IMG/VR virus record: IMGVR_UViG_3300027857_000006
Span: 1-64,000 of that record
DNA from: a virus
Reading direction: 5' to 3' (one strand)
DNA: 64,000 bases
Part shown: in pieces, positions 1 to 64,000 of the stretch
How the letters are laid out: each line of letters starts with the position of its first letter
Position numbering within the stretch: the stretch's first letter is position 1
Position numbers and translations under genes: made by a program
Notes under the pieces: model-generated
The model's input: only the letters and a program-made list of their open reading frames with translations
Database searches by the model: none
What the model was told of the DNA's origin: nothing

Positions 1-2
1 AC

Positions 3-722
3 CGGCGCAAGGCCGGCGGCGAGGACAAGCGGACGTTGGACGCGGTTAAGCGATACGCCAGCCACCACCGCTGGTCCCACGTCGTGTGGCTCGGCGACGT
101 CATGGACCACAACAGCATCTCGTCGCACAACAAGACCAACCTGCGGTCGGTCAAAGACGAGACGCTGTTACGCGACTACGAGCACGCCAACGCCGACCTG
201 GACGAGTTCGACCAGGCAACTCGTGGCGCAGCCAAGGTGCTTATCGAGGGCAACCACGACTACCGGGCAACGCGTGTGATCGACGAGCAGCCGCAACTAG
301 CCGGCTTTATCGAGACCGAGAACGGCCTTAGGCTGAAGCAGCGAGGCTGGACCTGGGTTCCCTACTGGTCCAAGGGGACCACCTACTCTATCGGTAAGGC
401 CACCTTCGGACACGGACGGTACCTGAACCATCACCACGCCTACAAGCACGCTCTGGCCTATGGCAGGAACTTCTACTACGGACACTGTCACAGCGTTCAG
501 GAGCACACCATGGAGCGTGACGGAGACAGCAGGCAGTACGAGGCGGCGTCCCTGGGATGCCTGTGCCAGCTACAGCAGGACTACATGCAGGGGGCACCGA
601 CCAAGTGGCAGCAGGCCCTCGGGGTCTTCCGCTTTCTGCCGAACGGGTTCTTCAACCGTTACACCGTGCGGATCTTCAACCACCGGTTCGTTTCACCGGA
701 AGGGAAGCTTTACCGTGGCTAG
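3..722 (+). CDS. Calcineurin-like metallophosphoesterase (5' partial)
   Basis: Binuclear-metal phosphoesterase of the calcineurin fold. The visible part carries the metal-binding series GDVMDH, GNHD and GHCHS in the usual order, so the catalytic domain is nearly complete. The reading frame stays open to the left edge, so the true start lies outside the window; the first in-window start-like codon is a TTG at 36. Phage members act on nucleotides, nucleic-acid ends or phosphoproteins, and the substrate cannot be told here. It is the first visible gene of a tightly packed + strand operon. A second metallophosphoesterase lies at 40599-41186. Confidence 0.85.
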   Translation, partial: RRKAGGEDKRTLDAVKRYASHHRWSHVVWLGDVMDHNSISSHNKTNLRSVKDETLLRDYEHANADLDEFDQATRGAAKVLIEGNHDYRATRVIDEQPQLAGFIETENGLRLKQRGWTWVPYWSKGTTYSIGKATFGHGRYLNHHHAYKHALAYGRNFYYGHCHSVQEHTMERDGDSRQYEAASLGCLCQLQQDYMQGAPTKWQQALGVFRFLPNGFFNRYTVRIFNHRFVSPEGKLYRG

Positions 723-891
723 CCACCGGTGCCGACCGAGACTAGACGCTGTAGAATCGGCTCTGTGGGATCGCCTGTTCGAACTTAATGCCGAGTGGCT
801 GGCACTTCACGCCAAGGTCGAGTCGCTTCGTGTGATGGCCTCGCTAGTTGACACCGGCGAGTACGAGTTTATACTGAATGATAATGTATGA
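715..891 (+). CDS. Small hypothetical protein, 58 aa
   Basis: Starts at GTG 715 inside the last codons of the phosphoesterase gene, behind the purine-rich stretch GGAAGGGAAG. It ends in an ATGA overlap with the next gene. The body is helical-looking (LFELNAEWLALHAKVESL) and may form a short coiled coil. No family is recognised. The double overlap with neighbours is the main support. Confidence 0.5.
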   Translation: MASHRCRPRLDAVESALWDRLFELNAEWLALHAKVESLRVMASLVDTGEYEFILNDNV

Positions 892-1388
892 AGAAGACGG
901 CTTGGATTAGTCAGTGTGGATTATATAGGTATAGGTTGACGCGTCACTGGGGTCCGGGTCACAGGGTTCTGTGTTTTGTTATGCTAAACCCATCGACTGC
1001 CGACGCTGAGGAGGACGATCCTACTGTACGTCTCTGTATTTCTTGGGCTAAGCTTCTGGGGTTCGACGGTCTGGTTGTGGTAAACCTATTCGCATTAAGG
1101 TCAACCGATCCGAGTAAGTTAAAGGTTGTCGCTGATCCTGTTGGTCCAGAGAACGACGATATAATACTGGACAGCGCCATTGCTTCAAGTATGATTCTAT
1201 GTGCGTGGGGCAATCACGGCGGTATCGGCCGTCGGTCTGAGTTCGTTAAGTCCATGTTATCGCGTGCTGGAATAAAACTACACTGTCTTAAGCTGTCTAA
1301 AAAGCTACAGCCAGTTCATCCACTATATCAACCGTACTCACTGGTTCCGTTTCCGATGGAGGATTATAAAACACATGAGGCAGTTTAA
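888..1388 (+). CDS. DUF1643 family protein
   Basis: The signature VMLNPSTADAEEDDPTVR near residues 32-50 and the downstream VVNLFALRSTDP segment are typical of DUF1643 (PF07799), a family of about 150-170 residues found in phages and bacteria with no established activity. The length of 166 aa fits the family.  The start overlaps the upstream stop as ATGA. The codons look more AT-rich than those of the neighbours, which suggests separate acquisition. Confidence 0.85.
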   Translation: MKKTAWISQCGLYRYRLTRHWGPGHRVLCFVMLNPSTADAEEDDPTVRLCISWAKLLGFDGLVVVNLFALRSTDPSKLKVVADPVGPENDDIILDSAIASSMILCAWGNHGGIGRRSEFVKSMLSRAGIKLHCLKLSKKLQPVHPLYQPYSLVPFPMEDYKTHEAV

Positions 1389-1899
1389 GACAGGGGCAAC
1401 CCGCGATGACGATGGCAACAAGCTAGACTTTGAAGGGTTCCTGTCACCGCTGGCTCTGGAACGATATGGCGAGTACATGCACCAGAACCGCAAGCAGTCC
1501 GACGGCGAACTACGAGCTAGCGACAACTGGCAGAATGGCATCCCCCTGGACGCCTACATGAAGTCCGGCTGGCGTCACTTTCGCGACTGGTGGATGAATC
1601 ACCGTGGCTACCGCACTGTCGGCTACGTCGGAACCGAGGAGGCGCTGTGCGCTCTGCTTTTCAACGCCAACGGTTACCTGCACGAGACGCTGAAGGCGCG
1701 CGGTTACCACGCCGACGCTCCAATCGAGGACGCCGCCGGACCGGCACGGGTACTTGATACTGTGCCCCTACAAGCCGATGCTTCTACGGTGCCGGCCGTG
1801 GGCGGCGTGACGGCCACGCGACCCGAGGTAAACGGTGTCGAGAAGAACGCCTGGAACAAGCTTGTGGGGGCGCTGCCGTGGACGACAACCAAGAGCTAA
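1375..1899 (+). CDS. MazZ-like dATP/dGTP diphosphohydrolase N-terminal family protein (DUF5664)
   Basis: The N-terminal 80 residues contain the family signature: TGATRDDDGNKLDFEGFLSP, LERYGEYMHQNR, NWQNGIPLDAYMKSGWRHF. The family (PF18909) includes MazZ, the MazG-like enzyme that hydrolyses dGTP in phages that replace adenine with 2-aminoadenine, but most phage members have no known role. The C-terminal half is a low-complexity Ala/Val/Thr linker plus a short conserved tail. It likely acts in nucleotide-pool control. The gene overlaps DUF1643 by 14 bases, and the next gene reads in the same frame after the TAA. Confidence 0.75.
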   Translation: MRQFKTGATRDDDGNKLDFEGFLSPLALERYGEYMHQNRKQSDGELRASDNWQNGIPLDAYMKSGWRHFRDWWMNHRGYRTVGYVGTEEALCALLFNANGYLHETLKARGYHADAPIEDAAGPARVLDTVPLQADASTVPAVGGVTATRPEVNGVEKNAWNKLVGALPWTTTKS

Positions 1900-1947
1900 C
1901 TGGAGGCGCAACTGCCGGAGTTAACGAAGGGACTGTCGCTAGCGGAC

Positions 1948-2802
1948 TTGCTAGCTCCGCGCCCGAAGCGGGCCTGCTGGATCGAACCGGGTCTTCTGCC
2001 CAGGTCTGGGAAGTTACTCTTTGGAGGCGCGGCCAAAACCGGAAAGAGCTGGTCGTCTATGAGCATTGGCTACAGCCTGGCGACCGGATCGAGCTTGTGG
2101 GGGGCACCCCAGTTTGCTTCCGCGACCGGCAAGGTGATGCTGCTCGACAAGGAGCTTGGCGAGGACACGTTGGCGGCACGGGTGGGTCGTTTCTTCGGTG
2201 GCTTAGGCCCTACCGACCTGACCAGTGCTTCTAAGAACTTTGTCGCCTTTACGGGTAACCCTCGATTCAAGTTCGATAACCCGGCCAACCGTGGGGTGCT
2301 CGACAAGCTTGTCGAGGAGAACCAGCCCAACGTCGTGATCGTCGACCCGGTGTCGCGTTTCCTCAGCGGGTCGGACAGCGACAACGACGCGGTGGCCCAC
2401 TTCATAGAAACCCTGGATGTTGTACGCGACAAGTACAGGGACCTTGGACTTAGCTACGTCCTGATCCACCACTTTAAGAAGCCCGAGTACGACTATAGGG
2501 GGGAGCTGGTTCACGCCGGGTCGGCCTACAACTTTCGTGGGGCGTCACGCTGGTACGACGACGCCGACGCCGTGGTGACCATGGTTCGCCACGAGGTTGA
2601 CGGTGACCGACACTGGCGGTTGAAGTGCGAGACGCGGACCCGGCATGGTGCTGGACCTGGGGAGTTCTGGCTGTCGGTTAAGCCGGATTCGTCGACCCCA
2701 GTTTCCTGGGAAGGAGTTCGCGATTCAAAATCCACGAACGAACCTGAAACCAAACCGGAGCCCGGCGCATCAGATAGAGCAGTGAGGCGATTCCGAGGAT
2801 GA
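1948..2802 (+). CDS. RecA/RepA-like P-loop ATPase (AAA_25 type)
   Basis: A P-loop ATPase with Walker A GGAAKTGKS, Walker B VVIVDPVSRF, and the sensor-like VLIHHFKKP, which together fit the hexameric RepA/AAA_25 helicase-recombinase group. It probably works in DNA replication or recombination. The start is uncertain. TTG 1948 gives a protein that begins only about 27 residues before Walker A, yet coding-like sequence in the same frame runs back to 1900. A GTG at 1878 with a coding-like beginning lies in another frame, so an unusual start, a frameshift or an assembly indel is possible. Confidence 0.8.
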   Translation: MLAPRPKRACWIEPGLLPRSGKLLFGGAAKTGKSWSSMSIGYSLATGSSLWGAPQFASATGKVMLLDKELGEDTLAARVGRFFGGLGPTDLTSASKNFVAFTGNPRFKFDNPANRGVLDKLVEENQPNVVIVDPVSRFLSGSDSDNDAVAHFIETLDVVRDKYRDLGLSYVLIHHFKKPEYDYRGELVHAGSAYNFRGASRWYDDADAVVTMVRHEVDGDRHWRLKCETRTRHGAGPGEFWLSVKPDSSTPVSWEGVRDSKSTNEPETKPEPGASDRAVRRFRG

Positions 2803-3242
2803 AGATCTTTTTAACGGTAGCGGTTCTGTTCTGTGCGGTTGTCGTGGTAGGCAACGTAGCTAGATGGCTCGGAAACGGGGTCCAGGTAGCCCACGAGGAG
2901 TTCGACCCGTCGGCGCTCTTGCGAAAGTACCAGTGGTTTAAGGACGCCAGCGCGTCGCTCGACGCGAAGCTGGCCGACATACAGGTCTACAACAAGCGCT
3001 TCGACGGTCTTAAGGTGGCCTACTCGGGACAACCTAGGTCGGTCTGGTCGCGCGAAGATCGCGAACAGTATAACATTTGGACCAGTGAGCTAGCCGGCGT
3101 TAGCGCGAGCTACAACTCGCTGGCGGCAGAGTACAACGCACAGATGGCCAAGTTTAACTGGAGGTTCGCCAACGTTGGCTCGCTTCCGGCAGGTGCAACC
3201 CAACCTCTCCCGCGAGAGTACAAACCGTACGTAGTGGAGTAG
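2799..3242 (+). CDS. Membrane-anchored periplasmic-type protein
   Basis: A hydrophobic N-terminal segment (MKIFLTVAVLFCAVVVVG) is followed by a helical, coiled-coil-prone domain of about 120 residues and a Pro-rich end, so the topology is probably an inner-membrane anchor with the rest outside the cytoplasm. The family is not recognised. It overlaps the ATPase by ATGA and lies four bases before a lipoprotein gene. An anchored protein followed by a lipoprotein resembles a two-component spanin pair, but neither protein has a recognised spanin domain. Confidence 0.6.
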   Translation: MKIFLTVAVLFCAVVVVGNVARWLGNGVQVAHEEFDPSALLRKYQWFKDASASLDAKLADIQVYNKRFDGLKVAYSGQPRSVWSREDREQYNIWTSELAGVSASYNSLAAEYNAQMAKFNWRFANVGSLPAGATQPLPREYKPYVVE

Positions 3243-3246
3243 CTCG

Positions 3247-3804
3247 ATGAAAACGATAGCTCTTTTAGCCCTGGCTCTTGTCGGCTGCGGCGTCGCAACA
3301 CCACCGCCAGCCAGCAACGGCGGCGTACAGCAGAAGACGGTGTCGGTCACGACCGGCTCCGACGGTATGACGGTAGAACAGCGCAACATTGCACACCGCC
3401 TGACTACCGACAACGAGCCGGGCTCGATCAAACACCTGTACTTGATCTCGGCATACAGCGGTCAGGTACTGATCTACAGCACGGTACTAGGGAAGGTCAC
3501 GAGCAGCGGTAAGCGTCTAACTCCGCTGTCTGTTATCGGTCCACACGGCGACTACTCGGGCGGCATCACGGCAGCTATTGCTGGTGATAGCTATCAGACC
3601 ACCGAGGTGATGCAGGACGACGGTACCTACGGCTCATCGGTCGACTACATCTATTGGTGGGACAGTAAGGGCGTTTACCACCAGCAGTACATTACCGGTG
3701 GCATGATCCTGCACGTCAGCGACCAACCCCTGGCGGTGCACGGCATCGTGATCAACATGGAGCTGTCGAAGGCAGCGGAGGGCGCGCCATCTGTGGCGCG
3801 GTAG
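3247..3804 (+). CDS. Putative lipoprotein
   Basis: The N-terminus has a short basic region, a hydrophobic core and a lipobox-like LVGCGV with the acceptor Cys at about residue 14. This predicts cleavage by signal peptidase II and lipid anchoring. The mature part of about 170 residues is probably beta-rich and has no recognised family. It is much longer than a typical Rz1-type spanin. A lipoprotein points to a host with an outer membrane, although Gram-positives also have lipoproteins. Confidence 0.6.
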   Translation: MKTIALLALALVGCGVATPPPASNGGVQQKTVSVTTGSDGMTVEQRNIAHRLTTDNEPGSIKHLYLISAYSGQVLIYSTVLGKVTSSGKRLTPLSVIGPHGDYSGGITAAIAGDSYQTTEVMQDDGTYGSSVDYIYWWDSKGVYHQQYITGGMILHVSDQPLAVHGIVINMELSKAAEGAPSVAR

Positions 3805-3809
3805 CTCCG

Positions 3810-4181
3810 GTGGCTTTTGGAAACGCGGGACAGAGCACTAACCCGGTCGGCTACACGCTGACCTTCGGGAAGTACAGCGGTCAGCAGTTAAGCTCAGTTC
3901 CGCTGGACTACGTCGAGTGGTTGGCCGACGACGCGGAGAAGCGTCTGGCCCTCTGGCAAGCCGAGATAAAGCGACGCGAGACGGCCGAGGCGGCTACGGT
4001 ACCCATGTCCGAGGCGTTGGTCGAGGCTGGCTACAAGGCGCTGGCGCAGAAGTACCACCCGGACAAGGGAGGAGACGCGGCAACCTTCCAGGAGCTTGCT
4101 GGTGCTCGCGAACTGCTGCGGGCAACCCTACGTGAACTAAGGAGTCAAGGTGACACGACAACTAACCCATCAAAAGCGTAA
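3810..4181 (+). CDS. DUF3820-like domain fused to a J-domain fragment
   Basis: Residues 16-40 (LTFGKYSGQQLSSVPLDYVEWL) match the DUF3820-type motif of phage and bacterial proteins. Residues 70-105 carry the core of a DnaJ domain, YKALAQKYHPDKGGD, with the HPD tripeptide at 83-85 that stimulates Hsp70 ATPase. The J-domain is short and has no Gly/Phe or zinc region. The protein could recruit host DnaK to a phage process; that is an inference from HPD alone. It starts at GTG 3810 and overlaps the next gene by 32 bases. Confidence 0.75.
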   Translation: MAFGNAGQSTNPVGYTLTFGKYSGQQLSSVPLDYVEWLADDAEKRLALWQAEIKRRETAEAATVPMSEALVEAGYKALAQKYHPDKGGDAATFQELAGARELLRATLRELRSQGDTTTNPSKA

Positions 4182-4752
4182 CGTCGAGCGCGCCCAGCCT
4201 ACGCCGGGCGAGACGCTGGCACAGAGACTGCGGACGTCTCTTGCTTCTAGGTCCTACGGCGGTGGAAGAGGCCTGACGCCGACTAGCGCGCTGTTGCTTG
4301 ACACGTCCAGCAGCATGTCTTCACACATCGGTGCCAACCAGACCAAGATCAGTGAGCTTCGGAAGCTTGCCAACGGTTTCACCGACGTACGCCGGTTCCA
4401 TTTCGGGTCGGCGGTCGAGGAGCTGAAGCCGTCGGACGCAGTTCCTGAGCCGGCCGGTGGAACTAACCTGGCGCTAGCGTTCACCGAGGTCAAGAAGGCC
4501 GGTGTCACGCACGTGGTTCTGATCACCGACGGTCAACCCGACGACGCGCGAAGCGCACTGTACGAGGCTCGCGGACTTCGGGTAGACGTGTTCTACGTGG
4601 GACCCGACCCGCAACCGCCGTTCCTAGCCGACCTGGCCCGGGTGACTGGCGGTTCCTACGGGAAGGCTACGCTGACCGCGCTGAAAGAACTTACGGCAGC
4701 GGTGAAACAGCGTCTTTGTATCGAAGCGCCAAAGGGGGCGATTCAGCTATGA
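4150..4752 (+). CDS. VWA (von Willebrand factor A) domain protein
   Basis: Contains a complete metal-ion-dependent adhesion site: DTSSSMS at residues 51-57 (DxSxS), a GGTN threonine motif and ITDGQPDD. The domain fold is alternating beta/alpha, and the protein is little more than the domain (200 aa). Intracellular phage and bacterial VWA proteins usually form metal-dependent complexes with AAA ATPases or other partners. It starts at GTG 4150 after AAGGAGTCAAG. A second, longer VWA protein lies at 59540-60643. Confidence 0.85.
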   Translation: MTRQLTHQKRNVERAQPTPGETLAQRLRTSLASRSYGGGRGLTPTSALLLDTSSSMSSHIGANQTKISELRKLANGFTDVRRFHFGSAVEELKPSDAVPEPAGGTNLALAFTEVKKAGVTHVVLITDGQPDDARSALYEARGLRVDVFYVGPDPQPPFLADLARVTGGSYGKATLTALKELTAAVKQRLCIEAPKGAIQL

Positions 4753-4976
4753 TCGAGTTAAAGACAACAATAACCAACGAGCTGGCGGCTACGGCCGAGC
4801 AGTTCGACGCGGCCAACGAGGCGCTAGCCGGCGAGTTCCGCGTCGCCGGTGCCAACGAGGAGGCTCTGGACACCGGACTTTCCTACGCGGAGTTACTGCG
4901 ACGGGTGCTTTACGGCAAGACGACGCCACTCGAAGAGGTGGCCAGTGTGCTTGTGGAGGAGTTGTCAAATGACTGA
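4749..4976 (+). CDS. Small acidic hypothetical protein, 75 aa
   Basis: The ATG at 4749 overlaps the VWA stop as ATGA, and the gene overlaps the HD gene by 8 bases. The protein is acidic and helical with no recognised family. Its position between VWA and HD genes suggests co-expression with them. Confidence 0.55.
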   Translation: MIELKTTITNELAATAEQFDAANEALAGEFRVAGANEEALDTGLSYAELLRRVLYGKTTPLEEVASVLVEELSND

Positions 4977-5574
4977 GCGGGACGCAAGGATCTTACTACT
5001 GGAGGCGGCGACAGAGTACGTTCCGGACGCGGTCTTTCCGGCCACAGTGGACCTGTTGACCGACCCGTCGTTCACGACCTGGCCGGCGTCGTTGGACAAG
5101 CACCACGCCTACCGGGGCGGACTCCTGGTCCACACGGCCGAGGTTCTCGACCACGCGCTGTGGTCGTCGGCTACCACCAAGGCCGACCGGTCTGTTCTAG
5201 CCACGGCTGCGATCTGGCACGATAGCGCTAAGATGCGGGACTACCGGCTACTGAAGCCGGGCGAGGTCCAGGAGCCCGATAAAAAGTTTCTCAACACTGA
5301 CCTAGGAGTCTTTGTTGACGCCGACTTTAAAAAGCTTATCTACCACGTAGCCGGTTCCTACGCGAACTGGACGGCGACGGCTCTGGCAGCCGGCTTGGCT
5401 GGCGATGACCCGTTCAAAGACGCCGTGTCGCACTGCATGCTGGCACACCACGGTAGCCGTGGATGGAATAGTCCCGTCGAGCCACAGACTGTCGAGGCTC
5501 TGTTGCTTTCGCAGGCGGATTTACTAAGCGCGCTTTACGGGGCGGCTCGGTACTCGCCGCACGAGGTGATCTAG
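4969..5574 (+). CDS. HD-domain hydrolase, YhaM-like
   Basis: The segment HHAYRGGLLVHTAEVLDHA (His 55) followed by AIWHDSAKM (His 84, Asp 85) and a later AHHG motif is the metal-binding series of the HD superfamily. The HHAYRGGLLxHT form resembles the HD domain of YhaM-type 3'-5' exoribonucleases. No OB-fold nucleic-acid-binding domain precedes it, so a nucleotide or cyclic-nucleotide substrate is equally possible. The ATG at 4969 overlaps the upstream gene. Confidence 0.75.
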   Translation: MTERDARILLLEAATEYVPDAVFPATVDLLTDPSFTTWPASLDKHHAYRGGLLVHTAEVLDHALWSSATTKADRSVLATAAIWHDSAKMRDYRLLKPGEVQEPDKKFLNTDLGVFVDADFKKLIYHVAGSYANWTATALAAGLAGDDPFKDAVSHCMLAHHGSRGWNSPVEPQTVEALLLSQADLLSALYGAARYSPHEVI

Positions 5575-5841
5575 ATGCTCGAAGTTGGCCATCCGGTACG
5601 TTGTACTTGCGATCCGTGCCTGCGTTCCTGGAACGAGATAGCGCACTACCTTCGGTCGACGGAGCCACCAGCCAGCAGTGGCGGTCTCTGGTACGGGGAC
5701 CCGACGGCGGTTGAGAGAGGCCGGGCCCGGGACTTCTGCGGACGGGCCGACCTGGAGAAGCTAGACAGCCGGTCGTCCGATCTTCGCACTTTCCGGGAAG
5801 TTCGCCGGATAGGCTACACCCGCCGAGGCAACCTGACTTGA
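5575..5841 (+). CDS. Hypothetical protein, 88 aa
   Basis: Begins at the ATG directly after the HD stop. A CTCDPC cluster near residue 10 plus a later Cys could bind metal. The C-terminal half is Arg-rich. The family is not recognised. Confidence 0.5.
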   Translation: MLEVGHPVRCTCDPCLRSWNEIAHYLRSTEPPASSGGLWYGDPTAVERGRARDFCGRADLEKLDSRSSDLRTFREVRRIGYTRRGNLT

Positions 5842-5864
5842 AGTACCAGGAGGAACGATTCACG

Positions 5865-6008
5865 GTGGGTCAGCCGGCTAAGGTGACCTGCTGCCAAGCG
5901 TGTGTGTACGGACGAGGCGACCACGCGTGGTGGTGCAAGCAACATCGTAACTATGAGACGCTTAAGCGTTGGATTGAGGACGTGTTAGACAATGATTACG
6001 ACCCTTAA
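5865..6008 (+). CDS. Small Cys-rich protein, 47 aa
   Basis: The GTG at 5865 follows a clear AGGAGG at 5848-5853 with somewhat long spacing. An alternative TTG at 5838 overlaps the previous stop (TTGA). The pattern CCQAC, then WWCKQH, has the spacing of a small zinc knuckle. It overlaps the next gene by 17 bases. Confidence 0.5.
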   Translation: MGQPAKVTCCQACVYGRGDHAWWCKQHRNYETLKRWIEDVLDNDYDP

Positions 6009-6249
6009 CTTTGACGGACCAGAGCAGCCCTACCGGACTCGCGGTGGTGAGTGGGCCGTGGTAACCGGGCGCGAGGGCGACCACTGGAACGGCGTGCTGT
6101 TACCGTCCGAGTTGGAAAACTCGTGGGACTTGGCCGGCAACGACCTGGACGGACAGTCCAAGTACGACCTAGTCTCTTCCTGCGGTGCCAACAGTGCCGA
6201 GGCCAAGCGATGGTCGGCTACGGCGTCCCGCTTGCGAGGAGAAGCGTGA
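5992..6249 (+). CDS. Hypothetical protein, 85 aa
   Basis: No recognised family. Its ATG lies inside the previous gene and its stop overlaps the NADAR start as GTGA, so it is translationally coupled on both sides. The composition is soluble and moderately acidic. Confidence 0.5.
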   Translation: MITTLNFDGPEQPYRTRGGEWAVVTGREGDHWNGVLLPSELENSWDLAGNDLDGQSKYDLVSSCGANSAEAKRWSATASRLRGEA

Positions 6250-6635
6250 TTAGTGAGTTCCAGGGTCCATACCGTTTCCTTTCTAACTTTTGGATTGAGC
6301 CGGACGGAACGTGCGTTGAAGTTGAGTATCAGCAGTCCAAGACAGATCCGCCAAGCAACTTTTCCGGGATGACTCCTGGTCAAGCTAAGAGGGCGGGCAT
6401 AAGAGCCAAGTTGCGACCTGACTGGAATTCTATTAAGGTTGGAATTATGATCGGTCTTGTCAGAAGGAAGTTCTCTGATCACCCGTCGCTTGCCGCCAAG
6501 CTAATTTCAACAGGCAGCGAGCAGCTAATCGAGGGGAATCGTTGGGGCGACCGATTTTGGGGCGTATGCGGAGGTTCTGGACTAAACAAGTTGGGTGAGA
6601 TCCTAATGAAGGTTCGCGAAGAGGTGAGTCGATGA
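6246..6635 (+). CDS. NADAR (YbiA-like, DUF1768) family protein
   Basis: The opening ISEFQGPYRFLSNFW, the VEVEYQQSK helix, EGNRWGDRFWG and the final LNKLGEILMKVREE match the NADAR/YbiA fold, whose members cleave N-glycosidic bonds in NAD- or ADP-ribose-linked compounds. At 129 residues it is shorter than the usual 150-180. Some NADAR proteins remove ADP-ribose from guanine in DNA and so counter DarT-type toxins; an anti-defence role is an inference. It starts at GTG 6246, coupled to the upstream stop. Confidence 0.75.
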   Translation: MISEFQGPYRFLSNFWIEPDGTCVEVEYQQSKTDPPSNFSGMTPGQAKRAGIRAKLRPDWNSIKVGIMIGLVRRKFSDHPSLAAKLISTGSEQLIEGNRWGDRFWGVCGGSGLNKLGEILMKVREEVSR

Positions 6636-6862
6636 CATACACACGACGCTCGCTAGCCTACCTGCTTCCCTTCAGCGGTCTCGCCATGCAGACACTGGCG
6701 GCTCGTGCTGGCGGCGAGCCGCCAGACGGCAACTACGCCGCCTGGAAGGAACTGGAGACGGCCTGGAACCCGTTCGCCAAGGATCTGAACGACGGTGTGT
6801 TCAACACACGTCAGTGGGAACGGGTGAAGAAGGCGCTGCGCGGCGTGGGTGGATGCAAGTGA
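6632..6862 (+). CDS. Hypothetical protein, 76 aa
   Basis: ATGA overlap with the NADAR gene. The N-terminus is mildly hydrophobic (RRSLAYLLPFSGLAMQ), then soluble, with a C-terminal basic helix. The family is not recognised. Confidence 0.5.
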   Translation: MTYTRRSLAYLLPFSGLAMQTLAARAGGEPPDGNYAAWKELETAWNPFAKDLNDGVFNTRQWERVKKALRGVGGCK

Positions 6863-6875
6863 AGGGAGAAAAGAA

Positions 6876-7679
6876 GTGGTAACAGTTGATTCGGTAGTTA
6901 AAAGCGGTAACTTTAACGGGGTGACGTCGTTCTCGTTTGCGAACACGACGGGCACTAACGCCAACCGGGCGGCGTACGTAGTTGTTCTGACGGCTGACCT
7001 TCCGCCGGTGTCGGTGACACTGGGTGGTCAGTCTTTGACGCAGCTCGTCAGCGGAACCGATCCGGTCTACAATATCCACAACGCCTCGGTCTGGTTGCTG
7101 TTAGCGCCTCCGTCCGGGGACGGCACGGTGCAGGTGACGCTGTCGGCTCCAACGCAGTTCCATAGCACGTCGCGTGGGGCTTCGGCCGTGGCCTACAACC
7201 TTTCTGGCGTAGACCAGAGCGCCCCCAACGACGGCACCGCCGTGGTCGCCAACAGTTACTACCAGCAGTCGACTAGCCAGTCGCTGACGCTGACGACGGC
7301 TTCGCCCAACGACCTGGTGTTGTCGGCGATCATGATCTCGGACACTAGCGACGAGGCCAACGTGACGGCCTGGCCCGGGAACGAGGATGCGCTTTACATC
7401 GGCAGCGTCGGTCACGTTTCCCTCTACAGCAGTCAGTCAGATAGTGGACCGGCTGGTTCTAGGACCTTGTCGTGGACCTGGCAGAACACGGAACCGTCCG
7501 TAGCCGTTTCGGTTGCCGTCAAGGCCGCCGCCGCCGCTCCACCGCCCGGCGGCAGTATCGTCTGGTCTTCGGGAACCCTGGCTGCTCGTCCAGGCTCGGC
7601 CCAGGCCGGCGTCCTCTCTCTCTACGCGGCTACCGACGTCAAGGTGCTCTTCTGGTCGCTGGGTGGAGGCTGGTCGTGA
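6876..7679 (+). CDS. Beta-sandwich surface or virion protein
   Basis: The GTG at 6876 sits eight bases after GAAGGGAG. The protein is all-beta with the recurrent pattern NDLVLSAIM...SWTWQN...AVSVAVKAA seen in environmental bacterial surface proteins and phage adhesins. The tail is Ala/Pro-rich (KAAAAAPPPGGS) and leads into a second short beta segment. A protein of the same style lies at 37321-38079 in the virion block, so a tail-associated receptor-binding role is possible. It is coupled to the propeller gene by a GTGA overlap. Confidence 0.6.
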   Translation: MVTVDSVVKSGNFNGVTSFSFANTTGTNANRAAYVVVLTADLPPVSVTLGGQSLTQLVSGTDPVYNIHNASVWLLLAPPSGDGTVQVTLSAPTQFHSTSRGASAVAYNLSGVDQSAPNDGTAVVANSYYQQSTSQSLTLTTASPNDLVLSAIMISDTSDEANVTAWPGNEDALYIGSVGHVSLYSSQSDSGPAGSRTLSWTWQNTEPSVAVSVAVKAAAAAPPPGGSIVWSSGTLAARPGSAQAGVLSLYAATDVKVLFWSLGGGWS

Positions 7680-8845
7680 GCGGCTGGTTTCCCTTCCGGG
7701 TACCGGTGCCCGGGACCGACGACTGGCCGTGTTCCCTCCACGACCCGCAACACACGGGGCGGTCGGCTGACGTCTTGCTGCCGCCACTGCGTCTGCTGTG
7801 GACCTGGCAGAACAACCACCCGTTCGATCTGACCAAGGGCTACAGTGAGACCTGGAATCAGCTTGTGTCGGTCGGTGGACGGTTGCTGGTCAGCGGTGGG
7901 TTGAACAGTAACCGGCTTCTGGCGCTTGGCGAGGACCGGACGCGGGCTTGGGAGGCCGACAACGGTGGCTACACCGAGAGCCAAAGCCCGTTCTACGGTA
8001 ACAACGGCCTGGCAGTCGCCGGAGGCCAGGTTCTCTTCACCAGTACCGACTACAGCTACAGCGTCTCGCTAGCTGACGGGACTATCTCGCCACCTCTCGA
8101 CAACACCAACGGGGAGCCGTCCGGTGGTGCGACCGTTATGCCAAACGGGGACGTCTACCAGCAGTTCGTCGAAACCGACAGTGGGGTCAACGACCTGGTA
8201 CTCTACCACGGTCTGTCCTCGCCGCTGGTGGAGGCCGCACACTACTCTGTCGGCAACGGGACCCTAAACGACGTGACCTTTCGGGTTCCGGCGGTCGATA
8301 GCGGGCGTGTCTACGCGTCGCTGCTAGGCTCGCTGTGCGCCTTCGACGCTGGTACGCTTGGGCTACTGTGGACTGGACCGGCTTCGTCGGGAACGTCGCC
8401 ATGTGCTTCCGGTGGTCGTGTCTGGGTGGCCACTGACTACGGACGCTTCACGGCGCTCGACGGAGCGACTGGATCGGTGATCTGGTCGGTTCAGGTAGCG
8501 GGAGGCCTGGTTCCACTGGTTGACCCGGTAGCCGGGGTGATCTATGTCGGAAGCTCGGACGGGAACCTGTACGCTCTACGGGCTTCGGACGGTAGCGTTC
8601 TTTGGAGCGCTCTGGTTGGTGGTCCGGTAGGCCAACAACAGCAGCCGGCCCTATCGGGAGCCCTTCTCTACGCTCCGGTGTCCGATGGAGTCCTGCGGGT
8701 ATTTTCGACGGACACCGGACGGCTGGTTTACAGTACGCAGGTAAGCAGTCGTCCAATCGGCCCGGTTACGCTTGGGCGAGGACGACTGTACGTCAGCGAC
8801 TCGGCGGGAGTGGTGTACGCCTACCAGCCGGCAGCGGTTCGCTAA
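7676..8845 (+). CDS. PQQ-type (quinoprotein-like) beta-propeller protein
   Basis: At least six blades are visible, with the consensus GRVYASLLGSLCAFDAGT, GRFTALDGATGSVIWS and GNLYALRASDGSVLWS, typical of PQQ_2 repeats. It has no signal peptide and starts at GTG 7676. Bacterial relatives include BamB-like scaffolds and dehydrogenases; dehydrogenase active-site motifs are not evident. In a phage, and next to a beta-sandwich adhesin, it is probably a binding scaffold on the particle or for a host envelope target. That is inference. It is the last gene of the left + strand block. Confidence 0.8.
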   Translation: MSGWFPFRVPVPGTDDWPCSLHDPQHTGRSADVLLPPLRLLWTWQNNHPFDLTKGYSETWNQLVSVGGRLLVSGGLNSNRLLALGEDRTRAWEADNGGYTESQSPFYGNNGLAVAGGQVLFTSTDYSYSVSLADGTISPPLDNTNGEPSGGATVMPNGDVYQQFVETDSGVNDLVLYHGLSSPLVEAAHYSVGNGTLNDVTFRVPAVDSGRVYASLLGSLCAFDAGTLGLLWTGPASSGTSPCASGGRVWVATDYGRFTALDGATGSVIWSVQVAGGLVPLVDPVAGVIYVGSSDGNLYALRASDGSVLWSALVGGPVGQQQQPALSGALLYAPVSDGVLRVFSTDTGRLVYSTQVSSRPIGPVTLGRGRLYVSDSAGVVYAYQPAAVR

Positions 8846-8905
8846 GGTCAAGCAGCGCGGGGACCGGTGGCGGCGGCAGTGTGTGAAGAGGACCGGTTCA
8901 AAGAG

Positions 8906-8943
8906 AAAACCCCCAGGGGCCACGACGGCTCGCTGGGGGTTTT
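8906..8943. terminator. Bidirectional intrinsic terminator
   Basis: A perfect 11-bp inverted repeat, AAAACCCCCAG (8906-8916) and CTGGGGGTTTT (8933-8943), with a 16-base loop. It has a T-run on the right for the + strand and an A-run on the left that serves the - strand. It separates the + genes ending at 8845 from the - gene ending at 9050, as expected between convergent operons. Confidence 0.9.
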
Positions 8944-9049
8944 GTTGTTTATGCTCGGGCTGCGCACCGGTTCCCACCCGGCCAGCCGACCAGGGACGCT
9001 GTAGCGCCCACTGGCCTGCCTGGTTGGGTTCAAGCGTTAGGTTAGCACG

Positions 9050-10123
9050 TCACTTGCGATCAAGCAAGGCCCTGATCTGGTTGGTTAAGTCCTTTGGAAG
9101 ACCGCTGGCCTCTAGCTGCTTTCTGAGCTGATCCTCGGCCATGGTGGTCGGCTGCTGCTGGATACGGACGCGAGCTACGCTCTGGCTGTTTGGGCGGATG
9201 TTGGTGCTGACTCTTCCCGTAGCCAGGGAAGTCTGCGGCGAAACCGACAGGTCTCCAAGCTCGGCGGCTGGGAAGCGAGCCGGTAGCGCCGGTGGACGGA
9301 TGGTACCGGCCGGGTTCGGCGGACCGTTAAACTGTCCCATGGCACTGAGCGGAGGAATGTTGGGGCTTTGGGAAGATGACCCCGTGCCGGTGACTCCCGG
9401 GAAGTTAGCGGCAAGCCCCTGGCTGATAGGTGCCGGCGGCGAAGCCGGCGTGGGAGCAGAGGACGCGGCGGGCATAGCCGACTTTGACGAAATAATCTTG
9501 TTTAAGCCGAGACGTCGACCGAAGGGGGTTTCGGCAAGCATCGCCAGTAGTCCAGGAGGCTCCTCAAATTCGCCGCGAACGGCGGCCGGTACCCGAGCAG
9601 CGGCTGTTCCGGCAGCACCGCCTACAAGTGCTCCACCACCAACACCGGCTAGTTCCTGGCCACCAGGTCCAGCGCCAGCCATGGAAGCAATGGCCTTAGC
9701 CAGCTTACTGCCAGCCAGACCGGCTCCTGTGCCAAGGGCGGTTGCTAGTGGGTGAGCAACAGCCGCCTCCGCACCGAACGGTAGCGCCGACAGGCCGATG
9801 GTTCCAGCTAGCTTTGCCAGCGCTCCGAGACGCTCATCACCGGTCATTTCGCCAGGTCCCTTGACGGGTTGCATGGTACCCGGGTCTACCCAGCCCTTGG
9901 ACGGCTTGAGTTGCTGCGGAGTTGGACGTAACGAACCAAGTCGACCGGCGCTTTCGGCCATAGCCGCCTGACCCTGTAGGTGGGTGCGCAGAGCCAGAAA
10001 GTCCTTGTCGCCGATCTGGCTGTAGGACGGGTCGATTCTGGCAAGAATTGCCTTTTGCTGTTCTAGCGTCATACTTGGATCGTTGAAGCGCGGGTCGCTG
10101 AAAAGACCCTGTAGATCAGCCAT
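9050..10123 (-). CDS. Putative internal virion protein
   Basis: Last gene of the - strand virion operon. The N-terminal 60 residues are soluble (EQQKAILARIDPSYSQIG). The middle contains long Gly/Ala-rich hydrophobic stretches around residues 120-175, and a Pro/Ser-rich region precedes a helical C-terminus. Small hydrophobic Gly/Ala stretches are seen in ejected podovirus proteins that cross membranes. No sequence family is recognised. It is separated by only two bases from the upstream gene. Confidence 0.5.
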   Translation of the reverse strand: MADLQGLFSDPRFNDPSMTLEQQKAILARIDPSYSQIGDKDFLALRTHLQGQAAMAESAGRLGSLRPTPQQLKPSKGWVDPGTMQPVKGPGEMTGDERLGALAKLAGTIGLSALPFGAEAAVAHPLATALGTGAGLAGSKLAKAIASMAGAGPGGQELAGVGGGALVGGAAGTAAARVPAAVRGEFEEPPGLLAMLAETPFGRRLGLNKIISSKSAMPAASSAPTPASPPAPISQGLAANFPGVTGTGSSSQSPNIPPLSAMGQFNGPPNPAGTIRPPALPARFPAAELGDLSVSPQTSLATGRVSTNIRPNSQSVARVRIQQQPTTMAEDQLRKQLEASGLPKDLTNQIRALLDRK

Positions 10124-10125
10124 GG

Positions 10126-11868
10126 TTATTTCTTGCCCCCGTAAGTGTTTACCAAGTCGTCAGCAACCGACTTTGTGGCTGGTGCAATCTGCTTACCAGC
10201 ACCAGCTAGTCGTCCGTAACCCTCAACCCATGTTCTTGCAGCGGACAGCTTTGACTTCATCGTTTCCGGGTCGGCCGCCCGCAGGTTGTCGGCCCAGTCT
10301 TTGATCATCTGGGGTGAAGCGGCGGCTCGTACACCACCGTGCATCATGGCGATGTTCGAGGTCAGTAGCTTTAGGTCGGTCGACAGCTTGCTGAAGATCT
10401 TGCCCTGGGTCGGGTCGTCCCCAACCTTACCAGTTAGTAGATCGTTCCAACGCGTAGCGAGGACGCCAAGATCACCTTGCTTGGCCGCCTGGTCTATGAT
10501 GCCATTGATCTCGTCCATGTGGGCCAACGTGGCTGGTGCAAGTAGGGCTCTCTCGCGGATACTGTTGGTGGCATTGTTGGGTTCGACGCCAAGTTCGGCC
10601 ATGCGTCGGTTGATCATCGCTTTGGAGGGGTTGTTAACCTGGTCGAAGGGTCCCTTGGCGCTCACCAGCTTCTCGTTGGCGCTGTCCTGGGCTATCATCT
10701 GAACCAGGTGGTCGGTCGCCGTGGACGGGTCGAAGGGTCTCTGTAGGGATGCCTGCACGAGCTTCTGGTGATCTGATAGGATCGGCTGTCCCTTGGGTGT
10801 GGGTGTCGGAAGTGGTGCTCCGACGCTGGCGGGTGCGCTGGTACCCGGCATAACCTTCTGCTTGACACTGACGGTGCCGCCGGCCTCGGTGGGAGTGCTG
10901 GTAGTGACTGTGGGTGCCATTGCGGCGCTGGTCTGGGCGACAAAGTCTCGGATGGAGCGCGTTGTTTCCGGGTCATCCAGTGACTTGCCTTCAGACGCCA
11001 GTGTGCTGGCTATGGCCGTGAACGGGTTGGCGATGGACTTTAGTCCTAGCAGTGCCTTTTCGTAGCGCTCTTTGGCACCGGCGACGCCACGGTCCAAGTC
11101 AAGCTTGGCCTGACGCCAGGTGTTAATTAGGACGTCGTTCTTTTCCTTCTCGGCGGCGTTTTGTTTGAGGACCTCAGTCTTGGCTGTGTCGTTGGCGCGC
11201 TGCTGCTCCTGGTTGCGCTGTAGCTGGTTCTGGGTAATCGACTGGCTAAGCGACTGGTCCTCGCCGTTTAGGATTCCAAGCTGATCCATGACGATTTTCA
11301 TGCGTTGCTGGGCCTGCTGGTTCAGGCGGTTGTAGCGCTGGACGCTGACCGGTTCGTACGGTTGCCCTTTAAGGGAGCCAAAGATTGGGTTACGCTGATT
11401 GATCTGCCACTGGTCGTAGATCCGGTCCTTCAGGAGCTGCTGCGGGGTCTGTTGGGCCTGGAGCTGTCGTTGCAGGTAGTCCGGGTCCTGCATATCGGTA
11501 AGGATCTTGTTGAGCTGCTCACGCTTGTCGCGGGCGTCCTTCTTCTGTTGCTGTAGGAGCTGGTTCTCTTGAACAAGCCGGTCCCACTCTGGGTTTCCGG
11601 TGCTCTGTGGCTGCGGTTGGGTCTGTGCTCCAGGAGCACCTTGTGGCAATGACTGCGTTGGTTGACCCGGTTGGGCCCCAGGGGGCTGCGTGTTGGCTAC
11701 CGGGTTAGGGCCGCCAAGAGGTGCCCCTGGCGCAGCGGGTAGAGCGGCCGGAGGAGGTGGCGTAGCCGCCAGGTCGCCCTGGTCGTTCTGCATCGGCTGC
11801 ATCAGCGTGGGGTTCTGTAAGAGAGCAGCTAGCGGGTTGTCTTGGGTCACTGGTTGTGCGAGTGGCAT
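10126..11868 (-). CDS. Putative internal virion or ejection protein
   Basis: 580 residues. The N-terminus is a Pro/Gln/Ala-rich low-complexity region (about residues 1-95), followed by a long coiled coil (ENQLLQQQKKDARDKREQL and onward to about 270), a second Pro/Thr linker near 320-350 and a helical C-terminal domain. Coiled-coil plus low-complexity architecture and its place at the end of the virion operon suggest a particle-internal protein. No enzymatic motif such as a lysozyme or transglycosylase is visible. Confidence 0.5.
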   Translation of the reverse strand: MPLAQPVTQDNPLAALLQNPTLMQPMQNDQGDLAATPPPPAALPAAPGAPLGGPNPVANTQPPGAQPGQPTQSLPQGAPGAQTQPQPQSTGNPEWDRLVQENQLLQQQKKDARDKREQLNKILTDMQDPDYLQRQLQAQQTPQQLLKDRIYDQWQINQRNPIFGSLKGQPYEPVSVQRYNRLNQQAQQRMKIVMDQLGILNGEDQSLSQSITQNQLQRNQEQQRANDTAKTEVLKQNAAEKEKNDVLINTWRQAKLDLDRGVAGAKERYEKALLGLKSIANPFTAIASTLASEGKSLDDPETTRSIRDFVAQTSAAMAPTVTTSTPTEAGGTVSVKQKVMPGTSAPASVGAPLPTPTPKGQPILSDHQKLVQASLQRPFDPSTATDHLVQMIAQDSANEKLVSAKGPFDQVNNPSKAMINRRMAELGVEPNNATNSIRERALLAPATLAHMDEINGIIDQAAKQGDLGVLATRWNDLLTGKVGDDPTQGKIFSKLSTDLKLLTSNIAMMHGGVRAAASPQMIKDWADNLRAADPETMKSKLSAARTWVEGYGRLAGAGKQIAPATKSVADDLVNTYGGKK

Positions 11869-11879
11869 AGCTGCGCTCT

Positions 11880-13685
11880 CTAGGAGTTTGCCCCATTCAT
11901 GCCGCTAAGACGGCTACGTGCCGGCGTACTGGACGGGTTGGCTGGAGTGTTAGGGGCACCGGGTGCCTGAATACCTGGACCGGCTGGTCCACCGAGCGGG
12001 TTGGCCAGTCCGCCGCCGATACCGCCACCCAGGCCACCGCCACCGCCAAAGAGAGACGGGTCGGACGGTTGCGTGTTGATCGGGGGAAGTTGAATGGTCG
12101 GAGGACGAAGGATATTGCTGGTAGCCTGTCCCAGCGGGTTCGTCGGTTGTCCCTGTGAGTTCAAGTAGGTGCTGATGGCGTTGGGGGCACGGAACAGGTC
12201 AGCGATGGAGGAAACGGTGCTATTAATGCCACCCATTCCGGTTCCTGCTAGGCCGAGCCAGTTGCTGCCCTGTGCGCCTAGCTGTTGCAGGGCGTTCTGG
12301 TTGGCTCCGAGTCCCTGGCCGATGGCACCGGCGTACTGTCCCTGGTTTCCTAGGTAGAGGTTGGCCAGCATGTTCCCAAGGTTGGCTTGACCGGTCTGGC
12401 CCTGGAGAAGGTCCTGGAGCGTGGTTTGCATCAGACCCTGCTGAGTTCCTATGCCCTGGAAACCGGTGTTCAGGCCCTGCTGTAGGTTACTTTGCTGGAG
12501 TCCAAGAAGCTGGTTGTAGAGTCCAGCCCCCGTGTTCCCTAGGCCGGCAGCCTGTCCAGTAAGGCCACCACCTGTGCCAAGTAACGAGGTTCCGCTGTTG
12601 GTTAGGTTGGCCACCGATCCCAAGCCGCCAAGCTCCAGGGATCGCTGGATGTCGGCCGCACTGAGCCCCGTGTTAAGTCCCTGAGCTAGTTGCTGGAGGT
12701 TAAGGCCCTGTTGACCGCTGAGGGCACCTTGTAGGGCCTGCGAAGTCCCTTGTAGGGCCTGGTTACTGAAGTCGGCCAGCGCCTGGTTGGCGTTTCCGCC
12801 GGCCACGACCGAGCCCGGTCCCTGTCCACGTTCTTCGGCCTGGGTGCGAGCGGTCTGGGCTGCGTTAGCAAAGTTCCGTCCCGACTGATCCTGAACGAAG
12901 GACGCAAGCTGATTCATCGACAACAGCGGGTTGCCGCCGTTGGCTCCCGAGAGGTCCAAGCCACGCTGGGCGAGTTGGTCGGTGAGCGGTGTTGCACCAC
13001 CGCCCGACACCACGCCCATAGCCTGCTGAAGCGCCTGCTGTAGCTGCGGGGTCATGCCACCGTTGGCCATGGCGGCACCACCCGCACCACCGAGGGCTTG
13101 CTGGAACGGGTTGGTTCCAGACATCAGGGAGGAAGCGTAGCTTCCCAGCGGTACCTGGGTGTTGGTGATCCCACCGTTATTGATCATGTTCGACGCCCAG
13201 TTCAGGAGACCGCTGTTGGTCCCACTGAGGTCGCTGATGCCCTTCAGGGCATTGGCCGCGTTCGGGTCCTGGTAGATCTGGTTGGCCGGTAGACCAGCGT
13301 AGTCGCTGAGGTTGGCGTTCCCTCCCTGGACCAGGGACGGCAGTAGGTTGTTCAGGGTGGCTATGTTAGGCAGCAGCCCCTGTGACAGTTGCTGCATCCA
13401 CGGGTTGGACCCGCTGAGGAGACCCTGCAACCCCTGGGTCTGCTGACCGTAGATGTCGCTACCGCTTCCGACTCCCTGGTTCAGGAGGCCGTGGCCGATG
13501 TTGCCGACACCAAGGATATAGTTCTTGGCGGCATCCATCTGCTGTTGCTGGATAGCCGTGGCTGCGCCCGACAGCAGCGAAGGAGCTATCTGCGATAAGA
13601 ACCCGGTGATGTCTTGAACCGTGCCCGGGTTTCCGTTTGTTCCCGGTATTCCCTGGCCCGGCAGTACTACTCCACCCCAACCCAT
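11880..13685 (-). CDS. Gly/Gln/Asn/Leu-rich virion protein, low complexity
   Basis: 601 residues with many short repeats of the type QGL, NLLPSL, GTGGGLTG and QQGLNTG. The periodic LxxLxQGL pattern suggests amphipathic helices or a fibrous assembly. The end is Gly/Pro-rich. There is no known domain. It is the first gene after a late-promoter-like motif at 13708-13719 and is followed closely by the two other internal-type proteins, so all three probably enter the particle. Confidence 0.5.
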   Translation of the reverse strand: MGWGGVVLPGQGIPGTNGNPGTVQDITGFLSQIAPSLLSGAATAIQQQQMDAAKNYILGVGNIGHGLLNQGVGSGSDIYGQQTQGLQGLLSGSNPWMQQLSQGLLPNIATLNNLLPSLVQGGNANLSDYAGLPANQIYQDPNAANALKGISDLSGTNSGLLNWASNMINNGGITNTQVPLGSYASSLMSGTNPFQQALGGAGGAAMANGGMTPQLQQALQQAMGVVSGGGATPLTDQLAQRGLDLSGANGGNPLLSMNQLASFVQDQSGRNFANAAQTARTQAEERGQGPGSVVAGGNANQALADFSNQALQGTSQALQGALSGQQGLNLQQLAQGLNTGLSAADIQRSLELGGLGSVANLTNSGTSLLGTGGGLTGQAAGLGNTGAGLYNQLLGLQQSNLQQGLNTGFQGIGTQQGLMQTTLQDLLQGQTGQANLGNMLANLYLGNQGQYAGAIGQGLGANQNALQQLGAQGSNWLGLAGTGMGGINSTVSSIADLFRAPNAISTYLNSQGQPTNPLGQATSNILRPPTIQLPPINTQPSDPSLFGGGGGLGGGIGGGLANPLGGPAGPGIQAPGAPNTPANPSSTPARSRLSGMNGANS

Positions 13686-13707
13686 AGTTTTTCCTGTAGC
13701 CTCTCGC

Positions 13708-13719
13708 TAGTAATTGTAG
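13708..13719 (-). promoter_or_regulatory. Candidate late promoter motif (copy 1)
   Basis: On the - strand this reads CTACAATTACTA, 22 bases before the ATG at 13685. The same 12-mer, or a one-base variant, occurs at 29685, 32251 and 40222, each time upstream of - strand virion genes. Confidence 0.65.
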
Positions 13720-13726
13720 CCGTCGT

Positions 13727-13737
13727 TGTGTTATGCT
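13727..13737 (+). promoter_or_regulatory. Extended -10 promoter element for small + gene
   Basis: TGTGTTATGCT with -10 box TATGCT at 13732-13737, of the same TGTG[C/T]TAnnCT type seen before several other genes here. It lies back to back with the - strand late motif. Confidence 0.5.
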
Positions 13738-13758
13738 ATGGCCGAGGAGTTCTCAACC

Positions 13759-13914
13759 ATGTGGGTTTTTAACGTGTTTCTTTACCTTTGCTTCCTGTTC
13801 AACCAACCGGTGTACGACGCTATGAAGGTAGCTGGAGCGACCTGCTACGCCTACGTTCCCGTGGCCGGAGAGCAACCGGTTGGACCACCGCCAGTCTGCT
13901 TCTATGAGCGCTAG
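13759..13914 (+). CDS. Small membrane or exported protein, 51 aa
   Basis: A + strand gene in the middle of the - strand virion block. ATG 13759 has GAGGAG at 13744-13749, a good ribosome site; an earlier in-frame ATG at 13738 sits too close to the -10 box. The first 20 residues are hydrophobic (MWVFNVFLYLCFLFNQPVYD), giving a membrane segment or signal, and two later Cys are present. It ends four bases into the convergent gene's 3' end. The function is unknown. Confidence 0.5.
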   Translation: MWVFNVFLYLCFLFNQPVYDAMKVAGATCYAYVPVAGEQPVGPPPVCFYER

Positions 13915-15107
13915 TTAAGGATCAGGCCGGCTTTTACGGACTTGCCTGCCGAGATTGCGGCGGCCAGGGTGCCGGTAAAGCCGGCCGATCCGTCGATCAC
14001 GCTGCTGCTGGTTACGCCGTTGGTGCTGAAGCTAAAACCGCCACCAGCAGCGCTTGTAGTCAGAGTTGCTGTAGTTGATGTAACTTGAGCAGTTGCCTGC
14101 ACCGCTCCTAGGTTAGATCCGACAGAAGCGCTACCAACATCGGCTTGTATGCTGGCAAAGGAACCGGTTCCGGACTCGGAAGCAAAGACATGGCCAGCCT
14201 GCATCAAACTTTGTTGGAAGGCACCGTCGGTAAGCTGAACCACGGGAGAGTACAGGTGACGGGTGTCGATGCTGGCCACGGTGAACTCCAGCCCCAGCGG
14301 TGGAGTCAGACTGTTGGCGCTGGTAAAGACAGAGGCTGAGCCGTTCCATAGCACCCAAAGGTCGCCAGGGTTACTCGACCCAGACGAAATAGCGTAGGAC
14401 ACCCCCTGGTAGCTAATCGTTCCCGAAGTCCAGTTGATTGTGTAGGGTCCAGAGCCGGTGATTGAGAAGGTAAAGCCGCTCAGCAGGATGTCGCTAGACG
14501 TGTTGGTAAGGATGATCGAACCAAAGTTTAGGTCGCTTGGGTTTATGGTTGGCGGCCCAACTACTATGCTGACAAACGGACAGTCCATGATGTTGTTGGT
14601 TCGACCGTTCTTGTACTGGGTCTGGACACCGATCTGAACGGTGCCCTGGATTCCCTGTGGAACGGCAAAGACCGCCGGACTTACGTGGCTAGCTGCGACC
14701 TGGGTTTCCTGGGTCTGACCGGTGATGCTACCGACTAGCCAGACATTGTAGCAGTCAACTAGTCCCTGCGGGTCAGCTAGGTCAACCCACGAGATTCTTA
14801 CGTTGGTACGTCCGCTTGTAGTGCTGACTACCTGGGCTGTGACTCCGCTGACAAAGGGGATGGCCTGTCCACCGGCCGTCAGAGTCGTTTGTGAGCTAGT
14901 GGAAAGGTTAGTGGTTCCACCAAGCGGTGACCCGGTTCCGCTTGACTTACCGGAGCTATTCTGGGTACGTCGCAGGGTCTGCTGGTTTTCTCCGATGCTT
15001 GACTGTAGCTCCTCGATCTGCGACTGCAAAGAGGCGACGGTGGCCTGTAGAGAGCTAATCTGGGACATCAGTAGACTTGTCTGATCGGTGTTGGTTATGT
15101 CAGCCAT
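13911..15107 (-). CDS. Tail-fibre-like protein
   Basis: The N-terminal 45 residues form a heptad coiled coil (LLMSQISSLQATVASLQSQI), followed by a Ser/Gly/Thr linker, beta-rich domains that include a fibronectin-like section around residues 90-160, and a Ser/Thr/Ala-rich C-terminal end. Trimeric fibres commonly have this order. It sits directly downstream of the nozzle-like gene, a usual place for an appendage. No enzymatic domain is visible. Confidence 0.6.
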   Translation of the reverse strand: MADITNTDQTSLLMSQISSLQATVASLQSQIEELQSSIGENQQTLRRTQNSSGKSSGTGSPLGGTTNLSTSSQTTLTAGGQAIPFVSGVTAQVVSTTSGRTNVRISWVDLADPQGLVDCYNVWLVGSITGQTQETQVAASHVSPAVFAVPQGIQGTVQIGVQTQYKNGRTNNIMDCPFVSIVVGPPTINPSDLNFGSIILTNTSSDILLSGFTFSITGSGPYTINWTSGTISYQGVSYAISSGSSNPGDLWVLWNGSASVFTSANSLTPPLGLEFTVASIDTRHLYSPVVQLTDGAFQQSLMQAGHVFASESGTGSFASIQADVGSASVGSNLGAVQATAQVTSTTATLTTSAAGGGFSFSTNGVTSSSVIDGSAGFTGTLAAAISAGKSVKAGLILN

Positions 15108-15115
15108 AGTGTATT

Positions 15116-17467
15116 CTAGGCACCTGAATCAGGATTCCAGATCAAGGCCACGTTTTGGACCTCAAAGCCAAGGTTGGCCGCCAGGTCAGAGCTATTCTGG
15201 GTTACCACTACTCCTACGCGCTCACAGACCGCATCGACCATGTACTCGATAGTGTCATAACCGATACTAGCCACACGACGTGGCGGCTGAACCCCGGTAG
15301 AGCCGCTTCCTCCCGGAGGCTGGTTAGAGAAGGTTAGGTCATCAAGTGACCAGGTAACTGTCGGATCGTGGTCTCCATTGAAAGAGGTTCTGTCCATCTT
15401 GACGGCCTGGAGAACGCTTACCATACCAGGAAGACGTAGCTGATTCACGTGGTTTCCGGTTGGATTGCGTATTAATCCCAGGGTGAAGCTGGCTGAACCG
15501 TATGGTGTGGCTCCTGATCCTGGGACGAAGTCACTTACGATTGCTCCCGTTATATCCGTCGACACGTACTGGTTTGACGTACTTCCTCCGCTGGCGGCCC
15601 AGACTAGGTGACGCGACAAGTCGCTCGTGTCGAACGGCTGACCGCTAGCTACGGCCGTAACCGGCTGCGTCCAAGGGATGTTCCATAGACCATCCTGGCC
15701 AGCATTGAAGTCGTACACTAACTGTCGGCAGTTAGCCAGGGTCGAAGTCACGGAAAGCAGTATAAGCCAGTCCTTCTCCAGCTCGGCATGACGGCAAAGG
15801 TGTAAGGTTCCACCACTAGATAACACTGCGTTACGAACATCCTTGGCTATCTTGTCCGACAGGAAGTCGCGCTTGTAGCCACGAGCCATGGCGATCCGTA
15901 GGTCCTGGGTGAGCCAGAGAACCGACTTGTCGGCAGCGCAGATAGCCCTTGGATGTCCTCTCTTTGCCCCCAGGTCGCTGAAGAGCTTGATAAGCTGAAA
16001 GGTGTCCTTGGTGTTGCCTCGAAGCCAGTAAATCTCCTCGGTACAGAAGACGTATAGGGCCTCGCTGGTGCTATAGACGTTGACTATCGGGTAGTTTAAC
16101 CGGTAGAAGTTTCCGAACAGGCCGCTTGGCCAACACTCCTCGGGTACGCCTTGACCTATCTCCTCCTGTCCGCTGTAGAATAGTATGTTACCGATGCCGT
16201 ACCAAAGTCGTCCGCTGTAGGCTGCTATGGGCGTGCTTCTAACTGGCGTGTCAAATCCTACAATGGGGGTGATCTTGACACTTGCGGCGTTCCCGTGAAG
16301 CAGCGCCTGGCTTCCGTTTACTCCACGGACTACCGTTGCCGCTCCAGTGCTAGTGTTCAAGGCAGTCACCGTGATGAACTCGTTGTCTACCTGGGCCGTA
16401 AATGGAACCGTAGTCGGTGCCGTGCTGGCCAGCGGTGCTCCGTTGAAGGTGGTGTTAAAAGAAAAGCTTGTGACCGAGCTGTTGATGCTTCCGGCCAGAG
16501 TGGTGAAGGTTATCGAGCTGAAGGCGACGGTAGGCGGTGGACTATTCTGTGTAAGCGATGGTGCTACCTGCGTAGTGTCCAGAGCCGTGTCCGGGTAGGG
16601 CTGTGACGGCGTCGCGTTCCCGTCGGGGTAGTTCCTATCGGCGTACTCGATGTTTCCCGACCCAGTGTTGGTTATCTCGTCGATCTTATAGAAGGAACCA
16701 CCTCCGTCAGTCGACCGGTAGATAACGATCAGAGGGATGTTGGTTGTGTCGCTGTTTCCCTGGACGTATACGTGAGGGCAAGCGTGGACTGTACCGCTAA
16801 AGGCACCGGTGTTGGATGAGGCCTTAGACGGATTCTGCTCAAGAGGTGAACGGCTTGACTCCTGTCCGGTAACCGTCTTCCAGGTGTAGACGTAGTACCA
16901 GCCAAAGTTTACGGTCACCGAGAAGCTGGCCGTGTCCCAGGTGCTGTTGGCTCGTACGTGAGACGCCACCGTGGGCGGCAGAAGACCCCACCAGGTCACC
17001 GTGTTGGTCGACCCGTTGAAGATCACGCTTCCCAATAGATCACCTCCGGCCGCCGGGAAGGACTTGATGTAGCACAAGCCACGTGACGTTGCGAACTCGT
17101 GCGGTGCCGTGCTAGCATTTAGGCCCCGTAGGGACCCCAGGCTGGCGGGGGTTCCGCTTCCGTCGAGCCGTAGCGCCCACGCTTCGTAGTGTCCGCTGTT
17201 GGCTACCGAGGCTACAAGCCAGATCTTGGGAACCGTCTCGATAGTCTCGTAGATGATGAAGTGGTCGACCTTGCCTGGTAGCGCGTTAGCCGCGAAGGAC
17301 CCTAGCTGAGTTGTCCCAGGACGCTTCGACAGCTTCCCGAAATTGGTGACATACATGTTCGAGCCGGCCACCAGGCGCACGTCGGGTGAAAGCTCGGGCG
17401 ACATGGTGTCGTACGGCAGGTCGAGTTTGCGAAGCTCGGAACAGTCAAACTGCTGGTTAACCGGCAT
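15116..17467 (-). CDS. Tail nozzle / stabiliser-like protein
   Basis: 783 residues, beta-rich. The N-terminus (MSPELSPDVRLVAGSNMYV, then LSKRPGT) has the arrangement seen at the start of podovirus nozzle and P22-type stabilisation proteins. A beta-propeller-like section follows (GRLWYGIGNILFYS, ALYVFCTEEIYWLRG, SVLWLTQDLRIAMARG). Residues about 330-410 look like an inserted domain (VDNEFITVTALNTSTGAATV). The position after two adaptor-like genes supports a head-tail closure or nozzle function. Confidence 0.7.
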   Translation of the reverse strand: MPVNQQFDCSELRKLDLPYDTMSPELSPDVRLVAGSNMYVTNFGKLSKRPGTTQLGSFAANALPGKVDHFIIYETIETVPKIWLVASVANSGHYEAWALRLDGSGTPASLGSLRGLNASTAPHEFATSRGLCYIKSFPAAGGDLLGSVIFNGSTNTVTWWGLLPPTVASHVRANSTWDTASFSVTVNFGWYYVYTWKTVTGQESSRSPLEQNPSKASSNTGAFSGTVHACPHVYVQGNSDTTNIPLIVIYRSTDGGGSFYKIDEITNTGSGNIEYADRNYPDGNATPSQPYPDTALDTTQVAPSLTQNSPPPTVAFSSITFTTLAGSINSSVTSFSFNTTFNGAPLASTAPTTVPFTAQVDNEFITVTALNTSTGAATVVRGVNGSQALLHGNAASVKITPIVGFDTPVRSTPIAAYSGRLWYGIGNILFYSGQEEIGQGVPEECWPSGLFGNFYRLNYPIVNVYSTSEALYVFCTEEIYWLRGNTKDTFQLIKLFSDLGAKRGHPRAICAADKSVLWLTQDLRIAMARGYKRDFLSDKIAKDVRNAVLSSGGTLHLCRHAELEKDWLILLSVTSTLANCRQLVYDFNAGQDGLWNIPWTQPVTAVASGQPFDTSDLSRHLVWAASGGSTSNQYVSTDITGAIVSDFVPGSGATPYGSASFTLGLIRNPTGNHVNQLRLPGMVSVLQAVKMDRTSFNGDHDPTVTWSLDDLTFSNQPPGGSGSTGVQPPRRVASIGYDTIEYMVDAVCERVGVVVTQNSSDLAANLGFEVQNVALIWNPDSGA

Positions 17468-17473
17468 CGTTAT

Positions 17474-19117
17474 CTAGGGTGTGCTGGGATAGTTCCTTTG
17501 ACGCTGGTAGAGGTCGTTCTGTCCGCCGAATAGCATTGCCAGCAGTGGGTCTAGCTGGTTGGTTGGCTGTGTAGGGTTGCTCAGACCGGCGGTCGGCGCT
17601 CCAGAACCGGACAGGTTTGACCAACTCTGCAGGAAGCTTAGAAGGTCGCTGGCCGAGAGCCCCTGCGGCGTGCTCTGCGGATTACCACCACTGCCAAGCG
17701 GTAGACTGTTCGGGTTCTGCTGTTGGCCACCCGATTGAAGTTGCTGAACCTGGGTGGGCGTCAACTGTGTGTTCTGGTTGACCGGAACGGTCTGCTGGCC
17801 TCCGGTGGCCTGGGCGAGTTGCTGTGCCTGCTGGGTCTGGGTTGGCTGAGGCGCTCCAAAGGCACCGCTGATTAACTGCTTCAGCATGTCCGGTGACCCG
17901 CCAAAGGCCTGGATCATGTTGGCGATGGTTCCTGCGTTGGCCACCTGGCCGCTGGGTCCCGTGATCCAGTTGGCGTTCGGGAAACTGAACGGCGAGCCGG
18001 GGGAGCCCTGGATCAGCGGTGACTGGGTTACCCCGTAGGTTCCTCCACCTAGGAAGGTCGATAGCCACTTGTCCAAGCCGGCAGCCGTGTCGTTACTAGC
18101 AAAGAGATTCGGGTTGTAGCTCGTGTTGTAGGTTGACTGCTGCTGCGGTGAGCCGTTCGGTGCCGGCCCACTGCCCTGGGTGGCCTGTCCCGATAGGAAG
18201 GACAAGGGACCCGTGTACGGGTTCGGGTTGCTAGCCGGCAGGTTGCTCCAGGTTCCTACGCCCTGCTTTGCCAGGTCGCTGGCGTTAGCCGCTAGAGGGT
18301 TACCGGCCGCTCCGGGGTTGTTAAGCCAGTAGTCGTAGTTAGCTTGTGCGTTTCCCGCGTAGGGACCGTTATTAAGGAAGGTTGCCTGGTCGAAGCCGGC
18401 CGTGATAGATCCTGGGTTCGACGGCGGCGGTGGTGGCGTAGGTCCCTGACCCTGACCGGGGTTCCCGGGTCCACTGGCGCTGGGACCCGGTGTTCCGCTG
18501 CGGTAGGGGCCGCCAAGGATCGAGCGAACCTTATTCTGATCGCCAAGTAGGGTACCCGGGTTGGAGCTTGGGATGCCACCGCCAGGAAGTGTCGGTGCTG
18601 CCGGAGGGGGAGGAGGTGGCGTATTGTTTACCCCCGGGATTCCGTTGACCTGGTTGAAAAGGTTGTTGAAGGCGTACGGGTTGAATCCGTTCGGTGTGGG
18701 GTTCGGGTTCGGCGTTGGAGCCGGTGGCGTCCCAGCGGTCCGTCCTGGACGCTGCGGGTACTGGGTAGGTCCACCGCCACTGAGAATCTGCTGCGTCGGC
18801 TGACCGGGTCCGCGACCACCCGGGTTGGCGTCGGGACCTGGACCAGACCAGCCGGGAGGGGGCGTGTAGTCCTGCGTAGCTCCTGGAAGTCCGCTCGGGA
18901 TGGAGCCGTTGTTCTGGCCACCACCGGGTGTCGGGTTCCCTGCGCCAGGAGTACCGTTAGGTATCGACCCTGGGCCGGGAGGGTTAGCTCCACTACCCGG
19001 CGTGCCACCGGGCTTGTTTCCGCCGAAGAAGCCAAGGGCCGTTCCGCCGGCCCAGTCGGTGCCGCTTTGGCCAACGTTGGGCTGTAGTCCGGCAAAGGCG
19101 TTAGGTTGCGATGCCAT
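17474..19117 (-). CDS. Pro/Gly/Asn/Gln-rich low-complexity virion protein
   Basis: 547 residues dominated by Gly, Pro, Asn and Gln, with runs such as PPPPPPAAP and many GTPG-type repeats, so the protein is probably disordered or fibrous. No family. It lies seven bases upstream of the nozzle-like gene in the same operon. The third codon positions keep the phage's bias and no stop interrupts the frame, so it is a genuine gene despite low complexity. Confidence 0.5.
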   Translation of the reverse strand: MASQPNAFAGLQPNVGQSGTDWAGGTALGFFGGNKPGGTPGSGANPPGPGSIPNGTPGAGNPTPGGGQNNGSIPSGLPGATQDYTPPPGWSGPGPDANPGGRGPGQPTQQILSGGGPTQYPQRPGRTAGTPPAPTPNPNPTPNGFNPYAFNNLFNQVNGIPGVNNTPPPPPPAAPTLPGGGIPSSNPGTLLGDQNKVRSILGGPYRSGTPGPSASGPGNPGQGQGPTPPPPPSNPGSITAGFDQATFLNNGPYAGNAQANYDYWLNNPGAAGNPLAANASDLAKQGVGTWSNLPASNPNPYTGPLSFLSGQATQGSGPAPNGSPQQQSTYNTSYNPNLFASNDTAAGLDKWLSTFLGGGTYGVTQSPLIQGSPGSPFSFPNANWITGPSGQVANAGTIANMIQAFGGSPDMLKQLISGAFGAPQPTQTQQAQQLAQATGGQQTVPVNQNTQLTPTQVQQLQSGGQQQNPNSLPLGSGGNPQSTPQGLSASDLLSFLQSWSNLSGSGAPTAGLSNPTQPTNQLDPLLAMLFGGQNDLYQRQRNYPSTP

Positions 19118-19137
19118 GCGTAACTATCCTTTCGGCC

Positions 19138-19452
19138 CTACAGGCCTCCGGTGCCAGGTCCAGCGCTAGCCGGTCCGGCCGGTCCCAGGGACGCGGCACC
19201 CTTCACGGGAGACGTCTTCTTGTAGCCGCTGGAGCGGGTTCTCTTGGGGCGAGACAGGGCGTCAGTTAACCCGGGAGAGGCTTTACTACCCCCCAGGCTA
19301 AGAGGTGACGCTACGGCTCTTGGTGTGGCGGCTGCCGCCACCCGTGGACCGAAGCGCGGGACCGGGGACCCGCCACCAACGGCTGGTCGAAGGGTTCCGG
19401 CCAGGGCGCTCTTGAGGGCCGCTCCGGCATTCATGGCTGCAAGTGGATTCAT
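19138..19452 (-). CDS. Small basic Ala/Gly/Ser-rich protein, 104 aa
   Basis: Basic protein with a cluster of Arg/Lys (RPKRTRSSGYKK) and low complexity elsewhere. Located between adaptor and low-complexity virion genes. The basic patch might bind DNA inside the particle. The family is not recognised. Confidence 0.45.
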   Translation of the reverse strand: MNPLAAMNAGAALKSALAGTLRPAVGGGSPVPRFGPRVAAAATPRAVASPLSLGGSKASPGLTDALSRPKRTRSSGYKKTSPVKGAASLGPAGPASAGPGTGGL

Positions 19453-19479
19453 AGTTTTTCTCGTCGTGCGGCGTAGCCG

Positions 19480-20172
19480 CTAGTACCAGCCAAAGCCCCC
19501 AAGTCCGTCGCTTACCAGGGGCTCGCGCGGGTGGATCGGCTGTTCCCCTAGATTTAGCGCTTCATGGGAAGCCATGACATCGACCATACCGATGAAGTTG
19601 GCCAGCTCCTCGGGGCGCTGCTGGGAGGCCGGCTTAGCCCAGTACTTCAGTCCTTCGATAAAGACGTTGGCGTACTGGTCGTCGAAGGCTGGACCGGTGC
19701 TCGCTAGGTTGGCTGCGGTCACCTTGGTCGGGTTTGTCTTATAGTTGCACTCTATCTGGTAGTCCATCGGACCGATGCCGGACGGCGGCCGTGGGAAGAC
19801 CCGTAGTCCACCCGTGGTCTGCTCGTAGCTGATGGCAGTAGGCCTGGATTGGGCGTAGGTCAGCAACAGGTACCTGTCGACGTCCAACGGAGGGTAGGTC
19901 GACGGTGGCTCGGTGGCGTTCATGGTCAAGGTTCCGGATCGCAACCCCAGGAAGTCAGTGGGCATAGCGATATACGGAGAGACGTAGTCCTGCTGTAGCG
20001 GGATCAGGTAGAACGGAGGAAGCTTCTTTAGGCTGACGCGCCAGTCGGCCCGGCCCCAAACCGCCGAGTTTACGAGGTCACAGAGCATGGCTCCGTTGGC
20101 GTCGGCGATCAGCCGTGGAGACGATTGGGCTACGAAGTTTAGCAGATCCTGCCAGCGATACGAACTAGCCAT
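19480..20172 (-). CDS. Head-tail adaptor-like protein 2
   Basis: Start chosen at ATG 20172 (MASSYRWQDLL), inside the end of the upstream gene. The protein has a PTDFLGLRSGTL segment and an ANVFIEGLKYWA segment that mirror PSDFLYLARATV and VIQAGVLWKAYQYA of the neighbouring gene, so the two are probably paralogues. Podovirus adaptors and tubular tail proteins often show this pattern. It is placed between adaptor 1 and the nozzle. Confidence 0.6.
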   Translation of the reverse strand: MASSYRWQDLLNFVAQSSPRLIADANGAMLCDLVNSAVWGRADWRVSLKKLPPFYLIPLQQDYVSPYIAMPTDFLGLRSGTLTMNATEPPSTYPPLDVDRYLLLTYAQSRPTAISYEQTTGGLRVFPRPPSGIGPMDYQIECNYKTNPTKVTAANLASTGPAFDDQYANVFIEGLKYWAKPASQQRPEELANFIGMVDVMASHEALNLGEQPIHPREPLVSDGLGGFGWY

Positions 20173-20881
20173 GCTGCACCTGCGTTCCCGGCCATTCAAG
20201 GAAGAGTTTCTCGGCTTTACGCATCTCGGCTATGGCCGCCTGGAAGACGCCTAGTTGCTGCGTGTACTGAACCTTGCCCTCGCCGTCTACCGTGGCCGAA
20301 CCGGCCCGGTTGTCGTCGGCGTACTGGTACGCCTTCCAGAGAACGCCGGCCTGGATGACTGGGTAGTAGACATCGGGTAGCACCATGGAGCCGGCGGTTG
20401 AGAAGTTCCCTGCCGCGATCTTTGGCGGCTGCCTCTTGTAGGTCAAGTTCGCGGTGGCCGAGTAGCTGTTCGATGGTTTAGGTGCCACACGCAACGTGTC
20501 CGGAACCGGGTAGGAGGCCACACTAACTACACTAACTTGCTGGGGGATGCCTACCTGCGTGATGGAAGACGGCAGTATAGACACCACCTTAAGGTCCGTG
20601 TTGGTATCGCTGCCGCTTTGAACCGTGGCCCTGGCCAGGTAGAGGAAGTCGCTCGGAACGGTGACCGGGTAGTCCTGGGTTCCGCCTAGTATCGTCACGT
20701 TGCCCATAGTCCCAAGAGTCCACCACCAGGGAGCGGCGGCCCACACCAGGGAGCAGACCGAGTCGACAATCTGGTACGACAGGACGCTACTCGCCGCCGT
20801 GTCGATGGGCATCGACTTGATCATGGCCTTGGCCTCGACAATGGCGTCTGACGGTTTGTAGGTTGCTTGCTGCCAGGGCAT
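20165..20881 (-). CDS. Head-tail adaptor-like protein 1
   Basis: 238 residues. An N-terminal helix, then a beta-rich middle with DYPVTVPSDFLYLARATVQ, and a C-terminal helical part (VIQAGVLWKAYQYADDNRAG...AIAEMRKAEKLF). This order resembles podovirus gatekeeper/adaptor proteins. It overlaps adaptor 2 by eight bases. Confidence 0.6.
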   Translation of the reverse strand: MPWQQATYKPSDAIVEAKAMIKSMPIDTAASSVLSYQIVDSVCSLVWAAAPWWWTLGTMGNVTILGGTQDYPVTVPSDFLYLARATVQSGSDTNTDLKVVSILPSSITQVGIPQQVSVVSVASYPVPDTLRVAPKPSNSYSATANLTYKRQPPKIAAGNFSTAGSMVLPDVYYPVIQAGVLWKAYQYADDNRAGSATVDGEGKVQYTQQLGVFQAAIAEMRKAEKLFLEWPGTQVQHG

Positions 20882-20911
20882 AGCTGCGCTCTAGGGGTAA
20901 CTGGTTATCTA

Positions 20912-21502
20912 CTAGCCGCCGATAAACTCGCTACGGGGCAACAGGTGACCCGGCACGTCGGTCTCGTCCCAGGTCTTGTAGCAAAGGTTACACATGAAGG
21001 CCGTGTGTCCATTGGACAGACGCTGGCCACCGAGTCGGGTGCCTCGACCGTCCTCTTTGCGGTGGTCGCAGACACGTTGCGTCAGCAACTGGCGCTCGTG
21101 CATCTGCTTGATGTTGTCGACCTGGGCGAGGCGAAGACGGTTCTGTTGGTCCTTCTCGGCTTCCTCGGCCAGGCGCTTTTTCTCACTGTCGGCGTTCAGG
21201 TTATCAAGTAGCTTTAGAAGAACCGCATCAAGCACCGGGTTACTGCCGCCGCCTCCCTTTGACGACAGCAGTCCAGCGATGCCGAGGGTTGCGTTGGTGC
21301 TGTCGGTCTCCTGGTCGGCTGCCTTGGCGGCCACACCCGCCGCGTGCTTGTTGACGATGGCGTTGACAGCGGCTTTGCGCTGCGGTTCGGAAAGAACTAC
21401 TTCTGCCGTGTCGGGCTCACTGCCTCCACCACTACCGCCACCGTATACCGATGGATTATTGAGAACTTGATTCATTAAAAGAAAACCTGCTGTATCGAAC
21501 AC
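20912..21502 (-). CDS. Virion-operon protein with C-terminal zinc-binding motif
   Basis: GTG 21502 follows GGGAGAG of the upstream gene's end; an in-frame ATG at 21475 is weaker. The protein has a Gly-rich segment, a helical region with heptads (EKKRLAEEAEKDQQNRLRLA) and a C-terminal CDH...CNLCYKTW that could bind zinc. The family is not recognised. Confidence 0.5.
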   Translation of the reverse strand: MFDTAGFLLMNQVLNNPSVYGGGSGGGSEPDTAEVVLSEPQRKAAVNAIVNKHAAGVAAKAADQETDSTNATLGIAGLLSSKGGGGSNPVLDAVLLKLLDNLNADSEKKRLAEEAEKDQQNRLRLAQVDNIKQMHERQLLTQRVCDHRKEDGRGTRLGGQRLSNGHTAFMCNLCYKTWDETDVPGHLLPRSEFIGG

Positions 21503-21505
21503 TTT

Positions 21506-21676
21506 TCACTCTCCCTTATCGTATACGGCCCTTGTAATCTTAGCTTTATCCAGAGCCGATTGCTTAAACTCTTCGGCGTGGTAGTCGTTAATTAAAGTCC
21601 ACGCCTCCATCTCGTCGCGTGCTGCACCCTCGATCTCAAGCGAGAAGGAGGGTACGTGAACAGTTAACTTTGCCAA
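21506..21676 (-). CDS. Small protein, 56 aa
   Basis: The TTG at 21676 begins directly after the stop of the upstream gene, and the stop falls four bases before the next start. The codons are coherent (MAKLTVHVPSFSLEIEGAAR, then acidic helix). The spacing of the operon leaves room for no other gene. No family. Confidence 0.5.
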   Translation of the reverse strand: MAKLTVHVPSFSLEIEGAARDEMEAWTLINDYHAEEFKQSALDKAKITRAVYDKGE

Positions 21677-21677
21677 G

Positions 21678-22046
21678 TTACTGACCTTCGACGGGTACGC
21701 TGACGTCCCACTGGGCGAAGTTGAACTCCTGCCCTTTGGGAACTCCAGGCATACCCCAGTAGGAAGCCAAGAGGGCCGCGTTGCGCACTACACCACTACC
21801 GAAGTCGAACCAGGGTACGTCGTGATTGAAGCCGAAGGGGCTTCCCTTGGCCTGTTGAATCGGAGGTGCCTGGTAGACGCGAGGTACCGGCGTCCAGAAG
21901 GAGGCCAGAACCTTGGCGCTGGACTGTTCCAAGCAGTAGCGCGGGTTGATGGACCACCCGCCGTCCGGGACGAGCGGATGGTACTCGATAACCGTGTCGT
22001 CATAGGACGGTACGTAGTCGGTTGGATTGATCGTAGGTGTTGCCAT
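21678..22046 (-). CDS. Hypothetical virion-operon protein, 122 aa
   Basis: Rich in Pro, Trp and Tyr (WSINPRYCLEQ, PFGFNHDVPWFDFGSG), likely compact and beta-rich. The family is not recognised; it lies between the tail genes and the small 21506 gene. Confidence 0.5.
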   Translation of the reverse strand: MATPTINPTDYVPSYDDTVIEYHPLVPDGGWSINPRYCLEQSSAKVLASFWTPVPRVYQAPPIQQAKGSPFGFNHDVPWFDFGSGVVRNAALLASYWGMPGVPKGQEFNFAQWDVSVPVEGQ

Positions 22047-22066
22047 AGTTATTCTCTGCTCCTTTT

Positions 22067-22795
22067 TTAAATTGTTGCTGACACGCCGGCTTTGCCGGTG
22101 GCTCGTGCCCAGTTAGCTCGGTCGTCGCTGCCGCCAAGATTCCTTACTATGGTCTTGGCCTGTTCTAGGGTAATGTAGCCTTTCTGAAGTGGACGGACCA
22201 CAACCGAACGCCAGCCACGGATAGCTTCACGGCTAGTTTCTAGAACCCTTCTAAATCCAGGTCGGAAGTTCGGGTCGTGGTTGCCAGCGCGACGCCTGAG
22301 AAGCTCTTCTTTAGCTCCGGCTGTCCCTAGGGACTTGATCAACTCGTAGGCCTCCTGTACCGAGACAGGGTTTGCCTTGACATCGGCGCGGTCCAGAAGC
22401 TTTCCGCCAAGAGCAAAGTCCGGGTCTGGTTCCCATCGCCAGGTGGCCGACATAATTGACCACTCAGGAGTAACTCCGGACTCGTAAAGGCAGATGTAGT
22501 CTGGATGGGTCTGTCCCGGGTTCTGGTAGGACAGCCTCTTCTTAGAGGGATTTCCCCCTACCGGTTCAAAGACAAAGTTCTCGGAACAGCGCCTAAGTTC
22601 TTGCTCTAGTCTTTCTGGACTAGCGTACAGACGGCCGGCTTGGCGCTCTGGGTTCGATGGAGACGCGTCAAGGTCATGGATGACACGGGCATTTCCGAGC
22701 TGCTCCATGGTCCACGAGTTGATCTCGTGGGCCGTTCTCTCCTGCTGCTCTCCTCGCAAGTTTCTTGTTAACCTCTGTTCGTCAAGTACTAGCAT
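22067..22795 (-). CDS. Hypothetical virion-operon protein, 242 aa
   Basis: Start set at ATG 22795, preceded by AAAGGGAGAGAGTGG; the longer open frame upstream overlaps the tailspike gene in another frame. The protein is soluble, Arg-rich and probably alpha/beta. The C-terminal 40 residues resemble a helical EF-hand-less assembly tail (YITLEQAKTIVRNLGG). No known family. Confidence 0.5.
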   Translation of the reverse strand: MLVLDEQRLTRNLRGEQQERTAHEINSWTMEQLGNARVIHDLDASPSNPERQAGRLYASPERLEQELRRCSENFVFEPVGGNPSKKRLSYQNPGQTHPDYICLYESGVTPEWSIMSATWRWEPDPDFALGGKLLDRADVKANPVSVQEAYELIKSLGTAGAKEELLRRRAGNHDPNFRPGFRRVLETSREAIRGWRSVVVRPLQKGYITLEQAKTIVRNLGGSDDRANWARATGKAGVSATI

Positions 22796-22808
22796 CCACT
22801 CTCTCCCT

Positions 22809-24137
22809 TTACTGGCAGGTCCAGGCCGTTCCGTTGTACACCGCAAGGTGTCCGGAGCCGGAAGTCGCGCAGGTCGCTGCCGTCGTGCAGTTAGTGCAAT
22901 AAAAGTGGTCTCCGGTGTTTGGGCTCGCCGGGGCACCGGATAGGACGGACGGAAACTCGCCTATGGGGGCCGCAAAGTAGGATCGACCGATAGAAGATCC
23001 AACCACGGTAGGGCCACCGTTTCCGATCACGTTCACTAGCGAGGTGGCAAAGACCCAGGCTGAACCGAAGGTTCCGATAGCCGTGTTAGCAACCACGGTT
23101 GCTCCTCCTGAACTACCTCCGTCCTTATCAACCGCTATGCCGTACCGGTAGTTGAAGAAGGTTGAACCGTCGGTTCCGGTTACGATGGTGTTTCCGGTGA
23201 TGGAACATCCCCCGCAGCTCTCTACGTGGATAGCGTCATAGGTCGCGGCTACAGAAGGGCCTGGGATGAAATAGTTAGAGCTAAGTACGTCGTTACCCTG
23301 CGTAGCATCCGGTATATAGATTCCGTGCTTCTTTTCGGCGAATAGGTTACCTATGACCTGGTGCTCTCCACCAGGGGTGCCGTAGGCGTGGAATCCGTGG
23401 TTAGAGTTCTGGCCAAAGTTGCTGCCGATAATCTTCACCGACTGGCAGGTGTTACACTCGATTCCGTCACCACCGCTGGACTCGATCCTGGACTGAGAGA
23501 TAAGCCAGTTGGCGCTTCCACCGTCAAGGAAGATGTTCGACGAGCCGGACTGACGGAACATGGAGGAGATCACGTGCCCACAGCATGACTCGTTATTGGT
23601 TGAGTGCACGTAGAGGTTGTACCTCTTGGAGTTTTGTACAGTAAGGTGGTCGAAGTCCTGACCGCCGGAAAGGTTTATCAAAACTCCGTCCTGGGCAGAG
23701 GAGTTATTGGCCTTGTTTCCATCAATGACTATGTCTCTGATGCCCTGTAGAGAGGAGTTCATGCGAACTACGTAAGCAAGGTTTGAGCCAGACTTCTCTA
23801 CGATCCAGGATGACATGTTATTGCTCGGTGGAATTAGCCCAGCTCCGTCGGCTACTGGCTGTCCAACTAGAAATTCACCCTGGTAGGTCATTGTTAGACC
23901 AGTACCCACTACGCAGACCCCCTTGGGTAGAGCGCACGTCCCACCGGTCGTATTGCTGTCAAGGCATGACTGGATCGCTGGTGCATCGTCGAACACGCCA
24001 TTGCACTGAGCCCCAAAGCTTCTAACGTCCAGAGCCGGCATGTTCTTGATCTGGAATATCCAGTCGATCTTGGTTACGGCATAGAAGCCGCCAAGGATGG
24101 CCGACATTACTACAAGAACTGAGACTGACTTTCTCAT
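22809..24137 (-). CDS. Tailspike with right-handed beta-helix (pectate-lyase-3 type)
   Basis: Residues from about 37 carry the pectate-lyase-3 opening DVRSFGAQCNGVFDDAPAIQ, then beta-helix coils with repeated N-ladder patterns (GVLINLSGGQDFDHLTVQNS, GDGIECNTCQSVKIIGSNFG). The end is a Cys-rich cap (GDHFYCTNCTTAATC). Such proteins bind or cut surface polysaccharides. Unusually for a spike, it begins with a hydrophobic segment (SVSVLVVMSAILGGFYAV) like a signal or anchor. It overlaps the next gene by ATGA-type coupling. Confidence 0.8.
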   Translation of the reverse strand: MRKSVSVLVVMSAILGGFYAVTKIDWIFQIKNMPALDVRSFGAQCNGVFDDAPAIQSCLDSNTTGGTCALPKGVCVVGTGLTMTYQGEFLVGQPVADGAGLIPPSNNMSSWIVEKSGSNLAYVVRMNSSLQGIRDIVIDGNKANNSSAQDGVLINLSGGQDFDHLTVQNSKRYNLYVHSTNNESCCGHVISSMFRQSGSSNIFLDGGSANWLISQSRIESSGGDGIECNTCQSVKIIGSNFGQNSNHGFHAYGTPGGEHQVIGNLFAEKKHGIYIPDATQGNDVLSSNYFIPGPSVAATYDAIHVESCGGCSITGNTIVTGTDGSTFFNYRYGIAVDKDGGSSGGATVVANTAIGTFGSAWVFATSLVNVIGNGGPTVVGSSIGRSYFAAPIGEFPSVLSGAPASPNTGDHFYCTNCTTAATCATSGSGHLAVYNGTAWTCQ

Positions 24138-24745
24138 GTAAAGTATAATGCCCTTATTAGTGTTCCAACCGGCATAGCCGACGTTAGAGTAATCGTGTTA
24201 CCGCTGACGGTGTAGTCGGTGGTAGGGGTAGCGCTTAGTCCATTGATCTTTAGGTCCAGAAGAACCGGTGGGAAGTTGATGGTGTAAAGGGTGTTGACGT
24301 TGTCGATGGCACCTACCGGTATTTCGTCGTGATATCCCTGCATAACCGTTCCAGTAACAGTGGATGATGGTGTGGGTACAACGCTAGCTGCTGTAGGTAA
24401 AGCAAGGCTTGGCACCGTGATAGTGTAAGGACTGGTCGATACCGTAAAAAGTCCAGTGTTTCCTAGTTGAGAATCGTTGTTGTCGTAGAAGAAGGCGGCG
24501 TACTTGGTTCCAGGAGGTTCAAGAGACGAGTTGAAGTAGACCCTTGCCGACTGGTCGTAGACACCTTTCTGGATACGAACCTTGACCCTGTCGCCAAGGC
24601 GCTGCGGTATTAACTGGTTAGCTACCGTGGCAAAGCTGTAGCCGGTCGGATAGGCCAGCATAAGCAACACCCAACCGTCGAACGGAGTGATCCCGTCGTT
24701 GTAGAGCACGGTTCCGGCTAGGCTGGCTGAGTTAGGTATCGACAT
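24134..24745 (-). CDS. Fibre or adhesin-like beta-rich protein
   Basis: 203 residues with two beta domains: an N-terminal one with ARVYFNSSLEPPGTKYAAFF, and a C-terminal one with TLYTINFPPVLLDLKINGLS and TDYTVSGNTITLTSAMPVG, a pattern common in phage fibre and bacterial surface proteins. Its place before the tailspike suggests a spike-associated adhesin. Confidence 0.55.
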   Translation of the reverse strand: MSIPNSASLAGTVLYNDGITPFDGWVLLMLAYPTGYSFATVANQLIPQRLGDRVKVRIQKGVYDQSARVYFNSSLEPPGTKYAAFFYDNNDSQLGNTGLFTVSTSPYTITVPSLALPTAASVVPTPSSTVTGTVMQGYHDEIPVGAIDNVNTLYTINFPPVLLDLKINGLSATPTTDYTVSGNTITLTSAMPVGTLIRALYFT

Positions 24746-24964
24746 CTACTTGGCGTCATCTTCCAGGCGCTGCTCCTGGCGGGCCATCTGGGTGGCCAGC
24801 AAGTTAACCGCGTCCCTTAGCTTTACGACCTCGGCCTTAAGGTCACCGTAGTCACGCTCAATGTTCGACTGACGCTGGTCACGGGAGCCGCCGGCCCAGG
24901 CCATGCCGATAACTAGAGTCAGGGTCGGTATGATGACGTTTAACCACTCACGAAGGTTCTTCAT
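24746..24964 (-). CDS. Small membrane protein with coiled coil (holin/spanin candidate)
   Basis: ATG 24964 is used, with AGGTG just upstream; a GTG at 24970 is the alternative. One transmembrane segment (WLNVIIPTLTLVIGMAWAGG, residues 7-26) is followed by a charged coiled coil (DLKAEVVKLRDAVNLLATQM). Single-TM proteins of this size include class II holins and Rz-like spanins. It begins immediately after a predicted terminator, so it may be expressed only by read-through. Confidence 0.5.
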   Translation of the reverse strand: MKNLREWLNVIIPTLTLVIGMAWAGGSRDQRQSNIERDYGDLKAEVVKLRDAVNLLATQMARQEQRLEDDAK

Positions 24965-24972
24965 GGTCACCT

Positions 24973-25014
24973 AAAAAGAAACGCCGCCAGCAGCCGGGGA
25001 GGCCGAAGGCGGCG
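24973..25014 (-). terminator. Intrinsic terminator in the virion operon
   Basis: On the - strand CGCCGCC (25014-25008) pairs with GGCGGCG (24988-24982) and is followed by TTTCTTTTT (24981-24973). The terminator lies between genes 25125-25373 and 24746-24964 and directly after three perfect hairpins. Confidence 0.7.
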
Positions 25015-25031
25015 CTTGGCCGGGGGCGAAC

Positions 25032-25125
25032 GACCGGTGGGAGCGACCGGTCAGAAAGGTCCGCGCGCCTCGGCAGTCGTCGTGACGACGCTCCCGTCGT
25101 CACACGTCGTGGGCGAACACGACGT
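25032..25125 (-). ncRNA. Three-hairpin RNA element with complementary loops
   Basis: Three perfect hairpins follow each other: A, 25032-25052, 7-bp stem with loop GGGAGCG; B, 25082-25103, 8-bp stem with loop GCTCCC; C, 25104-25125, 8-bp stem with loop GGCGAA. Six loop bases of A are the exact complement of loop B, on either strand, so a kissing-loop pairing is possible. The element ends just before the terminator at 24973-25014. Hairpin C overlaps the last base of the upstream stop codon. The role is unknown; control of termination or a packaged structural RNA are possibilities. Confidence 0.6.
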
Positions 25126-25373
25126 TAGGCTGTACCCGGCAGACCGTCGCTGACGGCTTGCAGGGCTGATTCCAGGTCACTGATAGACTTCTTGGCCACA
25201 GCCACCTTGGCCGCCTCGTCGTCACTGTCGGACTTGAGAACGGCGTTGGCTGTGTCGAGAGACTTCTGGGCGGCGTCGCGCGAGGCGGTGTCCTGGACGA
25301 TCTTGGCCTCTGCTCCGCGAACGTCGGATAGGGCGGTTTCGGTTGCGTTGATGAGATCGCTAAGGCTAGCCAT
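25125..25373 (-). CDS. Small coiled-coil protein, 82 aa
   Basis: The ATG at 25373 overlaps the previous gene by eight bases. The protein is almost entirely alpha-helical with heptads (LINATETALSDVRGAEAKIV, KKSISDLESALQAV), probably oligomeric. It lies downstream of the capsid genes. The family is not recognised. Confidence 0.55.
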   Translation of the reverse strand: MASLSDLINATETALSDVRGAEAKIVQDTASRDAAQKSLDTANAVLKSDSDDEAAKVAVAKKSISDLESALQAVSDGLPGTA

Positions 25374-25647
25374 TGAAGCTCCTGTCGTTACGTACCATGG
25401 CGATACCCCGTTCGAAAGCTTCCATCGGCGAGCGCAGCTTGTGGCCGAGACCATCCCCCGTGTCGGTAGCGCTATCCTTGAAACCGCTGGCGGTAAGTAG
25501 AGCACCGGTGGCCGCGTTAACGGTTACCGTGTTGTTAGCGCTGATGTCGGTTCCACCCGAAGCGTTTGTAGTGGGAGCCCGCTGGACTCCGTTAAGAGCC
25601 CAGGTTCCGTCACCGTTGTCAGTTACGTTGATACTATAGTTAGCCAC
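25366..25647 (-). CDS. Small virion-operon protein, 93 aa
   Basis: Begins with a beta-rich domain (MANYSINVTDNGDGTWALNG) of a type often found just downstream of capsid genes, and ends with a helical PMEAFERGIAMVRNDR segment. A decoration or head-associated role is likely from position only. Confidence 0.5.
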   Translation of the reverse strand: MANYSINVTDNGDGTWALNGVQRAPTTNASGGTDISANNTVTVNAATGALLTASGFKDSATDTGDGLGHKLRSPMEAFERGIAMVRNDRSFNG

Positions 25648-25706
25648 TTTCTTTTCCTTTCTGATGGACCCCGCAAGATCCCAGAACGCGGTTTGGGTAG
25701 TCCGCT

Positions 25707-25946
25707 CTACTCGCCGCTTTGCGGCTGTTGCGCCAGTCGAACCTTGGGGCCGTAGCTGGCCGGCGGCAGGCCGCTAGGTGACGGCTGTTGGCGCTTGTTG
25801 AAGCGCTGCGCCTGCTGCACCTTATTCTTGGTCTCCTTGGTTGCCAGTCCGCTGTGGGTCGTGTCAAAACCGCCACCGACGCCGCCCGATAGAAGCTTCT
25901 TCACCGAGGACGCGGGACCCTTAACCTTCATCGTTGCACTTTGCAT
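25707..25946 (-). CDS. Small basic Gly/Gln-rich protein, 79 aa
   Basis: Basic, Gly/Gln-rich, probably disordered. It lies five bases after gene 25951-26148. The codon pattern and operon spacing support it; no family. Confidence 0.45.
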   Translation of the reverse strand: MQSATMKVKGPASSVKKLLSGGVGGGFDTTHSGLATKETKNKVQQAQRFNKRQQPSPSGLPPASYGPKVRLAQQPQSGE

Positions 25947-25950
25947 AGAA

Positions 25951-26148
25951 CTAGCTCTTCCCCATCCCCGGGTACTTGCGGGCCACGGCGGCGTTAACCT
26001 TGGCCTTCTCGGCTGGTGTTCCGAAGGCCGACACGCGCGCCTTGGCGTTGGCCGCGTGCGAACGGTCCTCGATGGGGTACCGACGACCCGACAGCGCGAA
26101 GGAAGACCCGCTTAGCGCCTTCCGTGCGTTTGTGGTCAGCTTAGCCAA
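25951..26148 (-). CDS. Conserved small phage protein (DUF6582-like)
   Basis: The arrangement MAKLTTNARKALSGSSFAL, RRYPIEDRSHAANAKARVS and a C-terminal AAVARKYP matches a widespread family of small basic phage proteins (65 aa) often found near capsid or minor head genes. The molecular role is unknown. Confidence 0.7.
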   Translation of the reverse strand: MAKLTTNARKALSGSSFALSGRRYPIEDRSHAANAKARVSAFGTPAEKAKVNAAVARKYPGMGKS

Positions 26149-26175
26149 GGTTATAACCGTAGTGCCGCGAAGCGG

Positions 26176-26733
26176 CTAGAAAGCGCCGTTCTGCTCTTTG
26201 AGGACAACCTGGATCAGCAGGCCGCCGGAACCGGTGAAGGTACCGCTGGTAGTGATTGCCACCGCGTCACCCTGTCGGAAGGCTACGGCCGAGCCGGTCT
26301 TGAGAACCGCGTCGGTAATGCCGGTGGCCGTGGTGGTCGAGTTAGAGCCGTGCTGGGTCTTCGCTCCGCTACCGTCAAAGTTATTGGTCGACGTGAAGGC
26401 CGGGAAGGCCACAACGGTCGTTCCGAAGGCCGGATCGGTCGTGTTCAGGGAGGCAGCCGTACCGGTGTCGTAGGGTAGGATCTTCGGAGAGGCGGTCACC
26501 GACAGGGTGCCGGCAGTACCGGCGGCCATCACGAAGGAGCAGCCGACGTAGGTGCACGGGCAGGGGGCGACGCCGATAGGGACGGCGGTCACGGCCGCCG
26601 AGGTACCGGTCACCCAGTAGTCGAACGTGTAGTACTTGCCGCTGTAGCCCTGGTTGCCGCCCGCCAGGGACGGGCCGGAGCCGGACTTGTCGAAGCCTAC
26701 GTTAGCGAGGACTTTGGTGTCGAATTGAGCCAT
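26176..26733 (-). CDS. Putative head decoration protein
   Basis: 185 residues, beta-rich and Thr/Gly/Ala-rich (FTSTNNFDGSGAKT, VAITTSGTFTGSGGLLIQVV). It lies immediately downstream of the major capsid gene except for an inserted HNH gene, the usual place for a decoration or minor head protein. No family is recognised. Confidence 0.55.
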   Translation of the reverse strand: MAQFDTKVLANVGFDKSGSGPSLAGGNQGYSGKYYTFDYWVTGTSAAVTAVPIGVAPCPCTYVGCSFVMAAGTAGTLSVTASPKILPYDTGTAASLNTTDPAFGTTVVAFPAFTSTNNFDGSGAKTQHGSNSTTTATGITDAVLKTGSAVAFRQGDAVAITTSGTFTGSGGLLIQVVLKEQNGAF

Positions 26734-27280
26734 TGATTTCCTTTTCCTTGTGCCGCTCTAGGTAAACGGCTATTTCTCGTAGAACCTGCGGGTCGTCTTC
26801 GGCTAGGCCAGCGACCACGTTACATCGGTTGCAAAGCCACCCGCGAAAAGCTCCGGTACGGTGGTCGTGATCAAAGACCGTTTTGGCCTCGGTTGATCGA
26901 CCAGCACCGGTCTTGCCACATCCCGGGATCTCGCACACCAAAGCTCGTGGGCGACCGGCAATCTCTGCCAGTTTTTGATCCCGTCGAATTCGGTATGCTG
27001 CTTTGCCACGGCGATTGTACTCCTGCTTTTTTTCCAGAGAAAGCTTAAGGCGATTTACCCCCGCTTTCTCTCTTAGCTCTTCGGCGTGCTCGGCGTAGTA
27101 CGCTCGCTGCTTCGCCTTCAACTCTTCATGTGACTGTCGAGAGCGTGGCGGCTTGGTTCGGTTAGCTTCGTACCTGGCCTTCCTACGAGCGGCAATTTCT
27201 ACCGCATTAACCCGCCTCCACTCTCGCTCGTATGCACGTCTTGCTTCGATGCGTTCTTGCAATTCACTGGTGTTTATCAT
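26702..27280 (-). CDS. Endonuclease VII-type HNH homing endonuclease (intact)
   Basis: The C-terminal half has the recombination endonuclease VII signature: CEIPGCGK, TVFDHDHRTGAFRGWLCNRCN and a final AEDDPQVLREIAVYL. The two CxxC-type pairs bind structural zinc and the DHDH histidines are catalytic. The N-terminal half holds repeated basic helices typical of free-standing homing enzymes. The ATG at 27280 has no ribosome site; instead a promoter puts the -10 box six bases upstream, so the mRNA is probably leaderless. The gene is inserted between the major capsid and decoration genes and overlaps the latter. Confidence 0.85.
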   Translation of the reverse strand: MINTSELQERIEARRAYEREWRRVNAVEIAARRKARYEANRTKPPRSRQSHEELKAKQRAYYAEHAEELREKAGVNRLKLSLEKKQEYNRRGKAAYRIRRDQKLAEIAGRPRALVCEIPGCGKTGAGRSTEAKTVFDHDHRTGAFRGWLCNRCNVVAGLAEDDPQVLREIAVYLERHKEKEINGSIRHQSPR

Positions 27281-27286
27281 GACACC

Positions 27287-27315
27287 AGTGTAGCACAAGT
27301 CCTTTATCTACGCAA
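27287..27315 (-). promoter_or_regulatory. Promoter of the HNH gene, leaderless type
   Basis: On the - strand: TTGCGT (27315-27310), a 17-base spacer ending TTGTGC, then TACACT (27292-27287), then six bases and the ATG. The arrangement is the same as at 40241-40276, with an identical -10 box. Confidence 0.7.
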
Positions 27316-28342
27316 CTATACTTGATGGTGCATCAGTCATGCGATATCGGAACTGACCTTGGAGATTTGGGGCGTCTAGCAGTTTCGCAGCGAACTTGAA
27401 GTTAAACGACACCATCGCGCCGATCACACCCTCGGGGTCCGCGATGTCGGGCTTGCCCTGGATCACGTTGAGCGAGAAGCGCTCCTTGGACGGGTCGCTG
27501 ATGCGCTGCGGTGCACGGCCCGCCAGGTCCACGACGCCATAGGCGTTCTTGCCGAAGACGTAGACACGCCAGTAGTCCACCGAGGACACGGTCAGCGTCT
27601 TGACGTTGGTGTTCTCGAAGAACTTGCAGCCACCCACGTTGGCCACCGCGCCACGATCCTCGTTCTTAATGAAGGCGGACGGGTCCGTGAACTTGTAGAT
27701 GTCCATCAGGCCGCCGGCCGCCGGGTCGTTGACCAGGTCGTACGACACGTAGGGATGGATCACGCCGAAGAAGCTGCCCTTGGCGAGACCGCTGTCCATC
27801 GGCAGGACATCGAGACCCTGCAACTGGTGACGGGCGTTCCGGGCGTCACCGGCCCGGTAGAAGGAGCCAAGGGTCGCCAGGCCAGCACCCGAGGTCGAAG
27901 TGATCTGGGTCGTGTTGGGCGAGTCGATCTCGGTCCGGGTGATCGTGTCAACCACGTAGGCCGCCCGATAGGACAGCATGTCGGACACGTTCTCTACGAC
28001 CGGGTCGATGGCCGTGTCCTTCAAGAAGTCGCTGACGGTCGCGAAGTCGGTATACTGGGAGACGGTTGCCGACACGATGGTCGACGTGACCGCGATGCCG
28101 GTGCCGACCGAACCCTCGAAACCGTCCTTGGCCGTGATGGTGGACGGGACGACGGCGGACGGGATGTAGCGGAACCACTGGACCGTCTTGCCGGACTGTT
28201 TGGGGATCGAGTCCATCATAGCTGCTTCGCTGAAGATGAACTTGCGCTTGAGGTTGTCCAGGGCTCTGGTCTTGTAATAAACCGTCGCGAGGTGGGAAAT
28301 GGACGGAGTCGCTGTGGTAATACTTGCTGGGGTGTAAGCCAT
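27308..28342 (-). CDS. Major capsid protein, N4-gp56 family
   Basis: The N-terminal VYYKTRALDNLKRKFIFSEA, MMDSIPKQSGKTVQWFRY and the following ITAKDGFEGS segment are characteristic of the N4-gp56 (HK97-fold) capsid family. The length of 344 aa is typical. It forms the icosahedral shell. The gene is flanked by an intact HNH gene downstream and a decayed HNH gene upstream, both between it and other head genes. The family name does not imply N4 biology: no giant virion RNA polymerase is in the window. Confidence 0.9.
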   Translation of the reverse strand: MAYTPASITTATPSISHLATVYYKTRALDNLKRKFIFSEAAMMDSIPKQSGKTVQWFRYIPSAVVPSTITAKDGFEGSVGTGIAVTSTIVSATVSQYTDFATVSDFLKDTAIDPVVENVSDMLSYRAAYVVDTITRTEIDSPNTTQITSTSGAGLATLGSFYRAGDARNARHQLQGLDVLPMDSGLAKGSFFGVIHPYVSYDLVNDPAAGGLMDIYKFTDPSAFIKNEDRGAVANVGGCKFFENTNVKTLTVSSVDYWRVYVFGKNAYGVVDLAGRAPQRISDPSKERFSLNVIQGKPDIADPEGVIGAMVSFNFKFAAKLLDAPNLQGQFRYRMTDAPSSIVA

Positions 28343-28348
28343 TTATTT

Positions 28349-28882
28349 TCAGTCCTTTACAGGTACCTTCGTGTCAAGGGATTTGATGCCCTCGGAGATC
28401 ACGCTGAGCGCCGGGCCATATCCGACACCGCCAGCCCGCAGGTAAGCGGCTAGCTTTTCTAGGATTTCTGGGTTGTCCTTGACGAAGCCAAGGACAACAT
28501 TACACGGAGAACAGAGCCAGCCCCTGAAATTTCCAGAAGCATGGCAGTGATCGAATACAATCTCACGAGTTCCATGTTTCTTGGAGATCGTCCACCACAC
28601 ACTTCGCACTTAGTCGGTCTTGGGCGACCAGCTAAGCTCACCAGTAAATGTTCGTTCTTGGTCAATTTATTTCGGTCGTGCCTTCTGGATCTAGCCATTC
28701 GCTGCTCAGGATTATTCTGCTTCTCTAAGTAGCGATACCTCTTGCCGTTTTCCAGAAGTTTCTCTCGGTTGGTGGCATAGTACTTTTTACCGTACTCGCT
28801 CATCTTCTTCAACCGATCTGCCCTATTTTTTTGATAGTACCGTTGGCAGTAAATCTTATTTTGCTCGGGGGGTCCGAGGCAT
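28349..28882 (-). pseudogene. Decayed endonuclease VII-type HNH gene
   Basis: Three frames together encode a second HNH enzyme. An ATG at 28882 overlaps the scaffold stop as TAATG and gives MPRTP. After a run of six C the frame must shift to continue with a basic YYQKN-type repeat region and KCEVCGG. Near 28600 it must shift again to reach IVFDHCHASGNFRGWLC, SPCN and DNPEILEKLAAYL. The pieces align in order with the intact gene at 26702-27280. Two indels argue for decay, though homopolymer errors cannot be excluded. Confidence 0.75.
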
Positions 28883-29661
28883 TAAGCGTAATTCTTCTCT
28901 AGAAACGCCTTCATCTGATCCGCCGACAGAGAGCTGAACTGGTCGAGCATCGCCGCTGCCTGGTCGTCCTCGCTGTTCACCCGGCGCTTCACGCGGGGCG
29001 GTGTCGGAGTTCGCTGGGCGTAGACCGGCTCTTCCTCGCTGTCCACTTCCTGGCTCTGTCCACGGCCCGTGGACACGGGCAGTTCCAGGACACCCTGCTG
29101 CTTCGCGACCACGTACGCCAGGTTCATGGCATCCAGCGTCCACGGCAGGTTGTTCGAGGCGATCACGCTCTCCAGCGCCTTGTAGTTAGCCGGCGAGGCC
29201 ACGTAGTCGTCCTTGTGCTGCGCTAGGAAGGCGTTGGCCGCCGCTTCCTGCTTCACCTGCGCCAGCTCGTTGGCAATGTTCTGGAACAGACCGACTACCA
29301 TCGGGTCGTTCTGCCACACGTATCGCTGGGCTTCGCGCGGGTCCTTCAAGAACAGCTCGGCAAAGCGGTTCTTGTCGAACGAGTCGGTCGTGCTCGCTGC
29401 CGGCGCGACGGGCTGTTGAACCTGCTGGGCCTGCGCCTCTGCCTCGATCCGAAGACGCTCGATCTCCTCACGCTTCTGGGACTCGTACTGGTCGACCAGT
29501 CGCTGCGCCTCGACACCGTCTCGAACCGTGTAGGCGTTTCCGCCAAGGTTAAGCGTGAATCCCTGTTGTTCCTGGCGCTCTACCTGCTGTCCCGGCCGCG
29601 TCTCGGCCAGAGCCTTCAACTCGGCCAACTGCTGCTCAATCTGTTCCGGCGTAAGTGCCAT
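28882..29661 (-). CDS. Scaffolding protein
   Basis: 259 residues, acidic and highly helical. A long heptad region (YESQKREEIERLRIEAEAQA) and a C-terminal helix-turn-helix-like segment (QFSSLSADQMKAFLEKN) match capsid scaffolds, and the gene lies between portal and major capsid. The start ATG 29661 has GGGAGACGGG upstream. A late-promoter motif lies 24 bases upstream, so this gene may head the capsid transcript. Confidence 0.75.
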   Translation of the reverse strand: MALTPEQIEQQLAELKALAETRPGQQVERQEQQGFTLNLGGNAYTVRDGVEAQRLVDQYESQKREEIERLRIEAEAQAQQVQQPVAPAASTTDSFDKNRFAELFLKDPREAQRYVWQNDPMVVGLFQNIANELAQVKQEAAANAFLAQHKDDYVASPANYKALESVIASNNLPWTLDAMNLAYVVAKQQGVLELPVSTGRGQSQEVDSEEEPVYAQRTPTPPRVKRRVNSEDDQAAAMLDQFSSLSADQMKAFLEKNYA

Positions 29662-29684
29662 TCGTCCCGTCTCCCGTTCTACGT

Positions 29685-29696
29685 TAGTAATTGTAG
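29685..29696 (-). promoter_or_regulatory. Candidate late promoter motif (copy 2)
   Basis: Reads CTACAATTACTA on the - strand, 24 bases upstream of the scaffold start, in a short gap between two head genes. Identical to the copies at 13708 and 32251. Confidence 0.65.
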
Positions 29697-29710
29697 TACA
29701 TCCCCTAAGA

Positions 29711-30031
29711 CTACTGGTTCTGCTTAACAAACCGCTCGAACCAGACGTCAGCCGGTGACTTGCCGACCGGGTCGTCGTGTACCAGGGCCTGCGCGGCCAG
29801 CGCTTCCAGCTCGTCGGCCGCCGCCTCGGGCCGAGTGGCCAGAAACTCGCGGGTTGCTCTGAAGTACTGATACAGTCGTGTCCTGCGCAGTAAATCTTCG
29901 CTTGCAGCCGTCTTGCTGATGGCCTCCAGCAGGTCGAACTCGTGCTCCCTGAAAAGCTCGATCAGGATCTTAAACCCGGGTTCACCGGCTAGTTTTGCCA
30001 GTAGCTCCTTGTCGCGGTCGTTCAACTGCAC
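29711..30031 (-). CDS. Hypothetical head-operon protein, 106 aa
   Basis: Alpha-helical, acidic protein (LNDRDKELLAKLAGEPGFKI) located directly after the portal gene. Similar small helical proteins lie between portal and scaffold in podoviruses. No function is assigned. Confidence 0.55.
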   Translation of the reverse strand: MQLNDRDKELLAKLAGEPGFKILIELFREHEFDLLEAISKTAASEDLLRRTRLYQYFRATREFLATRPEAAADELEALAAQALVHDDPVGKSPADVWFERFVKQNQ

Positions 30032-32041
30032 CTACGAGCCCCCTCCCAGTAGCGAAGCCACGCCGCTGCCAGGCTGAGTTCCTTGTGGCGCGGTTGCCGG
30101 TGCTGCTACACCGGCTGGAGCGAGTCCAAGAGACGCGTCCACACCACCAACAAGCTTGAGGATCTCGATAGCCTGGTCGCCTTCCTTGGCCGAAGCCGCA
30201 ATGGCCGCGCTGTCCTTCTTGGCCTGGGCTTCGAGCTGTGCGATGCGCTCTCGCTCCTGCGACTGTTGCTGCATCGTCTGCGCCTTGAGCTGCGCGTCTG
30301 GGGAAGGTTGTCCCTGTCCCTGCTTCTCCTGGTCGTTCATCGGACGAATCAGGTTGTAAGCTCGCCTGGTTCCCGTGGCATCCTGGATCATCCGGAAGAA
30401 CTCGTTGAAGTCGATGGTCTGACCGCCCTTGGCCAGTTGTCCTAGGAAGGCACCGTTCATCAGGTACTGAGACAGGAAGGGTGCTAGGGACTGCAAGCGC
30501 GACTGGGTAAGCATCCGCGAGGACGCCTTGACCCGGAACTTCACCGGACTTCTCAAGGCACCCGGGTTGACCGAGGTAACTCCACCCGTGGGACTTAAAC
30601 CGGCCATGGAGCCGGACGCCGACGCGTGGTACGAGTCCATGGCGATCATCTTGGAAAGCATCGGGACGATCATGTAGTCCTCGATCAGCTCCACGATGGC
30701 CTGCAAGCGTGTCGTCGGACCGGCGGTCTGGGCCTGGATGCCGGTAGCGGTACGAGACGCGTTTGACCGGATCGGCATACCCTGGCTGATCATGTTAGTG
30801 ACACCAGTACGCTTCTCGCTAGAGGACTCTAGCCACTGTAGCTCCTGCCAGCCGTCCTTCGTCACGCCGTTCGGCGGGAAGAAGATCATGTCCTCCTTCG
30901 GCTTTTCTACCTCCCAGATTTGACCGGGACGCATGATACTGCTTCCCTGGGCCATGCTGGCCGAACGGGACCTGGCTCGCGGCGGATTTAACATCAGCGA
31001 CAGTTCGTCGAGGTGCCCGTTGAGGATCGCCTGAGCGTACTTCTGGTTCCCCTCTAGGGCGTCAGGTATGCCCATCCCGTAAAATCGACCCGGCATAATA
31101 TAGCACGGTGCACCGCAGTAGGTAATAAATCCGTACGGGTTTAGCTCGTTGTAGGCCACCCAGCGACGCTGGATCGTCCAGATGATCCGCGACCGGCTAT
31201 AGTAACGCATCACCTCCAGCAGCTTGTTCGGTCCAATGTCGGTGCTGTCGTCGTATCCTGGCCGCCAGATCACGTTCCGGTAGGCTTCCTGGTTCTGCTT
31301 CGTCAGGTCCGCCGTGTCGGCCGGCCGCTGGTCGGCCATCGACCGAAGAACCTCCCTCGGCGGTAGCTTGATCCCAGGCGATCCCCGTAGCGACTCCAGC
31401 TCGTCCAGCGACATAAAGTCACGGTGGATCACCGAGCGGCTGTCGTCCGTCAGCGGCGTCGGGCACCCGGGGTCCAGGTAGATGTCGCGCGTGTCCACCC
31501 AGGACACCGTGGGTTGCCCGGTGTCGCCATCGTGTTCGACATTGACAAATCCGTTCCCGTAGAGTAGCGTCTGTATAACCGCAAGCCGGATCTCGTTCCG
31601 CGCCGTGTTTCCGTAACGGTCGTGAGGTGTCTCCAGCAGGTACATCAGACGTTCTTTCTGCTGCCTGGCCTCGTCAACCGTGGTCCCCTGAACCGGGTCG
31701 CACTCGAACCACTCGTCGTCCGCGAAGAGTGCGTTCATGATCACCGGGTAGGCGCTTTCGACCTGATCGAAGCTGATCGGCACCCCCAGGGACGACCTGG
31801 CAACGCGAGAACCCTCCCAGAAACGCTGCGGCATCCAGCCGACAAAGAGGGCGTCGTCCGTGTTCCAGCGCAGGTCGTGGTTCCGGTAGCGCCAGACGCG
31901 GTAGCGTTCGTAGTCGCTGTTAACCCGTGCCAGGGCGATGCTGTCGTTGATCGTTTGTAGGCTGAAGCGGTCGCTGGACCGATCCAATAGGTTGGCCTCT
32001 GGGACCCCCCCCACTTCGCCGGTATGATTAAACTCTGGCAG
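30032..32041 (-). CDS. Portal protein
   Basis: About 670 residues. Motifs typical of podovirus portals are visible: WMPQRFWEGSRVARSSLG, the IQTLLYGNGFVNVEHDG wing, WVDTRDIYLDPGCPTPL, YGMGIPDALEGNQKYAQAIL, and a C-terminal Gln/Glu coiled coil (MQQQSQERERIAQLEAQAK). It forms the dodecameric DNA channel. The start is uncertain: CTG 32041 has GGAGC seven bases before it; no ATG or TTG fits, and a later GTG lies beside a run of eight G. Confidence 0.85.
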   Translation of the reverse strand: MPEFNHTGEVGGVPEANLLDRSSDRFSLQTINDSIALARVNSDYERYRVWRYRNHDLRWNTDDALFVGWMPQRFWEGSRVARSSLGVPISFDQVESAYPVIMNALFADDEWFECDPVQGTTVDEARQQKERLMYLLETPHDRYGNTARNEIRLAVIQTLLYGNGFVNVEHDGDTGQPTVSWVDTRDIYLDPGCPTPLTDDSRSVIHRDFMSLDELESLRGSPGIKLPPREVLRSMADQRPADTADLTKQNQEAYRNVIWRPGYDDSTDIGPNKLLEVMRYYSRSRIIWTIQRRWVAYNELNPYGFITYCGAPCYIMPGRFYGMGIPDALEGNQKYAQAILNGHLDELSLMLNPPRARSRSASMAQGSSIMRPGQIWEVEKPKEDMIFFPPNGVTKDGWQELQWLESSSEKRTGVTNMISQGMPIRSNASRTATGIQAQTAGPTTRLQAIVELIEDYMIVPMLSKMIAMDSYHASASGSMAGLSPTGGVTSVNPGALRSPVKFRVKASSRMLTQSRLQSLAPFLSQYLMNGAFLGQLAKGGQTIDFNEFFRMIQDATGTRRAYNLIRPMNDQEKQGQGQPSPDAQLKAQTMQQQSQERERIAQLEAQAKKDSAAIAASAKEGDQAIEILKLVGGVDASLGLAPAGVAAPATAPQGTQPGSGVASLLGGGS

Positions 32042-32054
32042 TGTTTTAGCTCCG

Positions 32055-32231
32055 TTACTGCTTGAAGGTAAAGGACTCGATAGGAGTCTGGCGAAGCAGG
32101 TTGACGACGCCCACAAGGGCACCAGCCCCAACGGTCTTCAGGTTCACCTGGCCGCTAACGTACGAGGTCACGGCACCAGACACGGCTGCCGTCAGTAGCG
32201 AGTTTAAAAGCTTTTTCCAGTCGAAGCTCAT
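32055..32231 (-). CDS. Small membrane-type protein, 58 aa
   Basis: The ATG at 32231 has GGGAG upstream and the late-promoter motif 20 bases before it. The sequence begins MSFDWKKLLNSLLTAAVSGA and continues with a second hydrophobic part (GAGALVGVVNLL), so one or two short membrane segments are likely. It precedes the portal gene. The size and composition resemble small holin-like proteins, but the position does not decide it. Confidence 0.6.
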   Translation of the reverse strand: MSFDWKKLLNSLLTAAVSGAVTSYVSGQVNLKTVGAGALVGVVNLLRQTPIESFTFKQ

Positions 32232-32250
32232 GGCGTTTGACTCCCGTCGC

Positions 32251-32262
32251 TAGTAATTGTAG
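32251..32262 (-). promoter_or_regulatory. Candidate late promoter motif (copy 3)
   Basis: CTACAATTACTA on the - strand, upstream of the small membrane protein and portal. It shares the intergenic region with a divergent + strand promoter. Confidence 0.65.
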
Positions 32263-32268
32263 GCTACA

Positions 32269-32279
32269 TGTGCTAGGCT
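32269..32279 (+). promoter_or_regulatory. Extended -10 element, leaderless type
   Basis: TGTGCTAGGCT with the -10 box TAGGCT at 32274-32279 and exactly six bases (GTCGGT) before the ATG at 32286. No convincing -35 box is seen 17 bases upstream. Confidence 0.55.
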
Positions 32280-32285
32280 GTCGGT

Positions 32286-32546
32286 ATGCTTCCAAAACTT
32301 TCCGTTATCGACGAAAACCACCACCTGGAGAACGGTCAATGGGTTTCCGTACTGATTGAGGTCGAGGTAGTGTCCCTACACTTCGCCAGAAATACCATGC
32401 GTGTCAGATCGGTCGATAAAATCTCGTACGACGGCGTCTGTAAGCCAGAAATCCACTCGTTTGACATGCCGAGCGACCTCTTTTGGGAGACGTACAATTT
32501 CATCCGATACCCGAAAGACTACCCTATAGCCCCCCAGTTGCGTTAA
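32286..32546 (+). CDS. Hypothetical protein, 86 aa, on the opposite strand
   Basis: A + strand gene between the portal and terminase genes, convergent with terminase (23-base overlap at the 3' ends). The ATG at 32286 has no ribosome site and lies six bases after a -10 box. The protein is soluble and beta-rich (GQWVSVLIEVEVVSLHFARN). No family. The separate promoter suggests a different expression time from the surrounding virion genes. Confidence 0.5.
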   Translation: MLPKLSVIDENHHLENGQWVSVLIEVEVVSLHFARNTMRVRSVDKISYDGVCKPEIHSFDMPSDLFWETYNFIRYPKDYPIAPQLR

Positions 32547-34311
32547 AGAAGTCCGTCCAGCCGTTGACTGACTGGTCGTGGGCACTGGCGTAGGCTCCTT
32601 CACCGTTCACCTTGTCGGCCTGAGCCTTCTCCATCAATTTCTTCAGTCGAGCACGGACCTCGGCGTCGTTGTCCGCCTGGCTGTATCCAGTCTGCTCCCC
32701 GTGCTGAGGTCGAGCAACCTCGCGCCCGAGCCAGGTCTTGCCGACGAACTGGTCGGCCAGGGCGTCCACCAGGTCGTCCGTGTTTCCCTTGGGGAAGTGC
32801 GACAGCTCAACCTTGAAGTGTTCTAGGCACGACAGGCCGCCGCCCTTGCCCTCGGCCACGGGGCCGGCAAAATAGATCTCACCACGCTTGTACCATGGCT
32901 GTAGCGTCTGCGCTATACGCTCCTCCTTGGACTTCTGGTTGTCGGGGGTGATGAAGGCAAACGGCAGGTAGACCCCGTTCATGTCCTCGTAGCGCCGTAT
33001 CGAGGTCTTTAACCCCCTAACGTAGCCGGTCTCTTCAATACGGATTGAGCGAGGACGCCACACTCGGTACACGTCAAAGATCTGGCTGATCAGTTCGTCC
33101 GGCAGGTACTTACCGTGCCGTGCGTCGACCACGTAGCAACGTCCCTTGGCGTCCCAACCACAGGTTAGAACAACCGAGTAGTCGCTTGAACGCTTCTGGG
33201 TCTCGGCCGTGTCGACTGAAGTCGTGTAGTAGGCCATAGGAACCTTTCTAAGGTCCTCGGGCGTCTTGGTCCGAAAGAGCGTCAAGGGGAAGTACTGCTG
33301 CTCACTGCTTACCGGGTTATTCAATTGCTGACAAGAGAACACCTCTCCGTCGTCCTGCTGCATCAACCGTAGCTCGTGTACTGGGAACTTGGCCGGGAAC
33401 CAGGAGACCTTGTTGCCCTTTTCGTCAAGTAGATCGTCTAGTTCGCGTTCCTCGGGAAGGAAAGTGTAACGTCCGTCCTTGACTTTCTTCTTGTAGACGC
33501 CGCGTACGTGAATCGACCACTGGCGGTCCTCGACTGCCGACCGGCGATGCTTGTCGATGATGTCGGTGTACAAGTCAGCCTGGTGCCAGCAGGTTCCCTC
33601 GACGTCAATCCAGGACGTGGGTTTAACCAGGATGTTCTTGAACGTGTTGAAGTTGTAGATAATCTTCCGACACTGCTCCTTCGTCGCCGTATTGGTCCCG
33701 TCTACCACGTCGGTGAACTTGATGACGTCGCAGTGCATTCCGGCCACCGACGATTCCATCGAGGCGACGGCGACCGTGCTCTCCTTGCGCTGCTTTCGCT
33801 CCCGGTTTGGTACCGTGAACTTGGTGCGGTTGCCGGCGTCCTTCTCGCGGAAGCAGTACTCGGGGTAGAGATCCCGTAGCACCCGTCCATAGACAAAGTG
33901 GCTCTTTAGCTCGCTTAGCATCTCCTCGGCCGTCTCCTGGCGCGCGTGGACCACAAGGATCGCAACGTCCGGGTAGTTAAGTATCCACTGGACCGTGTGA
34001 GCGATCACGTTCAAGGTTGTCTTGTAGAACCCGCGCGGGTCAAGGATGAGGCGACGTCGTCCCTCAGGAAGGCTGTCCATCGGAACCCACGGCTTCAGGT
34101 ACTTGATCTCGGTAGGTCCGACAAAGTCGTACTGGTGACGTAAGTGAGGCGGTGGGGCAGTGAAGTGCTGTAGCTTATCGGCCAGTGGTCCGTGGACCTC
34201 TTGGTCAACGTCCTTGTAGCCAAGAACGTGCTTGGCTAGCCACAGAAGGTCCGTTCGACCTCGCCAGCGAGCCTCGGCAAGCTTGTCTAGTTGTACGTCT
34301 CGCAACACCAC
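32524..34311 (-). CDS. terL: Terminase large subunit
   Basis: The packaging motor. The ATPase has Walker A DPRGFYKTT at residues 91-99 and a Walker B-like DVIKFTDVVD at 195-204. The RNase H-like nuclease begins at SVDTAETQKRSSDYSVV (about 370) and ends with GNTDDLVDALADQF. The N-terminal WRGRTDLLWLAKHVLGY segment is common to this terminase group. The 595-residue length is normal. The GTG start at 34311 overlaps a small upstream frame. It is encoded upstream of the portal as expected. Confidence 0.92.
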   Translation of the reverse strand: MVLRDVQLDKLAEARWRGRTDLLWLAKHVLGYKDVDQEVHGPLADKLQHFTAPPPHLRHQYDFVGPTEIKYLKPWVPMDSLPEGRRRLILDPRGFYKTTLNVIAHTVQWILNYPDVAILVVHARQETAEEMLSELKSHFVYGRVLRDLYPEYCFREKDAGNRTKFTVPNRERKQRKESTVAVASMESSVAGMHCDVIKFTDVVDGTNTATKEQCRKIIYNFNTFKNILVKPTSWIDVEGTCWHQADLYTDIIDKHRRSAVEDRQWSIHVRGVYKKKVKDGRYTFLPEERELDDLLDEKGNKVSWFPAKFPVHELRLMQQDDGEVFSCQQLNNPVSSEQQYFPLTLFRTKTPEDLRKVPMAYYTTSVDTAETQKRSSDYSVVLTCGWDAKGRCYVVDARHGKYLPDELISQIFDVYRVWRPRSIRIEETGYVRGLKTSIRRYEDMNGVYLPFAFITPDNQKSKEERIAQTLQPWYKRGEIYFAGPVAEGKGGGLSCLEHFKVELSHFPKGNTDDLVDALADQFVGKTWLGREVARPQHGEQTGYSQADNDAEVRARLKKLMEKAQADKVNGEGAYASAHDQSVNGWTDFFNATGGL

Positions 34312-34396
34312 CCCTCACTCCCGGTAGGTCAAACTGGACCCCAAAGATTTCTTCGTAAAGGTCCTCTTCAAAGTCGCTTAGGGTCACTGTATTCAT
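34205..34396 (-). CDS. Small frame overlapping the terminase start
   Basis: The ATG at 34396 begins a coding-like acidic segment (MNTVTLSDFEEDLYEEIFGV), but the last half overlaps the terminase gene in another frame and looks like shadow sequence. It may be a short gene, or its first 28 codons may once have belonged to an N-terminal extension of the terminase. Confidence 0.3.
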   Translation of the reverse strand: MNTVTLSDFEEDLYEEIFGVQFDLPGVRGGVARRTTRQACRGSLARSNGPSVASQARSWLQGR

Positions 34397-34631
34397 GCCG
34401 TAGCTCCAGCAGTGCTTCCACCGTGCGCTCCCGTAGTAGCTTAATCTCCTGCGTAGCCTCCCAGGCCGGCCGACTACCGTTGTTGTAGTGATCAACCAGC
34501 AGTAGCCCTTCGGCCCGTGAGGACGCCGCCAGCCAGTTCTCCAGAAGCAGTGCTACCGATCCAGCAGCCGCTTCAGGTCGCGTAGCGACAGCCAGCGCGT
34601 CAGCCGGCCCGTACCGTTGCAATGTTGACAA
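34368..34631 (-). CDS. Hypothetical protein, up to 87 aa
   Basis: The C-terminal 60 residues are helical and coding-like (AWEATQEIKLLRERTVEALL). The start at TTG 34631 overlaps the zinc-finger gene by 79 bases and may lie further downstream. It is placed just before the terminase gene, where small terminase subunits often lie, but no DNA-binding motif is evident. Confidence 0.4.
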   Translation of the reverse strand: MSTLQRYGPADALAVATRPEAAAGSVALLLENWLAASSRAEGLLLVDHYNNGSRPAWEATQEIKLLRERTVEALLELRHEYSDPKRL

Positions 34632-34750
34632 GTGACCTCCTGACGAGCCCAGCCGCTCTGGCCGCTAACTGTGGCTGGCGTGCAGTCCGGTGTCGGACCC
34701 GGCGTTGAGCCGGGTGCTACAGTGACGTACGATGTAGACGGCTGGTTCAA
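34553..34750 (-). CDS. Small protein with CxxCxGxG zinc motif
   Basis: The TTG at 34750 has a strong GGAGGGG six bases upstream. The C-terminal part has CQHCNGTGRLTRW followed by a basic helix (LRDLKRLLDR). The DnaJ-type CxxCxGxG motif suggests a single zinc knuckle. The first half overlaps the C-terminal catalytic motif of the phosphatase gene in another frame. Confidence 0.45.
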   Translation of the reverse strand: MNQPSTSYVTVAPGSTPGPTPDCTPATVSGQSGWARQEVTCQHCNGTGRLTRWLSLRDLKRLLDR

Positions 34751-35375
34751 GTTTCCCCTCCGAGGCCATGTTCACCGGCGTCATCGACCAGAGTCGTCCG
34801 GTCCCCGTCGGCCGGAAGCACCACACCGATCCGGGACGCCCAGCCTCGTACTCGCGCGACATGTCGGCGGTGTCGACGTCCATGAAGGGCGAGAGGCCAC
34901 CTTTCACCCAAGCCATAAGTAAACGAACTACGCGGTGGTGCGTAAGGATACCAAGCTTTAGCTTCTTGTTGGCGTTCCACTCGGCCATCTGCTTCCCGAT
35001 GTAGGGCAGCGCCCGCCACCTGAAGTCGTCAAAGGACTCGCCGCGCTTGCCGCTTAGCGGAGACTTACCTGGCGGCGCTACGTCCGGAAGGTACTTGATA
35101 AAGGCAGCGAGCTTTGGCTGCGCCTCGACCGTAGGCTCCCCCTCAAGGTCCCCTAGCGACCAAGATAGGATGTCGTGTGACGGCGTCTCAAGATCGGTAG
35201 ACGGGTTGGCTTTAACAAGGTAGTCGGCTGTCTCCTTGGCCCTCTTGGCCGTTGAAAGGTAGAGACAGCTTAGACCGCCCTTGCGCGCAAAGTCCTCGCC
35301 AATCTGACGAGCTTCACCACGCCCTTTAGGCGTTAGCGGTCCATCGGCTTGTCCTCTAACGGTAGCTTCGGTCAT
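34665..35375 (-). CDS. Histidine phosphatase superfamily protein, apparently circularly permuted
   Basis: The body matches the phosphoglycerate-mutase/histidine-phosphatase fold from just after the catalytic loop: VRGQADGPLTPKGRGEARQ (6-24), STAKRAKETADYL (Arg 45), LGDLEGEP (74-81), RGESFDDFRWR (111-121) and LTHHRVVRLL (His 146 or 147). The canonical N-terminal strand and RHG motif are missing from the start, yet AVYIVRHCSTRLNAG occurs at residues 212-226, at the C-terminus, with catalytic Arg 217/His 218. A TAG stop lies eight codons upstream of the ATG in frame, so no N-terminal motif is lost. Confidence 0.75.
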   Translation of the reverse strand: MTEATVRGQADGPLTPKGRGEARQIGEDFARKGGLSCLYLSTAKRAKETADYLVKANPSTDLETPSHDILSWSLGDLEGEPTVEAQPKLAAFIKYLPDVAPPGKSPLSGKRGESFDDFRWRALPYIGKQMAEWNANKKLKLGILTHHRVVRLLMAWVKGGLSPFMDVDTADMSREYEAGRPGSVWCFRPTGTGRLWSMTPVNMASEGKLEPAVYIVRHCSTRLNAGSDTGLHASHS

Positions 35376-35399
35376 GCTAGTTGCAGGTGCAGGAACCGT

Positions 35400-36980
35400 C
35401 TAGTTAATCACCTGGAAGTTGACGCACATCGGGTTTGCGGTCAGCGCGACGTCCACGCCAATCGTAAAACTGGTGCCCGCCGAGCGTGCCGTGACACGCG
35501 GAGGTCCTACGATCAGCAGGCTTTGCGTGTTGCAAGTCACTCCGAGCTTCGCACCAAGACCCTGGTCTTCAGTTACCATGATCTCGCTGTTGGCACCCAC
35601 GGCCGTCGTATTCACTACCAGCGTGGTTCCACCGGAGGCGATAGCCACCGATCCAACGATAGTTGCCGCGCAGACGGCCGGCGAGGCTGAACTGGTACAG
35701 CCCGCCCCGCCAATGTTGGCGGCGTGAATTGACGCCAAGCCACCTGTCCCGCCGAAGTACACGTCCGTCACCGAGGAGTTCCCGATCACACCGGTGTTAC
35801 TAGCGTTGACGGTCGCGTTGTATCCGATGGCAATGGCGTTCTGCACCTGGGTAGCAGAACCAATGCCGGTGCAAGGACCGAGTAGCGTTGTCTGCGCAAC
35901 CGTGTTTACGTCGTTGGCTGCGTTCGCACAAGGGTTCGTCCCGGCATATCCACCGGCCACACCCGCGCCCGCCCAGGCCCCGGCGAATAGGTTGGAACCG
36001 CCAGTCGTCATGTTGGTTCCGGCCGCGAAGCCTAGGCCGGTGTTATCGTTGGCCCCGCCGCCACTGCCGACGTTAAGGAAGGAGGTTGCGCCGACGAACG
36101 TTGACCGTGAGTATGTGGAGTTTGCCCGTCCGGTGTGTCCGCCGAGACAGGTATTGAAGTGCCCAGTCAACAATCCGCCGCAGGCGACAACACCAACAGC
36201 GGTATTTTGTCCGTCCGTCGGGTCATTGGTTCCAGGGTAGGACCCAAGTGCGCCAGCCCCGAATGCGCTGTTGTACTGCGATGTCGCCAGAGGGCTGAAT
36301 ACGCCGAGTGCGCCCGCCCCGAAGGCTGTCATAAAGTTTCCCACTGGCGCTAAGGTGGACTTCGCCATGTTAAGCGCTCCAACGCTGCCAAACACGGTAG
36401 TGTTCTTGCCGATGAACCCAACGGGAGTCGCGCCCTGATAGATCAGGTTGCTCGTGGTATTCTCGATCCCCCAGATCGGGCCGGTTGAAAACGGCGCGGC
36501 GGTATTGTCCGTGTAGGTGGTCGCCGTATTGTTGGCGATTGTGGTTCCTGCCGTCAGTCGGTAGTAGAAATTGGTCAGGCCGGTCGCGGCATAGATGTTG
36601 CGACCGATCACCCGGTTGTCGGTGCTCACCGGCACGTTGGTGATGTTCACGACGTTGCTGGATGCGCCGACGATTACAATTCCGTCGCAAGATTGGGAGC
36701 CGGTTCCAGTGTAGGGTCCGAGGTTGGTCTCGCCCTGCGAGGTCACGAAGGTGACGCAGTAGTACCGCGTCCCGGTGACGTTGCCCGCCCCACCTAGCGC
36801 CGTGGTGACGCCAGTTGAAGGGGCGGCTACCTGGTTAAAGGTTATGTTTTGGTTGACGCCGAGCGGCCCCAGGAAGTTGGCCGTGCCGTTGGTGACGGTC
36901 TGTCCCTTCGCCGCAGTGGCGAGGACTGTGGCGTAGATCGCGGCTTTGATGGCGTTGTGGTAGATTCGTGAGTTTGTCAT
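35400..36980 (-). CDS. Fibre-like protein with YadA-head-type repeats
   Basis: 526 residues. The N-terminus is hydrophobic (AAIYATVLATAAKGQ). The middle holds repeated short motifs of the type FGAGALG, NTAVG, NTCLGGHTG and NAIAIGYNATV, like the left-handed beta-roll of trimeric autotransporter heads. The C-terminus is beta-rich. Trimeric receptor-binding fibres use such repeats. The stop lies 25 bases before the phosphatase start; the start overlaps the upstream gene by ATGA. Confidence 0.6.
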   Translation of the reverse strand: MTNSRIYHNAIKAAIYATVLATAAKGQTVTNGTANFLGPLGVNQNITFNQVAAPSTGVTTALGGAGNVTGTRYYCVTFVTSQGETNLGPYTGTGSQSCDGIVIVGASSNVVNITNVPVSTDNRVIGRNIYAATGLTNFYYRLTAGTTIANNTATTYTDNTAAPFSTGPIWGIENTTSNLIYQGATPVGFIGKNTTVFGSVGALNMAKSTLAPVGNFMTAFGAGALGVFSPLATSQYNSAFGAGALGSYPGTNDPTDGQNTAVGVVACGGLLTGHFNTCLGGHTGRANSTYSRSTFVGATSFLNVGSGGGANDNTGLGFAAGTNMTTGGSNLFAGAWAGAGVAGGYAGTNPCANAANDVNTVAQTTLLGPCTGIGSATQVQNAIAIGYNATVNASNTGVIGNSSVTDVYFGGTGGLASIHAANIGGAGCTSSASPAVCAATIVGSVAIASGGTTLVVNTTAVGANSEIMVTEDQGLGAKLGVTCNTQSLLIVGPPRVTARSAGTSFTIGVDVALTANPMCVNFQVIN

Positions 36981-37324
36981 TTCACCAATTCTCCGTTAGG
37001 GTGTATGTCTCCACCGGCACTCAGGGAGTGAAGGGCGTCCTCAATCAGATTTTTCATAGCTGCCTGATCCTCTTTGTCCATCTTGAACCGAAGAAACTTC
37101 CCATTTCCCAGCGCCAAAATAAATAAGTGGTTGGCCGAGGCAACATCCGCCCCAGCATCTTTACCGATAAAAATGTTGCCGTTGCCGTGTACGAGGTCTC
37201 TACCGGCATTCAATCCGATGAGGATGCAGTTGGTTACGTCCATGTGCCTGTTGGGGGCCTGCGGCATCAATGGAAATGTGGCCAGTAATAGAGCAAATAG
37301 CAGGCACAATCGTTTGACCTTCAT
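36977..37324 (-). CDS. Exported-type protein with a beta-roll repeat, 115 aa
   Basis: A classical signal peptide (MKVKRLCLLFALLLATFPLM) precedes one or two beta-roll units (NCILIGLNAGRD, NIFIGKDAG) and a helical C-terminal tail (EDQAAMKNLIEDALHSLS). The repeats match those of the next gene, so the two may form one fibre. Overlaps both neighbours by ATGA. Confidence 0.5.
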   Translation of the reverse strand: MKVKRLCLLFALLLATFPLMPQAPNRHMDVTNCILIGLNAGRDLVHGNGNIFIGKDAGADVASANHLFILALGNGKFLRFKMDKEDQAAMKNLIEDALHSLSAGGDIHPNGELVK

Positions 37325-38079
37325 CTCAAATCCTCCCCTTGAATCATCATGATTGAAGGCTGGCCAACGGGAGCCGCCTTGAAACTCACAATCTTCGCCG
37401 CCCGATCAGAGCCCAAGCTGAGGTTGGAGGTCTGCGTTCCAGAAGAAGCTACCCACCCAGTCACCCCGCTCATAAATCCGCCGCCAGAGATGGAGTCTAG
37501 TTGGGTAAATGGGCTATTTGTCGTTGCCGCACCGGTTTGGTTTCCGCCCGCAGTGAGAACTAGATATCCATTCGTTGCGGGACTAGTAAGGCTCACGGTC
37601 AGGGTTCCAGAACCAGTGCCGTGCGCCTCAGCCTGTTGGTCCAGCGGATCGCTGGTAGTGAGGGTTCCGGTAGCGGCTGCTATTTCCATTGCGGCGAAGG
37701 AACTTGTGCAGGCCAAAGTTACGGAATGAGACGCCCCGGTCACCAGTGCGCCGCCGCCTGTCTTGGCGTAGGCGTAGAAGGTTAGGAGTCTTGTATTGCC
37801 GCCACTTGGAGCATTGGTCGCTAAGGTCAATTGGTTCCAGGCGTTTGCGTTGGACGTGGCCCCGACTGTATCACTAATGGTGCAGGCGGTGGCTTGGAAG
37901 GATGTCACAGCGACAAACAGCATGGATGCGCCAACGGTTGACGCGCCATAGGTAGCCGTCCCGCCATTAGCTCCCATAGCCGGTGTGGTCGCCCCGCCGA
38001 TCCCGGTGTGGTTGGTCTGAACGCCGACGGATGCAAAGAGTGTGGCGCAGATCAGGAAGATTCCAAGTCGCCGAGTCAT
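37321..38079 (-). CDS. Exported-type beta-sandwich protein
   Basis: A signal peptide (RRLGIFLICATLFASVGVQ) is followed by a 220-residue beta-sandwich with the pattern GASMLFVAVTSFQ...NGYLVLTAGG...IVSFKAAP, similar in style to the protein at 6876-7679 and to many bacterial surface proteins. Probably a secreted or particle-surface adhesin. Coupled to the upstream gene by overlap. Confidence 0.55.
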   Translation of the reverse strand: MTRRLGIFLICATLFASVGVQTNHTGIGGATTPAMGANGGTATYGASTVGASMLFVAVTSFQATACTISDTVGATSNANAWNQLTLATNAPSGGNTRLLTFYAYAKTGGGALVTGASHSVTLACTSSFAAMEIAAATGTLTTSDPLDQQAEAHGTGSGTLTVSLTSPATNGYLVLTAGGNQTGAATTNSPFTQLDSISGGGFMSGVTGWVASSGTQTSNLSLGSDRAAKIVSFKAAPVGQPSIMMIQGEDLR

Positions 38080-38900
38080 TGCCTTTTGATCCTCACAAAG
38101 TACTGACTAGCCCCGCTGATCGTCAACGGTGTGAAATCTAGAGAGCCGTTGTTAGCCTGCGTCGGTGTGCCGCTCAGAGTGCAGGCGCTATACGTGCCGT
38201 TTCCACACGTGCAGGTCGCCCCACTCAGAATGGACGAGCCGCCCGTCGTTGCGGCGTTGAGCGCAAAACTGGCAACGTTTGCCTTGCACTCGACGCTAGA
38301 GATGGTAATGGTGGCACCGGTCAGGTTAGAGCAGATCCCTAGTTCCGTGTTGTCCGTAGCCAGAGTCACCGAGTTGGTCCCGACGCTTCCTACACCGAAC
38401 TCGCACGGCTGAACGGCTTGCGGTCCGGTTGCCCCGACAGGTCCCTGTAGACCTACTCCACCCGAAGTTACGATCACCCGGCCGGCCTGCGGCGCAGCAA
38501 AGGTCGCTACGATCTGGAATGTCACGGGATCTACGGTGTAGGGAACGTTAAGCTGGTTGGCTGGACTAGCGTTGTCGTAGAAGGCCACAAAGAGCGAGGT
38601 CGTTGCAAACCCGTGGGTCGCTTCCGGAATCGTCAGCGTCAAAGGGCTAGTGACGTTGAAGGTAGCGTTGTAGGACGAAGAGATCGAAGCCGCTATAATT
38701 TGACCCGACGAGTTAGTCCCAACGAAGCTAGCCGAAATAGGAACTGAAGCACCGTTGATAGTTGTTGCGTTGGTCCCGGTAGAGAAGTAGTCAAGCTGAC
38801 CCGTGAACGGGTTGAAGGTCCAGGCGCTATTCAACGTCGAGCTTAAAAGAAGGGCCATCGAGACGATGGCCACGCCGGTCCAAAGTGTTCTTGATCGCAA
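38076..38900 (-). CDS. Exported-type protein with short collagen-like segment
   Basis: An N-terminal hydrophobic segment (LWTGVAIVSMALLLSSTL), then WTFNPFTGQLDYFSTG, a tail-fibre opening seen in many environmental proteins, beta-rich domains and a brief collagen-type run GLQGPVGATGPQ near residue 155. The C-terminal half has several Cys (NVASFALNA, SGATCTCGNGTYSAC). Likely a trimeric fibre component. Confidence 0.55.
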   Translation of the reverse strand: MRSRTLWTGVAIVSMALLLSSTLNSAWTFNPFTGQLDYFSTGTNATTINGASVPISASFVGTNSSGQIIAASISSSYNATFNVTSPLTLTIPEATHGFATTSLFVAFYDNASPANQLNVPYTVDPVTFQIVATFAAPQAGRVIVTSGGVGLQGPVGATGPQAVQPCEFGVGSVGTNSVTLATDNTELGICSNLTGATITISSVECKANVASFALNAATTGGSSILSGATCTCGNGTYSACTLSGTPTQANNGSLDFTPLTISGASQYFVRIKRQ

Positions 38901-38909
38901 GCTAGGCTC

Positions 38910-39482
38910 CTAGTACTTCCCGCGCGAATCGCAGGCGTCGGCGTACTGCATCCCGCTCCCGAAGGCCGGTGCTCCGTTAGTCAGCGCAAAGTAGACCGAC
39001 GACAACAGGTTAGACGGGTTCGTTAGCACCTCGATACCCCACACCTTGGCCGACGTCAGCGGGTTTACCGTAGTGATCGTCATGTCCGTGTAGGTGGCGT
39101 TGGTTGTACTCGGCACGGTGATCGTCAGCGTGTTGGCGTCGGCTGCGGTCACAGCGCTAAAGGTCCCGTTAAGGGTCGTGGTTGCTGATCCGGTGATCAC
39201 AAGCCTGGCTCCAACGTAGAGCTTGTGCCCGGTCGCGGTAATAGTCGCCGTGGTGTTACCGGTGACCACGATGTTGGTGAGGTTGCCGGCCGCTACCGAG
39301 TAGGTCGTGGTGGGCTGGATGGCCTTAGCGGCGCAGATGTACTGGAGATTATTGGACCCATCGTAAAATAGCAGCTTTACCCACGGCTCGTTGGGAAGGG
39401 CCGCAACCTGGTTTGTGCTCTGGCCAGACTGAGTCCAGCCAAGAGACGCCGCGAGTCCGGCTAGCAGCAGTAGTTTCTTCAT
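38910..39482 (-). CDS. Exported-type beta-rich protein, 190 aa
   Basis: Signal peptide MKKLLLLAGLAASLGWTQSG followed by Ig-like beta structure (GHKLYVGARLVITGSATTTL, DANTLTITVPSTTNATYTD). It ends with a two-Cys tail (YADACDSRGKY). Its position at the promoter-proximal end of the fibre cluster suggests an appendage role. Confidence 0.5.
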   Translation of the reverse strand: MKKLLLLAGLAASLGWTQSGQSTNQVAALPNEPWVKLLFYDGSNNLQYICAAKAIQPTTTYSVAAGNLTNIVVTGNTTATITATGHKLYVGARLVITGSATTTLNGTFSAVTAADANTLTITVPSTTNATYTDMTITTVNPLTSAKVWGIEVLTNPSNLLSSVYFALTNGAPAFGSGMQYADACDSRGKY

Positions 39483-39497
39483 ACTTAGCCGAACTCC

Positions 39498-39890
39498 CTA
39501 CGCCGGGATCAGTTCAACGGTTGCGATGCAATCGGCCAGAGCCGTCAGGGTACCCTGAAGCTGGTAGCTTAGGCAGTCACCAACGCCGATGTTGAGAACC
39601 GCACCTGTAGCCAGGGTCTGGGCCGTGGGCGTGTTAACCGTCAGCGCGTGAAGATCCTGGGCCGCGCTAAGGATAGACGAACCGGCACCGGGTGCCTGCG
39701 CGATGTCGTGGAAGATGTTGATGGTTGCACCGCTGCCACCCTGAGCGCTGATGGTGACCGAGGCACCCTTGACCGTGTAGGCCCGGTTGGCCGGCCCGAA
39801 GAACGTGTGCGCCGTGGTGCCGCTGCTAGCCCCCAGGTTCGGGGTCGTCTCGTCGAAGGTTTGTCCTACGCTTGTTTGTACTTGCGACAT
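39498..39890 (-). CDS. Virion-type beta-rich protein, 130 aa
   Basis: No signal peptide. The order SSGTTAHTFFGPANRAYTVK, ATINIFHDIAQAPGAGS and LSYQLQGTLTALADCIATVE suggests a beta-sandwich. Coding quality and spacing (19 bases to the upstream gene) are good. The family is not recognised; likely a structural protein. Confidence 0.5.
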   Translation of the reverse strand: MSQVQTSVGQTFDETTPNLGASSGTTAHTFFGPANRAYTVKGASVTISAQGGSGATINIFHDIAQAPGAGSSILSAAQDLHALTVNTPTAQTLATGAVLNIGVGDCLSYQLQGTLTALADCIATVELIPA

Positions 39891-39908
39891 GATTTAAATA
39901 GTCCTTTC

Positions 39909-40199
39909 CTAGAAAGCCACTAGATCGAGAAACTGCCCGGCGGTCGGCGTGATGGAACCGCTGGTCCCATTGAACCAGGTAACCTCCAGCGTGTTGGCCG
40001 CGCTGACCCGCGAGTGCAGCAGCACGATTCCGGCCTGGGTGATCTGCTGGTGCGTCAGTGTGATCATGTCGGTTTGGAGCCCGTTCACCGTGTACGTCTC
40101 GACCGAGAGACTGTTGGCGTTGATTAACGCCGGGGATACGGTAACCGTTTGAAAAAGTCGTGGGGTAACCGAACCCACGCGAAGACCGTTGTTAGCCAT
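39909..40199 (-). CDS. Virion-type protein, 96 aa
   Basis: First gene after the late-promoter motif at 40222-40233. Beta-rich (MITLTHQQITQAGIVLLHS, TPTAGQFLDLVAF). A small structural protein by position. Confidence 0.5.
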   Translation of the reverse strand: MANNGLRVGSVTPRLFQTVTVSPALINANSLSVETYTVNGLQTDMITLTHQQITQAGIVLLHSRVSAANTLEVTWFNGTSGSITPTAGQFLDLVAF

Positions 40200-40221
40200 A
40201 GTTGCCTGGAACTCCTGTCGT

Positions 40222-40233
40222 TGGTAATTGTAG
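40222..40233 (-). promoter_or_regulatory. Candidate late promoter motif (copy 4)
   Basis: Reads CTACAATTACCA on the - strand, one base different from the other copies, 23 bases before the ATG at 40199. It marks the 5' end of the whole - strand virion block. Confidence 0.65.
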
Positions 40234-40240
40234 CGTTCCC

Positions 40241-40269
40241 TTGACGACCGCCCGGTGTGGTGCTACACT
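40241..40269 (+). promoter_or_regulatory. Sigma-70-like promoter, leaderless type
   Basis: TTGACG (40241-40246), 17-base spacer, TACACT (40264-40269), with TG one base before the -10, then six bases to the ATG at 40276. It is divergent from the - strand late motif 8 bases away. Confidence 0.75.
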
Positions 40270-40275
40270 TCGGCT

Positions 40276-40602
40276 ATGAGAATCGCCACCAGAGGCCGGC
40301 TAGCGATCGGCCTACTCGCTCTGCTCGCTACCGCCGTCGCCTTCCAGGGAGGGCCGCCCATCCCACCTACCGACGATCCGACGCACCCCGGCCAACCGTC
40401 CTGGTGCCAGAACACGGACGGAGGCGGTTTCGTCCACAACTGCTCCTGCAAGCCGTCCTCGATGGCCGACCCGTCCTGCCAGCGCCCCGAGGGTGACCAG
40501 GCCAACCCAGACGAGGGTGGTCGTACCGAGGCCTCCAAGTGCAGCGTCTACTGTCGACCTAAAGCCTGCCGCTGCAAGCGCTCTTGCGAGCACACGCGAT
40601 GA
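40276..40602 (+). CDS. Secreted Cys-rich protein, 108 aa
   Basis: A signal peptide (RLAIGLLALLATAVAFQGGP) precedes a Pro/Asp-rich region with eleven Cys in a pattern such as WCQN, NCSCK, CSVYCRPKACRCKRSC. Disulphide-rich export is unusual for a phage gene outside lysis or superinfection functions. The ATG has no ribosome site and lies six bases after a -10 box, so translation is probably leaderless. The stop overlaps the next gene by ATGA. Confidence 0.6.
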   Translation: MRIATRGRLAIGLLALLATAVAFQGGPPIPPTDDPTHPGQPSWCQNTDGGGFVHNCSCKPSSMADPSCQRPEGDQANPDEGGRTEASKCSVYCRPKACRCKRSCEHTR

Positions 40603-41186
40603 ACCACTGGTTTACGGCTGACACGCACCTTGGTCACGGACGGATCATCGAGTACTGTAAGCGTCCCTTCTTCAACTCTGAAGAGATGGAGGAGGTGACC
40701 CTACATCGCTTCAACGAGGTCCTGCGCCCTGGAGATACCCTGTTTCACCTCGGGGACATCGCCTGGTCTTCATACCCGCTGGAGCGATTCTTTAGCCGAC
40801 TGCGCACTAAGCAGGTACAGCTCATCCTCGGCAACCACGACCGCAAGAAGCATAGCGAGTACAGTAAGCACTGTACCTGGGTCGGCGACCTCAAGGGCGT
40901 GACGCTGCCCGGCGGCTACGCGGTTCTCTGCCACTACCCGCTGCGCTCGTGGAACCGTAAAGGCCACGGGTCCGTCCACCTCTATGGGCACGTCCACGGA
41001 AACCTGCCGGGCCACGACCGGTCGCTCGATGTCGGTGTCGACACGAAGAACTTCTACCCGTGGCACTGGGACGAAATTCGGGATCGCTTAAAGGACGTCC
41101 CGTTGTTCTCGGACCGGGACCCGGATCACCATACACCTAGTATAGGTGTAAACGTGTCATCCAGAGGCTCCTCTGACCTAGTGTAG
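40599..41186 (+). CDS. Calcineurin-like metallophosphoesterase
   Basis: Complete metal-binding set: WFTADTHLGH (Asp 8, His 10), HLGDIAW, ILGNHDRKK, CHYP and YGHVHG, with the spacing of the YfcE-like phage subfamily. About 195 residues. It acts on phosphodiesters or phosphomonoesters of unknown identity. Translationally coupled to the secreted Cys-rich gene. Confidence 0.9.
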   Translation: MNHWFTADTHLGHGRIIEYCKRPFFNSEEMEEVTLHRFNEVLRPGDTLFHLGDIAWSSYPLERFFSRLRTKQVQLILGNHDRKKHSEYSKHCTWVGDLKGVTLPGGYAVLCHYPLRSWNRKGHGSVHLYGHVHGNLPGHDRSLDVGVDTKNFYPWHWDEIRDRLKDVPLFSDRDPDHHTPSIGVNVSSRGSSDLV

Positions 41187-41210
41187 TAATAGTCTATAGT
41201 ATATAGTCCA

Positions 41211-41615
41211 ATGCAACCAACACTTCGTGAACTAGCGGCAACCCACCGGGTGGCTATCAAACGCAACCCGGGCGACGGAAGCGACCTCGGCTGCGAGGTC
41301 GTCCGTGGCAAGAACGGTCACCTGTCCCAGGACGGGTCTAGGCTACTCTTCGTCTTTACCGACGACGGAAGAAAGACACTGCTTACTCCAATGAAGAAGG
41401 GATTCAGCTTTTCCGCCATCAAACCCTACATCAAGTCCCTGCGACAAGATGGCGACACCGAGTTCATCGCTGAGATTGACCAATCCGGCTTTGAAAAGGC
41501 GCTGAAGGTACTTGGCGTGAAGAGATTGCGGGCTGCTGCTGGTGTCCCGGTAACCGATCCGGTAAAGCTTGAGGCTTTACGGGCCAGGATGTCTGTGGCT
41601 AGATCTAGACGATAA
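41211..41615 (+). CDS. Hypothetical protein, 134 aa
   Basis: The ATG at 41211 is preceded by an AT-rich stretch (CTATAGTATATAGTCCA) with no ribosome site, so it may also be initiated near its own -10. The protein is basic with a RKTLLTPMKKGFSFSAIKPY segment. No family. Confidence 0.5.
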   Translation: MQPTLRELAATHRVAIKRNPGDGSDLGCEVVRGKNGHLSQDGSRLLFVFTDDGRKTLLTPMKKGFSFSAIKPYIKSLRQDGDTEFIAEIDQSGFEKALKVLGVKRLRAAAGVPVTDPVKLEALRARMSVARSRR

Positions 41616-41619
41616 GCTT

Positions 41620-42117
41620 ATGGCCGCCATTGCATCGCCGGCACCCGGGTGGCACTCGACATCCTCCCGGTGGGTTCCGATTGATTTTAGCCCTGGAAGG
41701 TGGGCTGCTGCTAAAGCGGTCGAGCCGGCCTCCCCTCACTGGGTCGACCGGACCCACGACGGGAAGCTCGACGCCGACCGGTGCGACTGGTGCCGGGGAC
41801 CGCTGCCGCCCGGCAAGATCCACGAGATCAACGGCTTGTGTTCGTTAGCTTGTGCTCGTCTATCGGCCGGACTGACGGTCGACCCGGGACCCGTGGCAAA
41901 CGACCACCGGGTTTGCAACTACTGCGGTATCCCTAAGCACGTCAACGACATGGCTAGGACAAAGGGTAGGACCGGGCTTTACTACGCGATCTCGACCTGC
42001 AAGTCGTGCAAGCGTTCCAGGAACGTGGTTCTGTCGCGGGAGGCCAAGGCGCGGAGGGCGTTAGCGGGGGCCCTAACGCCTGAGCGAAGCGAAGGCGGCG
42101 GGTCGGTAAACTGTTGA
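41620..42117 (+). CDS. Zinc-finger protein, 165 aa
   Basis: Three metal-binding clusters are visible: CDWCRGPL with CSLAC, CNYCGIPK and CKSCKRSRN. This suggests two zinc ribbons, perhaps nucleic-acid binding. The middle WHSTSSRWVPIDFSPGRW is aromatic-rich. The C-terminus carries a PERSEGGGS segment encoded by the palindromic GAGCGAAGCGAA type element also seen in the next gene. Confidence 0.6.
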   Translation: MAAIASPAPGWHSTSSRWVPIDFSPGRWAAAKAVEPASPHWVDRTHDGKLDADRCDWCRGPLPPGKIHEINGLCSLACARLSAGLTVDPGPVANDHRVCNYCGIPKHVNDMARTKGRTGLYYAISTCKSCKRSRNVVLSREAKARRALAGALTPERSEGGGSVNC

Positions 42118-42130
42118 AAGCAATGGACTA

Positions 42131-42619
42131 GTGAGTAACTACCGGCTGTGTCCCAAGTGCGGAAACCACGTCGACGAGCGTTGGATTATGCCGTGCCCGC
42201 AGTGTTACGACCTTGCGGTGCAACGGGAGCCGCTGCGGGCGCTAGGTCCCAAGGCCGGGCCGTGTCCGACGTGCGGCTGGACCTGGAACCCGGCTGGTTG
42301 CGACCGTTGCCTTTCCTGCAACTCGTTGTATCCAGGAACCAGAGTTGGTCCAGAAAGCCACTTCCGTCACGGTCGTCAGGCTACGGTGCCTTTACCCTTA
42401 CCGGGCGGTGTTGGCTTATTCGCTACCCCTGGCGAGCGCAGCGAGCAACCCGACCTGCTGTGGGATGACCGGGACGTATCGTGGGTGGACCCGCCGGCCG
42501 CCGACACGGTGTCGTCTACGCTGGCGTCGCTGGTGGCCGCGTACTTCGACAAGAAGCTACGCGACGTGCTGGCTAAGAAGTTTGTTTTCAGCGACTACGC
42601 TGCCGACAAGGTTCCCTAG
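42131..42619 (+). CDS. Multi-zinc-ribbon protein, 162 aa
   Basis: Clusters CPKCGNH, CPQCYD, CPTCGWTW and CDRCLSC in the first 75 residues indicate two zinc ribbons, followed by a linker with a PGERSE segment and a helical C-terminus (LASLVAAYFDKKLRDVLA). The TAG stop at 42617-42619 is followed in the same frame by another zinc-ribbon sequence to 42754. Confidence 0.6.
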   Translation: MSNYRLCPKCGNHVDERWIMPCPQCYDLAVQREPLRALGPKAGPCPTCGWTWNPAGCDRCLSCNSLYPGTRVGPESHFRHGRQATVPLPLPGGVGLFATPGERSEQPDLLWDDRDVSWVDPPAADTVSSTLASLVAAYFDKKLRDVLAKKFVFSDYAADKVP

Positions 42620-42631
42620 TACGGCGGCACG

Positions 42632-42754
42632 GTGGTCTTCGGTACGCCGGTGCGCCTGGCGTGGAGCTGCTCGCGGTGCGGGGTTGCGTCGGCGTTGGCC
42701 CAGCCGACCCTCTCCAACTCCGAGGGGTTGTGCGCGACGTGTGGCGGCGCGTAG
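42632..42754 (+). CDS. Small zinc-ribbon protein, 40 aa, or read-through extension
   Basis: GTG 42632 opens a frame with SCSRCGVAS and CATCGGA, a two-CxxC zinc ribbon. It is in frame with the previous gene after its TAG, and the four codons between stop and GTG also read plausibly. There is no clear ribosome site. It could be a separate tiny gene or a C-terminal domain reached by amber read-through. Confidence 0.45.
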   Translation: MVFGTPVRLAWSCSRCGVASALAQPTLSNSEGLCATCGGA

Positions 42755-42965
42755 CGCCGAGTGGACCCAAGTTATTGAAACGACGCGGGAAGGGGACCCG
42801 ACCGGACGCTTGCGCGTCCGCGTCCGACCCGCAGCAGCCCGCTCCAGCCGAAAGGCCCTGCCACCCCCGGTCACCCGCCAGGGACCCGCGGTTTCGGACA
42901 AGCCGGTCTCTTTACCCGCTGGTCCTAAAAAGCAAAACGGACTAGCGGGTCTCAATATCCCGTAG
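42741..42965 (+). CDS. Small basic Pro-rich protein, 74 aa
   Basis: GTG 42741 overlaps the preceding gene by 14 bases. The sequence (RSAEWTQVIETTREGDPTGR, then Pro/Lys/Arg-rich) has good codon bias. It ends inside a strong hairpin. No family. Confidence 0.4.
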   Translation: MAARSAEWTQVIETTREGDPTGRLRVRVRPAAARSSRKALPPPVTRQGPAVSDKPVSLPAGPKKQNGLAGLNIP

Positions 42966-42969
42966 TCCG
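42938..42969 (+). terminator. Hairpin at the end of the 40.3-43.0 kb transcript
   Basis: CGGACTA and CGGG pair with CCCG and TAGTCCG, 11 bp with a single bulged G, around a nine-base loop. It overlaps the last stop codon. No T-run follows, so it may be an RNA 3'-end stabiliser or a factor-dependent terminator. Confidence 0.4.
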
Positions 42970-43361
42970 TAGTCAATAGCGTAGTCCTAGGTCTTAAACT
43001 AGGACATGACACGCGCGCGCGACCCCTGCCGGGTGTTTCGGTTCTGGCGGTCCGGTTCTCCTGGTCGCCGTAGAGCGGACTAGAAGCTCCTTTACTCCCC
43101 TGCACTAGTAGTTGTAGCATACGTTTCTCTTAAGAGCTTAAACTCTTGAATAGAAAGATAGCTGTTGCCGGTTTGAAACGGAGTTTTGGGTCGGGAGGTG
43201 TGGTGGGCCAGACTAAATCGGATAAACCACTCCCTTAACCATGTAGCCATCCTACACCCTTCTACTACTACGCCCCACGTAGCAGTGAACCGCTGTCAAC
43301 ACCCGCGACAGGTGTAGCAGCTTAACCGCGACAGTCGTAACAGGATGCAAGCGTCCTGAAA

Positions 43362-43402
43362 GAAAATGTAACAACACTGCCGCGTCATTTCGTTACATTT
43401 TC
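43362..43402. repeat. 11-base inverted repeat
   Basis: GAAAATGTAAC (43362-43372) and GTTACATTTTC (43392-43402) are perfect inverted copies 19 bases apart, followed by two TTGCA copies. This could be a regulator operator or part of an origin. Confidence 0.5.
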
Positions 43403-43443
43403 CTTGCATTTTCATTGCACACACGTTTATGGCCAATCCCCTA

Positions 43444-43500
43444 GGTTGCGTTGTAACGGGTGGAGCGTCAACTTGCACGGTCTTCTTGACCGACGCAACC
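43444..43500 (+). ncRNA. Nested hairpin in the operon leader
   Basis: GGTTGCGT (43444-43451) pairs with ACGCAACC (43493-43500); inside and directly adjacent, CGGTC/GACCG (43478-43492) forms a second hairpin with loop TTCTT. The two helices could stack. A leader control element is possible. Confidence 0.4.
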
Positions 43501-43629
43501 ACGGGGTTCTAAACGTCAACACCGGGCGGAAGTTTAAGATCTGCAACTCCTACATAAACCTGTGGAAAAGCGTCCTGTATCGGGTGTTTTCCCGATATTC
43601 AATCCACTGGTTTCGATTGATACTCGGTC

Positions 43630-43728
43630 ATGGCCGATTTTCTAGCGGTACTCGGTTTGGAAGCTTTTTGGTTGCTGGCTTGCTTTGCTGGCTTGCGGCT
43701 AGGACTTTGGTTGATGAATCGTGACTAG
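43630..43728 (+). CDS. Tiny membrane protein, 32 aa
   Basis: The ATG at 43630 starts a frame that is nearly all hydrophobic (LEAFWLLACFAGLRLGLWLM). It lies 12 bases before the next gene, whose ribosome site (TAGGAG) overlaps its stop. A single membrane helix is predicted; codon quality is reasonable. Confidence 0.4.
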   Translation: MADFLAVLGLEAFWLLACFAGLRLGLWLMNRD

Positions 43729-43739
43729 GAGAACACACT

Positions 43740-44024
43740 ATGAACAACGAACGTGAACGTTTAACGGAACTGCTGGAACGGGCACAGGAAGAACACCTTG
43801 CTGCCTTTGAAGCTAACCGCAACGCGGGTACGCCGTGGGCTACCTTCTTTGCATCCTACTTGCTAGGACACGGGGTTGCCCTTGTGAACCGTGAAGATGT
43901 TGCCGATTGGGTGGGCTTGACCGTGGCCCAAAACAAGCTGCAAGCCTCACTGGTACGTCAACATGGCGTGCCACGGGTGGATGACTACATGATGCCCGAG
44001 ACCGAGGGGGTGATGCCGTGCTAG
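43740..44024 (+). CDS. Hypothetical protein, 94 aa
   Basis: ATG preceded by AGGAG. Two helices (RERLTELLERAQEEHLAAFE, then WATFFASYLLGHGVALVNRE) and a soluble tail. Similar small helical proteins occur at the start of early operons. No family. Confidence 0.55.
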   Translation: MNNERERLTELLERAQEEHLAAFEANRNAGTPWATFFASYLLGHGVALVNREDVADWVGLTVAQNKLQASLVRQHGVPRVDDYMMPETEGVMPC

Positions 44025-44083
44025 TCGTCCTACTGGCGGTCTTTGTGGTGCTAACCGTGCTTAACGAAAGGGGGAGACTATGA
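44018..44083 (+). CDS. Micro-membrane protein, 21 aa
   Basis: GTG 44018 overlaps the previous stop and the TGA overlaps the next ATG (ATGA). The whole product is one hydrophobic helix (LVVLLAVFVVLTVL) plus a basic end. The double overlap supports translation. Confidence 0.4.
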   Translation: MLVVLLAVFVVLTVLNERGRL

Positions 44084-44460
44084 CGCATACGCTTGCACGC
44101 TTCAGGCAGACGGCCGTCGGCTCCTTCGCTACTTACGGCCGTCCGGGTACACCGCACTGTGGCCCGAAGACGGGCTTTACTCCGCAACGTCAAACCTTGG
44201 GTTACAGCCTTGAGATAGTCTATCGCGCTAGCGCTCTGGACACCGACGGGTTTTTGCTTGACAACACGTGGTTTCGAAGCTACTTCGAAGCTTTCTCCGC
44301 TTCACAGGTTGCAATCTCATGTGAAAAGCTGGCCTGTGTCATCGCGCAAGACCTTTGCCGTTCACTAGGCTCTAGGCTCTGTGCCTGCGAGTCCGTTACC
44401 GTGGTCCTGGAACCGTTACCAGGGGTTACCGTGTCGTGTACCTACGTGGGGGTGGAGTAA
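44080..44460 (+). CDS. Hypothetical protein, weakly T-fold-like
   Basis: The segment YSLEIVYRASALDTDGFLLD, a following helix (SCEKLACVIAQDL) and a terminal strand (SVTVVLEPLPGVTVSC) recall the order of the 6-pyruvoyl-tetrahydropterin-synthase T-fold, but the catalytic HGH is absent. The similarity is weak. Coupled to its neighbours by overlaps on both sides. Confidence 0.45.
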   Translation: MTHTLARFRQTAVGSFATYGRPGTPHCGPKTGFTPQRQTLGYSLEIVYRASALDTDGFLLDNTWFRSYFEAFSASQVAISCEKLACVIAQDLCRSLGSRLCACESVTVVLEPLPGVTVSCTYVGVE

Positions 44461-44915
44461 TGGCACTAAGCCCGTTTGACTACACCAGTGAGGGGATTGA
44501 AGAGCTTGTTGCCAAAGTGGCGCAACGTGTTGGTGTCTCTAAACCCGCCGTTGTCGTGTTTCCACCATGGCAGAGCGACGTTTCACCCGTTGCCGCAAGC
44601 TACAGTGACAAGATTGACGCGTACCGGGTTGAGGTTTACACGTCGCGTCTTGACGCGTTCCAGAACCAAGAGCAGTTTGAAGCCGGTATCGCCCACGAGT
44701 TAGGGCACATCACTTTGGATCACAGCAAAAAGGCGCTTGAGGTAACCCGCCGTCATGAAACGGAAGCGGACGTCTTTGCAGCACGCCATGGCTACGCTGA
44801 GGCGTTGGAAAGCTACTTCGCTTCGAACGGCGCTAACTTTGACCCGAACGATAAGACACACCCGAATCCGGCCGCCCGGGTACGGTCTATCAAGCGCGCC
44901 ATTGGTTCGGTTTAA
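44460..44915 (+). CDS. M48-type zinc metalloprotease
   Basis: HELGH at residues 79-83 supplies two zinc ligands and the catalytic Glu; HETEADVFAARHG at 99-111 supplies the third (Glu) ligand, the signature of M48/HtpX-like peptidases. No membrane helices, so this is a cytoplasmic minimal protease of 151 aa. The C-terminus has THPNPAARV, typical of M48 substrate-side loops. It may process a phage or host protein. Confidence 0.85.
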   Translation: MALSPFDYTSEGIEELVAKVAQRVGVSKPAVVVFPPWQSDVSPVAASYSDKIDAYRVEVYTSRLDAFQNQEQFEAGIAHELGHITLDHSKKALEVTRRHETEADVFAARHGYAEALESYFASNGANFDPNDKTHPNPAARVRSIKRAIGSV

Positions 44916-44925
44916 TCGCAGAGTA

Positions 44926-44943
44926 CACGGGCGCAAGCCCGTG
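44926..44943 (+). promoter_or_regulatory. GNRA-capped hairpin
   Basis: CACGGGC, GCAA tetraloop, GCCCGTG: a perfect 7-bp hairpin in the 87-base gap between two genes. No T-run follows, so processing or stability rather than termination is likely. Confidence 0.45.
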
Positions 44944-45002
44944 CAATGCGGCCGTACGGTTACAAGCCCGTACAAAACCAAACCGCGTTACCGGGAGTGA
45001 CT

Positions 45003-45185
45003 ATGCACGTATGGTCTAGTTGGTACGACGCCTTAACGTGGTGTCGCCAAAACGCTACCGAGGATATCATGGTGCTTACGTCCGATTGGGACGCGCACGT
45101 TTCTATCCTCAAGTACAACCACTGGCAGTCCAGTTTTTTCTATGCTGGTGAGTACCCTACTCCACACTGTGAGGTATGCCGATGA
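45003..45185 (+). CDS. Hypothetical protein, 60 aa
   Basis: ATG 45003 preceded by GGGAG. Trp-rich (VWSSWYDALTWC) with two C-terminal Cys (PHCEVC). ATGA overlap with the next gene. Confidence 0.5.
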   Translation: MHVWSSWYDALTWCRQNATEDIMVLTSDWDAHVSILKYNHWQSSFFYAGEYPTPHCEVCR

Positions 45186-45502
45186 AACGGGGTACTTTCT
45201 ACCTTGGGCTTCCGAGGTACTTTAGTAAGCGCAAGAAAGCGGCCATCAAGCTTGCCATGGGACGCCTTTACGGTGGCGTCACGTGGCAAGCGGCCGAAGG
45301 CGGTTGGATGAACCCGGAAACCGGACGCTGGATTGATGAACCAGCGGTCGTGGTAACGGTTCTGACTGACCGTACCGCCACCGACCTGGAAACCACGGCC
45401 GAATACCTGCGCGGTATCCTCGGTCAGTCCGAAGTCTACCTTACGGTTGACTTTACAAGCTTGCACGTGGCACGGGCTAAGGTGGTGAAGCATGGACTAT
45501 AG
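45182..45502 (+). CDS. Hypothetical protein, 106 aa
   Basis: Start at ATG 45182, coupled to the previous stop. Basic N-terminus (YFSKRKKAAIKLAMGRLYGG), then alpha/beta. The family is not recognised. It overlaps the next gene by 11 bases. Confidence 0.5.
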   Translation: MKRGTFYLGLPRYFSKRKKAAIKLAMGRLYGGVTWQAAEGGWMNPETGRWIDEPAVVVTVLTDRTATDLETTAEYLRGILGQSEVYLTVDFTSLHVARAKVVKHGL

Positions 45503-46010
45503 CGCCTTGATCCCCACGATAGCGGCTGACTTCGCTAACGCGTTCCACCTACCGGACCATCCGACGTGGGACGCGTACGTAGCGGATACCGAGCGCTTGT
45601 TTACCTACCTGCTGAACCGAGGTATGAGATTCACCTTAACCGGTGTCGGAAGCCCGTACGCCACCACGGCCGATCTACAGCACGACGTTGCTACCGGACA
45701 CCTGTACGTCTACCGTGACTGTAACCTGATGTCCGATAGTCCACTGGCACGGCCGTCGGCCGTCATGGACGGTTGGAACGTCAACCTAGTGGCACGTGCA
45801 GTTCACGACGCTAACGGCCATGGACACGGTTTTCCGTTTGAGACGTTCCAAGGTGAGATTGACGCGTACCTTTCTGAGCGTAGCTCCTACAGCGACGCGT
45901 CACAACCCGCCGTCTATAGTGAAGCGGTCGGTAATCTCTGCTGGTACTACGCTGGTAACGGGTTCTGGAACGGACCACAGGAAAGCAAGGTGCTACCCGT
46001 GCGGTTCTAG
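45492..46010 (+). CDS. Conserved phage protein with VHDxxGH motif
   Basis: Residues about 103-112 read ARAVHDANGHG, followed by FPFETFQGEIDAYL and YSEAVGNLCWYY. This order (HDxxGH, GE, then E) is shared with a family of uncharacterised phage proteins and could form a metal site. 172 aa. It is the last gene before a strong terminator. Confidence 0.55.
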   Translation: MDYSALIPTIAADFANAFHLPDHPTWDAYVADTERLFTYLLNRGMRFTLTGVGSPYATTADLQHDVATGHLYVYRDCNLMSDSPLARPSAVMDGWNVNLVARAVHDANGHGHGFPFETFQGEIDAYLSERSSYSDASQPAVYSEAVGNLCWYYAGNGFWNGPQESKVLPVRF

Positions 46011-46013
46011 CTC

Positions 46014-46047
46014 ACGTGGGGTAGCCACACGCTACCCCACGTTTTTC
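46014..46047 (+). terminator. Intrinsic terminator
   Basis: A perfect 12-bp stem, ACGTGGGGTAGC (46014-46025) and GCTACCCCACGT (46031-46042), with a five-base loop and TTTTC after it. It lies directly after the 45492-46010 gene. Confidence 0.9.
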
Positions 46048-46086
46048 TGTAACCTTGCGCCACGGTGGCGCATCCAAGGTGGTGTT

Positions 46087-46281
46087 ATGACGCGCGAGTA
46101 CAGAACGATTGTACGGCCGTTACCCGGTAGCGACAGCCGTCTCTGGGATGTTATCGTGGAAACACGTGGTAAAAAGTGGACGGCCGTATTTACTGCGCTG
46201 TCTATACCGAGGAGTGATCTTGCATCACAGGTTAACAATGCGGCCGGAGTGGTCGTAGCACATGGAGGGTTAAGCCGGTGA
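46087..46281 (+). CDS. Hypothetical protein, 64 aa
   Basis: ATG 46087 after AAGGTGG. A beta-strand-rich N-terminal half (IVRPLPGSDSRLWDVIVETR), then helix. ATGA-type overlap with the next gene. No family. Confidence 0.5.
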   Translation: MTREYRTIVRPLPGSDSRLWDVIVETRGKKWTAVFTALSIPRSDLASQVNNAAGVVVAHGGLSR

Positions 46282-46937
46282 AACGGAATTACAAGCGGTT
46301 AAGCAAGCGCGTGCTGGTGAACCTGCTACGCGCTTGGGACGCCGCGACACCGGCCGAACGTCACGCGGGTTTGACTTGGTACGCAACGGCGAACGACTAT
46401 TGCAACGACCTAGCGAGACGCTATGGTGTAACGGTAGAACAGGCGGCCGGTGTTGTAGCGGCACTGTCGCCGGGCCTCGCGTGGGAGCTGAACGTCACAC
46501 AAGCCGAATACCTGGTAGAAGCTTACGCCCACGGGCGTCGTGGGGTAGAACTCCCGCTGGTTGGCGTCTACGGTAGAAGCAACGTCACCAAGTGCGAGCG
46601 TATCCTCGCTGGGGTAGATCCACTAGAGCTTCTTTCGCCCGTGACCGCGCCTAAAACGCGGGCGTTCTACCGGTGCATCGTAGAACGCGGCACGGGTACC
46701 GACGTGGTTATAGATCGACACGCGGCCAGCGCGGCGCTGGACGCCCGTGGCACCAAGGGAGGCAGCGCGATAGAAGTCGTCAAGCCAGCGCTGTACCGCT
46801 GGCTTGTGTGGCACTACCGGGTCCTAGCAGAACGCGTAGGTATCACTCCGGCGCAGTTTCAGGCCGTGGTTTGGAGCCATTGGCGACAAAGCACACCGGG
46901 CCACCCGGTTGATGACCTAACGGAGGTACCTTTTTGA
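46278..46937 (+). CDS. DUF7178-like protein, possibly HhH-GPD-related
   Basis: The signature WYATANDYCNDLARRYGV, AAGVVAALSPGLAWELN, TKCERILAG and VVIDRHAASAA is shared with a widespread actinophage and phage family (DUF7178). The helical layout with KxxR...VDRHA resembles helix-hairpin-helix glycosylases, but a catalytic role has not been shown. 219 aa. Confidence 0.65.
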   Translation: MKRNYKRLSKRVLVNLLRAWDAATPAERHAGLTWYATANDYCNDLARRYGVTVEQAAGVVAALSPGLAWELNVTQAEYLVEAYAHGRRGVELPLVGVYGRSNVTKCERILAGVDPLELLSPVTAPKTRAFYRCIVERGTGTDVVIDRHAASAALDARGTKGGSAIEVVKPALYRWLVWHYRVLAERVGITPAQFQAVVWSHWRQSTPGHPVDDLTEVPF

Positions 46938-47323
46938 CCAGGACGCAGTACATGCAAGAGATCTTTGAGCCAGGGGCTCTAGCTAAATCGTTAAGGCGAG
47001 CTAAACAGGCCCTAAAGGTCATCGACTTCGATTCAATCGCCTTCACGGGTAACAGCGGGGCAATCTTTGCTGGTGCTCTAGCGGCAACCATGGGTAAGGG
47101 GCTGTTCCTCGTCCGCAAGCCCGACGATAGCACCCACAGCGACTACAGCGTAGAGGGCGATAGCGGGTTCTTGCGATACCTCTTCGTAGATGACTTTATC
47201 TCAACCGGTGTAAGCAGGGATCGGGTTAAAGAGGCCATGACAGAAGAATTTCCATCAACTACCTACGTTGGTCAGTACATGTACCGGGAAGACCATAGAA
47301 GCTATGGTTTTAAAGGAGTGTAG
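46934..47323 (+). CDS. Type I phosphoribosyltransferase-like protein
   Basis: FVDDFISTG (residues 84-92) is the PRPP-binding motif, with SIAFTGNSGAIFAGALA upstream as the phosphate/pyrophosphate-binding loop. The TTG start at 46934 has GGAGG eight bases before it. The 129-aa size is short for the fold, so the hood domain is small. The base substrate is unknown; a nucleotide-salvage role is possible. Confidence 0.75.
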   Translation: MTRTQYMQEIFEPGALAKSLRRAKQALKVIDFDSIAFTGNSGAIFAGALAATMGKGLFLVRKPDDSTHSDYSVEGDSGFLRYLFVDDFISTGVSRDRVKEAMTEEFPSTTYVGQYMYREDHRSYGFKGV

Positions 47324-47433
47324 TACTTCTTAAACTGCAACCCCGGACCGTACGGCTACCGGACCGGCGCTTTCAGCGTAACTCGTGACGTTGAACTTGT
47401 CAAGCGCCATAGAAAACAAAGGAGTTTTGAAAC

Positions 47434-47613
47434 GTGCATACCTTAACTACAATCGGCTACCTTGGAAGCAAGCGCGCCTACCTCGACCTACCGCTAGACG
47501 AGTGTATCCGTCGCTGGAAGCTGCATGAAGACACGACCGAGGAGCCGGAAGCGCGTCTCGTAGACACCTTCGAGTTCGTAGACGAGTTCTACACCTACGA
47601 GGCCGGACAATGA
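47434..47613 (+). CDS. Hypothetical protein, 59 aa
   Basis: GTG 47434 after AAAGGAG. Acidic C-terminal half (TFEFVDEFYTYEAGQ). ATGA overlap with the next gene. The 110 bases upstream contain a palindrome CCGTACGG but no gene. Confidence 0.5.
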   Translation: MHTLTTIGYLGSKRAYLDLPLDECIRRWKLHEDTTEEPEARLVDTFEFVDEFYTYEAGQ

Positions 47614-47873
47614 CCAAGGACGAAGCTCTGTATATCGCCCGTGCAGTTGAGACGGCACTCTGGCCGCTGGTCCAGAGTACCGCCGTCCTTTACGGTGACG
47701 AGTCACACGACACCAAGCTCGCCAAGCGCCTACGGCGTCAGGCCGTAGAGGCCGTAGAAGACGCCAGCACCGCCATGCTCTGGAAGCAGGGCGGTGAAGC
47801 GGACGTGGAGCTGCTGGAACAGGCCGGGAGGTTACTGCCGGTGGTCACGGTAGAAAAACCTGAAACCCGGTGA
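47610..47873 (+). CDS. Hypothetical helical protein, 87 aa
   Basis: Mainly alpha-helical (DEALYIARAVETALWPLVQS, KRLRRQAVEAVEDASTAM). Coupled to the upstream gene. No family. Confidence 0.5.
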   Translation: MTKDEALYIARAVETALWPLVQSTAVLYGDESHDTKLAKRLRRQAVEAVEDASTAMLWKQGGEADVELLEQAGRLLPVVTVEKPETR

Positions 47874-47912
47874 CATCCGGTGCATCCAATAGAACGTAGG
47901 GAGGTTAAGACG

Positions 47913-48053
47913 ATGGAATGGAAACGAAACTGGGTTTCGCGGGAGGTTTACGAGGCTTACCGCGAGTCACTAGAGAACGACACCTACGACCGCGAGTCCC
48001 GCTGGGACAACGTCGTGCGCAGTACGGAGGGCGACCATGAAGCAGCGTTTTGA
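47913..48053 (+). CDS. Small protein, 46 aa
   Basis: ATG 47913 after GGGAGG. Charged, helical (SREVYEAYRESLENDTYDRE). It overlaps the next gene by 17 bases. Confidence 0.45.
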   Translation: MEWKRNWVSREVYEAYRESLENDTYDRESRWDNVVRSTEGDHEAAF

Positions 48054-48315
48054 GGTGTTGCAGCTCAGTAATCGCAGTTCCTTCAAGGGGCGCAACGGCT
48101 ACAGCAAGTTAGACCACGTTACTGCCACGGCGGTTCCCAGCGTGGGTGAGGTCCACCTGGACCTGTTCAGCAAGCGTCCAACCGCGCAAGGTGTCGGTAC
48201 AGCACGCCTGGAGTTGACCGAGCACGAGGCCGTTGCGCTGCACGCGTGGTTGGGTAGCTTCCTGCGGGAGGTGCGACCGTTGTGGTTTGGACCGGTCAGA
48301 TTCCAAAAACAGTAG
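48037..48315 (+). CDS. Hypothetical protein, 92 aa
   Basis: A beta-rich protein (VHLDLFSKRPTAQGVGTARL) ending in a helix (EHEAVALHAWLGSFL). Good codon bias and overlaps on both sides. No family. Confidence 0.5.
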   Translation: MKQRFEVLQLSNRSSFKGRNGYSKLDHVTATAVPSVGEVHLDLFSKRPTAQGVGTARLELTEHEAVALHAWLGSFLREVRPLWFGPVRFQKQ

Positions 48316-48479
48316 GGAAACACGAACTTGCGGCACTAGACCCGCGCGAGCCGTTCGACGCGCCACCGCCTTGTACGAACTGCGGCGAGCCCGTCACGGG
48401 ACCGACCGTGTCGTGGGGCTACTGCTCGCGCCGGTGCGCCGAGGAGGACTGGTATGCCGACGAAAAGCGAGAAGTTTGA
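48282..48479 (+). CDS. Small zinc-finger protein, 65 aa
   Basis: GTG 48282 lies inside the previous gene. CTNCGEPV and CSRRCAEEDWY give four Cys with treble-clef-like spacing. Probably a zinc-stabilised binding module. Confidence 0.5.
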   Translation: MVWTGQIPKTVGKHELAALDPREPFDAPPPCTNCGEPVTGPTVSWGYCSRRCAEEDWYADEKREV

Positions 48480-48906
48480 GCCGGGGCTGGTCTACGACAC
48501 CCGCGACGAGGTCTGGAAGGGAACCTTGGACGTTAGAATCGCTTCCAGGTGCTCGGGAGGACCGGAAGTGCCACCCGACACACGGCGAGCGATTCTAGAC
48601 CCCAAAGGTGCCCCGCTAGATAGGAACCTTACCGCGCCAGAGCGCTACCATGAGACGCAGGTTGACGTGGTGACCGTGGCGGGAACCCGGTACACGCTGA
48701 CGCATAGTGCTGAAGGTTACCGGGTGTGGCATTTTGCCACCGACAGCAGAGCGCTTTACGCGGACTGGCCGGTCCTGGTAACCTACGGCGTGGGGCTACG
48801 CTTTGCCGACTACGCCTTCAACGGTCTCAGGTCGTCACCTGAGCCAAACCGCAACCTACCAACCGAGGTCCGCGAGCTTTGTCTGCGGTACCTCACCAAG
48901 GAGTAG
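48454..48906 (+). CDS. Hypothetical protein, 150 aa
   Basis: Begins in the preceding gene's end. Mixed alpha/beta, with YTLTHSAEGYRVWHFATDSR as its most distinctive part. No family. Confidence 0.5.
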   Translation: MPTKSEKFEPGLVYDTRDEVWKGTLDVRIASRCSGGPEVPPDTRRAILDPKGAPLDRNLTAPERYHETQVDVVTVAGTRYTLTHSAEGYRVWHFATDSRALYADWPVLVTYGVGLRFADYAFNGLRSSPEPNRNLPTEVRELCLRYLTKE

Positions 48907-48909
48907 ACT

Positions 48910-49095
48910 ATGGCTTCTAGCCTACAGAAAGCAGCGACGCAAGGAAACTACGGACAGGGAACCAGCAGCGGTGCCTTGTCCCGACGGCCACGTGGTGTCC
49001 TGTACACCGGCAGACCCGGTGACAGCATCGAAATGTCGGACCGGTACTACCTTGTTGACAAGAACGGGTCCTTCCGGTTTCAGGGGAAGAAGTAG
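48910..49095 (+). CDS. Small basic protein, 61 aa
   Basis: ATG 48910 after AGGAG. Gly/Ser-rich N-terminus and a beta-rich end (DRYYLVDKNGSFRFQGKK). No family. Confidence 0.45.
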   Translation: MASSLQKAATQGNYGQGTSSGALSRRPRGVLYTGRPGDSIEMSDRYYLVDKNGSFRFQGKK

Positions 49096-49111
49096 AAAAA
49101 GTTGAATCCAA

Positions 49112-49134
49112 TCTTGGACGCGCAGCGTCCAAGA
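49112..49134 (+). promoter_or_regulatory. Perfect triloop hairpin in a leader
   Basis: TCTTGGACGC, GCA, GCGTCCAAGA: a perfect 10-bp hairpin in the 79-base gap before the DUF932 gene. No T-run follows; mRNA processing or leader control are possible. Confidence 0.4.
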
Positions 49135-49174
49135 CGAAGTAGGGCAGTTAAACGAACTAAGAGGTAAACGCAAC

Positions 49175-50326
49175 ATGCTACTCGATCAGATCGTAGAAGA
49201 AAACGCGGTTGCAGCCGGTTCTACCCGGCCGCCACCCGCACGCAGTGAACGCTTTTTGGGACACCTGCCGTTTCGCGGCCTGCTGGCTGACGTCCGGGGA
49301 CTGTCTGGAACGGCCTTGCAGGACAAGGCCGAGCTTGGCTGGAAGGTTCACACGATGCCGGTGGGTGTCATCGGTGCGCGTGAAACGCGCAAGGCCGACG
49401 GCTACCAAGCCCTGGTACGTGGCGGTGACGGGGCGCTGTTGTCGATCACCAGCGCGTCTTTCAAGCCGCACCAGAACCCGGAGATCCTGGCCGGGCTACA
49501 GTCCATTGCCACGGCTGGTGACGCCGAGATCCTTTACGCCGGGGCGTTGGACGGTGGTCGCAAGGTGGCGGCCATCGCTCGGTTGAACGGCGTGTTCACG
49601 ATGCCCGACCTGAGGACACCGCAACAGGTGGCGCTGGGCGGTCACGCGGGACCGGTAGACGACACGGTAGAGCTGTACGTGGTGCTGTCGGGTGGTCACG
49701 AGGTCGGTACCCCGTACAAGCTGCGTGGGATGGCGTTCCGGCTGTGGTGCGCCAACGGTGCCTTCTTCACCAAGTACGCACTGAGCACCTACGCGGTGAC
49801 CCATCGTCAGGCGCTAGCGGGCCACTTGGACGAGATTCGGAAAGCCTACCAGCGCATCCAGGACGAGTTCACGGACTACGCCGAGATAGCTCGACGCCTT
49901 GCGCTGACGGAGGCGAACCAGGACCAGCAGCGGCTCTTTGTGGCCGAGCTTTTGAAGCCGGGAATCGTGCAGGAAGTTCGTACGCGATTTATCGCTGGTT
50001 TGGGCGACGATCCGCCCGACTTCGATATCTATCAAGCCGTAGGCGATAGCCTACGGGGGCAGAGGGCGCTCAACGAGATCCTGCTGGCCAATGAGTCGGA
50101 ACCCGGCTTTGCGCGGACCGGGGCGACGCTGTTGGACGCCATCGTGGCGCAGCAGGGGGCCAACGGATCGAACCTGTGGACGGCCTACAACGGGGTGACT
50201 CACCACGTCAACCACGTGCGCGGTCGATCCGACGCAACGGGTGTGGATGCGGCTCTCTTCGGGGCGGGGGCGACCCTGACCGAGAGGGCGCTGGCGACGG
50301 CCGAGAAGTTCGCGGTGGCAGCATAG
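49175..50326 (+). CDS. DUF932 phage/plasmid-like protein
   Basis: The order KAELGWKVHTMPVGVIG, a GGHEVGTPYKLRGMAFRLWCANGAF-region (signature MxFRLxCxNG, about residues 188-202), and a long helical C-terminus with THHVNHVRGR match DUF932 (phage/plasmid-like TIGR03299), found in many phages and plasmids with unknown function. The N-terminal positioning and 383-aa length fit. ATG after AGAGG; followed by a terminator. Confidence 0.85.
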   Translation: MLLDQIVEENAVAAGSTRPPPARSERFLGHLPFRGLLADVRGLSGTALQDKAELGWKVHTMPVGVIGARETRKADGYQALVRGGDGALLSITSASFKPHQNPEILAGLQSIATAGDAEILYAGALDGGRKVAAIARLNGVFTMPDLRTPQQVALGGHAGPVDDTVELYVVLSGGHEVGTPYKLRGMAFRLWCANGAFFTKYALSTYAVTHRQALAGHLDEIRKAYQRIQDEFTDYAEIARRLALTEANQDQQRLFVAELLKPGIVQEVRTRFIAGLGDDPPDFDIYQAVGDSLRGQRALNEILLANESEPGFARTGATLLDAIVAQQGANGSNLWTAYNGVTHHVNHVRGRSDATGVDAALFGAGATLTERALATAEKFAVAA

Positions 50327-50340
50327 GGTCACCGCTGTCT

Positions 50341-50393
50341 GCTGGTGGGTGGGTCTGCCTCTTATGTAAGCACGTCACCCACCAGCGCTTTTT
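50341..50393 (+). terminator. Intrinsic terminator after DUF932
   Basis: GCTGGTGGGTG (50341-50351) pairs with CACCCACCAGC (50376-50386), an 11-bp perfect stem with a 24-base loop, followed by GCTTTTT. Confidence 0.8.
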
Positions 50394-50441
50394 CTGAATC
50401 CAAACCGGACCCAGGGGTTCCAATAGACAGGGGGTTTTACC

Positions 50442-50849
50442 ATGATCGCAGTGCGTGACTTTCCGAGCCACTTCGAGCGTGACCTGTTCGCCCAACGGCG
50501 AGGCGGCACGCAGGGCAAGACCAACGAGCACAACGAGACCGGCTTTTTCTTCACTGCCGGGAACCCGTACGACCCGGAGTCGCTCTTCGTCGGCAGCGAG
50601 CTTGAGGCCGGGCTCACGGGACCACGGAACTGGCCAGACGAGGCCACCTACCAGCAATCGGTGCGCGGCGAGCTGCCGACGTGGGTAGTACTGGCGGTAG
50701 CACCGAGGACAAAGCCGCTACAGGAACCATATCCGATCTGTACTGACGGCCTGAGCTATCCATTCGAGTGCTACAACAGCTTAGAGGACCGGCGCTGGCG
50801 CGACGAGCTGATCGCGTGGCGTGCGGCGCGAGGCCATGACCAAGCGTAG
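50442..50849 (+). CDS. Hypothetical protein, 135 aa
   Basis: ATG 50442 after AGGGGG. Soluble, Trp/Pro-rich (TGPRNWPDEATYQQ). First gene after a terminator. It overlaps the next gene by 14 bases. No family. Confidence 0.5.
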   Translation: MIAVRDFPSHFERDLFAQRRGGTQGKTNEHNETGFFFTAGNPYDPESLFVGSELEAGLTGPRNWPDEATYQQSVRGELPTWVVLAVAPRTKPLQEPYPICTDGLSYPFECYNSLEDRRWRDELIAWRAARGHDQA

Positions 50850-51033
50850 GCGTAGCATGATGCCGAATGGGGGTTTCGTACGTGGCTGCACCGGCAAGCA
50901 CCGTCTGGACCCCAAGAACAAAGCCTTCGCTCAGGAGGCTCTGGCCCGGATGCGGGCCAAGGAACCGGAGAAGGCGATGCACCTGTACCGTTGTCCGTCG
51001 TGCCGGTTCCTGCACGTTGGTACCAGGGAGTAA
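50836..51033 (+). CDS. Small zinc-finger protein, 65 aa
   Basis: Basic N-terminus, then GCTGKHRLDPKNKAFAQEAL and YRCPSCRFLHVGT. The pattern CxGKHR...CPxCxxxH is shared with a common phage family of small zinc-binding proteins. Confidence 0.6.
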   Translation: MTKRRRSMMPNGGFVRGCTGKHRLDPKNKAFAQEALARMRAKEPEKAMHLYRCPSCRFLHVGTRE

Positions 51034-51049
51034 AAGGAGAAATGGTAGT

Positions 51050-51310
51050 ATGAAAAACGCAACGACACAAGAACAAATCGACTTCTTGATAAGGTACTTC
51101 TCGGCTGACCCGACCGAGGCCGCCGACAAACAGGGTGACGAGCTTCAGGCAGCGATTGAGCAGCGTCAGGACATTAGAAACTGTATCGTCAACGGTACCT
51201 CTACGGCAATGGCGATAATCGGTCCCGAGGCTGGTTCAGTCTTCTCGGCAACCCTGTTTTTCACGGCCGGCCGTCTCTTTGAGGCGTCGTCGAAGGCGGT
51301 GAAACCGTGA
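51050..51310 (+). CDS. Hypothetical helical protein, 86 aa
   Basis: ATG 51050 after AAGGAGAAATGG. Helical, with a mildly hydrophobic C-terminal half (GSVFSATLFFTAGRLFEA). Overlaps the next gene as GTGA. No family. Confidence 0.45.
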   Translation: MKNATTQEQIDFLIRYFSADPTEAADKQGDELQAAIEQRQDIRNCIVNGTSTAMAIIGPEAGSVFSATLFFTAGRLFEASSKAVKP

Positions 51311-51675
51311 ACCGGGAACGACTACTGTCACTGGCGGACGCCATAGAGCAAAGGTTCCTGCCGCTTGGCTTCGACATGAGCAGCTACTGCAACGACTACG
51401 TGTTGACTGTCAAGGACGTACCGACGCTGCCCACTGCGTGCGGCACCACGGCCTGCGTGGCCGGTTGGGCAGTGGCGCTCTTTGGTGATCCTGGCTTCAA
51501 AATTGCGGGTGGAAGCGAAATCTGGGATGTAGCCAGAGAACTACTCGGTCTATCGCCGTCTCAGGCCGACTGGCTGTTCCTGGGTGTGTTCGCCTACCCG
51601 AAAGAACTGAACCGTATTAGCGACGCCGAGGCCGTGGCGGCGTGTCGTCAGTTAGCCGGCGTTGTTGGTTTGTGA
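51307..51675 (+). CDS. Hypothetical protein with CGTTACVAGWAV motif
   Basis: GTG 51307. The CGTTxCVAGWAVALFG segment followed by EIWDVARELLGLSPSQADWLF is typical of a phage family of about 120-180 aa with no known function. Coupled to both neighbours. Confidence 0.6.
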   Translation: MNRERLLSLADAIEQRFLPLGFDMSSYCNDYVLTVKDVPTLPTACGTTACVAGWAVALFGDPGFKIAGGSEIWDVARELLGLSPSQADWLFLGVFAYPKELNRISDAEAVAACRQLAGVVGL

Positions 51676-51773
51676 CTGACCCGGATCGGGTTGCAGCGTC
51701 AAGCCAAGAAAGAAAACTGAATCCCGGCAGCGACTGGCAGAATCTAACAAGTGAGGTCATAGACGAAGTATGA
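51672..51773 (+). CDS. Tiny protein, 33 aa
   Basis: GTG 51672 overlaps the previous stop (GTGA), and its TGA overlaps the next start (ATGA at 51770). The sequence MTDPDRVAASSQERKLNPGS and acidic tail are coding-like. It fills what would otherwise be the only gap in this operon. Confidence 0.45.
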   Translation: MTDPDRVAASSQERKLNPGSDWQNLTSEVIDEV

Positions 51774-52138
51774 AGTACGGTTACAACTTTTACGTGAAGC
51801 AACAAAGCGAGATCGACTTTCACCGGGTGCTGCGTGAGGCCGACGGAAAGAACGTGGTCTTTATCGACTGCGAACCGACTATGGGTGTGCTGGCTATTCG
51901 CAAGAGCTACCTGAACAAGTTTAATGCTAGCGACGGACTTCTACTGGGTGGAGTTACGCTGGGCAAGGGCTGGGGATGGGGTAGCTGTGACGATAGCAGC
52001 AGATCTCACTACGTCACCGACGAGTGGCGCGGCTGGTGGGTCGCAAACAACGAGAAAGATCTGGATAAGATCAAGACCGAGTTGGCCGCCGCGCGAGCGC
52101 AGCTTACACGCCAAGAGGTCCGGGTTACCTACTTGTAG
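51770..52138 (+). CDS. Hypothetical protein, 122 aa
   Basis: A Trp/Gly-rich middle (GKGWGWGSCDDSSRSHYV) and a C-terminal coiled coil (DKIKTELAAARAQLTRQE). No family. Confidence 0.5.
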   Translation: MKYGYNFYVKQQSEIDFHRVLREADGKNVVFIDCEPTMGVLAIRKSYLNKFNASDGLLLGGVTLGKGWGWGSCDDSSRSHYVTDEWRGWWVANNEKDLDKIKTELAAARAQLTRQEVRVTYL

Positions 52139-52153
52139 GGGGAGACAGGATCT

Positions 52154-52681
52154 ATGGTAAAGACAACAACGACAAACGGGACGCGTCGCAAGGAGCGTCC
52201 CCTGACTATCACCGACATCTTCCGGGATGTCTTAAAGCAGATATCGGACAAGAAGATTAAGCCGGTTGCGGGTACCTACTTGAGATTCTCTGGTAAAAGC
52301 CGTAAACGGTTTGAACGTTATCGCTATGACCGCAAACAGCTTAAGGATCTACTCGGACTACAGACCACAAAGTGCGAGGCGTGTGCTCTGGGTAGCCTTT
52401 TCTGCTCTCTGGTCCTAAGAAAGAACGACTCGGTGGTCGGGGACCATGGATCGTGCATTATGCGTGAGCGGATGGAAGCCTACACTACGCCCAAGCAACT
52501 CGCAATGATCGAGGCGGCTTTTGAGCGTAGTGCGAATCCTGTTAGTTCGGTGTACTGGTACGATCCAGATGTTATGGAGTCCACTGGCTTCGCTAGTAAA
52601 AACGGACTGCGAACCGATAAAGCGATCCTCCGTGCAATCTGCAAGAACGCCATCAAGAACGGCGGGGTGTTCAAGCCGTAG
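52154..52681 (+). CDS. Hypothetical protein with Cys cluster, 175 aa
   Basis: ATG after GGGGGAGA. Basic N-terminal half, then KCEACALGSLFCS, an arrangement suggesting a metal site, and a GDHGSCIMRERMEAY segment. No family. Confidence 0.5.
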   Translation: MVKTTTTNGTRRKERPLTITDIFRDVLKQISDKKIKPVAGTYLRFSGKSRKRFERYRYDRKQLKDLLGLQTTKCEACALGSLFCSLVLRKNDSVVGDHGSCIMRERMEAYTTPKQLAMIEAAFERSANPVSSVYWYDPDVMESTGFASKNGLRTDKAILRAICKNAIKNGGVFKP

Positions 52682-52685
52682 TTCC

Positions 52686-52696
52686 TGTGCTATGCT
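52686..52696 (+). promoter_or_regulatory. Extended -10 element, leaderless type
   Basis: TGTGCTATGCT with the -10 box TATGCT at 52691-52696 and six bases (GGTCTT) before the GTG at 52703. The -35 region (TGTTCA at 17-base spacing) is poor. Confidence 0.55.
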
Positions 52697-52702
52697 GGTC
52701 TT

Positions 52703-53089
52703 GTGGGATTGAGTATAGACAAGGACAAGTACGTCACCGGGCCGTCGGGAACAATGCTACGGTTCAGTGCGACCATGTCACTGACTAAGGAACACTGGTG
52801 GACCAAGGATGGTTGTCTGGCTACACGCGGGCTCGATGGGAAACTCGTGGTACTTCCTCCGGTCCAGTACTTTTGGGTAGGCGGCAAGCGAGTCAAGTAC
52901 CGGAACGACCGCTGGTCGGAGCTTCTGGCGACCGACGTGGCGGCCATGATTGAGAAAAACTGGGGAAGCGAGATCGTGCTGAAGCCTGGAGCCACCCTGG
53001 AAACTTACATGGATGCACCTGGGCCACCGCTTCGGAAGCCGTCATGGGCCGACCCGACGGTGCAGTTGAGCGAGGTAGGCGATGAGTAA
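52703..53089 (+). CDS. Hypothetical protein, 128 aa
   Basis: GTG 52703 lies six bases after a -10 box and has no ribosome site, so a leaderless mRNA is likely. Trp-rich, beta-containing (TKEHWWTKDGCLATRG, QYFWVGGKRVKYRNDRW). No family. Overlaps the next gene by eight bases. Confidence 0.5.
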   Translation: MGLSIDKDKYVTGPSGTMLRFSATMSLTKEHWWTKDGCLATRGLDGKLVVLPPVQYFWVGGKRVKYRNDRWSELLATDVAAMIEKNWGSEIVLKPGATLETYMDAPGPPLRKPSWADPTVQLSEVGDE

Positions 53090-53624
53090 CGAATTGAAGC
53101 TTGGATCACTGATCGAGCCGGGACGAGAGGTTAACCGGGATGCCGTTCACGTGGCGGTGGCACCAGTTGAGGCCGGTGAGACTTTGCTTCGAGGTGAAAG
53201 GGTCTTTCTAAAGAACGGGATGGCCTATGGAGGAACACCTTCGCTTGGTGAGTACGTTGGAATTGTAGACCCGTTCCTGGCAGTGGAGTTCGCTACGGTA
53301 GGAACCCGTTTCTGGCTCTACCTCTTTCCTGGGTCGATAACCTCACTGCGGCACGAGTGGACACACCCGGCCCTTGAGTCCGAAAGTGCGCCTTCCCCAC
53401 GGGACTGGCTGGAGAGGTTCGCGGCGTCAGTAGGAATTTCGTACGATGAACTTGTGGTAGCCGGAACCAAAGCTAGTTGCGGCGAATGGTATATCCAGCG
53501 TGGCAGCGAATCGTTGAGAGACAAAATCAGCGATCCCGAGACACGCGACAGTTTCTGGAGAAACTTCACGGCCGTTACCGGTCTTAAGGAAAATAGATCT
53601 GGCGGATTCTCCTGTTCATGCTAG
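53082..53624 (+). CDS. Conserved phage protein, 180 aa
   Basis: The opening LGSLIEPGREVNRDAVHVAV, VEAGETLLRGERVFL and GYVGIVDPFL-type strand are typical of a family seen in unrelated phages with no known function. The C-terminal DWLERFAASVGISYDELVV is helical, and it ends Cys-Ser-Cys. Overlaps the next gene by seven bases. Confidence 0.55.
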   Translation: MSNELKLGSLIEPGREVNRDAVHVAVAPVEAGETLLRGERVFLKNGMAYGGTPSLGEYVGIVDPFLAVEFATVGTRFWLYLFPGSITSLRHEWTHPALESESAPSPRDWLERFAASVGISYDELVVAGTKASCGEWYIQRGSESLRDKISDPETRDSFWRNFTAVTGLKENRSGGFSCSC

Positions 53625-54076
53625 ACCCAAACGAGGTACCGCTGTCGCTGCCAGAGGATACCATGGCCGAGTTAACTAACATGGCCGTGGTAGAGCACCC
53701 GACCGAGTCGAGGCGGGCCGTTACCCTGCGGGCCCTTCGTGGCTACGTGGACGGACTGGCCGCCGGCAAGGGACCCCGTCAGGCGGCCCTGGACGCCGGT
53801 ACGTCGCTTGGTGAGCTGAAGCGCGGCGGCAAGAAGGTCCGCGAGCGCCTGGAGGCGCTGACCGAGGACTACGGCGCTAGCGCCGACGAGTTAGCAAGGC
53901 TGGTGAAGATGACCTGGACCCAGTTAGCCCTTGAGGCGCTGGACCCGAAGGTTAAACTGGCGGCACTGCACGAGCTGTCGTCAATCCCCGAGGTCGGCCT
54001 GAAGGCCGGCAGGGGCAACCCGACGCGGGAACCGCTGTCGGCTGAGACGCTGGCCCTCTTGGGGGGCGAGGAGTAG
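53618..54076 (+). CDS. Helical protein, possible small-terminase-like or DNA-binding
   Basis: Residues 40-75 look like a helix-turn-helix (PRQAALDAGTSLGELKRGGK), followed by helices with WTQLALEALDPKVKLAALHE, a pattern reminiscent of small terminase subunits. However, the large terminase is 20 kb away on the other strand. A DNA-binding regulator is an alternative. Confidence 0.45.
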   Translation: MLDPNEVPLSLPEDTMAELTNMAVVEHPTESRRAVTLRALRGYVDGLAAGKGPRQAALDAGTSLGELKRGGKKVRERLEALTEDYGASADELARLVKMTWTQLALEALDPKVKLAALHELSSIPEVGLKAGRGNPTREPLSAETLALLGGEE

Positions 54077-54081
54077 AAGAC

Positions 54082-54279
54082 GTGGTTGCTTTGTTGACTG
54101 TTGCGATGTTTCTTGGGTTCTTGGCGATTGTGGCTCTTTTGATCGCTGCTCCGATTTACCTACTGTGGAATTGGCTCTGTCCTTCGTTGTTTCACCTGCC
54201 GGCGATCAGCCTGCTACAGGCGTTAGGAATCGGTATGCTGACGTCTTTGCTATTCCCTTTGGGAGGTAGATCAAAGTGA
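54082..54279 (+). CDS. Two-span membrane protein, 65 aa
   Basis: Hydrophobic segments at about residues 2-28 (LTVAMFLGFLAIVALLIAAP) and 42-58 (LLQALGIGMLTSLLFPLG). The size and topology resemble small holins. No lysis enzyme is found nearby. Overlaps the next gene. Confidence 0.5.
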   Translation: MVALLTVAMFLGFLAIVALLIAAPIYLLWNWLCPSLFHLPAISLLQALGIGMLTSLLFPLGGRSK

Positions 54280-54416
54280 AGACCAAGAAGAACGGCGTTG
54301 GCCAGTACCAGGGGCGTCCCGGTACCGGCGGGGTCAAGGTGCGAAAGTCGGGTGCCCAGTGGGTAGACATGTCCACTGTGGCGGCACAGCACAACAAGCC
54401 GAAGGAGGCGAAGTGA
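54276..54416 (+). CDS. Small basic protein, 46 aa
   Basis: GTG 54276 after GGGAGG with nine-base spacing. Lys/Gly-rich (MKTKKNGVGQYQGRPGTGG), then WVDMSTVAAQHN. No family. Confidence 0.5.
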   Translation: MKTKKNGVGQYQGRPGTGGVKVRKSGAQWVDMSTVAAQHNKPKEAK

Positions 54417-54559
54417 AGAACTACTTGCTCGGCATCTTTACCGGCGTCGCTCTCTACTGGGCGGCATCGAGCACGTACGAGTTGACCCGTCAGGTCAAGG
54501 AACAGGGCGACGAGCTTCGTCTGATCGAGAAGTACATGGTTGGTTCTCTAGGTCGATAG
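54413..54559 (+). CDS. Small membrane-anchored coiled-coil protein, 48 aa
   Basis: GTG 54413 after GAAGGAGG. One membrane helix (NYLLGIFTGVALYWAASS) and a charged helix (QVKEQGDELRLIEKYM), a spanin- or holin-like layout. Confidence 0.5.
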   Translation: MKNYLLGIFTGVALYWAASSTYELTRQVKEQGDELRLIEKYMVGSLGR

Positions 54560-54604
54560 GCGCAGTAGTGGACGGCTCGTCCGTTCTGGCCCGTTACGTG
54601 GGCC

Positions 54605-54892
54605 ATGAAGAAGTACGGGAAGAGGTCACTATCCGGTAGGTCCTTCGGGGCTCAGAGAACCCTCGAAGAGGAACGTAAGGCCCAGGAGCAGTACGAGCCA
54701 CCGGAGTTCCAGCACTACCAGTTTGACGACGGTCTACAGTCCAGGTCTAAGACGAACCTGGCACTGTCGCCCGAGGCCTTTGGGATGGCTACCGGAGATA
54801 AGTCGCTTGGTCGTCACGTGGAACGCCTGTTGGAGGACAACGCCGGACTTACGCTGGCTCGTAGCGAGGCTGGTCCCGGCTGGCCTTGGTAG
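54605..54892 (+). CDS. Hypothetical protein, 95 aa
   Basis: ATG 54605 lies at the right foot of a GGCCC/GGGCC hairpin and lacks a clear ribosome site, so translation may be regulated or low. Basic start, helical centre (AQRTLEEERKAQEQYEPPEF). No family. Confidence 0.45.
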   Translation: MKKYGKRSLSGRSFGAQRTLEEERKAQEQYEPPEFQHYQFDDGLQSRSKTNLALSPEAFGMATGDKSLGRHVERLLEDNAGLTLARSEAGPGWPW

Positions 54893-54955
54893 AGAGCCCA
54901 GCTAGTTTCTTGAATCGACTTGGAAGAAACGTCATCAAACAAAGGGAGCGAGACG

Positions 54956-55321
54956 ATGGAAAGCAAAGAAATAACGATGGACAAGAAGTACACGACACGC
55001 GACGGACGCGAAGCTCGTGTGCTGGCGGTTGATCTTGGCGGGTCACAGCCTGTGGCCGTAGCGTTGAAAACCAAGGAAGGCAATGGATACCTTTACCGGG
55101 TCCGTAAAGACGGCCGATGTTCCCCAGAAACCGCTCCAGACAGCAACTTTGACCTAGTCGAGAAGAAGACCAAGGTAACACGGTGGGTGAACGTGTACGA
55201 AGGGGGAGCCAGTGGGTTCAAAACTGGAATCTCTATGTTTGACAGCCGAGAGCAGGCTGAGTCCATGCACGACCTGGGAAAGGTTTACGTTGCTTCTGTC
55301 CCCGTCGAGTTCGAGGCGTAG
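54956..55321 (+). CDS. Hypothetical protein, 121 aa
   Basis: ATG 54956 after GGGAGCGAGAC. A beta-rich first half (YTTRDGREARVLAVDLGGSQ) of a kind repeated in several phage proteins of unknown role, then GYLYRVRKDG and a helical end. Last gene before the RNA cluster. Confidence 0.5.
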   Translation: MESKEITMDKKYTTRDGREARVLAVDLGGSQPVAVALKTKEGNGYLYRVRKDGRCSPETAPDSNFDLVEKKTKVTRWVNVYEGGASGFKTGISMFDSREQAESMHDLGKVYVASVPVEFEA

Positions 55322-55350
55322 TTGACAAGCTTTCTGGCGGGTGCTAGACT
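55322..55350 (+). promoter_or_regulatory. Strong sigma-70-like promoter of the RNA cluster
   Basis: TTGACA (55322-55327), exactly 17 bases, TAGACT (55345-55350), with TG one base before the -10. It is the best promoter in the window and points into 700 bases without a gene. Confidence 0.8.
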
Positions 55351-55365
55351 AGTGCTTGTCGGGGA

Positions 55366-55444
55366 GGCCGGCCGGTTGGTTCTGGCGTTGAACAAAAAAG
55401 TGCTGGGGAGCACTGAGACGTCGTAGTGGACCTTCCGGTCGGCC
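55366..55444 (+). ncRNA. Folded RNA element with 10-bp closing stem
   Basis: GGCCGGCCGG (55366-55375) pairs with CCGGTCGGCC (55435-55444), with one G-U. Inside are GTTC/GAAC with a seven-base loop and AGTGCT/AGCACT with a GGGG loop. The element starts about nine bases after the expected transcription start. The layout is cloverleaf-like but the T-loop consensus is absent. Confidence 0.5.
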
Positions 55445-55451
55445 GTAACGC

Positions 55452-55522
55452 GGGGCGGTCGTCTAAAAGTTAGGAACTGTTCCGAGAGGTCAGGGATGTG
55501 GGTTAGAATCCCACCCGCTCCC
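55452..55522 (+). tRNA. tRNA-like gene, degenerate (anticodon position GAG)
   Basis: A 7-bp acceptor stem (GGGGCGG with CCGCTCC, one G-U), a perfect T-stem GTGGG/CCCAC and normal arm spacing. The T-loop is TTAGAAT, with A in place of the invariant C56. The D-stem and anticodon stem contain mismatches. The anticodon loop CCGAGAG has C at position 33 where U is nearly universal. It is a decayed tRNA or a tRNA-like RNA with another role. Confidence 0.5.
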
Positions 55523-55534
55523 ACCGTTTCTTTG

Positions 55535-55606
55535 TGGACCGTTAGGCCAACCAGAGCCAGGCGTGATAAGCGCCGGTGTTGCCGTTTGGATGACGGCACG
55601 GTCCAA
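55535..55606 (+). ncRNA. tRNA-like cloverleaf
   Basis: TGGACCG and CGGTCCA form a perfect 7-bp acceptor stem. GGC/GCC could be a D-stem, GGCG/CGCC an anticodon-like stem with a seven-base loop TGATAAG (G at position 33), and TGCCG/CGGCA a T-stem with a nine-base loop. The D- and T-loop consensus bases are missing, so it is not a standard tRNA. Confidence 0.4.
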
Positions 55607-55892
55607 CCGCCTTCTGTCCGTATGGCATCCAGTGGGTGCCTGGCAAGGGACGTTCGACGCGGTCGCCTAGGCGCGTCGAACGTAGCCCGGCTTCTGGGCC
55701 ACAGCGTTAAATAACCAGATAACGGACTCCAGTTTTCTGTGTGTACGAGCGAAGCGAGTTAGCGAGTTATGGGGAGACAGCTATCAACTGACTTTCTGCG
55801 AGTGGCTCCTGGTGATGCGGGAGTCCGGCTATCAGCGCCATCCAGCGACGCCGCAGGACCGGGCTCATACCCGGCCCCACCAGTTTCAACAC
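55607..55892 (+). other. Non-coding stretch with several hairpins
   Basis: No gene. Perfect hairpins occur at 55624-55640 (7 bp, triloop), 55650-55683 (12 bp, ACGTTCGACGCG and its inverse, ten-base loop) and 55685-55699 (6 bp, triloop). At 55809-55883 CTGGTG/CACCAG encloses a 5-bp CCGGG/CCCGG stem with the loop CTCATA, like an initiator-tRNA anticodon arm lacking one A. A GAGCGAAGCGAG element lies near 55748. Confidence 0.45.
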
Positions 55893-56008
55893 ACGCCCCT
55901 AGCTCAGCGGCGCGACCGGGTAAAACCGGCACGTGTGACGCGAAAGCGTTGGAGAGCACCCGGCAGATAACCGGGAGGTCCCTTGTTCGAATCGAGGGGG
56001 GCGTACCA
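55893..56008 (+). tRNA. tRNA-Ile(GAT)-like gene with a 40-base D-loop insertion and A33
   Basis: Acceptor ACGCCCC/GGGGCGT (7 bp), positions 8-9 TA, D-stem GCTC/GAGC, anticodon stem CCCGG/CCGGG, variable AGGTC, T-stem CCTTG/CGAGG, T-loop TTCGAAT and encoded ACCA. Everything but two points is standard. The D-loop is 48 bases long (55906-55953) instead of about 8-11, and the extra part folds as CCGG/CCGG and ACGC-GAAA-GCGT hairpins. The anticodon loop is CAGATAA, with A rather than T at position 33; tRNA-Ile would have CTGATAA. Confidence 0.65.
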
Positions 56009-56065
56009 GTTCCCACGGGCCGCTGGTCGGCGGCCTGGGCCGAGGAGTTACGGTGTAATACGGAC

Positions 56066-56416
56066 GTGTACAACCGTCGCTGGTACATCGAGACACCTTG
56101 GTTTTCGCTGCGGCTTCATCACTGGCTACGTTCCGACGACAGTCGGGCGTTCCACGATCATCCTTGGAACTTTTGGGTTTTTGTTCTGAGTGGCGGCTAT
56201 CTGGATAGAACACCGTACGGTGACGAGATTATGCACGCCGGTAAATGCGTCTACCGGGACTGCGGACACATGCACTGGGTTGACCTTTACGCCGGTCCCT
56301 GCTGGTCGCTGGTGCTGACTGGCCCGAAAGTTCGCCGCTGGGGTTTTTGGAAGAACGGCAAGTTTACTCGAAGCAACAAATACTTTCTGCGCTGGGGATC
56401 GCATCCTTGTGAGTGA
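56066..56416 (+). CDS. Cupin-like phage protein
   Basis: GTG 56066 gives MYNRRWYIETPWFSLRLHHW, the usual opening of this family; the longer open frame upstream runs through the tRNA-like gene and is not coding. FHDHPWNFWVF and the later CGHMHWVDL provide the two cupin histidine motifs. It is probably a small metal-binding cupin of about 116 aa with an unknown substrate. Overlaps the next gene by eight bases. Confidence 0.75.
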   Translation: MYNRRWYIETPWFSLRLHHWLRSDDSRAFHDHPWNFWVFVLSGGYLDRTPYGDEIMHAGKCVYRDCGHMHWVDLYAGPCWSLVLTGPKVRRWGFWKNGKFTRSNKYFLRWGSHPCE

Positions 56417-56765
56417 ACGCAGCGACGTCGTGTCGGTCGACGTCATGTACCAGCTACTGGACCGTGACGAGCCCGGTACCCTGCGACGCCTCGTAGAGGC
56501 CGGTGACCTGCCGGGGCTTGGTCACGTTCTTTGTTACGGGGTACTCCTGCCAGCCGGCAGGGAGTACGGAACCAGGGACCAGCGTCGTCAGTGGATCGAG
56601 TGTCAGCGTTCCTGCAAGGTTCGACACGACGCGGCCAGGGCCGTGTTGGAACTAGTGCGAGACGAAGTCTCGCTCGTGCGCTTCGTACGCTGGGTTAAGA
56701 GACGTCGCGGGTACGGTAAGCTGCTGCGGCGTCTGGTGGCCGAGTGGCATAAGGAGAACTCGTGA
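56409..56765 (+). CDS. Hypothetical basic protein, 118 aa
   Basis: GTG 56409 inside the cupin gene. Helical, Arg-rich C-terminus (FVRWVKRRRGYGKLLRRLVA). It could bind nucleic acid. No family. Confidence 0.5.
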   Translation: MSERSDVVSVDVMYQLLDRDEPGTLRRLVEAGDLPGLGHVLCYGVLLPAGREYGTRDQRRQWIECQRSCKVRHDAARAVLELVRDEVSLVRFVRWVKRRRGYGKLLRRLVAEWHKENS

Positions 56766-56878
56766 AGACACTTTGGCGGTTTATGCAGCGTGTTGCTGGC
56801 TACTGCCCTGACTGTAAGGTGCGTTGTGGCAGGTTGTCCGCGTGCCTTCTGTGTGGCTTCAAAAGGTGGGACGGTTGA
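56762..56878 (+). CDS. Tiny zinc-ribbon protein, 38 aa
   Basis: GTG 56762 overlaps the previous stop and the end overlaps the nuclease start. The sequence has CPDCKVRC and CLLCGF, a two-CxxC zinc ribbon after a basic helix. Confidence 0.5.
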   Translation: MKTLWRFMQRVAGYCPDCKVRCGRLSACLLCGFKRWDG

Positions 56879-57777
56879 ACTACGACGAGCTACTGGCTGC
56901 GCTCGACTGGGACAAGGTTATCGAGGCGGTTCACGGGGTTCCGCTGAAGCAGCACGACTACGGTGACGTGGCCGGGATGCTGCTGTCGTCGGTGAAAAAG
57001 TGGGGCGTTAAGGACTACAACACCCTGGCCGACATCAAGGTCGAGCAGCGCTTTGTGATGGAGATACCGTCACTGACTGCTCACCTTGGTGTAAGCAGCG
57101 CCGAGAGTCGATCCTACGGCTCGTCGGCCATCAAGGGTTTCATTGATCTGGACGGCTTCCGGACAACCCACGACGGGAAGCTCGACGCCGTTGAGGTAAT
57201 CGACTGGAAGACGGTCGGCTCTATCACTCCCGAGAAGAAGCTTAACCAGTCGCTGTCGTGGCAGGGTAGAATCTACGCGGTTGCTCGCGGCGCGTCTCGC
57301 TACACCTACCGGCTGGTGCAGCGTGACGGTCGAACGGCCGAAGTCAGCTCGAACTGGCCCGAGCCGTTCTATACCGAGGATGACGTTCGCGAGTACCTGA
57401 CCGAGACGGTGGCCGCCAGACAGGACGAGCAGGGACGCCATCGGGTCGAAAAGCTCGGAGGCGTGGCCATCACGCCCTGGCGGCGTAATATGCCAGGGGC
57501 CTGCGGTGCCTTCGGACGACCGTGCGAGCACCTGGAGCTTTGCGCCGTGACCAATAGCGCACCGCGCCGGCCGTTGGCGCTGGGGCCGCTATCCCATAGC
57601 TCCTGCGAGACGTTTAACCTGTGCCGGGAACGCTATCGGCTGGACGAGCTGAAAAAGGCCGAGGACGTGGCAGCCGGTCGTGAAACCTTTTACGACGTTG
57701 AAGCATCTAGTACACTAGGGGTCTCTTTCCATGCCGGGGCAGCCGAAGCCTGGCGTCAGATAGGGAGTTTACGATGA
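56875..57777 (+). CDS. PD-(D/E)XK nuclease, RecB/Cas4-like
   Basis: The nuclease core is IKGFIDLDGF (87-96) and VEVIDWKT (106-113), the G-x-ID...ExD-x-K motif, followed by QSLSWQGRIYA. A Cys cluster (ACGAFGRPCEHLELC) may hold an Fe-S centre. The last 60 residues (SHSSCETFNLCRERYRL and TLGVSFHAGA) resemble the N-terminal part of another RecB-type nuclease domain, which is then cut short. It likely works as a recombination exonuclease. TTG 56875 is coupled to the preceding stop; GTG 56866 is an alternative. Confidence 0.8.
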   Translation: MNYDELLAALDWDKVIEAVHGVPLKQHDYGDVAGMLLSSVKKWGVKDYNTLADIKVEQRFVMEIPSLTAHLGVSSAESRSYGSSAIKGFIDLDGFRTTHDGKLDAVEVIDWKTVGSITPEKKLNQSLSWQGRIYAVARGASRYTYRLVQRDGRTAEVSSNWPEPFYTEDDVREYLTETVAARQDEQGRHRVEKLGGVAITPWRRNMPGACGAFGRPCEHLELCAVTNSAPRRPLALGPLSHSSCETFNLCRERYRLDELKKAEDVAAGRETFYDVEASSTLGVSFHAGAAEAWRQIGSLR

Positions 57778-57995
57778 GTACCACAAGCGAGTTTCGCGCT
57801 CTACAACCATACCAACAGAGGGTTCTTGATGAGCGCCTGGAGTTGGAAGATAGAATAGAGAAGCTTGGTGTCTTTCTAATGGCACCCGGAACGCCGTCTA
57901 AATTAGGTCCAGAGGAGATGGACCGTCTTAATCACCAGTACGTTTTAATGGTCGGATATTGGCTGGTTCTCGACGAAAGGATAGGTGCCTTCTGA
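57774..57995 (+). CDS. Conserved small phage protein, 73 aa
   Basis: The order LQPYQQRVLDERLELEDRIE, KLGVFL and MDRLNHQYVLMVGYWLVLDE is shared by a very widespread phage and prophage family of small helical proteins with no established function. ATGA overlap with the nuclease gene. Confidence 0.75.
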   Translation: MSTTSEFRALQPYQQRVLDERLELEDRIEKLGVFLMAPGTPSKLGPEEMDRLNHQYVLMVGYWLVLDERIGAF

Positions 57996-58195
57996 TGACA
58001 GTTGTACGAGTTCTTGTTATGAAGGGTGACGAGAAGTGGGTCAAGGGTACTTTGGAGCGGTGCGTAGCTCGACCTGAGAGGTCGTTTACACCTGGCCCCG
58101 GTAGATCGATCACCGAGGTTTACCGAACAGTGTCGGAAGGCGACGAGGCGGTCGTTGACTACGAGTCGCTTAACGAAGCGCTGGAGTCTTTTTGA
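57995..58195 (+). CDS. Hypothetical protein, 66 aa
   Basis: ATG 57995 overlaps the previous stop. A beta-rich N-terminus (VVRVLVMKGDEKWVKGTLER). No family. Confidence 0.5.
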   Translation: MTVVRVLVMKGDEKWVKGTLERCVARPERSFTPGPGRSITEVYRTVSEGDEAVVDYESLNEALESF

Positions 58196-58404
58196 AGACA
58201 CCGACCGACACCGAGATCCTTGACTGGATCGAGAAGCAAGGGAACGGCGACAAGTGGGTTGCTCGTCAGAGCGTCACAGGACGTGGATTTAGGTTACATA
58301 ATACGTCGGGAGAGGGCTGGGGATGGTTGCCCGTAGGCGGCTACCGGACAGCGCGTGAAGCGGCCATAGCCGCGATGGAGGAAAGTGAACGAAACCGAAA
58401 TTAA
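58192..58404 (+). CDS. Hypothetical protein, 70 aa
   Basis: The TTG at 58192 overlaps the previous stop (TTGA). Starts with TDTEILDWIEKQ and has an RGFRLHNTSGEGWGWLPVGG strand region, a small alpha/beta protein common in phages. Overlaps the next gene by 20 bases. Confidence 0.55.
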   Translation: MKTPTDTEILDWIEKQGNGDKWVARQSVTGRGFRLHNTSGEGWGWLPVGGYRTAREAAIAAMEESERNRN

Positions 58405-59302
58405 GCAGGCAGCGTTGAAGGTCGCTCCAAAGGGCAAGAAGTCGCTGAAAGCTACTACCCTCGTGGATACCGGCTGGTACAAGCTTCTCTTGCAGGGACC
58501 GACCGGTAGCGGAAAGACACGCACGGTGGCCGAGGCGTTGCAAACGGTCAACGTAGCCGGTCAGCCGACAAAGGTCTTTGTGGCCAGCACCGACATCGGC
58601 GGAAACGGTCTGTCGTCGGTCCGCGACCGGTTGCAGGCCGTAGGTCGCGAGGATCTACTGGCCAACGTGTGCTACGTGGACTTCGACGACTACGAGACCT
58701 TTGCAGCGTTTACTAGCGGTACTTTGGTCCCTGAGGTAGACGGAAAGCCACTCTGGGAGTGGGACCCGGACCTGCTGGTTCACGACGGCTTCGCCAACTT
58801 CCAGGAGAGCCACATCTGGCGCTACGTCATGGACATTGCGCCGATAGCTAAGGACAGTACGGAGGCCCGCGACGAGGGGGTCCAGGCTTCACTGGTCGAG
58901 TGGGGTCAGATCCGACGCTGCTCGCTGCTCTGCATCGACCAGTTTAACCGGCTCAAGAACCCGTTGACCGGCAAGACGCCGTCCAAGATCACGACCGTGC
59001 TGCTGGACGACGGCAAGGAGGACAAGTTCACCCACGAGACCAAGCGTGGTCCGCTGGTAATCGGTGCCGCCCGATCCTATATGCCGGCGGCCTTCGACTA
59101 CATCGTGACTCTTAAGGCGATCACTAGGCCGGGGTCGAAGACCCCGGAGTACAGTTACACGTGCGATGTAGGCGGCCGGGCGGTCGCCAAGCAGCGGGGC
59201 GGCGAGTTCCGCAAGCTTCCCGAGGCGGCTATGAAGGGGGCCGACTTCAAGACACTATGGCAATTTCTAACGCAGCCTCCAAGCGAGGCCGAGGTAAAGT
59301 AA
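58385..59302 (+). CDS. Sak4-like RecA-fold ATPase (AAA_24)
   Basis: Walker A GPTGSGKT at residues 38-45, Walker B-like LLVHDGF near 130 and a catalytic-core pattern of RecA-like strands fit the Sak4 group of phage single-strand annealing/strand-exchange ATPases. It lies between a PD-(D/E)XK nuclease and a putative ssDNA-binding protein, the normal makeup of a phage recombination module. 305 aa is within the family range. Confidence 0.8.
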   Translation: MNETEIKQAALKVAPKGKKSLKATTLVDTGWYKLLLQGPTGSGKTRTVAEALQTVNVAGQPTKVFVASTDIGGNGLSSVRDRLQAVGREDLLANVCYVDFDDYETFAAFTSGTLVPEVDGKPLWEWDPDLLVHDGFANFQESHIWRYVMDIAPIAKDSTEARDEGVQASLVEWGQIRRCSLLCIDQFNRLKNPLTGKTPSKITTVLLDDGKEDKFTHETKRGPLVIGAARSYMPAAFDYIVTLKAITRPGSKTPEYSYTCDVGGRAVAKQRGGEFRKLPEAAMKGADFKTLWQFLTQPPSEAEVK

Positions 59303-59303
59303 G

Positions 59304-59543
59304 ATGCAGGGAAAGATAGTGGAAGCACAAGATCAGAGCGCTACCTTCGAATCCCTAAATAAGGGCACGTTCTTCGTGAGGGGTAGCGAGCGTGTTGGCA
59401 ATGACACGATTCCTCGTTTGAAGGTGAGCAATACCGATTGGTTCGACTTCGACCCGAAACGCGGTGTGGGTATCTACAATTGGAATCCAGGACCGGTCTT
59501 AGCCGTAAAGCCAATTGGTCTATCGTGGGAGGTGGTTCGGTGA
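59304..59543 (+). CDS. Hypothetical protein, 79 aa
   Basis: Beta-rich (GTFFVRGSERVGNDTIPRLK, WFDFDPKRGVGIYNW). Starts one base after the ATPase stop and is coupled to the VWA gene. No family. Confidence 0.5.
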   Translation: MQGKIVEAQDQSATFESLNKGTFFVRGSERVGNDTIPRLKVSNTDWFDFDPKRGVGIYNWNPGPVLAVKPIGLSWEVVR

Positions 59544-60643
59544 TCAAGTCTTCCTACGTACCTTCGATTACAACCTACGGACTGGCTGACCGCCTTAAGG
59601 TAGCCACGGAACCACCGGTAAAGCCGGTCGATCACATCGCTGTCTTGATGGACAGCAGCGGCTCGATGAAGTCCTACACCAACGAGGCCTTCGACTCGCT
59701 GTCGAAGCAGTTTGACGGCATCCGAAAGCTCCAAGGGGACCCGTCGCGGGACACCTTCCTGTCGTACTACACGTTCGGGACGCAAAGCTCGGTCAAGCGT
59801 CTTCGCTTCACGGAGAGGTACAGTGACCCGATTCAACGGCACGAGTACCACCCAGACGGCGGTACGCCGCTTTACGACGCCCTGGGACGAGCGATCACCG
59901 ACCTGTCTCCACTGGACGACAGCCGTGGCGATAAGAGCTTCCTGGTGATCCTGATCACGGACGGCATGGAGAACCAAAGCTACGAGTGGTCGCTTAGCTG
60001 GAGGGGCAGGCGCGTCGACACGGCCGTCCAGGAGAAGCAGAAGCAGGGTAACTGGACCTTTGTTCTCCTCGGTCCCGCCGGGATTTTAAATCTGGCCGTC
60101 TCTCTTGGAGTACCCAGTGGTAACGTGTCCCAGTGGAATCCAAGCGACCGTACCGAGTACGCCAGGACCGCCCAGCAGAACGTAAACGCAACCCAGTCGT
60201 ACGTCACGTTACGGGCTGCCGGTGCCCGGTCGGTTGGGACCTTCTACACTGACCTTTCCAAGGTCAGTGAGTCGGAGGTGCGACGGGCTTTGCCCGAGGT
60301 TACCGACCAGTACAAAAGATGGACGGTCGACAAGGAGATGGACATCGGCCTCTTCGTCCCCGGAAAGACCGGCAGGCCCTTCGAGAAGGGCAGGACCTTC
60401 TATCAGTTGACCAAGACCGAGGCACGGGTCCAACCGGACAAGGAGATCGTTCTCCAGGACAAAGCAACCAAGAAGCTCTACGGCGGTTCGCCGTCCGACG
60501 TACGACACACGCTGGGCCTCCCGAACGGCGGTTCTACAGTTCGCTTGAAGCCAGGTAATCACGCCGGTTGGAACCTGTTCATCCAAAGCAAAAGTGATAA
60601 CCGCAAGCTTGTCCGAGGCAGTGAGGTTTTATGGAGGAAGTAG
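59540..60643 (+). CDS. VWA domain protein, long form
   Basis: GTG 59540. The MIDAS is complete: MDSSGSM (Asp 38, Ser 40, Ser 42), DGGTPLYDAL and ITDGMEN. After the VWA domain (to about residue 200) comes a C-terminal region with FYTDLSKVSESEVRRALPEV and SDVRHTLGLPNGGSTVRLKP of unknown fold. Such proteins have been seen in many phages near recombination genes. Its role is not known; a metal-dependent scaffold for an ATPase is one idea. Confidence 0.8.
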   Translation: MIKSSYVPSITTYGLADRLKVATEPPVKPVDHIAVLMDSSGSMKSYTNEAFDSLSKQFDGIRKLQGDPSRDTFLSYYTFGTQSSVKRLRFTERYSDPIQRHEYHPDGGTPLYDALGRAITDLSPLDDSRGDKSFLVILITDGMENQSYEWSLSWRGRRVDTAVQEKQKQGNWTFVLLGPAGILNLAVSLGVPSGNVSQWNPSDRTEYARTAQQNVNATQSYVTLRAAGARSVGTFYTDLSKVSESEVRRALPEVTDQYKRWTVDKEMDIGLFVPGKTGRPFEKGRTFYQLTKTEARVQPDKEIVLQDKATKKLYGGSPSDVRHTLGLPNGGSTVRLKPGNHAGWNLFIQSKSDNRKLVRGSEVLWRK

Positions 60644-60756
60644 TTCTACTGTGCGTCTTGGCGGTTATCGTTGTGGTTGGCCTGTGCAAGATAATCGACC
60701 TCTTTAGTAGACCGCCTGGTGGACCGCCTGACGACTGGGACGATTACGGTTTCTAG
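60631..60756 (+). CDS. Small membrane protein, 41 aa
   Basis: ATG 60631 lies in the VWA gene's end. One helix (VVLLCVLAVIVVVGLCKIID) and a Pro/Asp-rich cytoplasmic tail. No family. Confidence 0.45.
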   Translation: MEEVVLLCVLAVIVVVGLCKIIDLFSRPPGGPPDDWDDYGF

Positions 60757-60786
60757 GTAGGCGCAACCAGCGCCCGAGGTAGCAAA

Positions 60787-61194
60787 GTGAGTACAATAGC
60801 AACAAAGACGCTCTTTCCATGGCTCGATGCCGTTTCCAATGGAAGCGGTAAGGCAACATTGCGCCCGAACGCGGTTACAGCACCGACACCGGTGTTCAAA
60901 AACACTGAGCCACTGGCTAGGACCTCCGACCCGGCGACGTCCAAGTCGGCAGCCGCGACCTACACGGCCAGTGGCCAGCGCGGTACCGACAAGTCACGTT
61001 TGCTGGGATGGCTCAAGGCCAACGGGGCGAAGAACGGCATGACGAGCCACGAGATTGCGTCGCACGGTGTCTTTGCGCACCCGACCGTTCACAAGAGGCT
61101 TCCCGATCTTCGTCGCGATGGACTTGTGGTCAACGGACCAGCCAGGACCTGTACGGTGACAGGTCGCTCGTCTTTGACGTGGAAAGCGGCTTGA
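60787..61194 (+). CDS. Winged-helix DNA-binding protein
   Basis: GTG 60787 after GAGGT. Residues 45-60 carry SDPATSKSAAATYTASGQ, then a winged-helix domain (RLLGWLKANGAKNGMTSHEI, then PTVHKRLPDLRRDGLVVNG). This combination is common in phage proteins with a C-terminal wHTH and unknown target. The N-terminus is low-complexity. Confidence 0.65.
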   Translation: MSTIATKTLFPWLDAVSNGSGKATLRPNAVTAPTPVFKNTEPLARTSDPATSKSAAATYTASGQRGTDKSRLLGWLKANGAKNGMTSHEIASHGVFAHPTVHKRLPDLRRDGLVVNGPARTCTVTGRSSLTWKAA

Positions 61195-61234
61195 CTTAGC
61201 CGCACTCTAGCGCTAAGCTAAGCTCGTTAGGTAA

Positions 61235-61256
61235 CCAGGCCACCTTCGAGGCCTGG
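61235..61256 (+). promoter_or_regulatory. Hairpin in a short intergenic gap
   Basis: CCAGGCC (61235-61241) pairs with GGCCTGG (61250-61256) around an eight-base loop, just upstream of the putative ssDNA-binding gene. There is no T-run. Confidence 0.4.
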
Positions 61257-61277
61257 ACGTACCGGTAGCGGTCCAGG

Positions 61278-62048
61278 GTGACAAGTACCGGAAAAGAGAA
61301 CACAAACAAAGTGGGTTTTGGAAAAACAGGAGCACAAGTAAAGCCGAACCGTGTGTGTATCGGAACCATCGGTACCATCGGTCCGGTGGTCAAGTCGAAG
61401 AAGGACGGTTCGCCCTACTTCTACGAGGAGATCAAGATCAAGAAGCAGGCCGACGGCGTGGACAACAAGGTTCTCCTGATGTGGGCACCCGAGTGGTTCC
61501 AGGCCAAGTTCGCCGACCCGAAGTCTTTCAAGGGTGCCATGGATGAGTGGTGCAAGGCCAATCCGCGCGTGGTCGAGAATGAGGACGGAACTACCGAGGA
61601 GAAGGACGGCAGCACCTTCGTCTTCGAGAAGAATATCAGCGCCAAGACCAAGAAGGACACTTCCTTCCTGGAGGGGTTAAGCGGCTCGTCCGAACCGTGG
61701 GAAGAGATCCAGAAGGCTCTGACCAACGAAGATCGCCAGAAAACCAGCGACGAAGTCCACGAGATCATCAAGGACTTCTTGGAGAACCTGGGGCCTGTCC
61801 CCTTTCTCTACGTTCTGAAACAGCAGAAGCAGGACGGTGTTCTCGACGACTTCTACGAGGTCGACGAGATCCGCTGGCTGACCGAGAAGAACCTGAAGCT
61901 GTACGTCAATAAGGCCGAGTACGCGGCTAAGGCCATCGCGTCAGGAAAGCCCAAGGCCGGTGCTCCGTGGAAGTTCACCTTCGACCCGACCGACTTTGGC
62001 TTCGACGTGAAGCTGCCGGCGGACGCCGAGCCGGCTTGGGTGGCGTAA
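61278..62048 (+). CDS. Putative ssDNA-binding protein
   Basis: GTG 61278. An N-terminal OB-like segment (PNRVCIGTIGTIGPVVKSKK, YFYEEIKIKKQADG) and an acidic C-terminal half. Several phages encode a similar protein beside Sak4-type ATPases, which suggests SSB function, but no confirmed family was recognised here. 256 aa. Last gene before the second RNA cluster. Confidence 0.45.
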   Translation: MTSTGKENTNKVGFGKTGAQVKPNRVCIGTIGTIGPVVKSKKDGSPYFYEEIKIKKQADGVDNKVLLMWAPEWFQAKFADPKSFKGAMDEWCKANPRVVENEDGTTEEKDGSTFVFEKNISAKTKKDTSFLEGLSGSSEPWEEIQKALTNEDRQKTSDEVHEIIKDFLENLGPVPFLYVLKQQKQDGVLDDFYEVDEIRWLTEKNLKLYVNKAEYAAKAIASGKPKAGAPWKFTFDPTDFGFDVKLPADAEPAWVA

Positions 62049-62338
62049 CGAGTTCCAGCGCACCGGCGTAGACCGGTTAAGCGAGGACGGAGTTGGTCGC
62101 CGTGAGGTTCAAGCGCACCGCGTTGAGTCGGAGAGCGATGGGCACGACCCCGCGCAGGTTACGGTTATCGCCTGAATGTTCACCAGAGTCTAATAGCTGG
62201 ACCGAATCCCCAGCGGGTCTGGGGTACGTCGGAACACACAGTAGACGTTAAACAGCGTGCCAAGGGGCTGGCACTCCCCAAAACTGCTCGTGGTAACAAC
62301 GCGGGCCGGTACGTTAAACCGGTCCAACAAGTTCTCTT
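62049..62338 (+). other. Non-coding stretch before the tRNA genes
   Basis: No coding frame. Inverted repeats: ACCGG/CCGGT near 62061-62078, ACGG/CCGT near 62086-62103, CCCCA/TGGGG near 62207-62223 with a seven-base loop GCGGGTC, ACGTC/GACGT near 62226-62248, and GTGCCA/TGGCAC near 62258-62275. The 62207 hairpin looks like an anticodon arm, but no T-arm matches it. Confidence 0.4.
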
Positions 62339-62409
62339 GGCTGGCAAGTGAACCGGCGTCACGTCGGGCTCATAACCCGAAAAGCAGGGTTCAACTCCCT
62401 GGCTAGCAA
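62339..62409 (+). tRNA. tRNA-Met(CAT), initiator type
   Basis: Cloverleaf of 71 bases: acceptor GGCTGGC with GCTAGCA (6 pairs, and no Watson-Crick pair at 1:72), D-stem GTGA/TCAC, D-loop ACCGGCG, anticodon arm TCGGG-CTCATAA-CCCGA, T-stem CAGGG/CCCTG and loop TTCAACT. The three G-C pairs next to the loop and the broken 1:72 pair are hallmarks of bacterial initiator tRNA. CCA is not encoded, and positions 8-9 are AA rather than the usual T at position 8. Confidence 0.85.
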
Positions 62410-62554
62410 ACAGTTTCTTGGAATTGGTCAACCGCAAGGTAATAGCAGGAAAGCCGTGCATGTAGGGAGAAAATAAACCCCGAACACTCGAAGGCCACGA
62501 GTGACTAACGGCCTTGGGCACACTGCGTGAAGCCGGCCCCCTGCAACCAGTCGT
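62410..62554 (+). other. Non-coding spacer between the tRNA genes
   Basis: No gene. CACTCG/CGAGTG with a seven-base loop (62486-62504) is a perfect hairpin, and GCAGG...CCTGC (62446, 62540 region) could close a larger fold ending CAACCA. This does not make a convincing tRNA because no T-loop is found. Confidence 0.35.
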
Positions 62555-62660
62555 GACGCCGTAGTTTAACGGAAAAACGGGGTCGGGTAAGGCGTGTAGG
62601 GCGACGGTCCGATAGTCCGGCCTGGCTGCGACTTCCCCGTTCGAGTCGGGGGCGGCGTCA
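62555..62660 (+). tRNA. tRNA-like gene with enlarged anticodon arm
   Basis: Acceptor GACGCCG/CGGCGTC (perfect 7 bp), TA at 8-9, D-stem GTTT/AAAC with loop AACGGAA, T-stem CCCCG/CGGGG and T-loop TTCGAGT are all standard. One extra G lies between T- and acceptor stems. Between D- and T-arms there are 56 bases instead of about 23: a GGTCGG/CCGGCC stem with an extended loop of about 30 bases (62587-62616) and an 11-base variable region. The anticodon cannot be read. An insertion or intron in the anticodon arm is possible. Confidence 0.55.
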
Positions 62661-62924
62661 AGTTTTTCTGCCAAGGTGTGAAAGCAACGCGGTAAAAGTG
62701 CTGCACACGACGTTGGCGACGGGGTAAGTCGGTCCAATTCTCCTAGAGCTACCTGGGCCGGGCGTCGGGTCCACGGTGGAGAAGCGGGATTCCGTGGTGG
62801 CAGAGTATGTCTTTCTAGTTCGCTTCCTAGGGTGATGGAACTAGACGCGGCAGGTTGCTGAAACGGGCGGCGCGTAAACCGCTCGAAAAGTTTGTCCGAC
62901 AGGCCAAGGAGGCAACGTAGTCGC
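62661..62924 (+). other. Non-coding stretch after the tRNA-like gene
   Basis: No gene. CCACGG/CCGTGG encloses a stem at about 62771-62797. The final 20 bases hold AGGAGG (62907-62912), the ribosome site of the HD gene. Confidence 0.35.
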
Positions 62925-63845
62925 ATGATCAGCTACAGCGGCGTAAAACACGGACCCGACACGGTGGAGCAGCCGCCGGTGAGAGACGTTGCTATTGGAC
63001 TGGCTCGCTTACCGCGCTGGTGTGGTCAGACCAAGGCACCCTTCTCCGTCTTGCAGCACAGCCTGGTCGCGGCCGACTTGCTACGTCCCCACGGGGTCGA
63101 GCTGGAGCTGGCCGGCCTGACTCACGATTTCGAGGAGGGTCTGGGCTGGGGTGATATATCAAGCTCTCTGAAGCCCGACTCGGTTCGCCACGCGCAGCAC
63201 CAGCACCGGAAGCGCTGGCTGGTCAGCGCGCTTTCGCAGCAAGCGGGTGACTGGCGTCCATTCCGTGTGTCCTTGCTATGGAACCACCCGCTGCTCAAGG
63301 AGGCCGACCAGGCTTCGGGCGACGCCGAGCGCTACCTGATGATGGACGGCAAGGGTCCACTGGACGAACCGGGGGCGACATCCATGCAGGTCAGAGCCCT
63401 GTCGCTACTGACTCGCTATGGCTACAGCCAAAGCGGCCTTGCCTGGGACCCGGCCCAGCAGGTCCAGTACCTTGTCAGCGAGTTCGAGAGGTTACAACGT
63501 GAACTGTACGCTTTGTGGTCGACAACACCCGGGCTTCTGCTCGGCACCGTGGCCAGTGTGCCGACCGGGGGCCAAGGGCCTGACTCTGCGGGTAGTCCTG
63601 CCGAACACCCGGACCGACCGGCCACAGCGAGAGGTGTCCTGGGACGAGTGGTCGACGCTGCAACCGGTGACCAGGAGAGCGAACGCGTCAGCGCTCGGGT
63701 CGTCGGCATCGACCGGTCTCCCTACTTCCGTTGCTCCGAAGTGTCCTACGACGGCGTCCCGGCCGACCAGTGTTCCTCCTGCGGTGCCTGGTACGACCAC
63801 GGAAGCGAGCACGCGTGTCACCCCGAGGCAGGGGGAGCTGCTTAA
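62925..63845 (+). CDS. HD-domain phosphohydrolase, YfbR/DatZ-like, with fused or overlapping C-terminus
   Basis: SVLQHSLVAADLL (His 45), LTHDFEEGLGWGDISSSLKP (His 67, Asp 68, Asp 77) are the metal and nucleotide-binding motifs of the HD group that includes the dNTP hydrolases YfbR and DatZ. After about residue 200 the sequence becomes Pro/Gly-rich in this frame while the +1 frame is strongly coding. It returns to coding quality from about residue 245 with CSSCGAWYDHGSEHAC. A frameshift or overlapping gene is likely in the tail. Confidence 0.75.
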   Translation: MISYSGVKHGPDTVEQPPVRDVAIGLARLPRWCGQTKAPFSVLQHSLVAADLLRPHGVELELAGLTHDFEEGLGWGDISSSLKPDSVRHAQHQHRKRWLVSALSQQAGDWRPFRVSLLWNHPLLKEADQASGDAERYLMMDGKGPLDEPGATSMQVRALSLLTRYGYSQSGLAWDPAQQVQYLVSEFERLQRELYALWSTTPGLLLGTVASVPTGGQGPDSAGSPAEHPDRPATARGVLGRVVDAATGDQESERVSARVVGIDRSPYFRCSEVSYDGVPADQCSSCGAWYDHGSEHACHPEAGGAA

Positions 63846-63855
63846 TGGCTCGTAG
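63499..63855 (+). CDS. Overlapping Cys-rich frame
   Basis: GTG 63499 opens a frame with CTLCGRQHPGFC and LTLRVVLPNTRTDRPQREVS that is more coding-like than the HD frame up to about 63665, then loses quality where the HD frame gains it. A combined product with a -1 shift near 63665-63690 would be a zinc protein of about 115 aa ending CSSCGAWYDHGSEHAC. Confidence 0.4.
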   Translation: MNCTLCGRQHPGFCSAPWPVCRPGAKGLTLRVVLPNTRTDRPQREVSWDEWSTLQPVTRRANASALGSSASTGLPTSVAPKCPTTASRPTSVPPAVPGTTTEASTRVTPRQGELLNGS

Positions 63856-64000
63856 ACAAGAAGCCCACTTTATCGACCAACAGTTACCGATCATTAACCC
63901 AGGACGATGCTGCGTTGAGTGCGCTTATTTTTCAGTTGACACCGGATCTCCTGATTACAGTGAGTATACTCCTGGTAGCGCGTTCGACATGGATTGCTCC
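63845..64000 (+). CDS. Cys-containing protein, 3' partial
   Basis: ATG 63845 overlaps the HD stop (TAATG). The visible 52 codons include PGRCCVECAYFSVDTGSPDY and SEYTPGSAF, then a Cys, the pattern of small phage proteins with a treble-clef-like zinc site. The gene continues past the edge. Confidence 0.55.
   Translation, partial: MARRQEAHFIDQQLPIINPGRCCVECAYFSVDTGSPDYSEYTPGSAFDMDCS

Follow-up and report, generated by a model that had tools for sequence, protein, structure and literature searches.

The 64,000-nucleotide stretch of viral DNA analysed here (the window), part of a 65.9-kb virus record, carries a 236-codon open reading frame whose product is most probably a naturally circularly permuted branch-1 histidine phosphatase (Table 1). 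The product lacks the first strand and RHG motif at its front and carries a homologous segment with the catalytic Arg-His pair behind the body, in one coding frame and as a predicted strand. The initial annotation had proposed such a permutation on the basis of this reading frame and of the motif AVYIVRHCSTRLNAG at residues 212-226; frame, product and motif were confirmed, and the proposal is well supported by sequence statistics and coding frame and in part by structure prediction. From the same sequence comparisons and models, we consider that the permutation probably arose once, in a podovirus-like phage, and that the enzyme is probably functional.

Genome setting and the phosphatase body

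The genes for the major head protein (27308-28342), the portal (30032-32131, matching PHROGs 1216 and 332) and the terminase large subunit (32524-34311) were located in the window, and the type of portal suggests that the virus is a podovirus-like tailed phage. The phosphatase gene is flanked by a run of probable tail or surface protein genes and by small ORFs that precede the terminase. Directly upstream lie about five consecutive genes (35400-39482, minus strand), several of whose products start, as judged by eye, like signal peptides (for example MKKLLLLAGLAASLGWTQ); virion proteins of phages do not usually start in this way. The plus strand encodes, at 7472-8845, a PQQ/BamB-like beta-propeller protein (PF13360, E=3.8e-32), which would not be expected in a phage record.

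Pfam detected a single family in the product, the branch-1 histidine phosphatases (PF00300, E=1.9e-17, 64 bits against a curated cut-off of 21.7), with residues 4-159 aligned to profile positions 15-160. The front lacks positions 1-14, where strand 1 and the RHG motif normally sit, and the body holds all that a normal enzyme has after its RHG strand. By alignment, Arg45 is the second Arg (KRAxET) of the phosphate pocket and His146 its second His (SHG), and Arg121 and the GES motif are kept. In body sequence, fold, Arg45, His146 and GES the protein is like other branch-1 members (PF00300; PhoE, 1h2e/1ebb; CobC; phosphoglycerate mutase), among which PhoE is its best sequence match in the PDB (E about 4e-6). 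It differs from them in the C-terminal place of the first strand and RH motif, in RHC instead of RHG (the glycine being Cys219) and in Ser71 at the position of the general-acid Glu, which precedes the GdxEG motif. The earlier statement that all motifs of the fold are present therefore stands for RH, Arg45 and His146 and fails for the general acid and the RHG glycine. As the general-acid Glu is also absent from SixA and some other branch-1 members, it is not strictly defining for the branch.

A missed N-terminus had been excluded on account of the in-frame TAG upstream of the ATG, and this argument was sustained. The TAG is the stop of an upstream 526-aa gene, and no RHG motif was found in the upstream frames; a missed N-terminus or a frameshift was accordingly rejected. 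Recoding of TAG is unlikely, since more genes in the window end in TAG than in any other stop (30 of the 62 checked) and tRNA-Met was the only tRNA found; with no suppressor tRNA, a recoded TAG was likewise rejected. There is no clear ribosome-binding site before the phosphatase ATG. The upstream gene, the phosphatase and an 87-aa ORF downstream are all read in a single frame (34368-36980, minus strand) with nothing but TAG stops between them, so that stop readthrough would fuse all three; we judged the shared frame to be a coincidence.

Table 1. Features of the phosphatase locus, in window coordinates
Feature	Coordinates	Strand	Basis or remark
Candidate permuted histidine phosphatase gene, 236 aa, TAG stop included	34665..35375	minus	ORF and translation
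Body, residues 1-200	34776..35375	minus	PF00300 positions 15-160, alignment, helix/strand order
Arg45 codon	35241-35243	minus	in body
His146 codon	34938-34940	minus	in body
Linker, residues 201-211	34743..34775	minus	mean pLDDT with versus without tail
Putative relocated first strand and catalytic RH motif AVYIVRHCSTRLN, residues 212-224	34704..34742	minus	PSSM, Pfam, model
Arg217 codon	34725-34727	minus	in putative relocated strand
His218 codon	34722-34724	minus	in putative relocated strand
C-terminal end AGSDTGLHASHS, residues 225-236	34668..34703	minus	predicted disordered; coding-like codon usage
TAG stop of upstream gene	35400..35402	minus	in frame with phosphatase, 8 codons before ATG
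Possible relic of a second gene copy, different frame, TPGPTPDCTPATVSGQ	34632..34700	minus	weak, post hoc, may be chance

The C-terminal strand

The catalytic Arg-His is found near the C-terminus as VRHCST (residues 216-221); the part missing from the N-terminus sits at the other end of the protein, and its original place holds no further copy. When the tail was moved to the front in silico, the PF00300 match extended to position 1 (1-160) and rose from 64 to 79.8 bits, the tail-first order adding 16 bits. With a profile built from 18 normal-order relatives, the body scored 67.3 bits and the tail gave a second, separate match to positions 3-16, and the tail-first order reached 88.0 bits versus 71.5 bits for the native one. 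We also scored the segment AVYIVRHCSTRLN with a position-specific matrix (PSSM) of N-terminal RHG strands, where it ranked first among the 85,702 six-frame 13-mers of the window and was equalled by 0.012% of 100,000 shuffled tails. This top-ranked 13-mer falls in the one gene that is without that piece.

The coding frame is open across the joint of body and tail, and codon usage continues through it. The tail scores +6.2 for codon usage, inside the 5-95% interval seen for real genes (3.3 to 23.5) and far higher than wrong frames, 95% of which stay below about -3. A 65-aa ORF (34553-34750, minus strand) overlaps the tail DNA in another frame; its TTG start is preceded by GGAGGGG and it contains CQHCNGTG, a zinc-ribbon-like motif. 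A family search with this ORF returned no match, and its second half has a poor codon score.

The structure of the native sequence was predicted with AlphaFold2 from an alignment with 14 relatives, whose rows were trimmed so that residues 212-236 remained uncovered. The model (pLDDT 78, pTM 0.76) has strands at residues 37-41, 141-145, 184-189, 196-200 and 213-217, of which the last, in the tail, is confident (mean pLDDT 90 for the block 211-220) with no alignment rows over it; the last 14 residues (segment 223-236) are predicted to be disordered, with pLDDT below 50. In a control model of the chain cut after residue 212 (pTM 0.74), the mean pLDDT of residues 201-210, in the linker between the former C-terminal and N-terminal strands, fell from 89 to 54, that of 191-200 from 81 to 71 and that of 181-190 from 82 to 74, and strands 141-145 and 184-189 were each one residue shorter. 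In this fold the RHG strand is normally flanked on one side by the strand that ends in the second His and on the other by the opening strand of the C-terminal pair; here these expected neighbours are strands 141-145 and 184-189. These changes in confidence and strand length are those that docking of the tail in its native place would give. A fold search of the PDB returned 150 matches at E <= 0.001, the best being phosphoglycerate mutases and PhoE, with TM about 0.6 by sequential alignment, and in a viral structure library the matches were likewise phosphoglycerate mutases, together with histidine phosphatases (TM roughly 0.4-0.6).

Relatives and the origin of the arrangement

Relatives were gathered by exact-peptide and alignment searches, which yielded five distinct phage relatives in IMG/VR (L007, L010/L011, L012, L014 and L015) and ten bacterial loci, all in normal order. 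The phage phosphatase genes lie at 3854-4558 in L007, at 4812-5540 in L010 and around 4000-4600 in the other three. The two that were scanned, L007 and L010, both match PHROG 12933, to which the window protein has a weak profile match (E=4.6e-9) and with which it has W-x-L-G in common (SWSLG versus TWNLG). In L010 the gene comes after that of the terminase and before that of the portal, close to both as in the window, and a phosphatase in the packaging region is therefore not unique to the window. The phage relatives keep the N-terminal RHG and have the second catalytic His replaced (LSG or CSG, in LSGS and CSGS), whereas the window protein keeps this His (His146); from their sequences, these relatives may be inactive or may employ another chemistry. 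The general-acid Glu is missing on both sides, with Thr in the phage relatives and Ser71 in the window protein.

The search for homologues with the permuted order, which the initial annotation had suggested, came back negative. No second permuted sequence was found in IMG/VR or phage records, none of the close relatives searched for through the phosphatase protein, TerL and the tail is permuted, and about 1,190 bacterial genomes from three phyla (those of Marinomonas, Paenibacillus and a Bacteroidia MAG; strict cut-off at E 1e-7 or 1e-8) gave no one-piece match. The profile of the joint between the old C-terminus and the RHG strand, made of 11 rows with the window protein among them, matched the window protein in one piece at 55.7 bits, its own row included, and matched normal enzymes in two separate pieces. 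In a tree of the bodies, the window protein was placed with support of 39 or less. As every relative checked, phage and bacterial, is in normal order, the permutation appears from these comparisons to be a derived state, known so far from the window phage only. Homologues with an N-terminal RHG and no C-terminal copy had been named beforehand as grounds against a permutation. All homologues found are of this kind, which makes the permutation lineage-specific and not absent: the window protein itself is without the N-terminal strand.

Under the duplication model of permutation, a tandem repeat is expected to lose the front of its first copy and the end of its second (PMC3320104). The initial annotation had offered, as an alternative, that the tail is the start of a second, truncated copy, and this fits as an evolutionary route, since a duplicate trimmed at both ends gives exactly the order observed. 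A possible relic of such a duplication lies in the DNA after the tail, where another frame gives TPGPTPDCTPATVSGQ, which resembles VPAPATSMTEATVRGQ around the present gene start. Scores as high occur in about 1% of genome windows and, at the DNA level, in 1.75% of shuffles; the comparison was post hoc, the frame concerned is part of an ORF that could itself be a gene, and the relic is only a hint.

Rival readings, proposed mechanism and significance

The main rival to permutation is a decaying tandem duplicate, in which a first copy without its first strand and a second copy without the rest form a non-functional fusion with a vestigial tail. It would agree with the single occurrence, with the weak DNA similarity between the region after the tail and the gene start (a fraction of about 0.01, post hoc) and with the lack of a clear ribosome-binding site. 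We nevertheless regard it as unlikely, as the frame is open with good codon usage throughout, and Arg45, His146, Arg121 and GES are kept, though the second His is gone from the phage relatives in normal order. Moreover, the two pieces are trimmed at nearly the same point, which leaves one complete set of parts with no redundancy, and the fold with the tail is predicted confidently. It is considerably less likely that the tail strand completes the active site of a partner in a domain-swapped dimer. The linker of about 11 residues could also permit swapping, but the single-chain prediction already has a confident tail strand and a confident linker. An error of assembly or sequencing in this metagenomic contig would account for the arrangement being known from one contig, with no second copy of the region found; the junctions are however without repeats, and frame and codon usage run unbroken across the joint, which makes this highly improbable. 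Least likely is chance, a phosphatase fragment with an accidental RHG-like tail, for instance from the overlapping next gene: the 65-aa ORF does overlap the tail, but its frame has a codon score of -1.1 against +6.2 for the phosphatase frame, and the tail is the best of all the 13-mers, in the one gene needing that piece. Circular permutation is thus supported over chance by sequence statistics, coding frame and structure prediction. Weighing against it are its single occurrence, the lack of a clear ribosome-binding site, Ser71 in place of the general-acid Glu and the 65-aa ORF that runs across the tail DNA.

Under circular permutation, an ordinary ancestral gene would probably have been duplicated in tandem, after which copy 1 lost its beginning and copy 2 its body. 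The new N-terminus would lie within the loop found behind the RHG motif in ordinary enzymes, and the old N-terminal strand with its Arg-His would come after the old C-terminal strand through the linker. In the folded chain, the C-terminal strand would occupy the centre of the sheet, placing Arg217 and His218 next to Arg45 and His146 in a putative phosphate pocket with the usual two His and two Arg. His218 would be the phosphorylated nucleophile; Arg217, Arg45 and His146 would hold the phosphoryl group, and water would release it. Without the usual general acid, the enzyme may favour substrates whose phosphoryl group is easily cleaved from a good leaving group, or another residue may supply the acid. 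It is likely, going by the alignments and the model, that the permutation is a functional one in which the central strand bearing the nucleophile is translated last, so that the active site would form only after the whole chain has been made.

Natural circular permutation by duplication has been described in saposin/swaposin and in DNA methyltransferases (PMC3320104), which the window protein resembles in the order of its parts and in the predicted route. Within the histidine phosphatase superfamily, no described permutation was found in the open-access library searched, in line with what the initial annotation had stated. In our control genomes, branch-1 histidine phosphatases were present in 13 of 14. 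These enzymes occur in nearly all organisms, and their N-terminal RHG is used for recognition. Permuted enzymes may be missed or misjudged when annotation relies on this motif or on sequential structure alignment. A permutant would be surprising for specialists in the superfamily, and the present one is a single uncultured example. If the permutation is true, it signifies that the central catalytic strand can come from the other end of the chain and provides a natural test of folding order and of the placement of termini in the histidine phosphatase fold.
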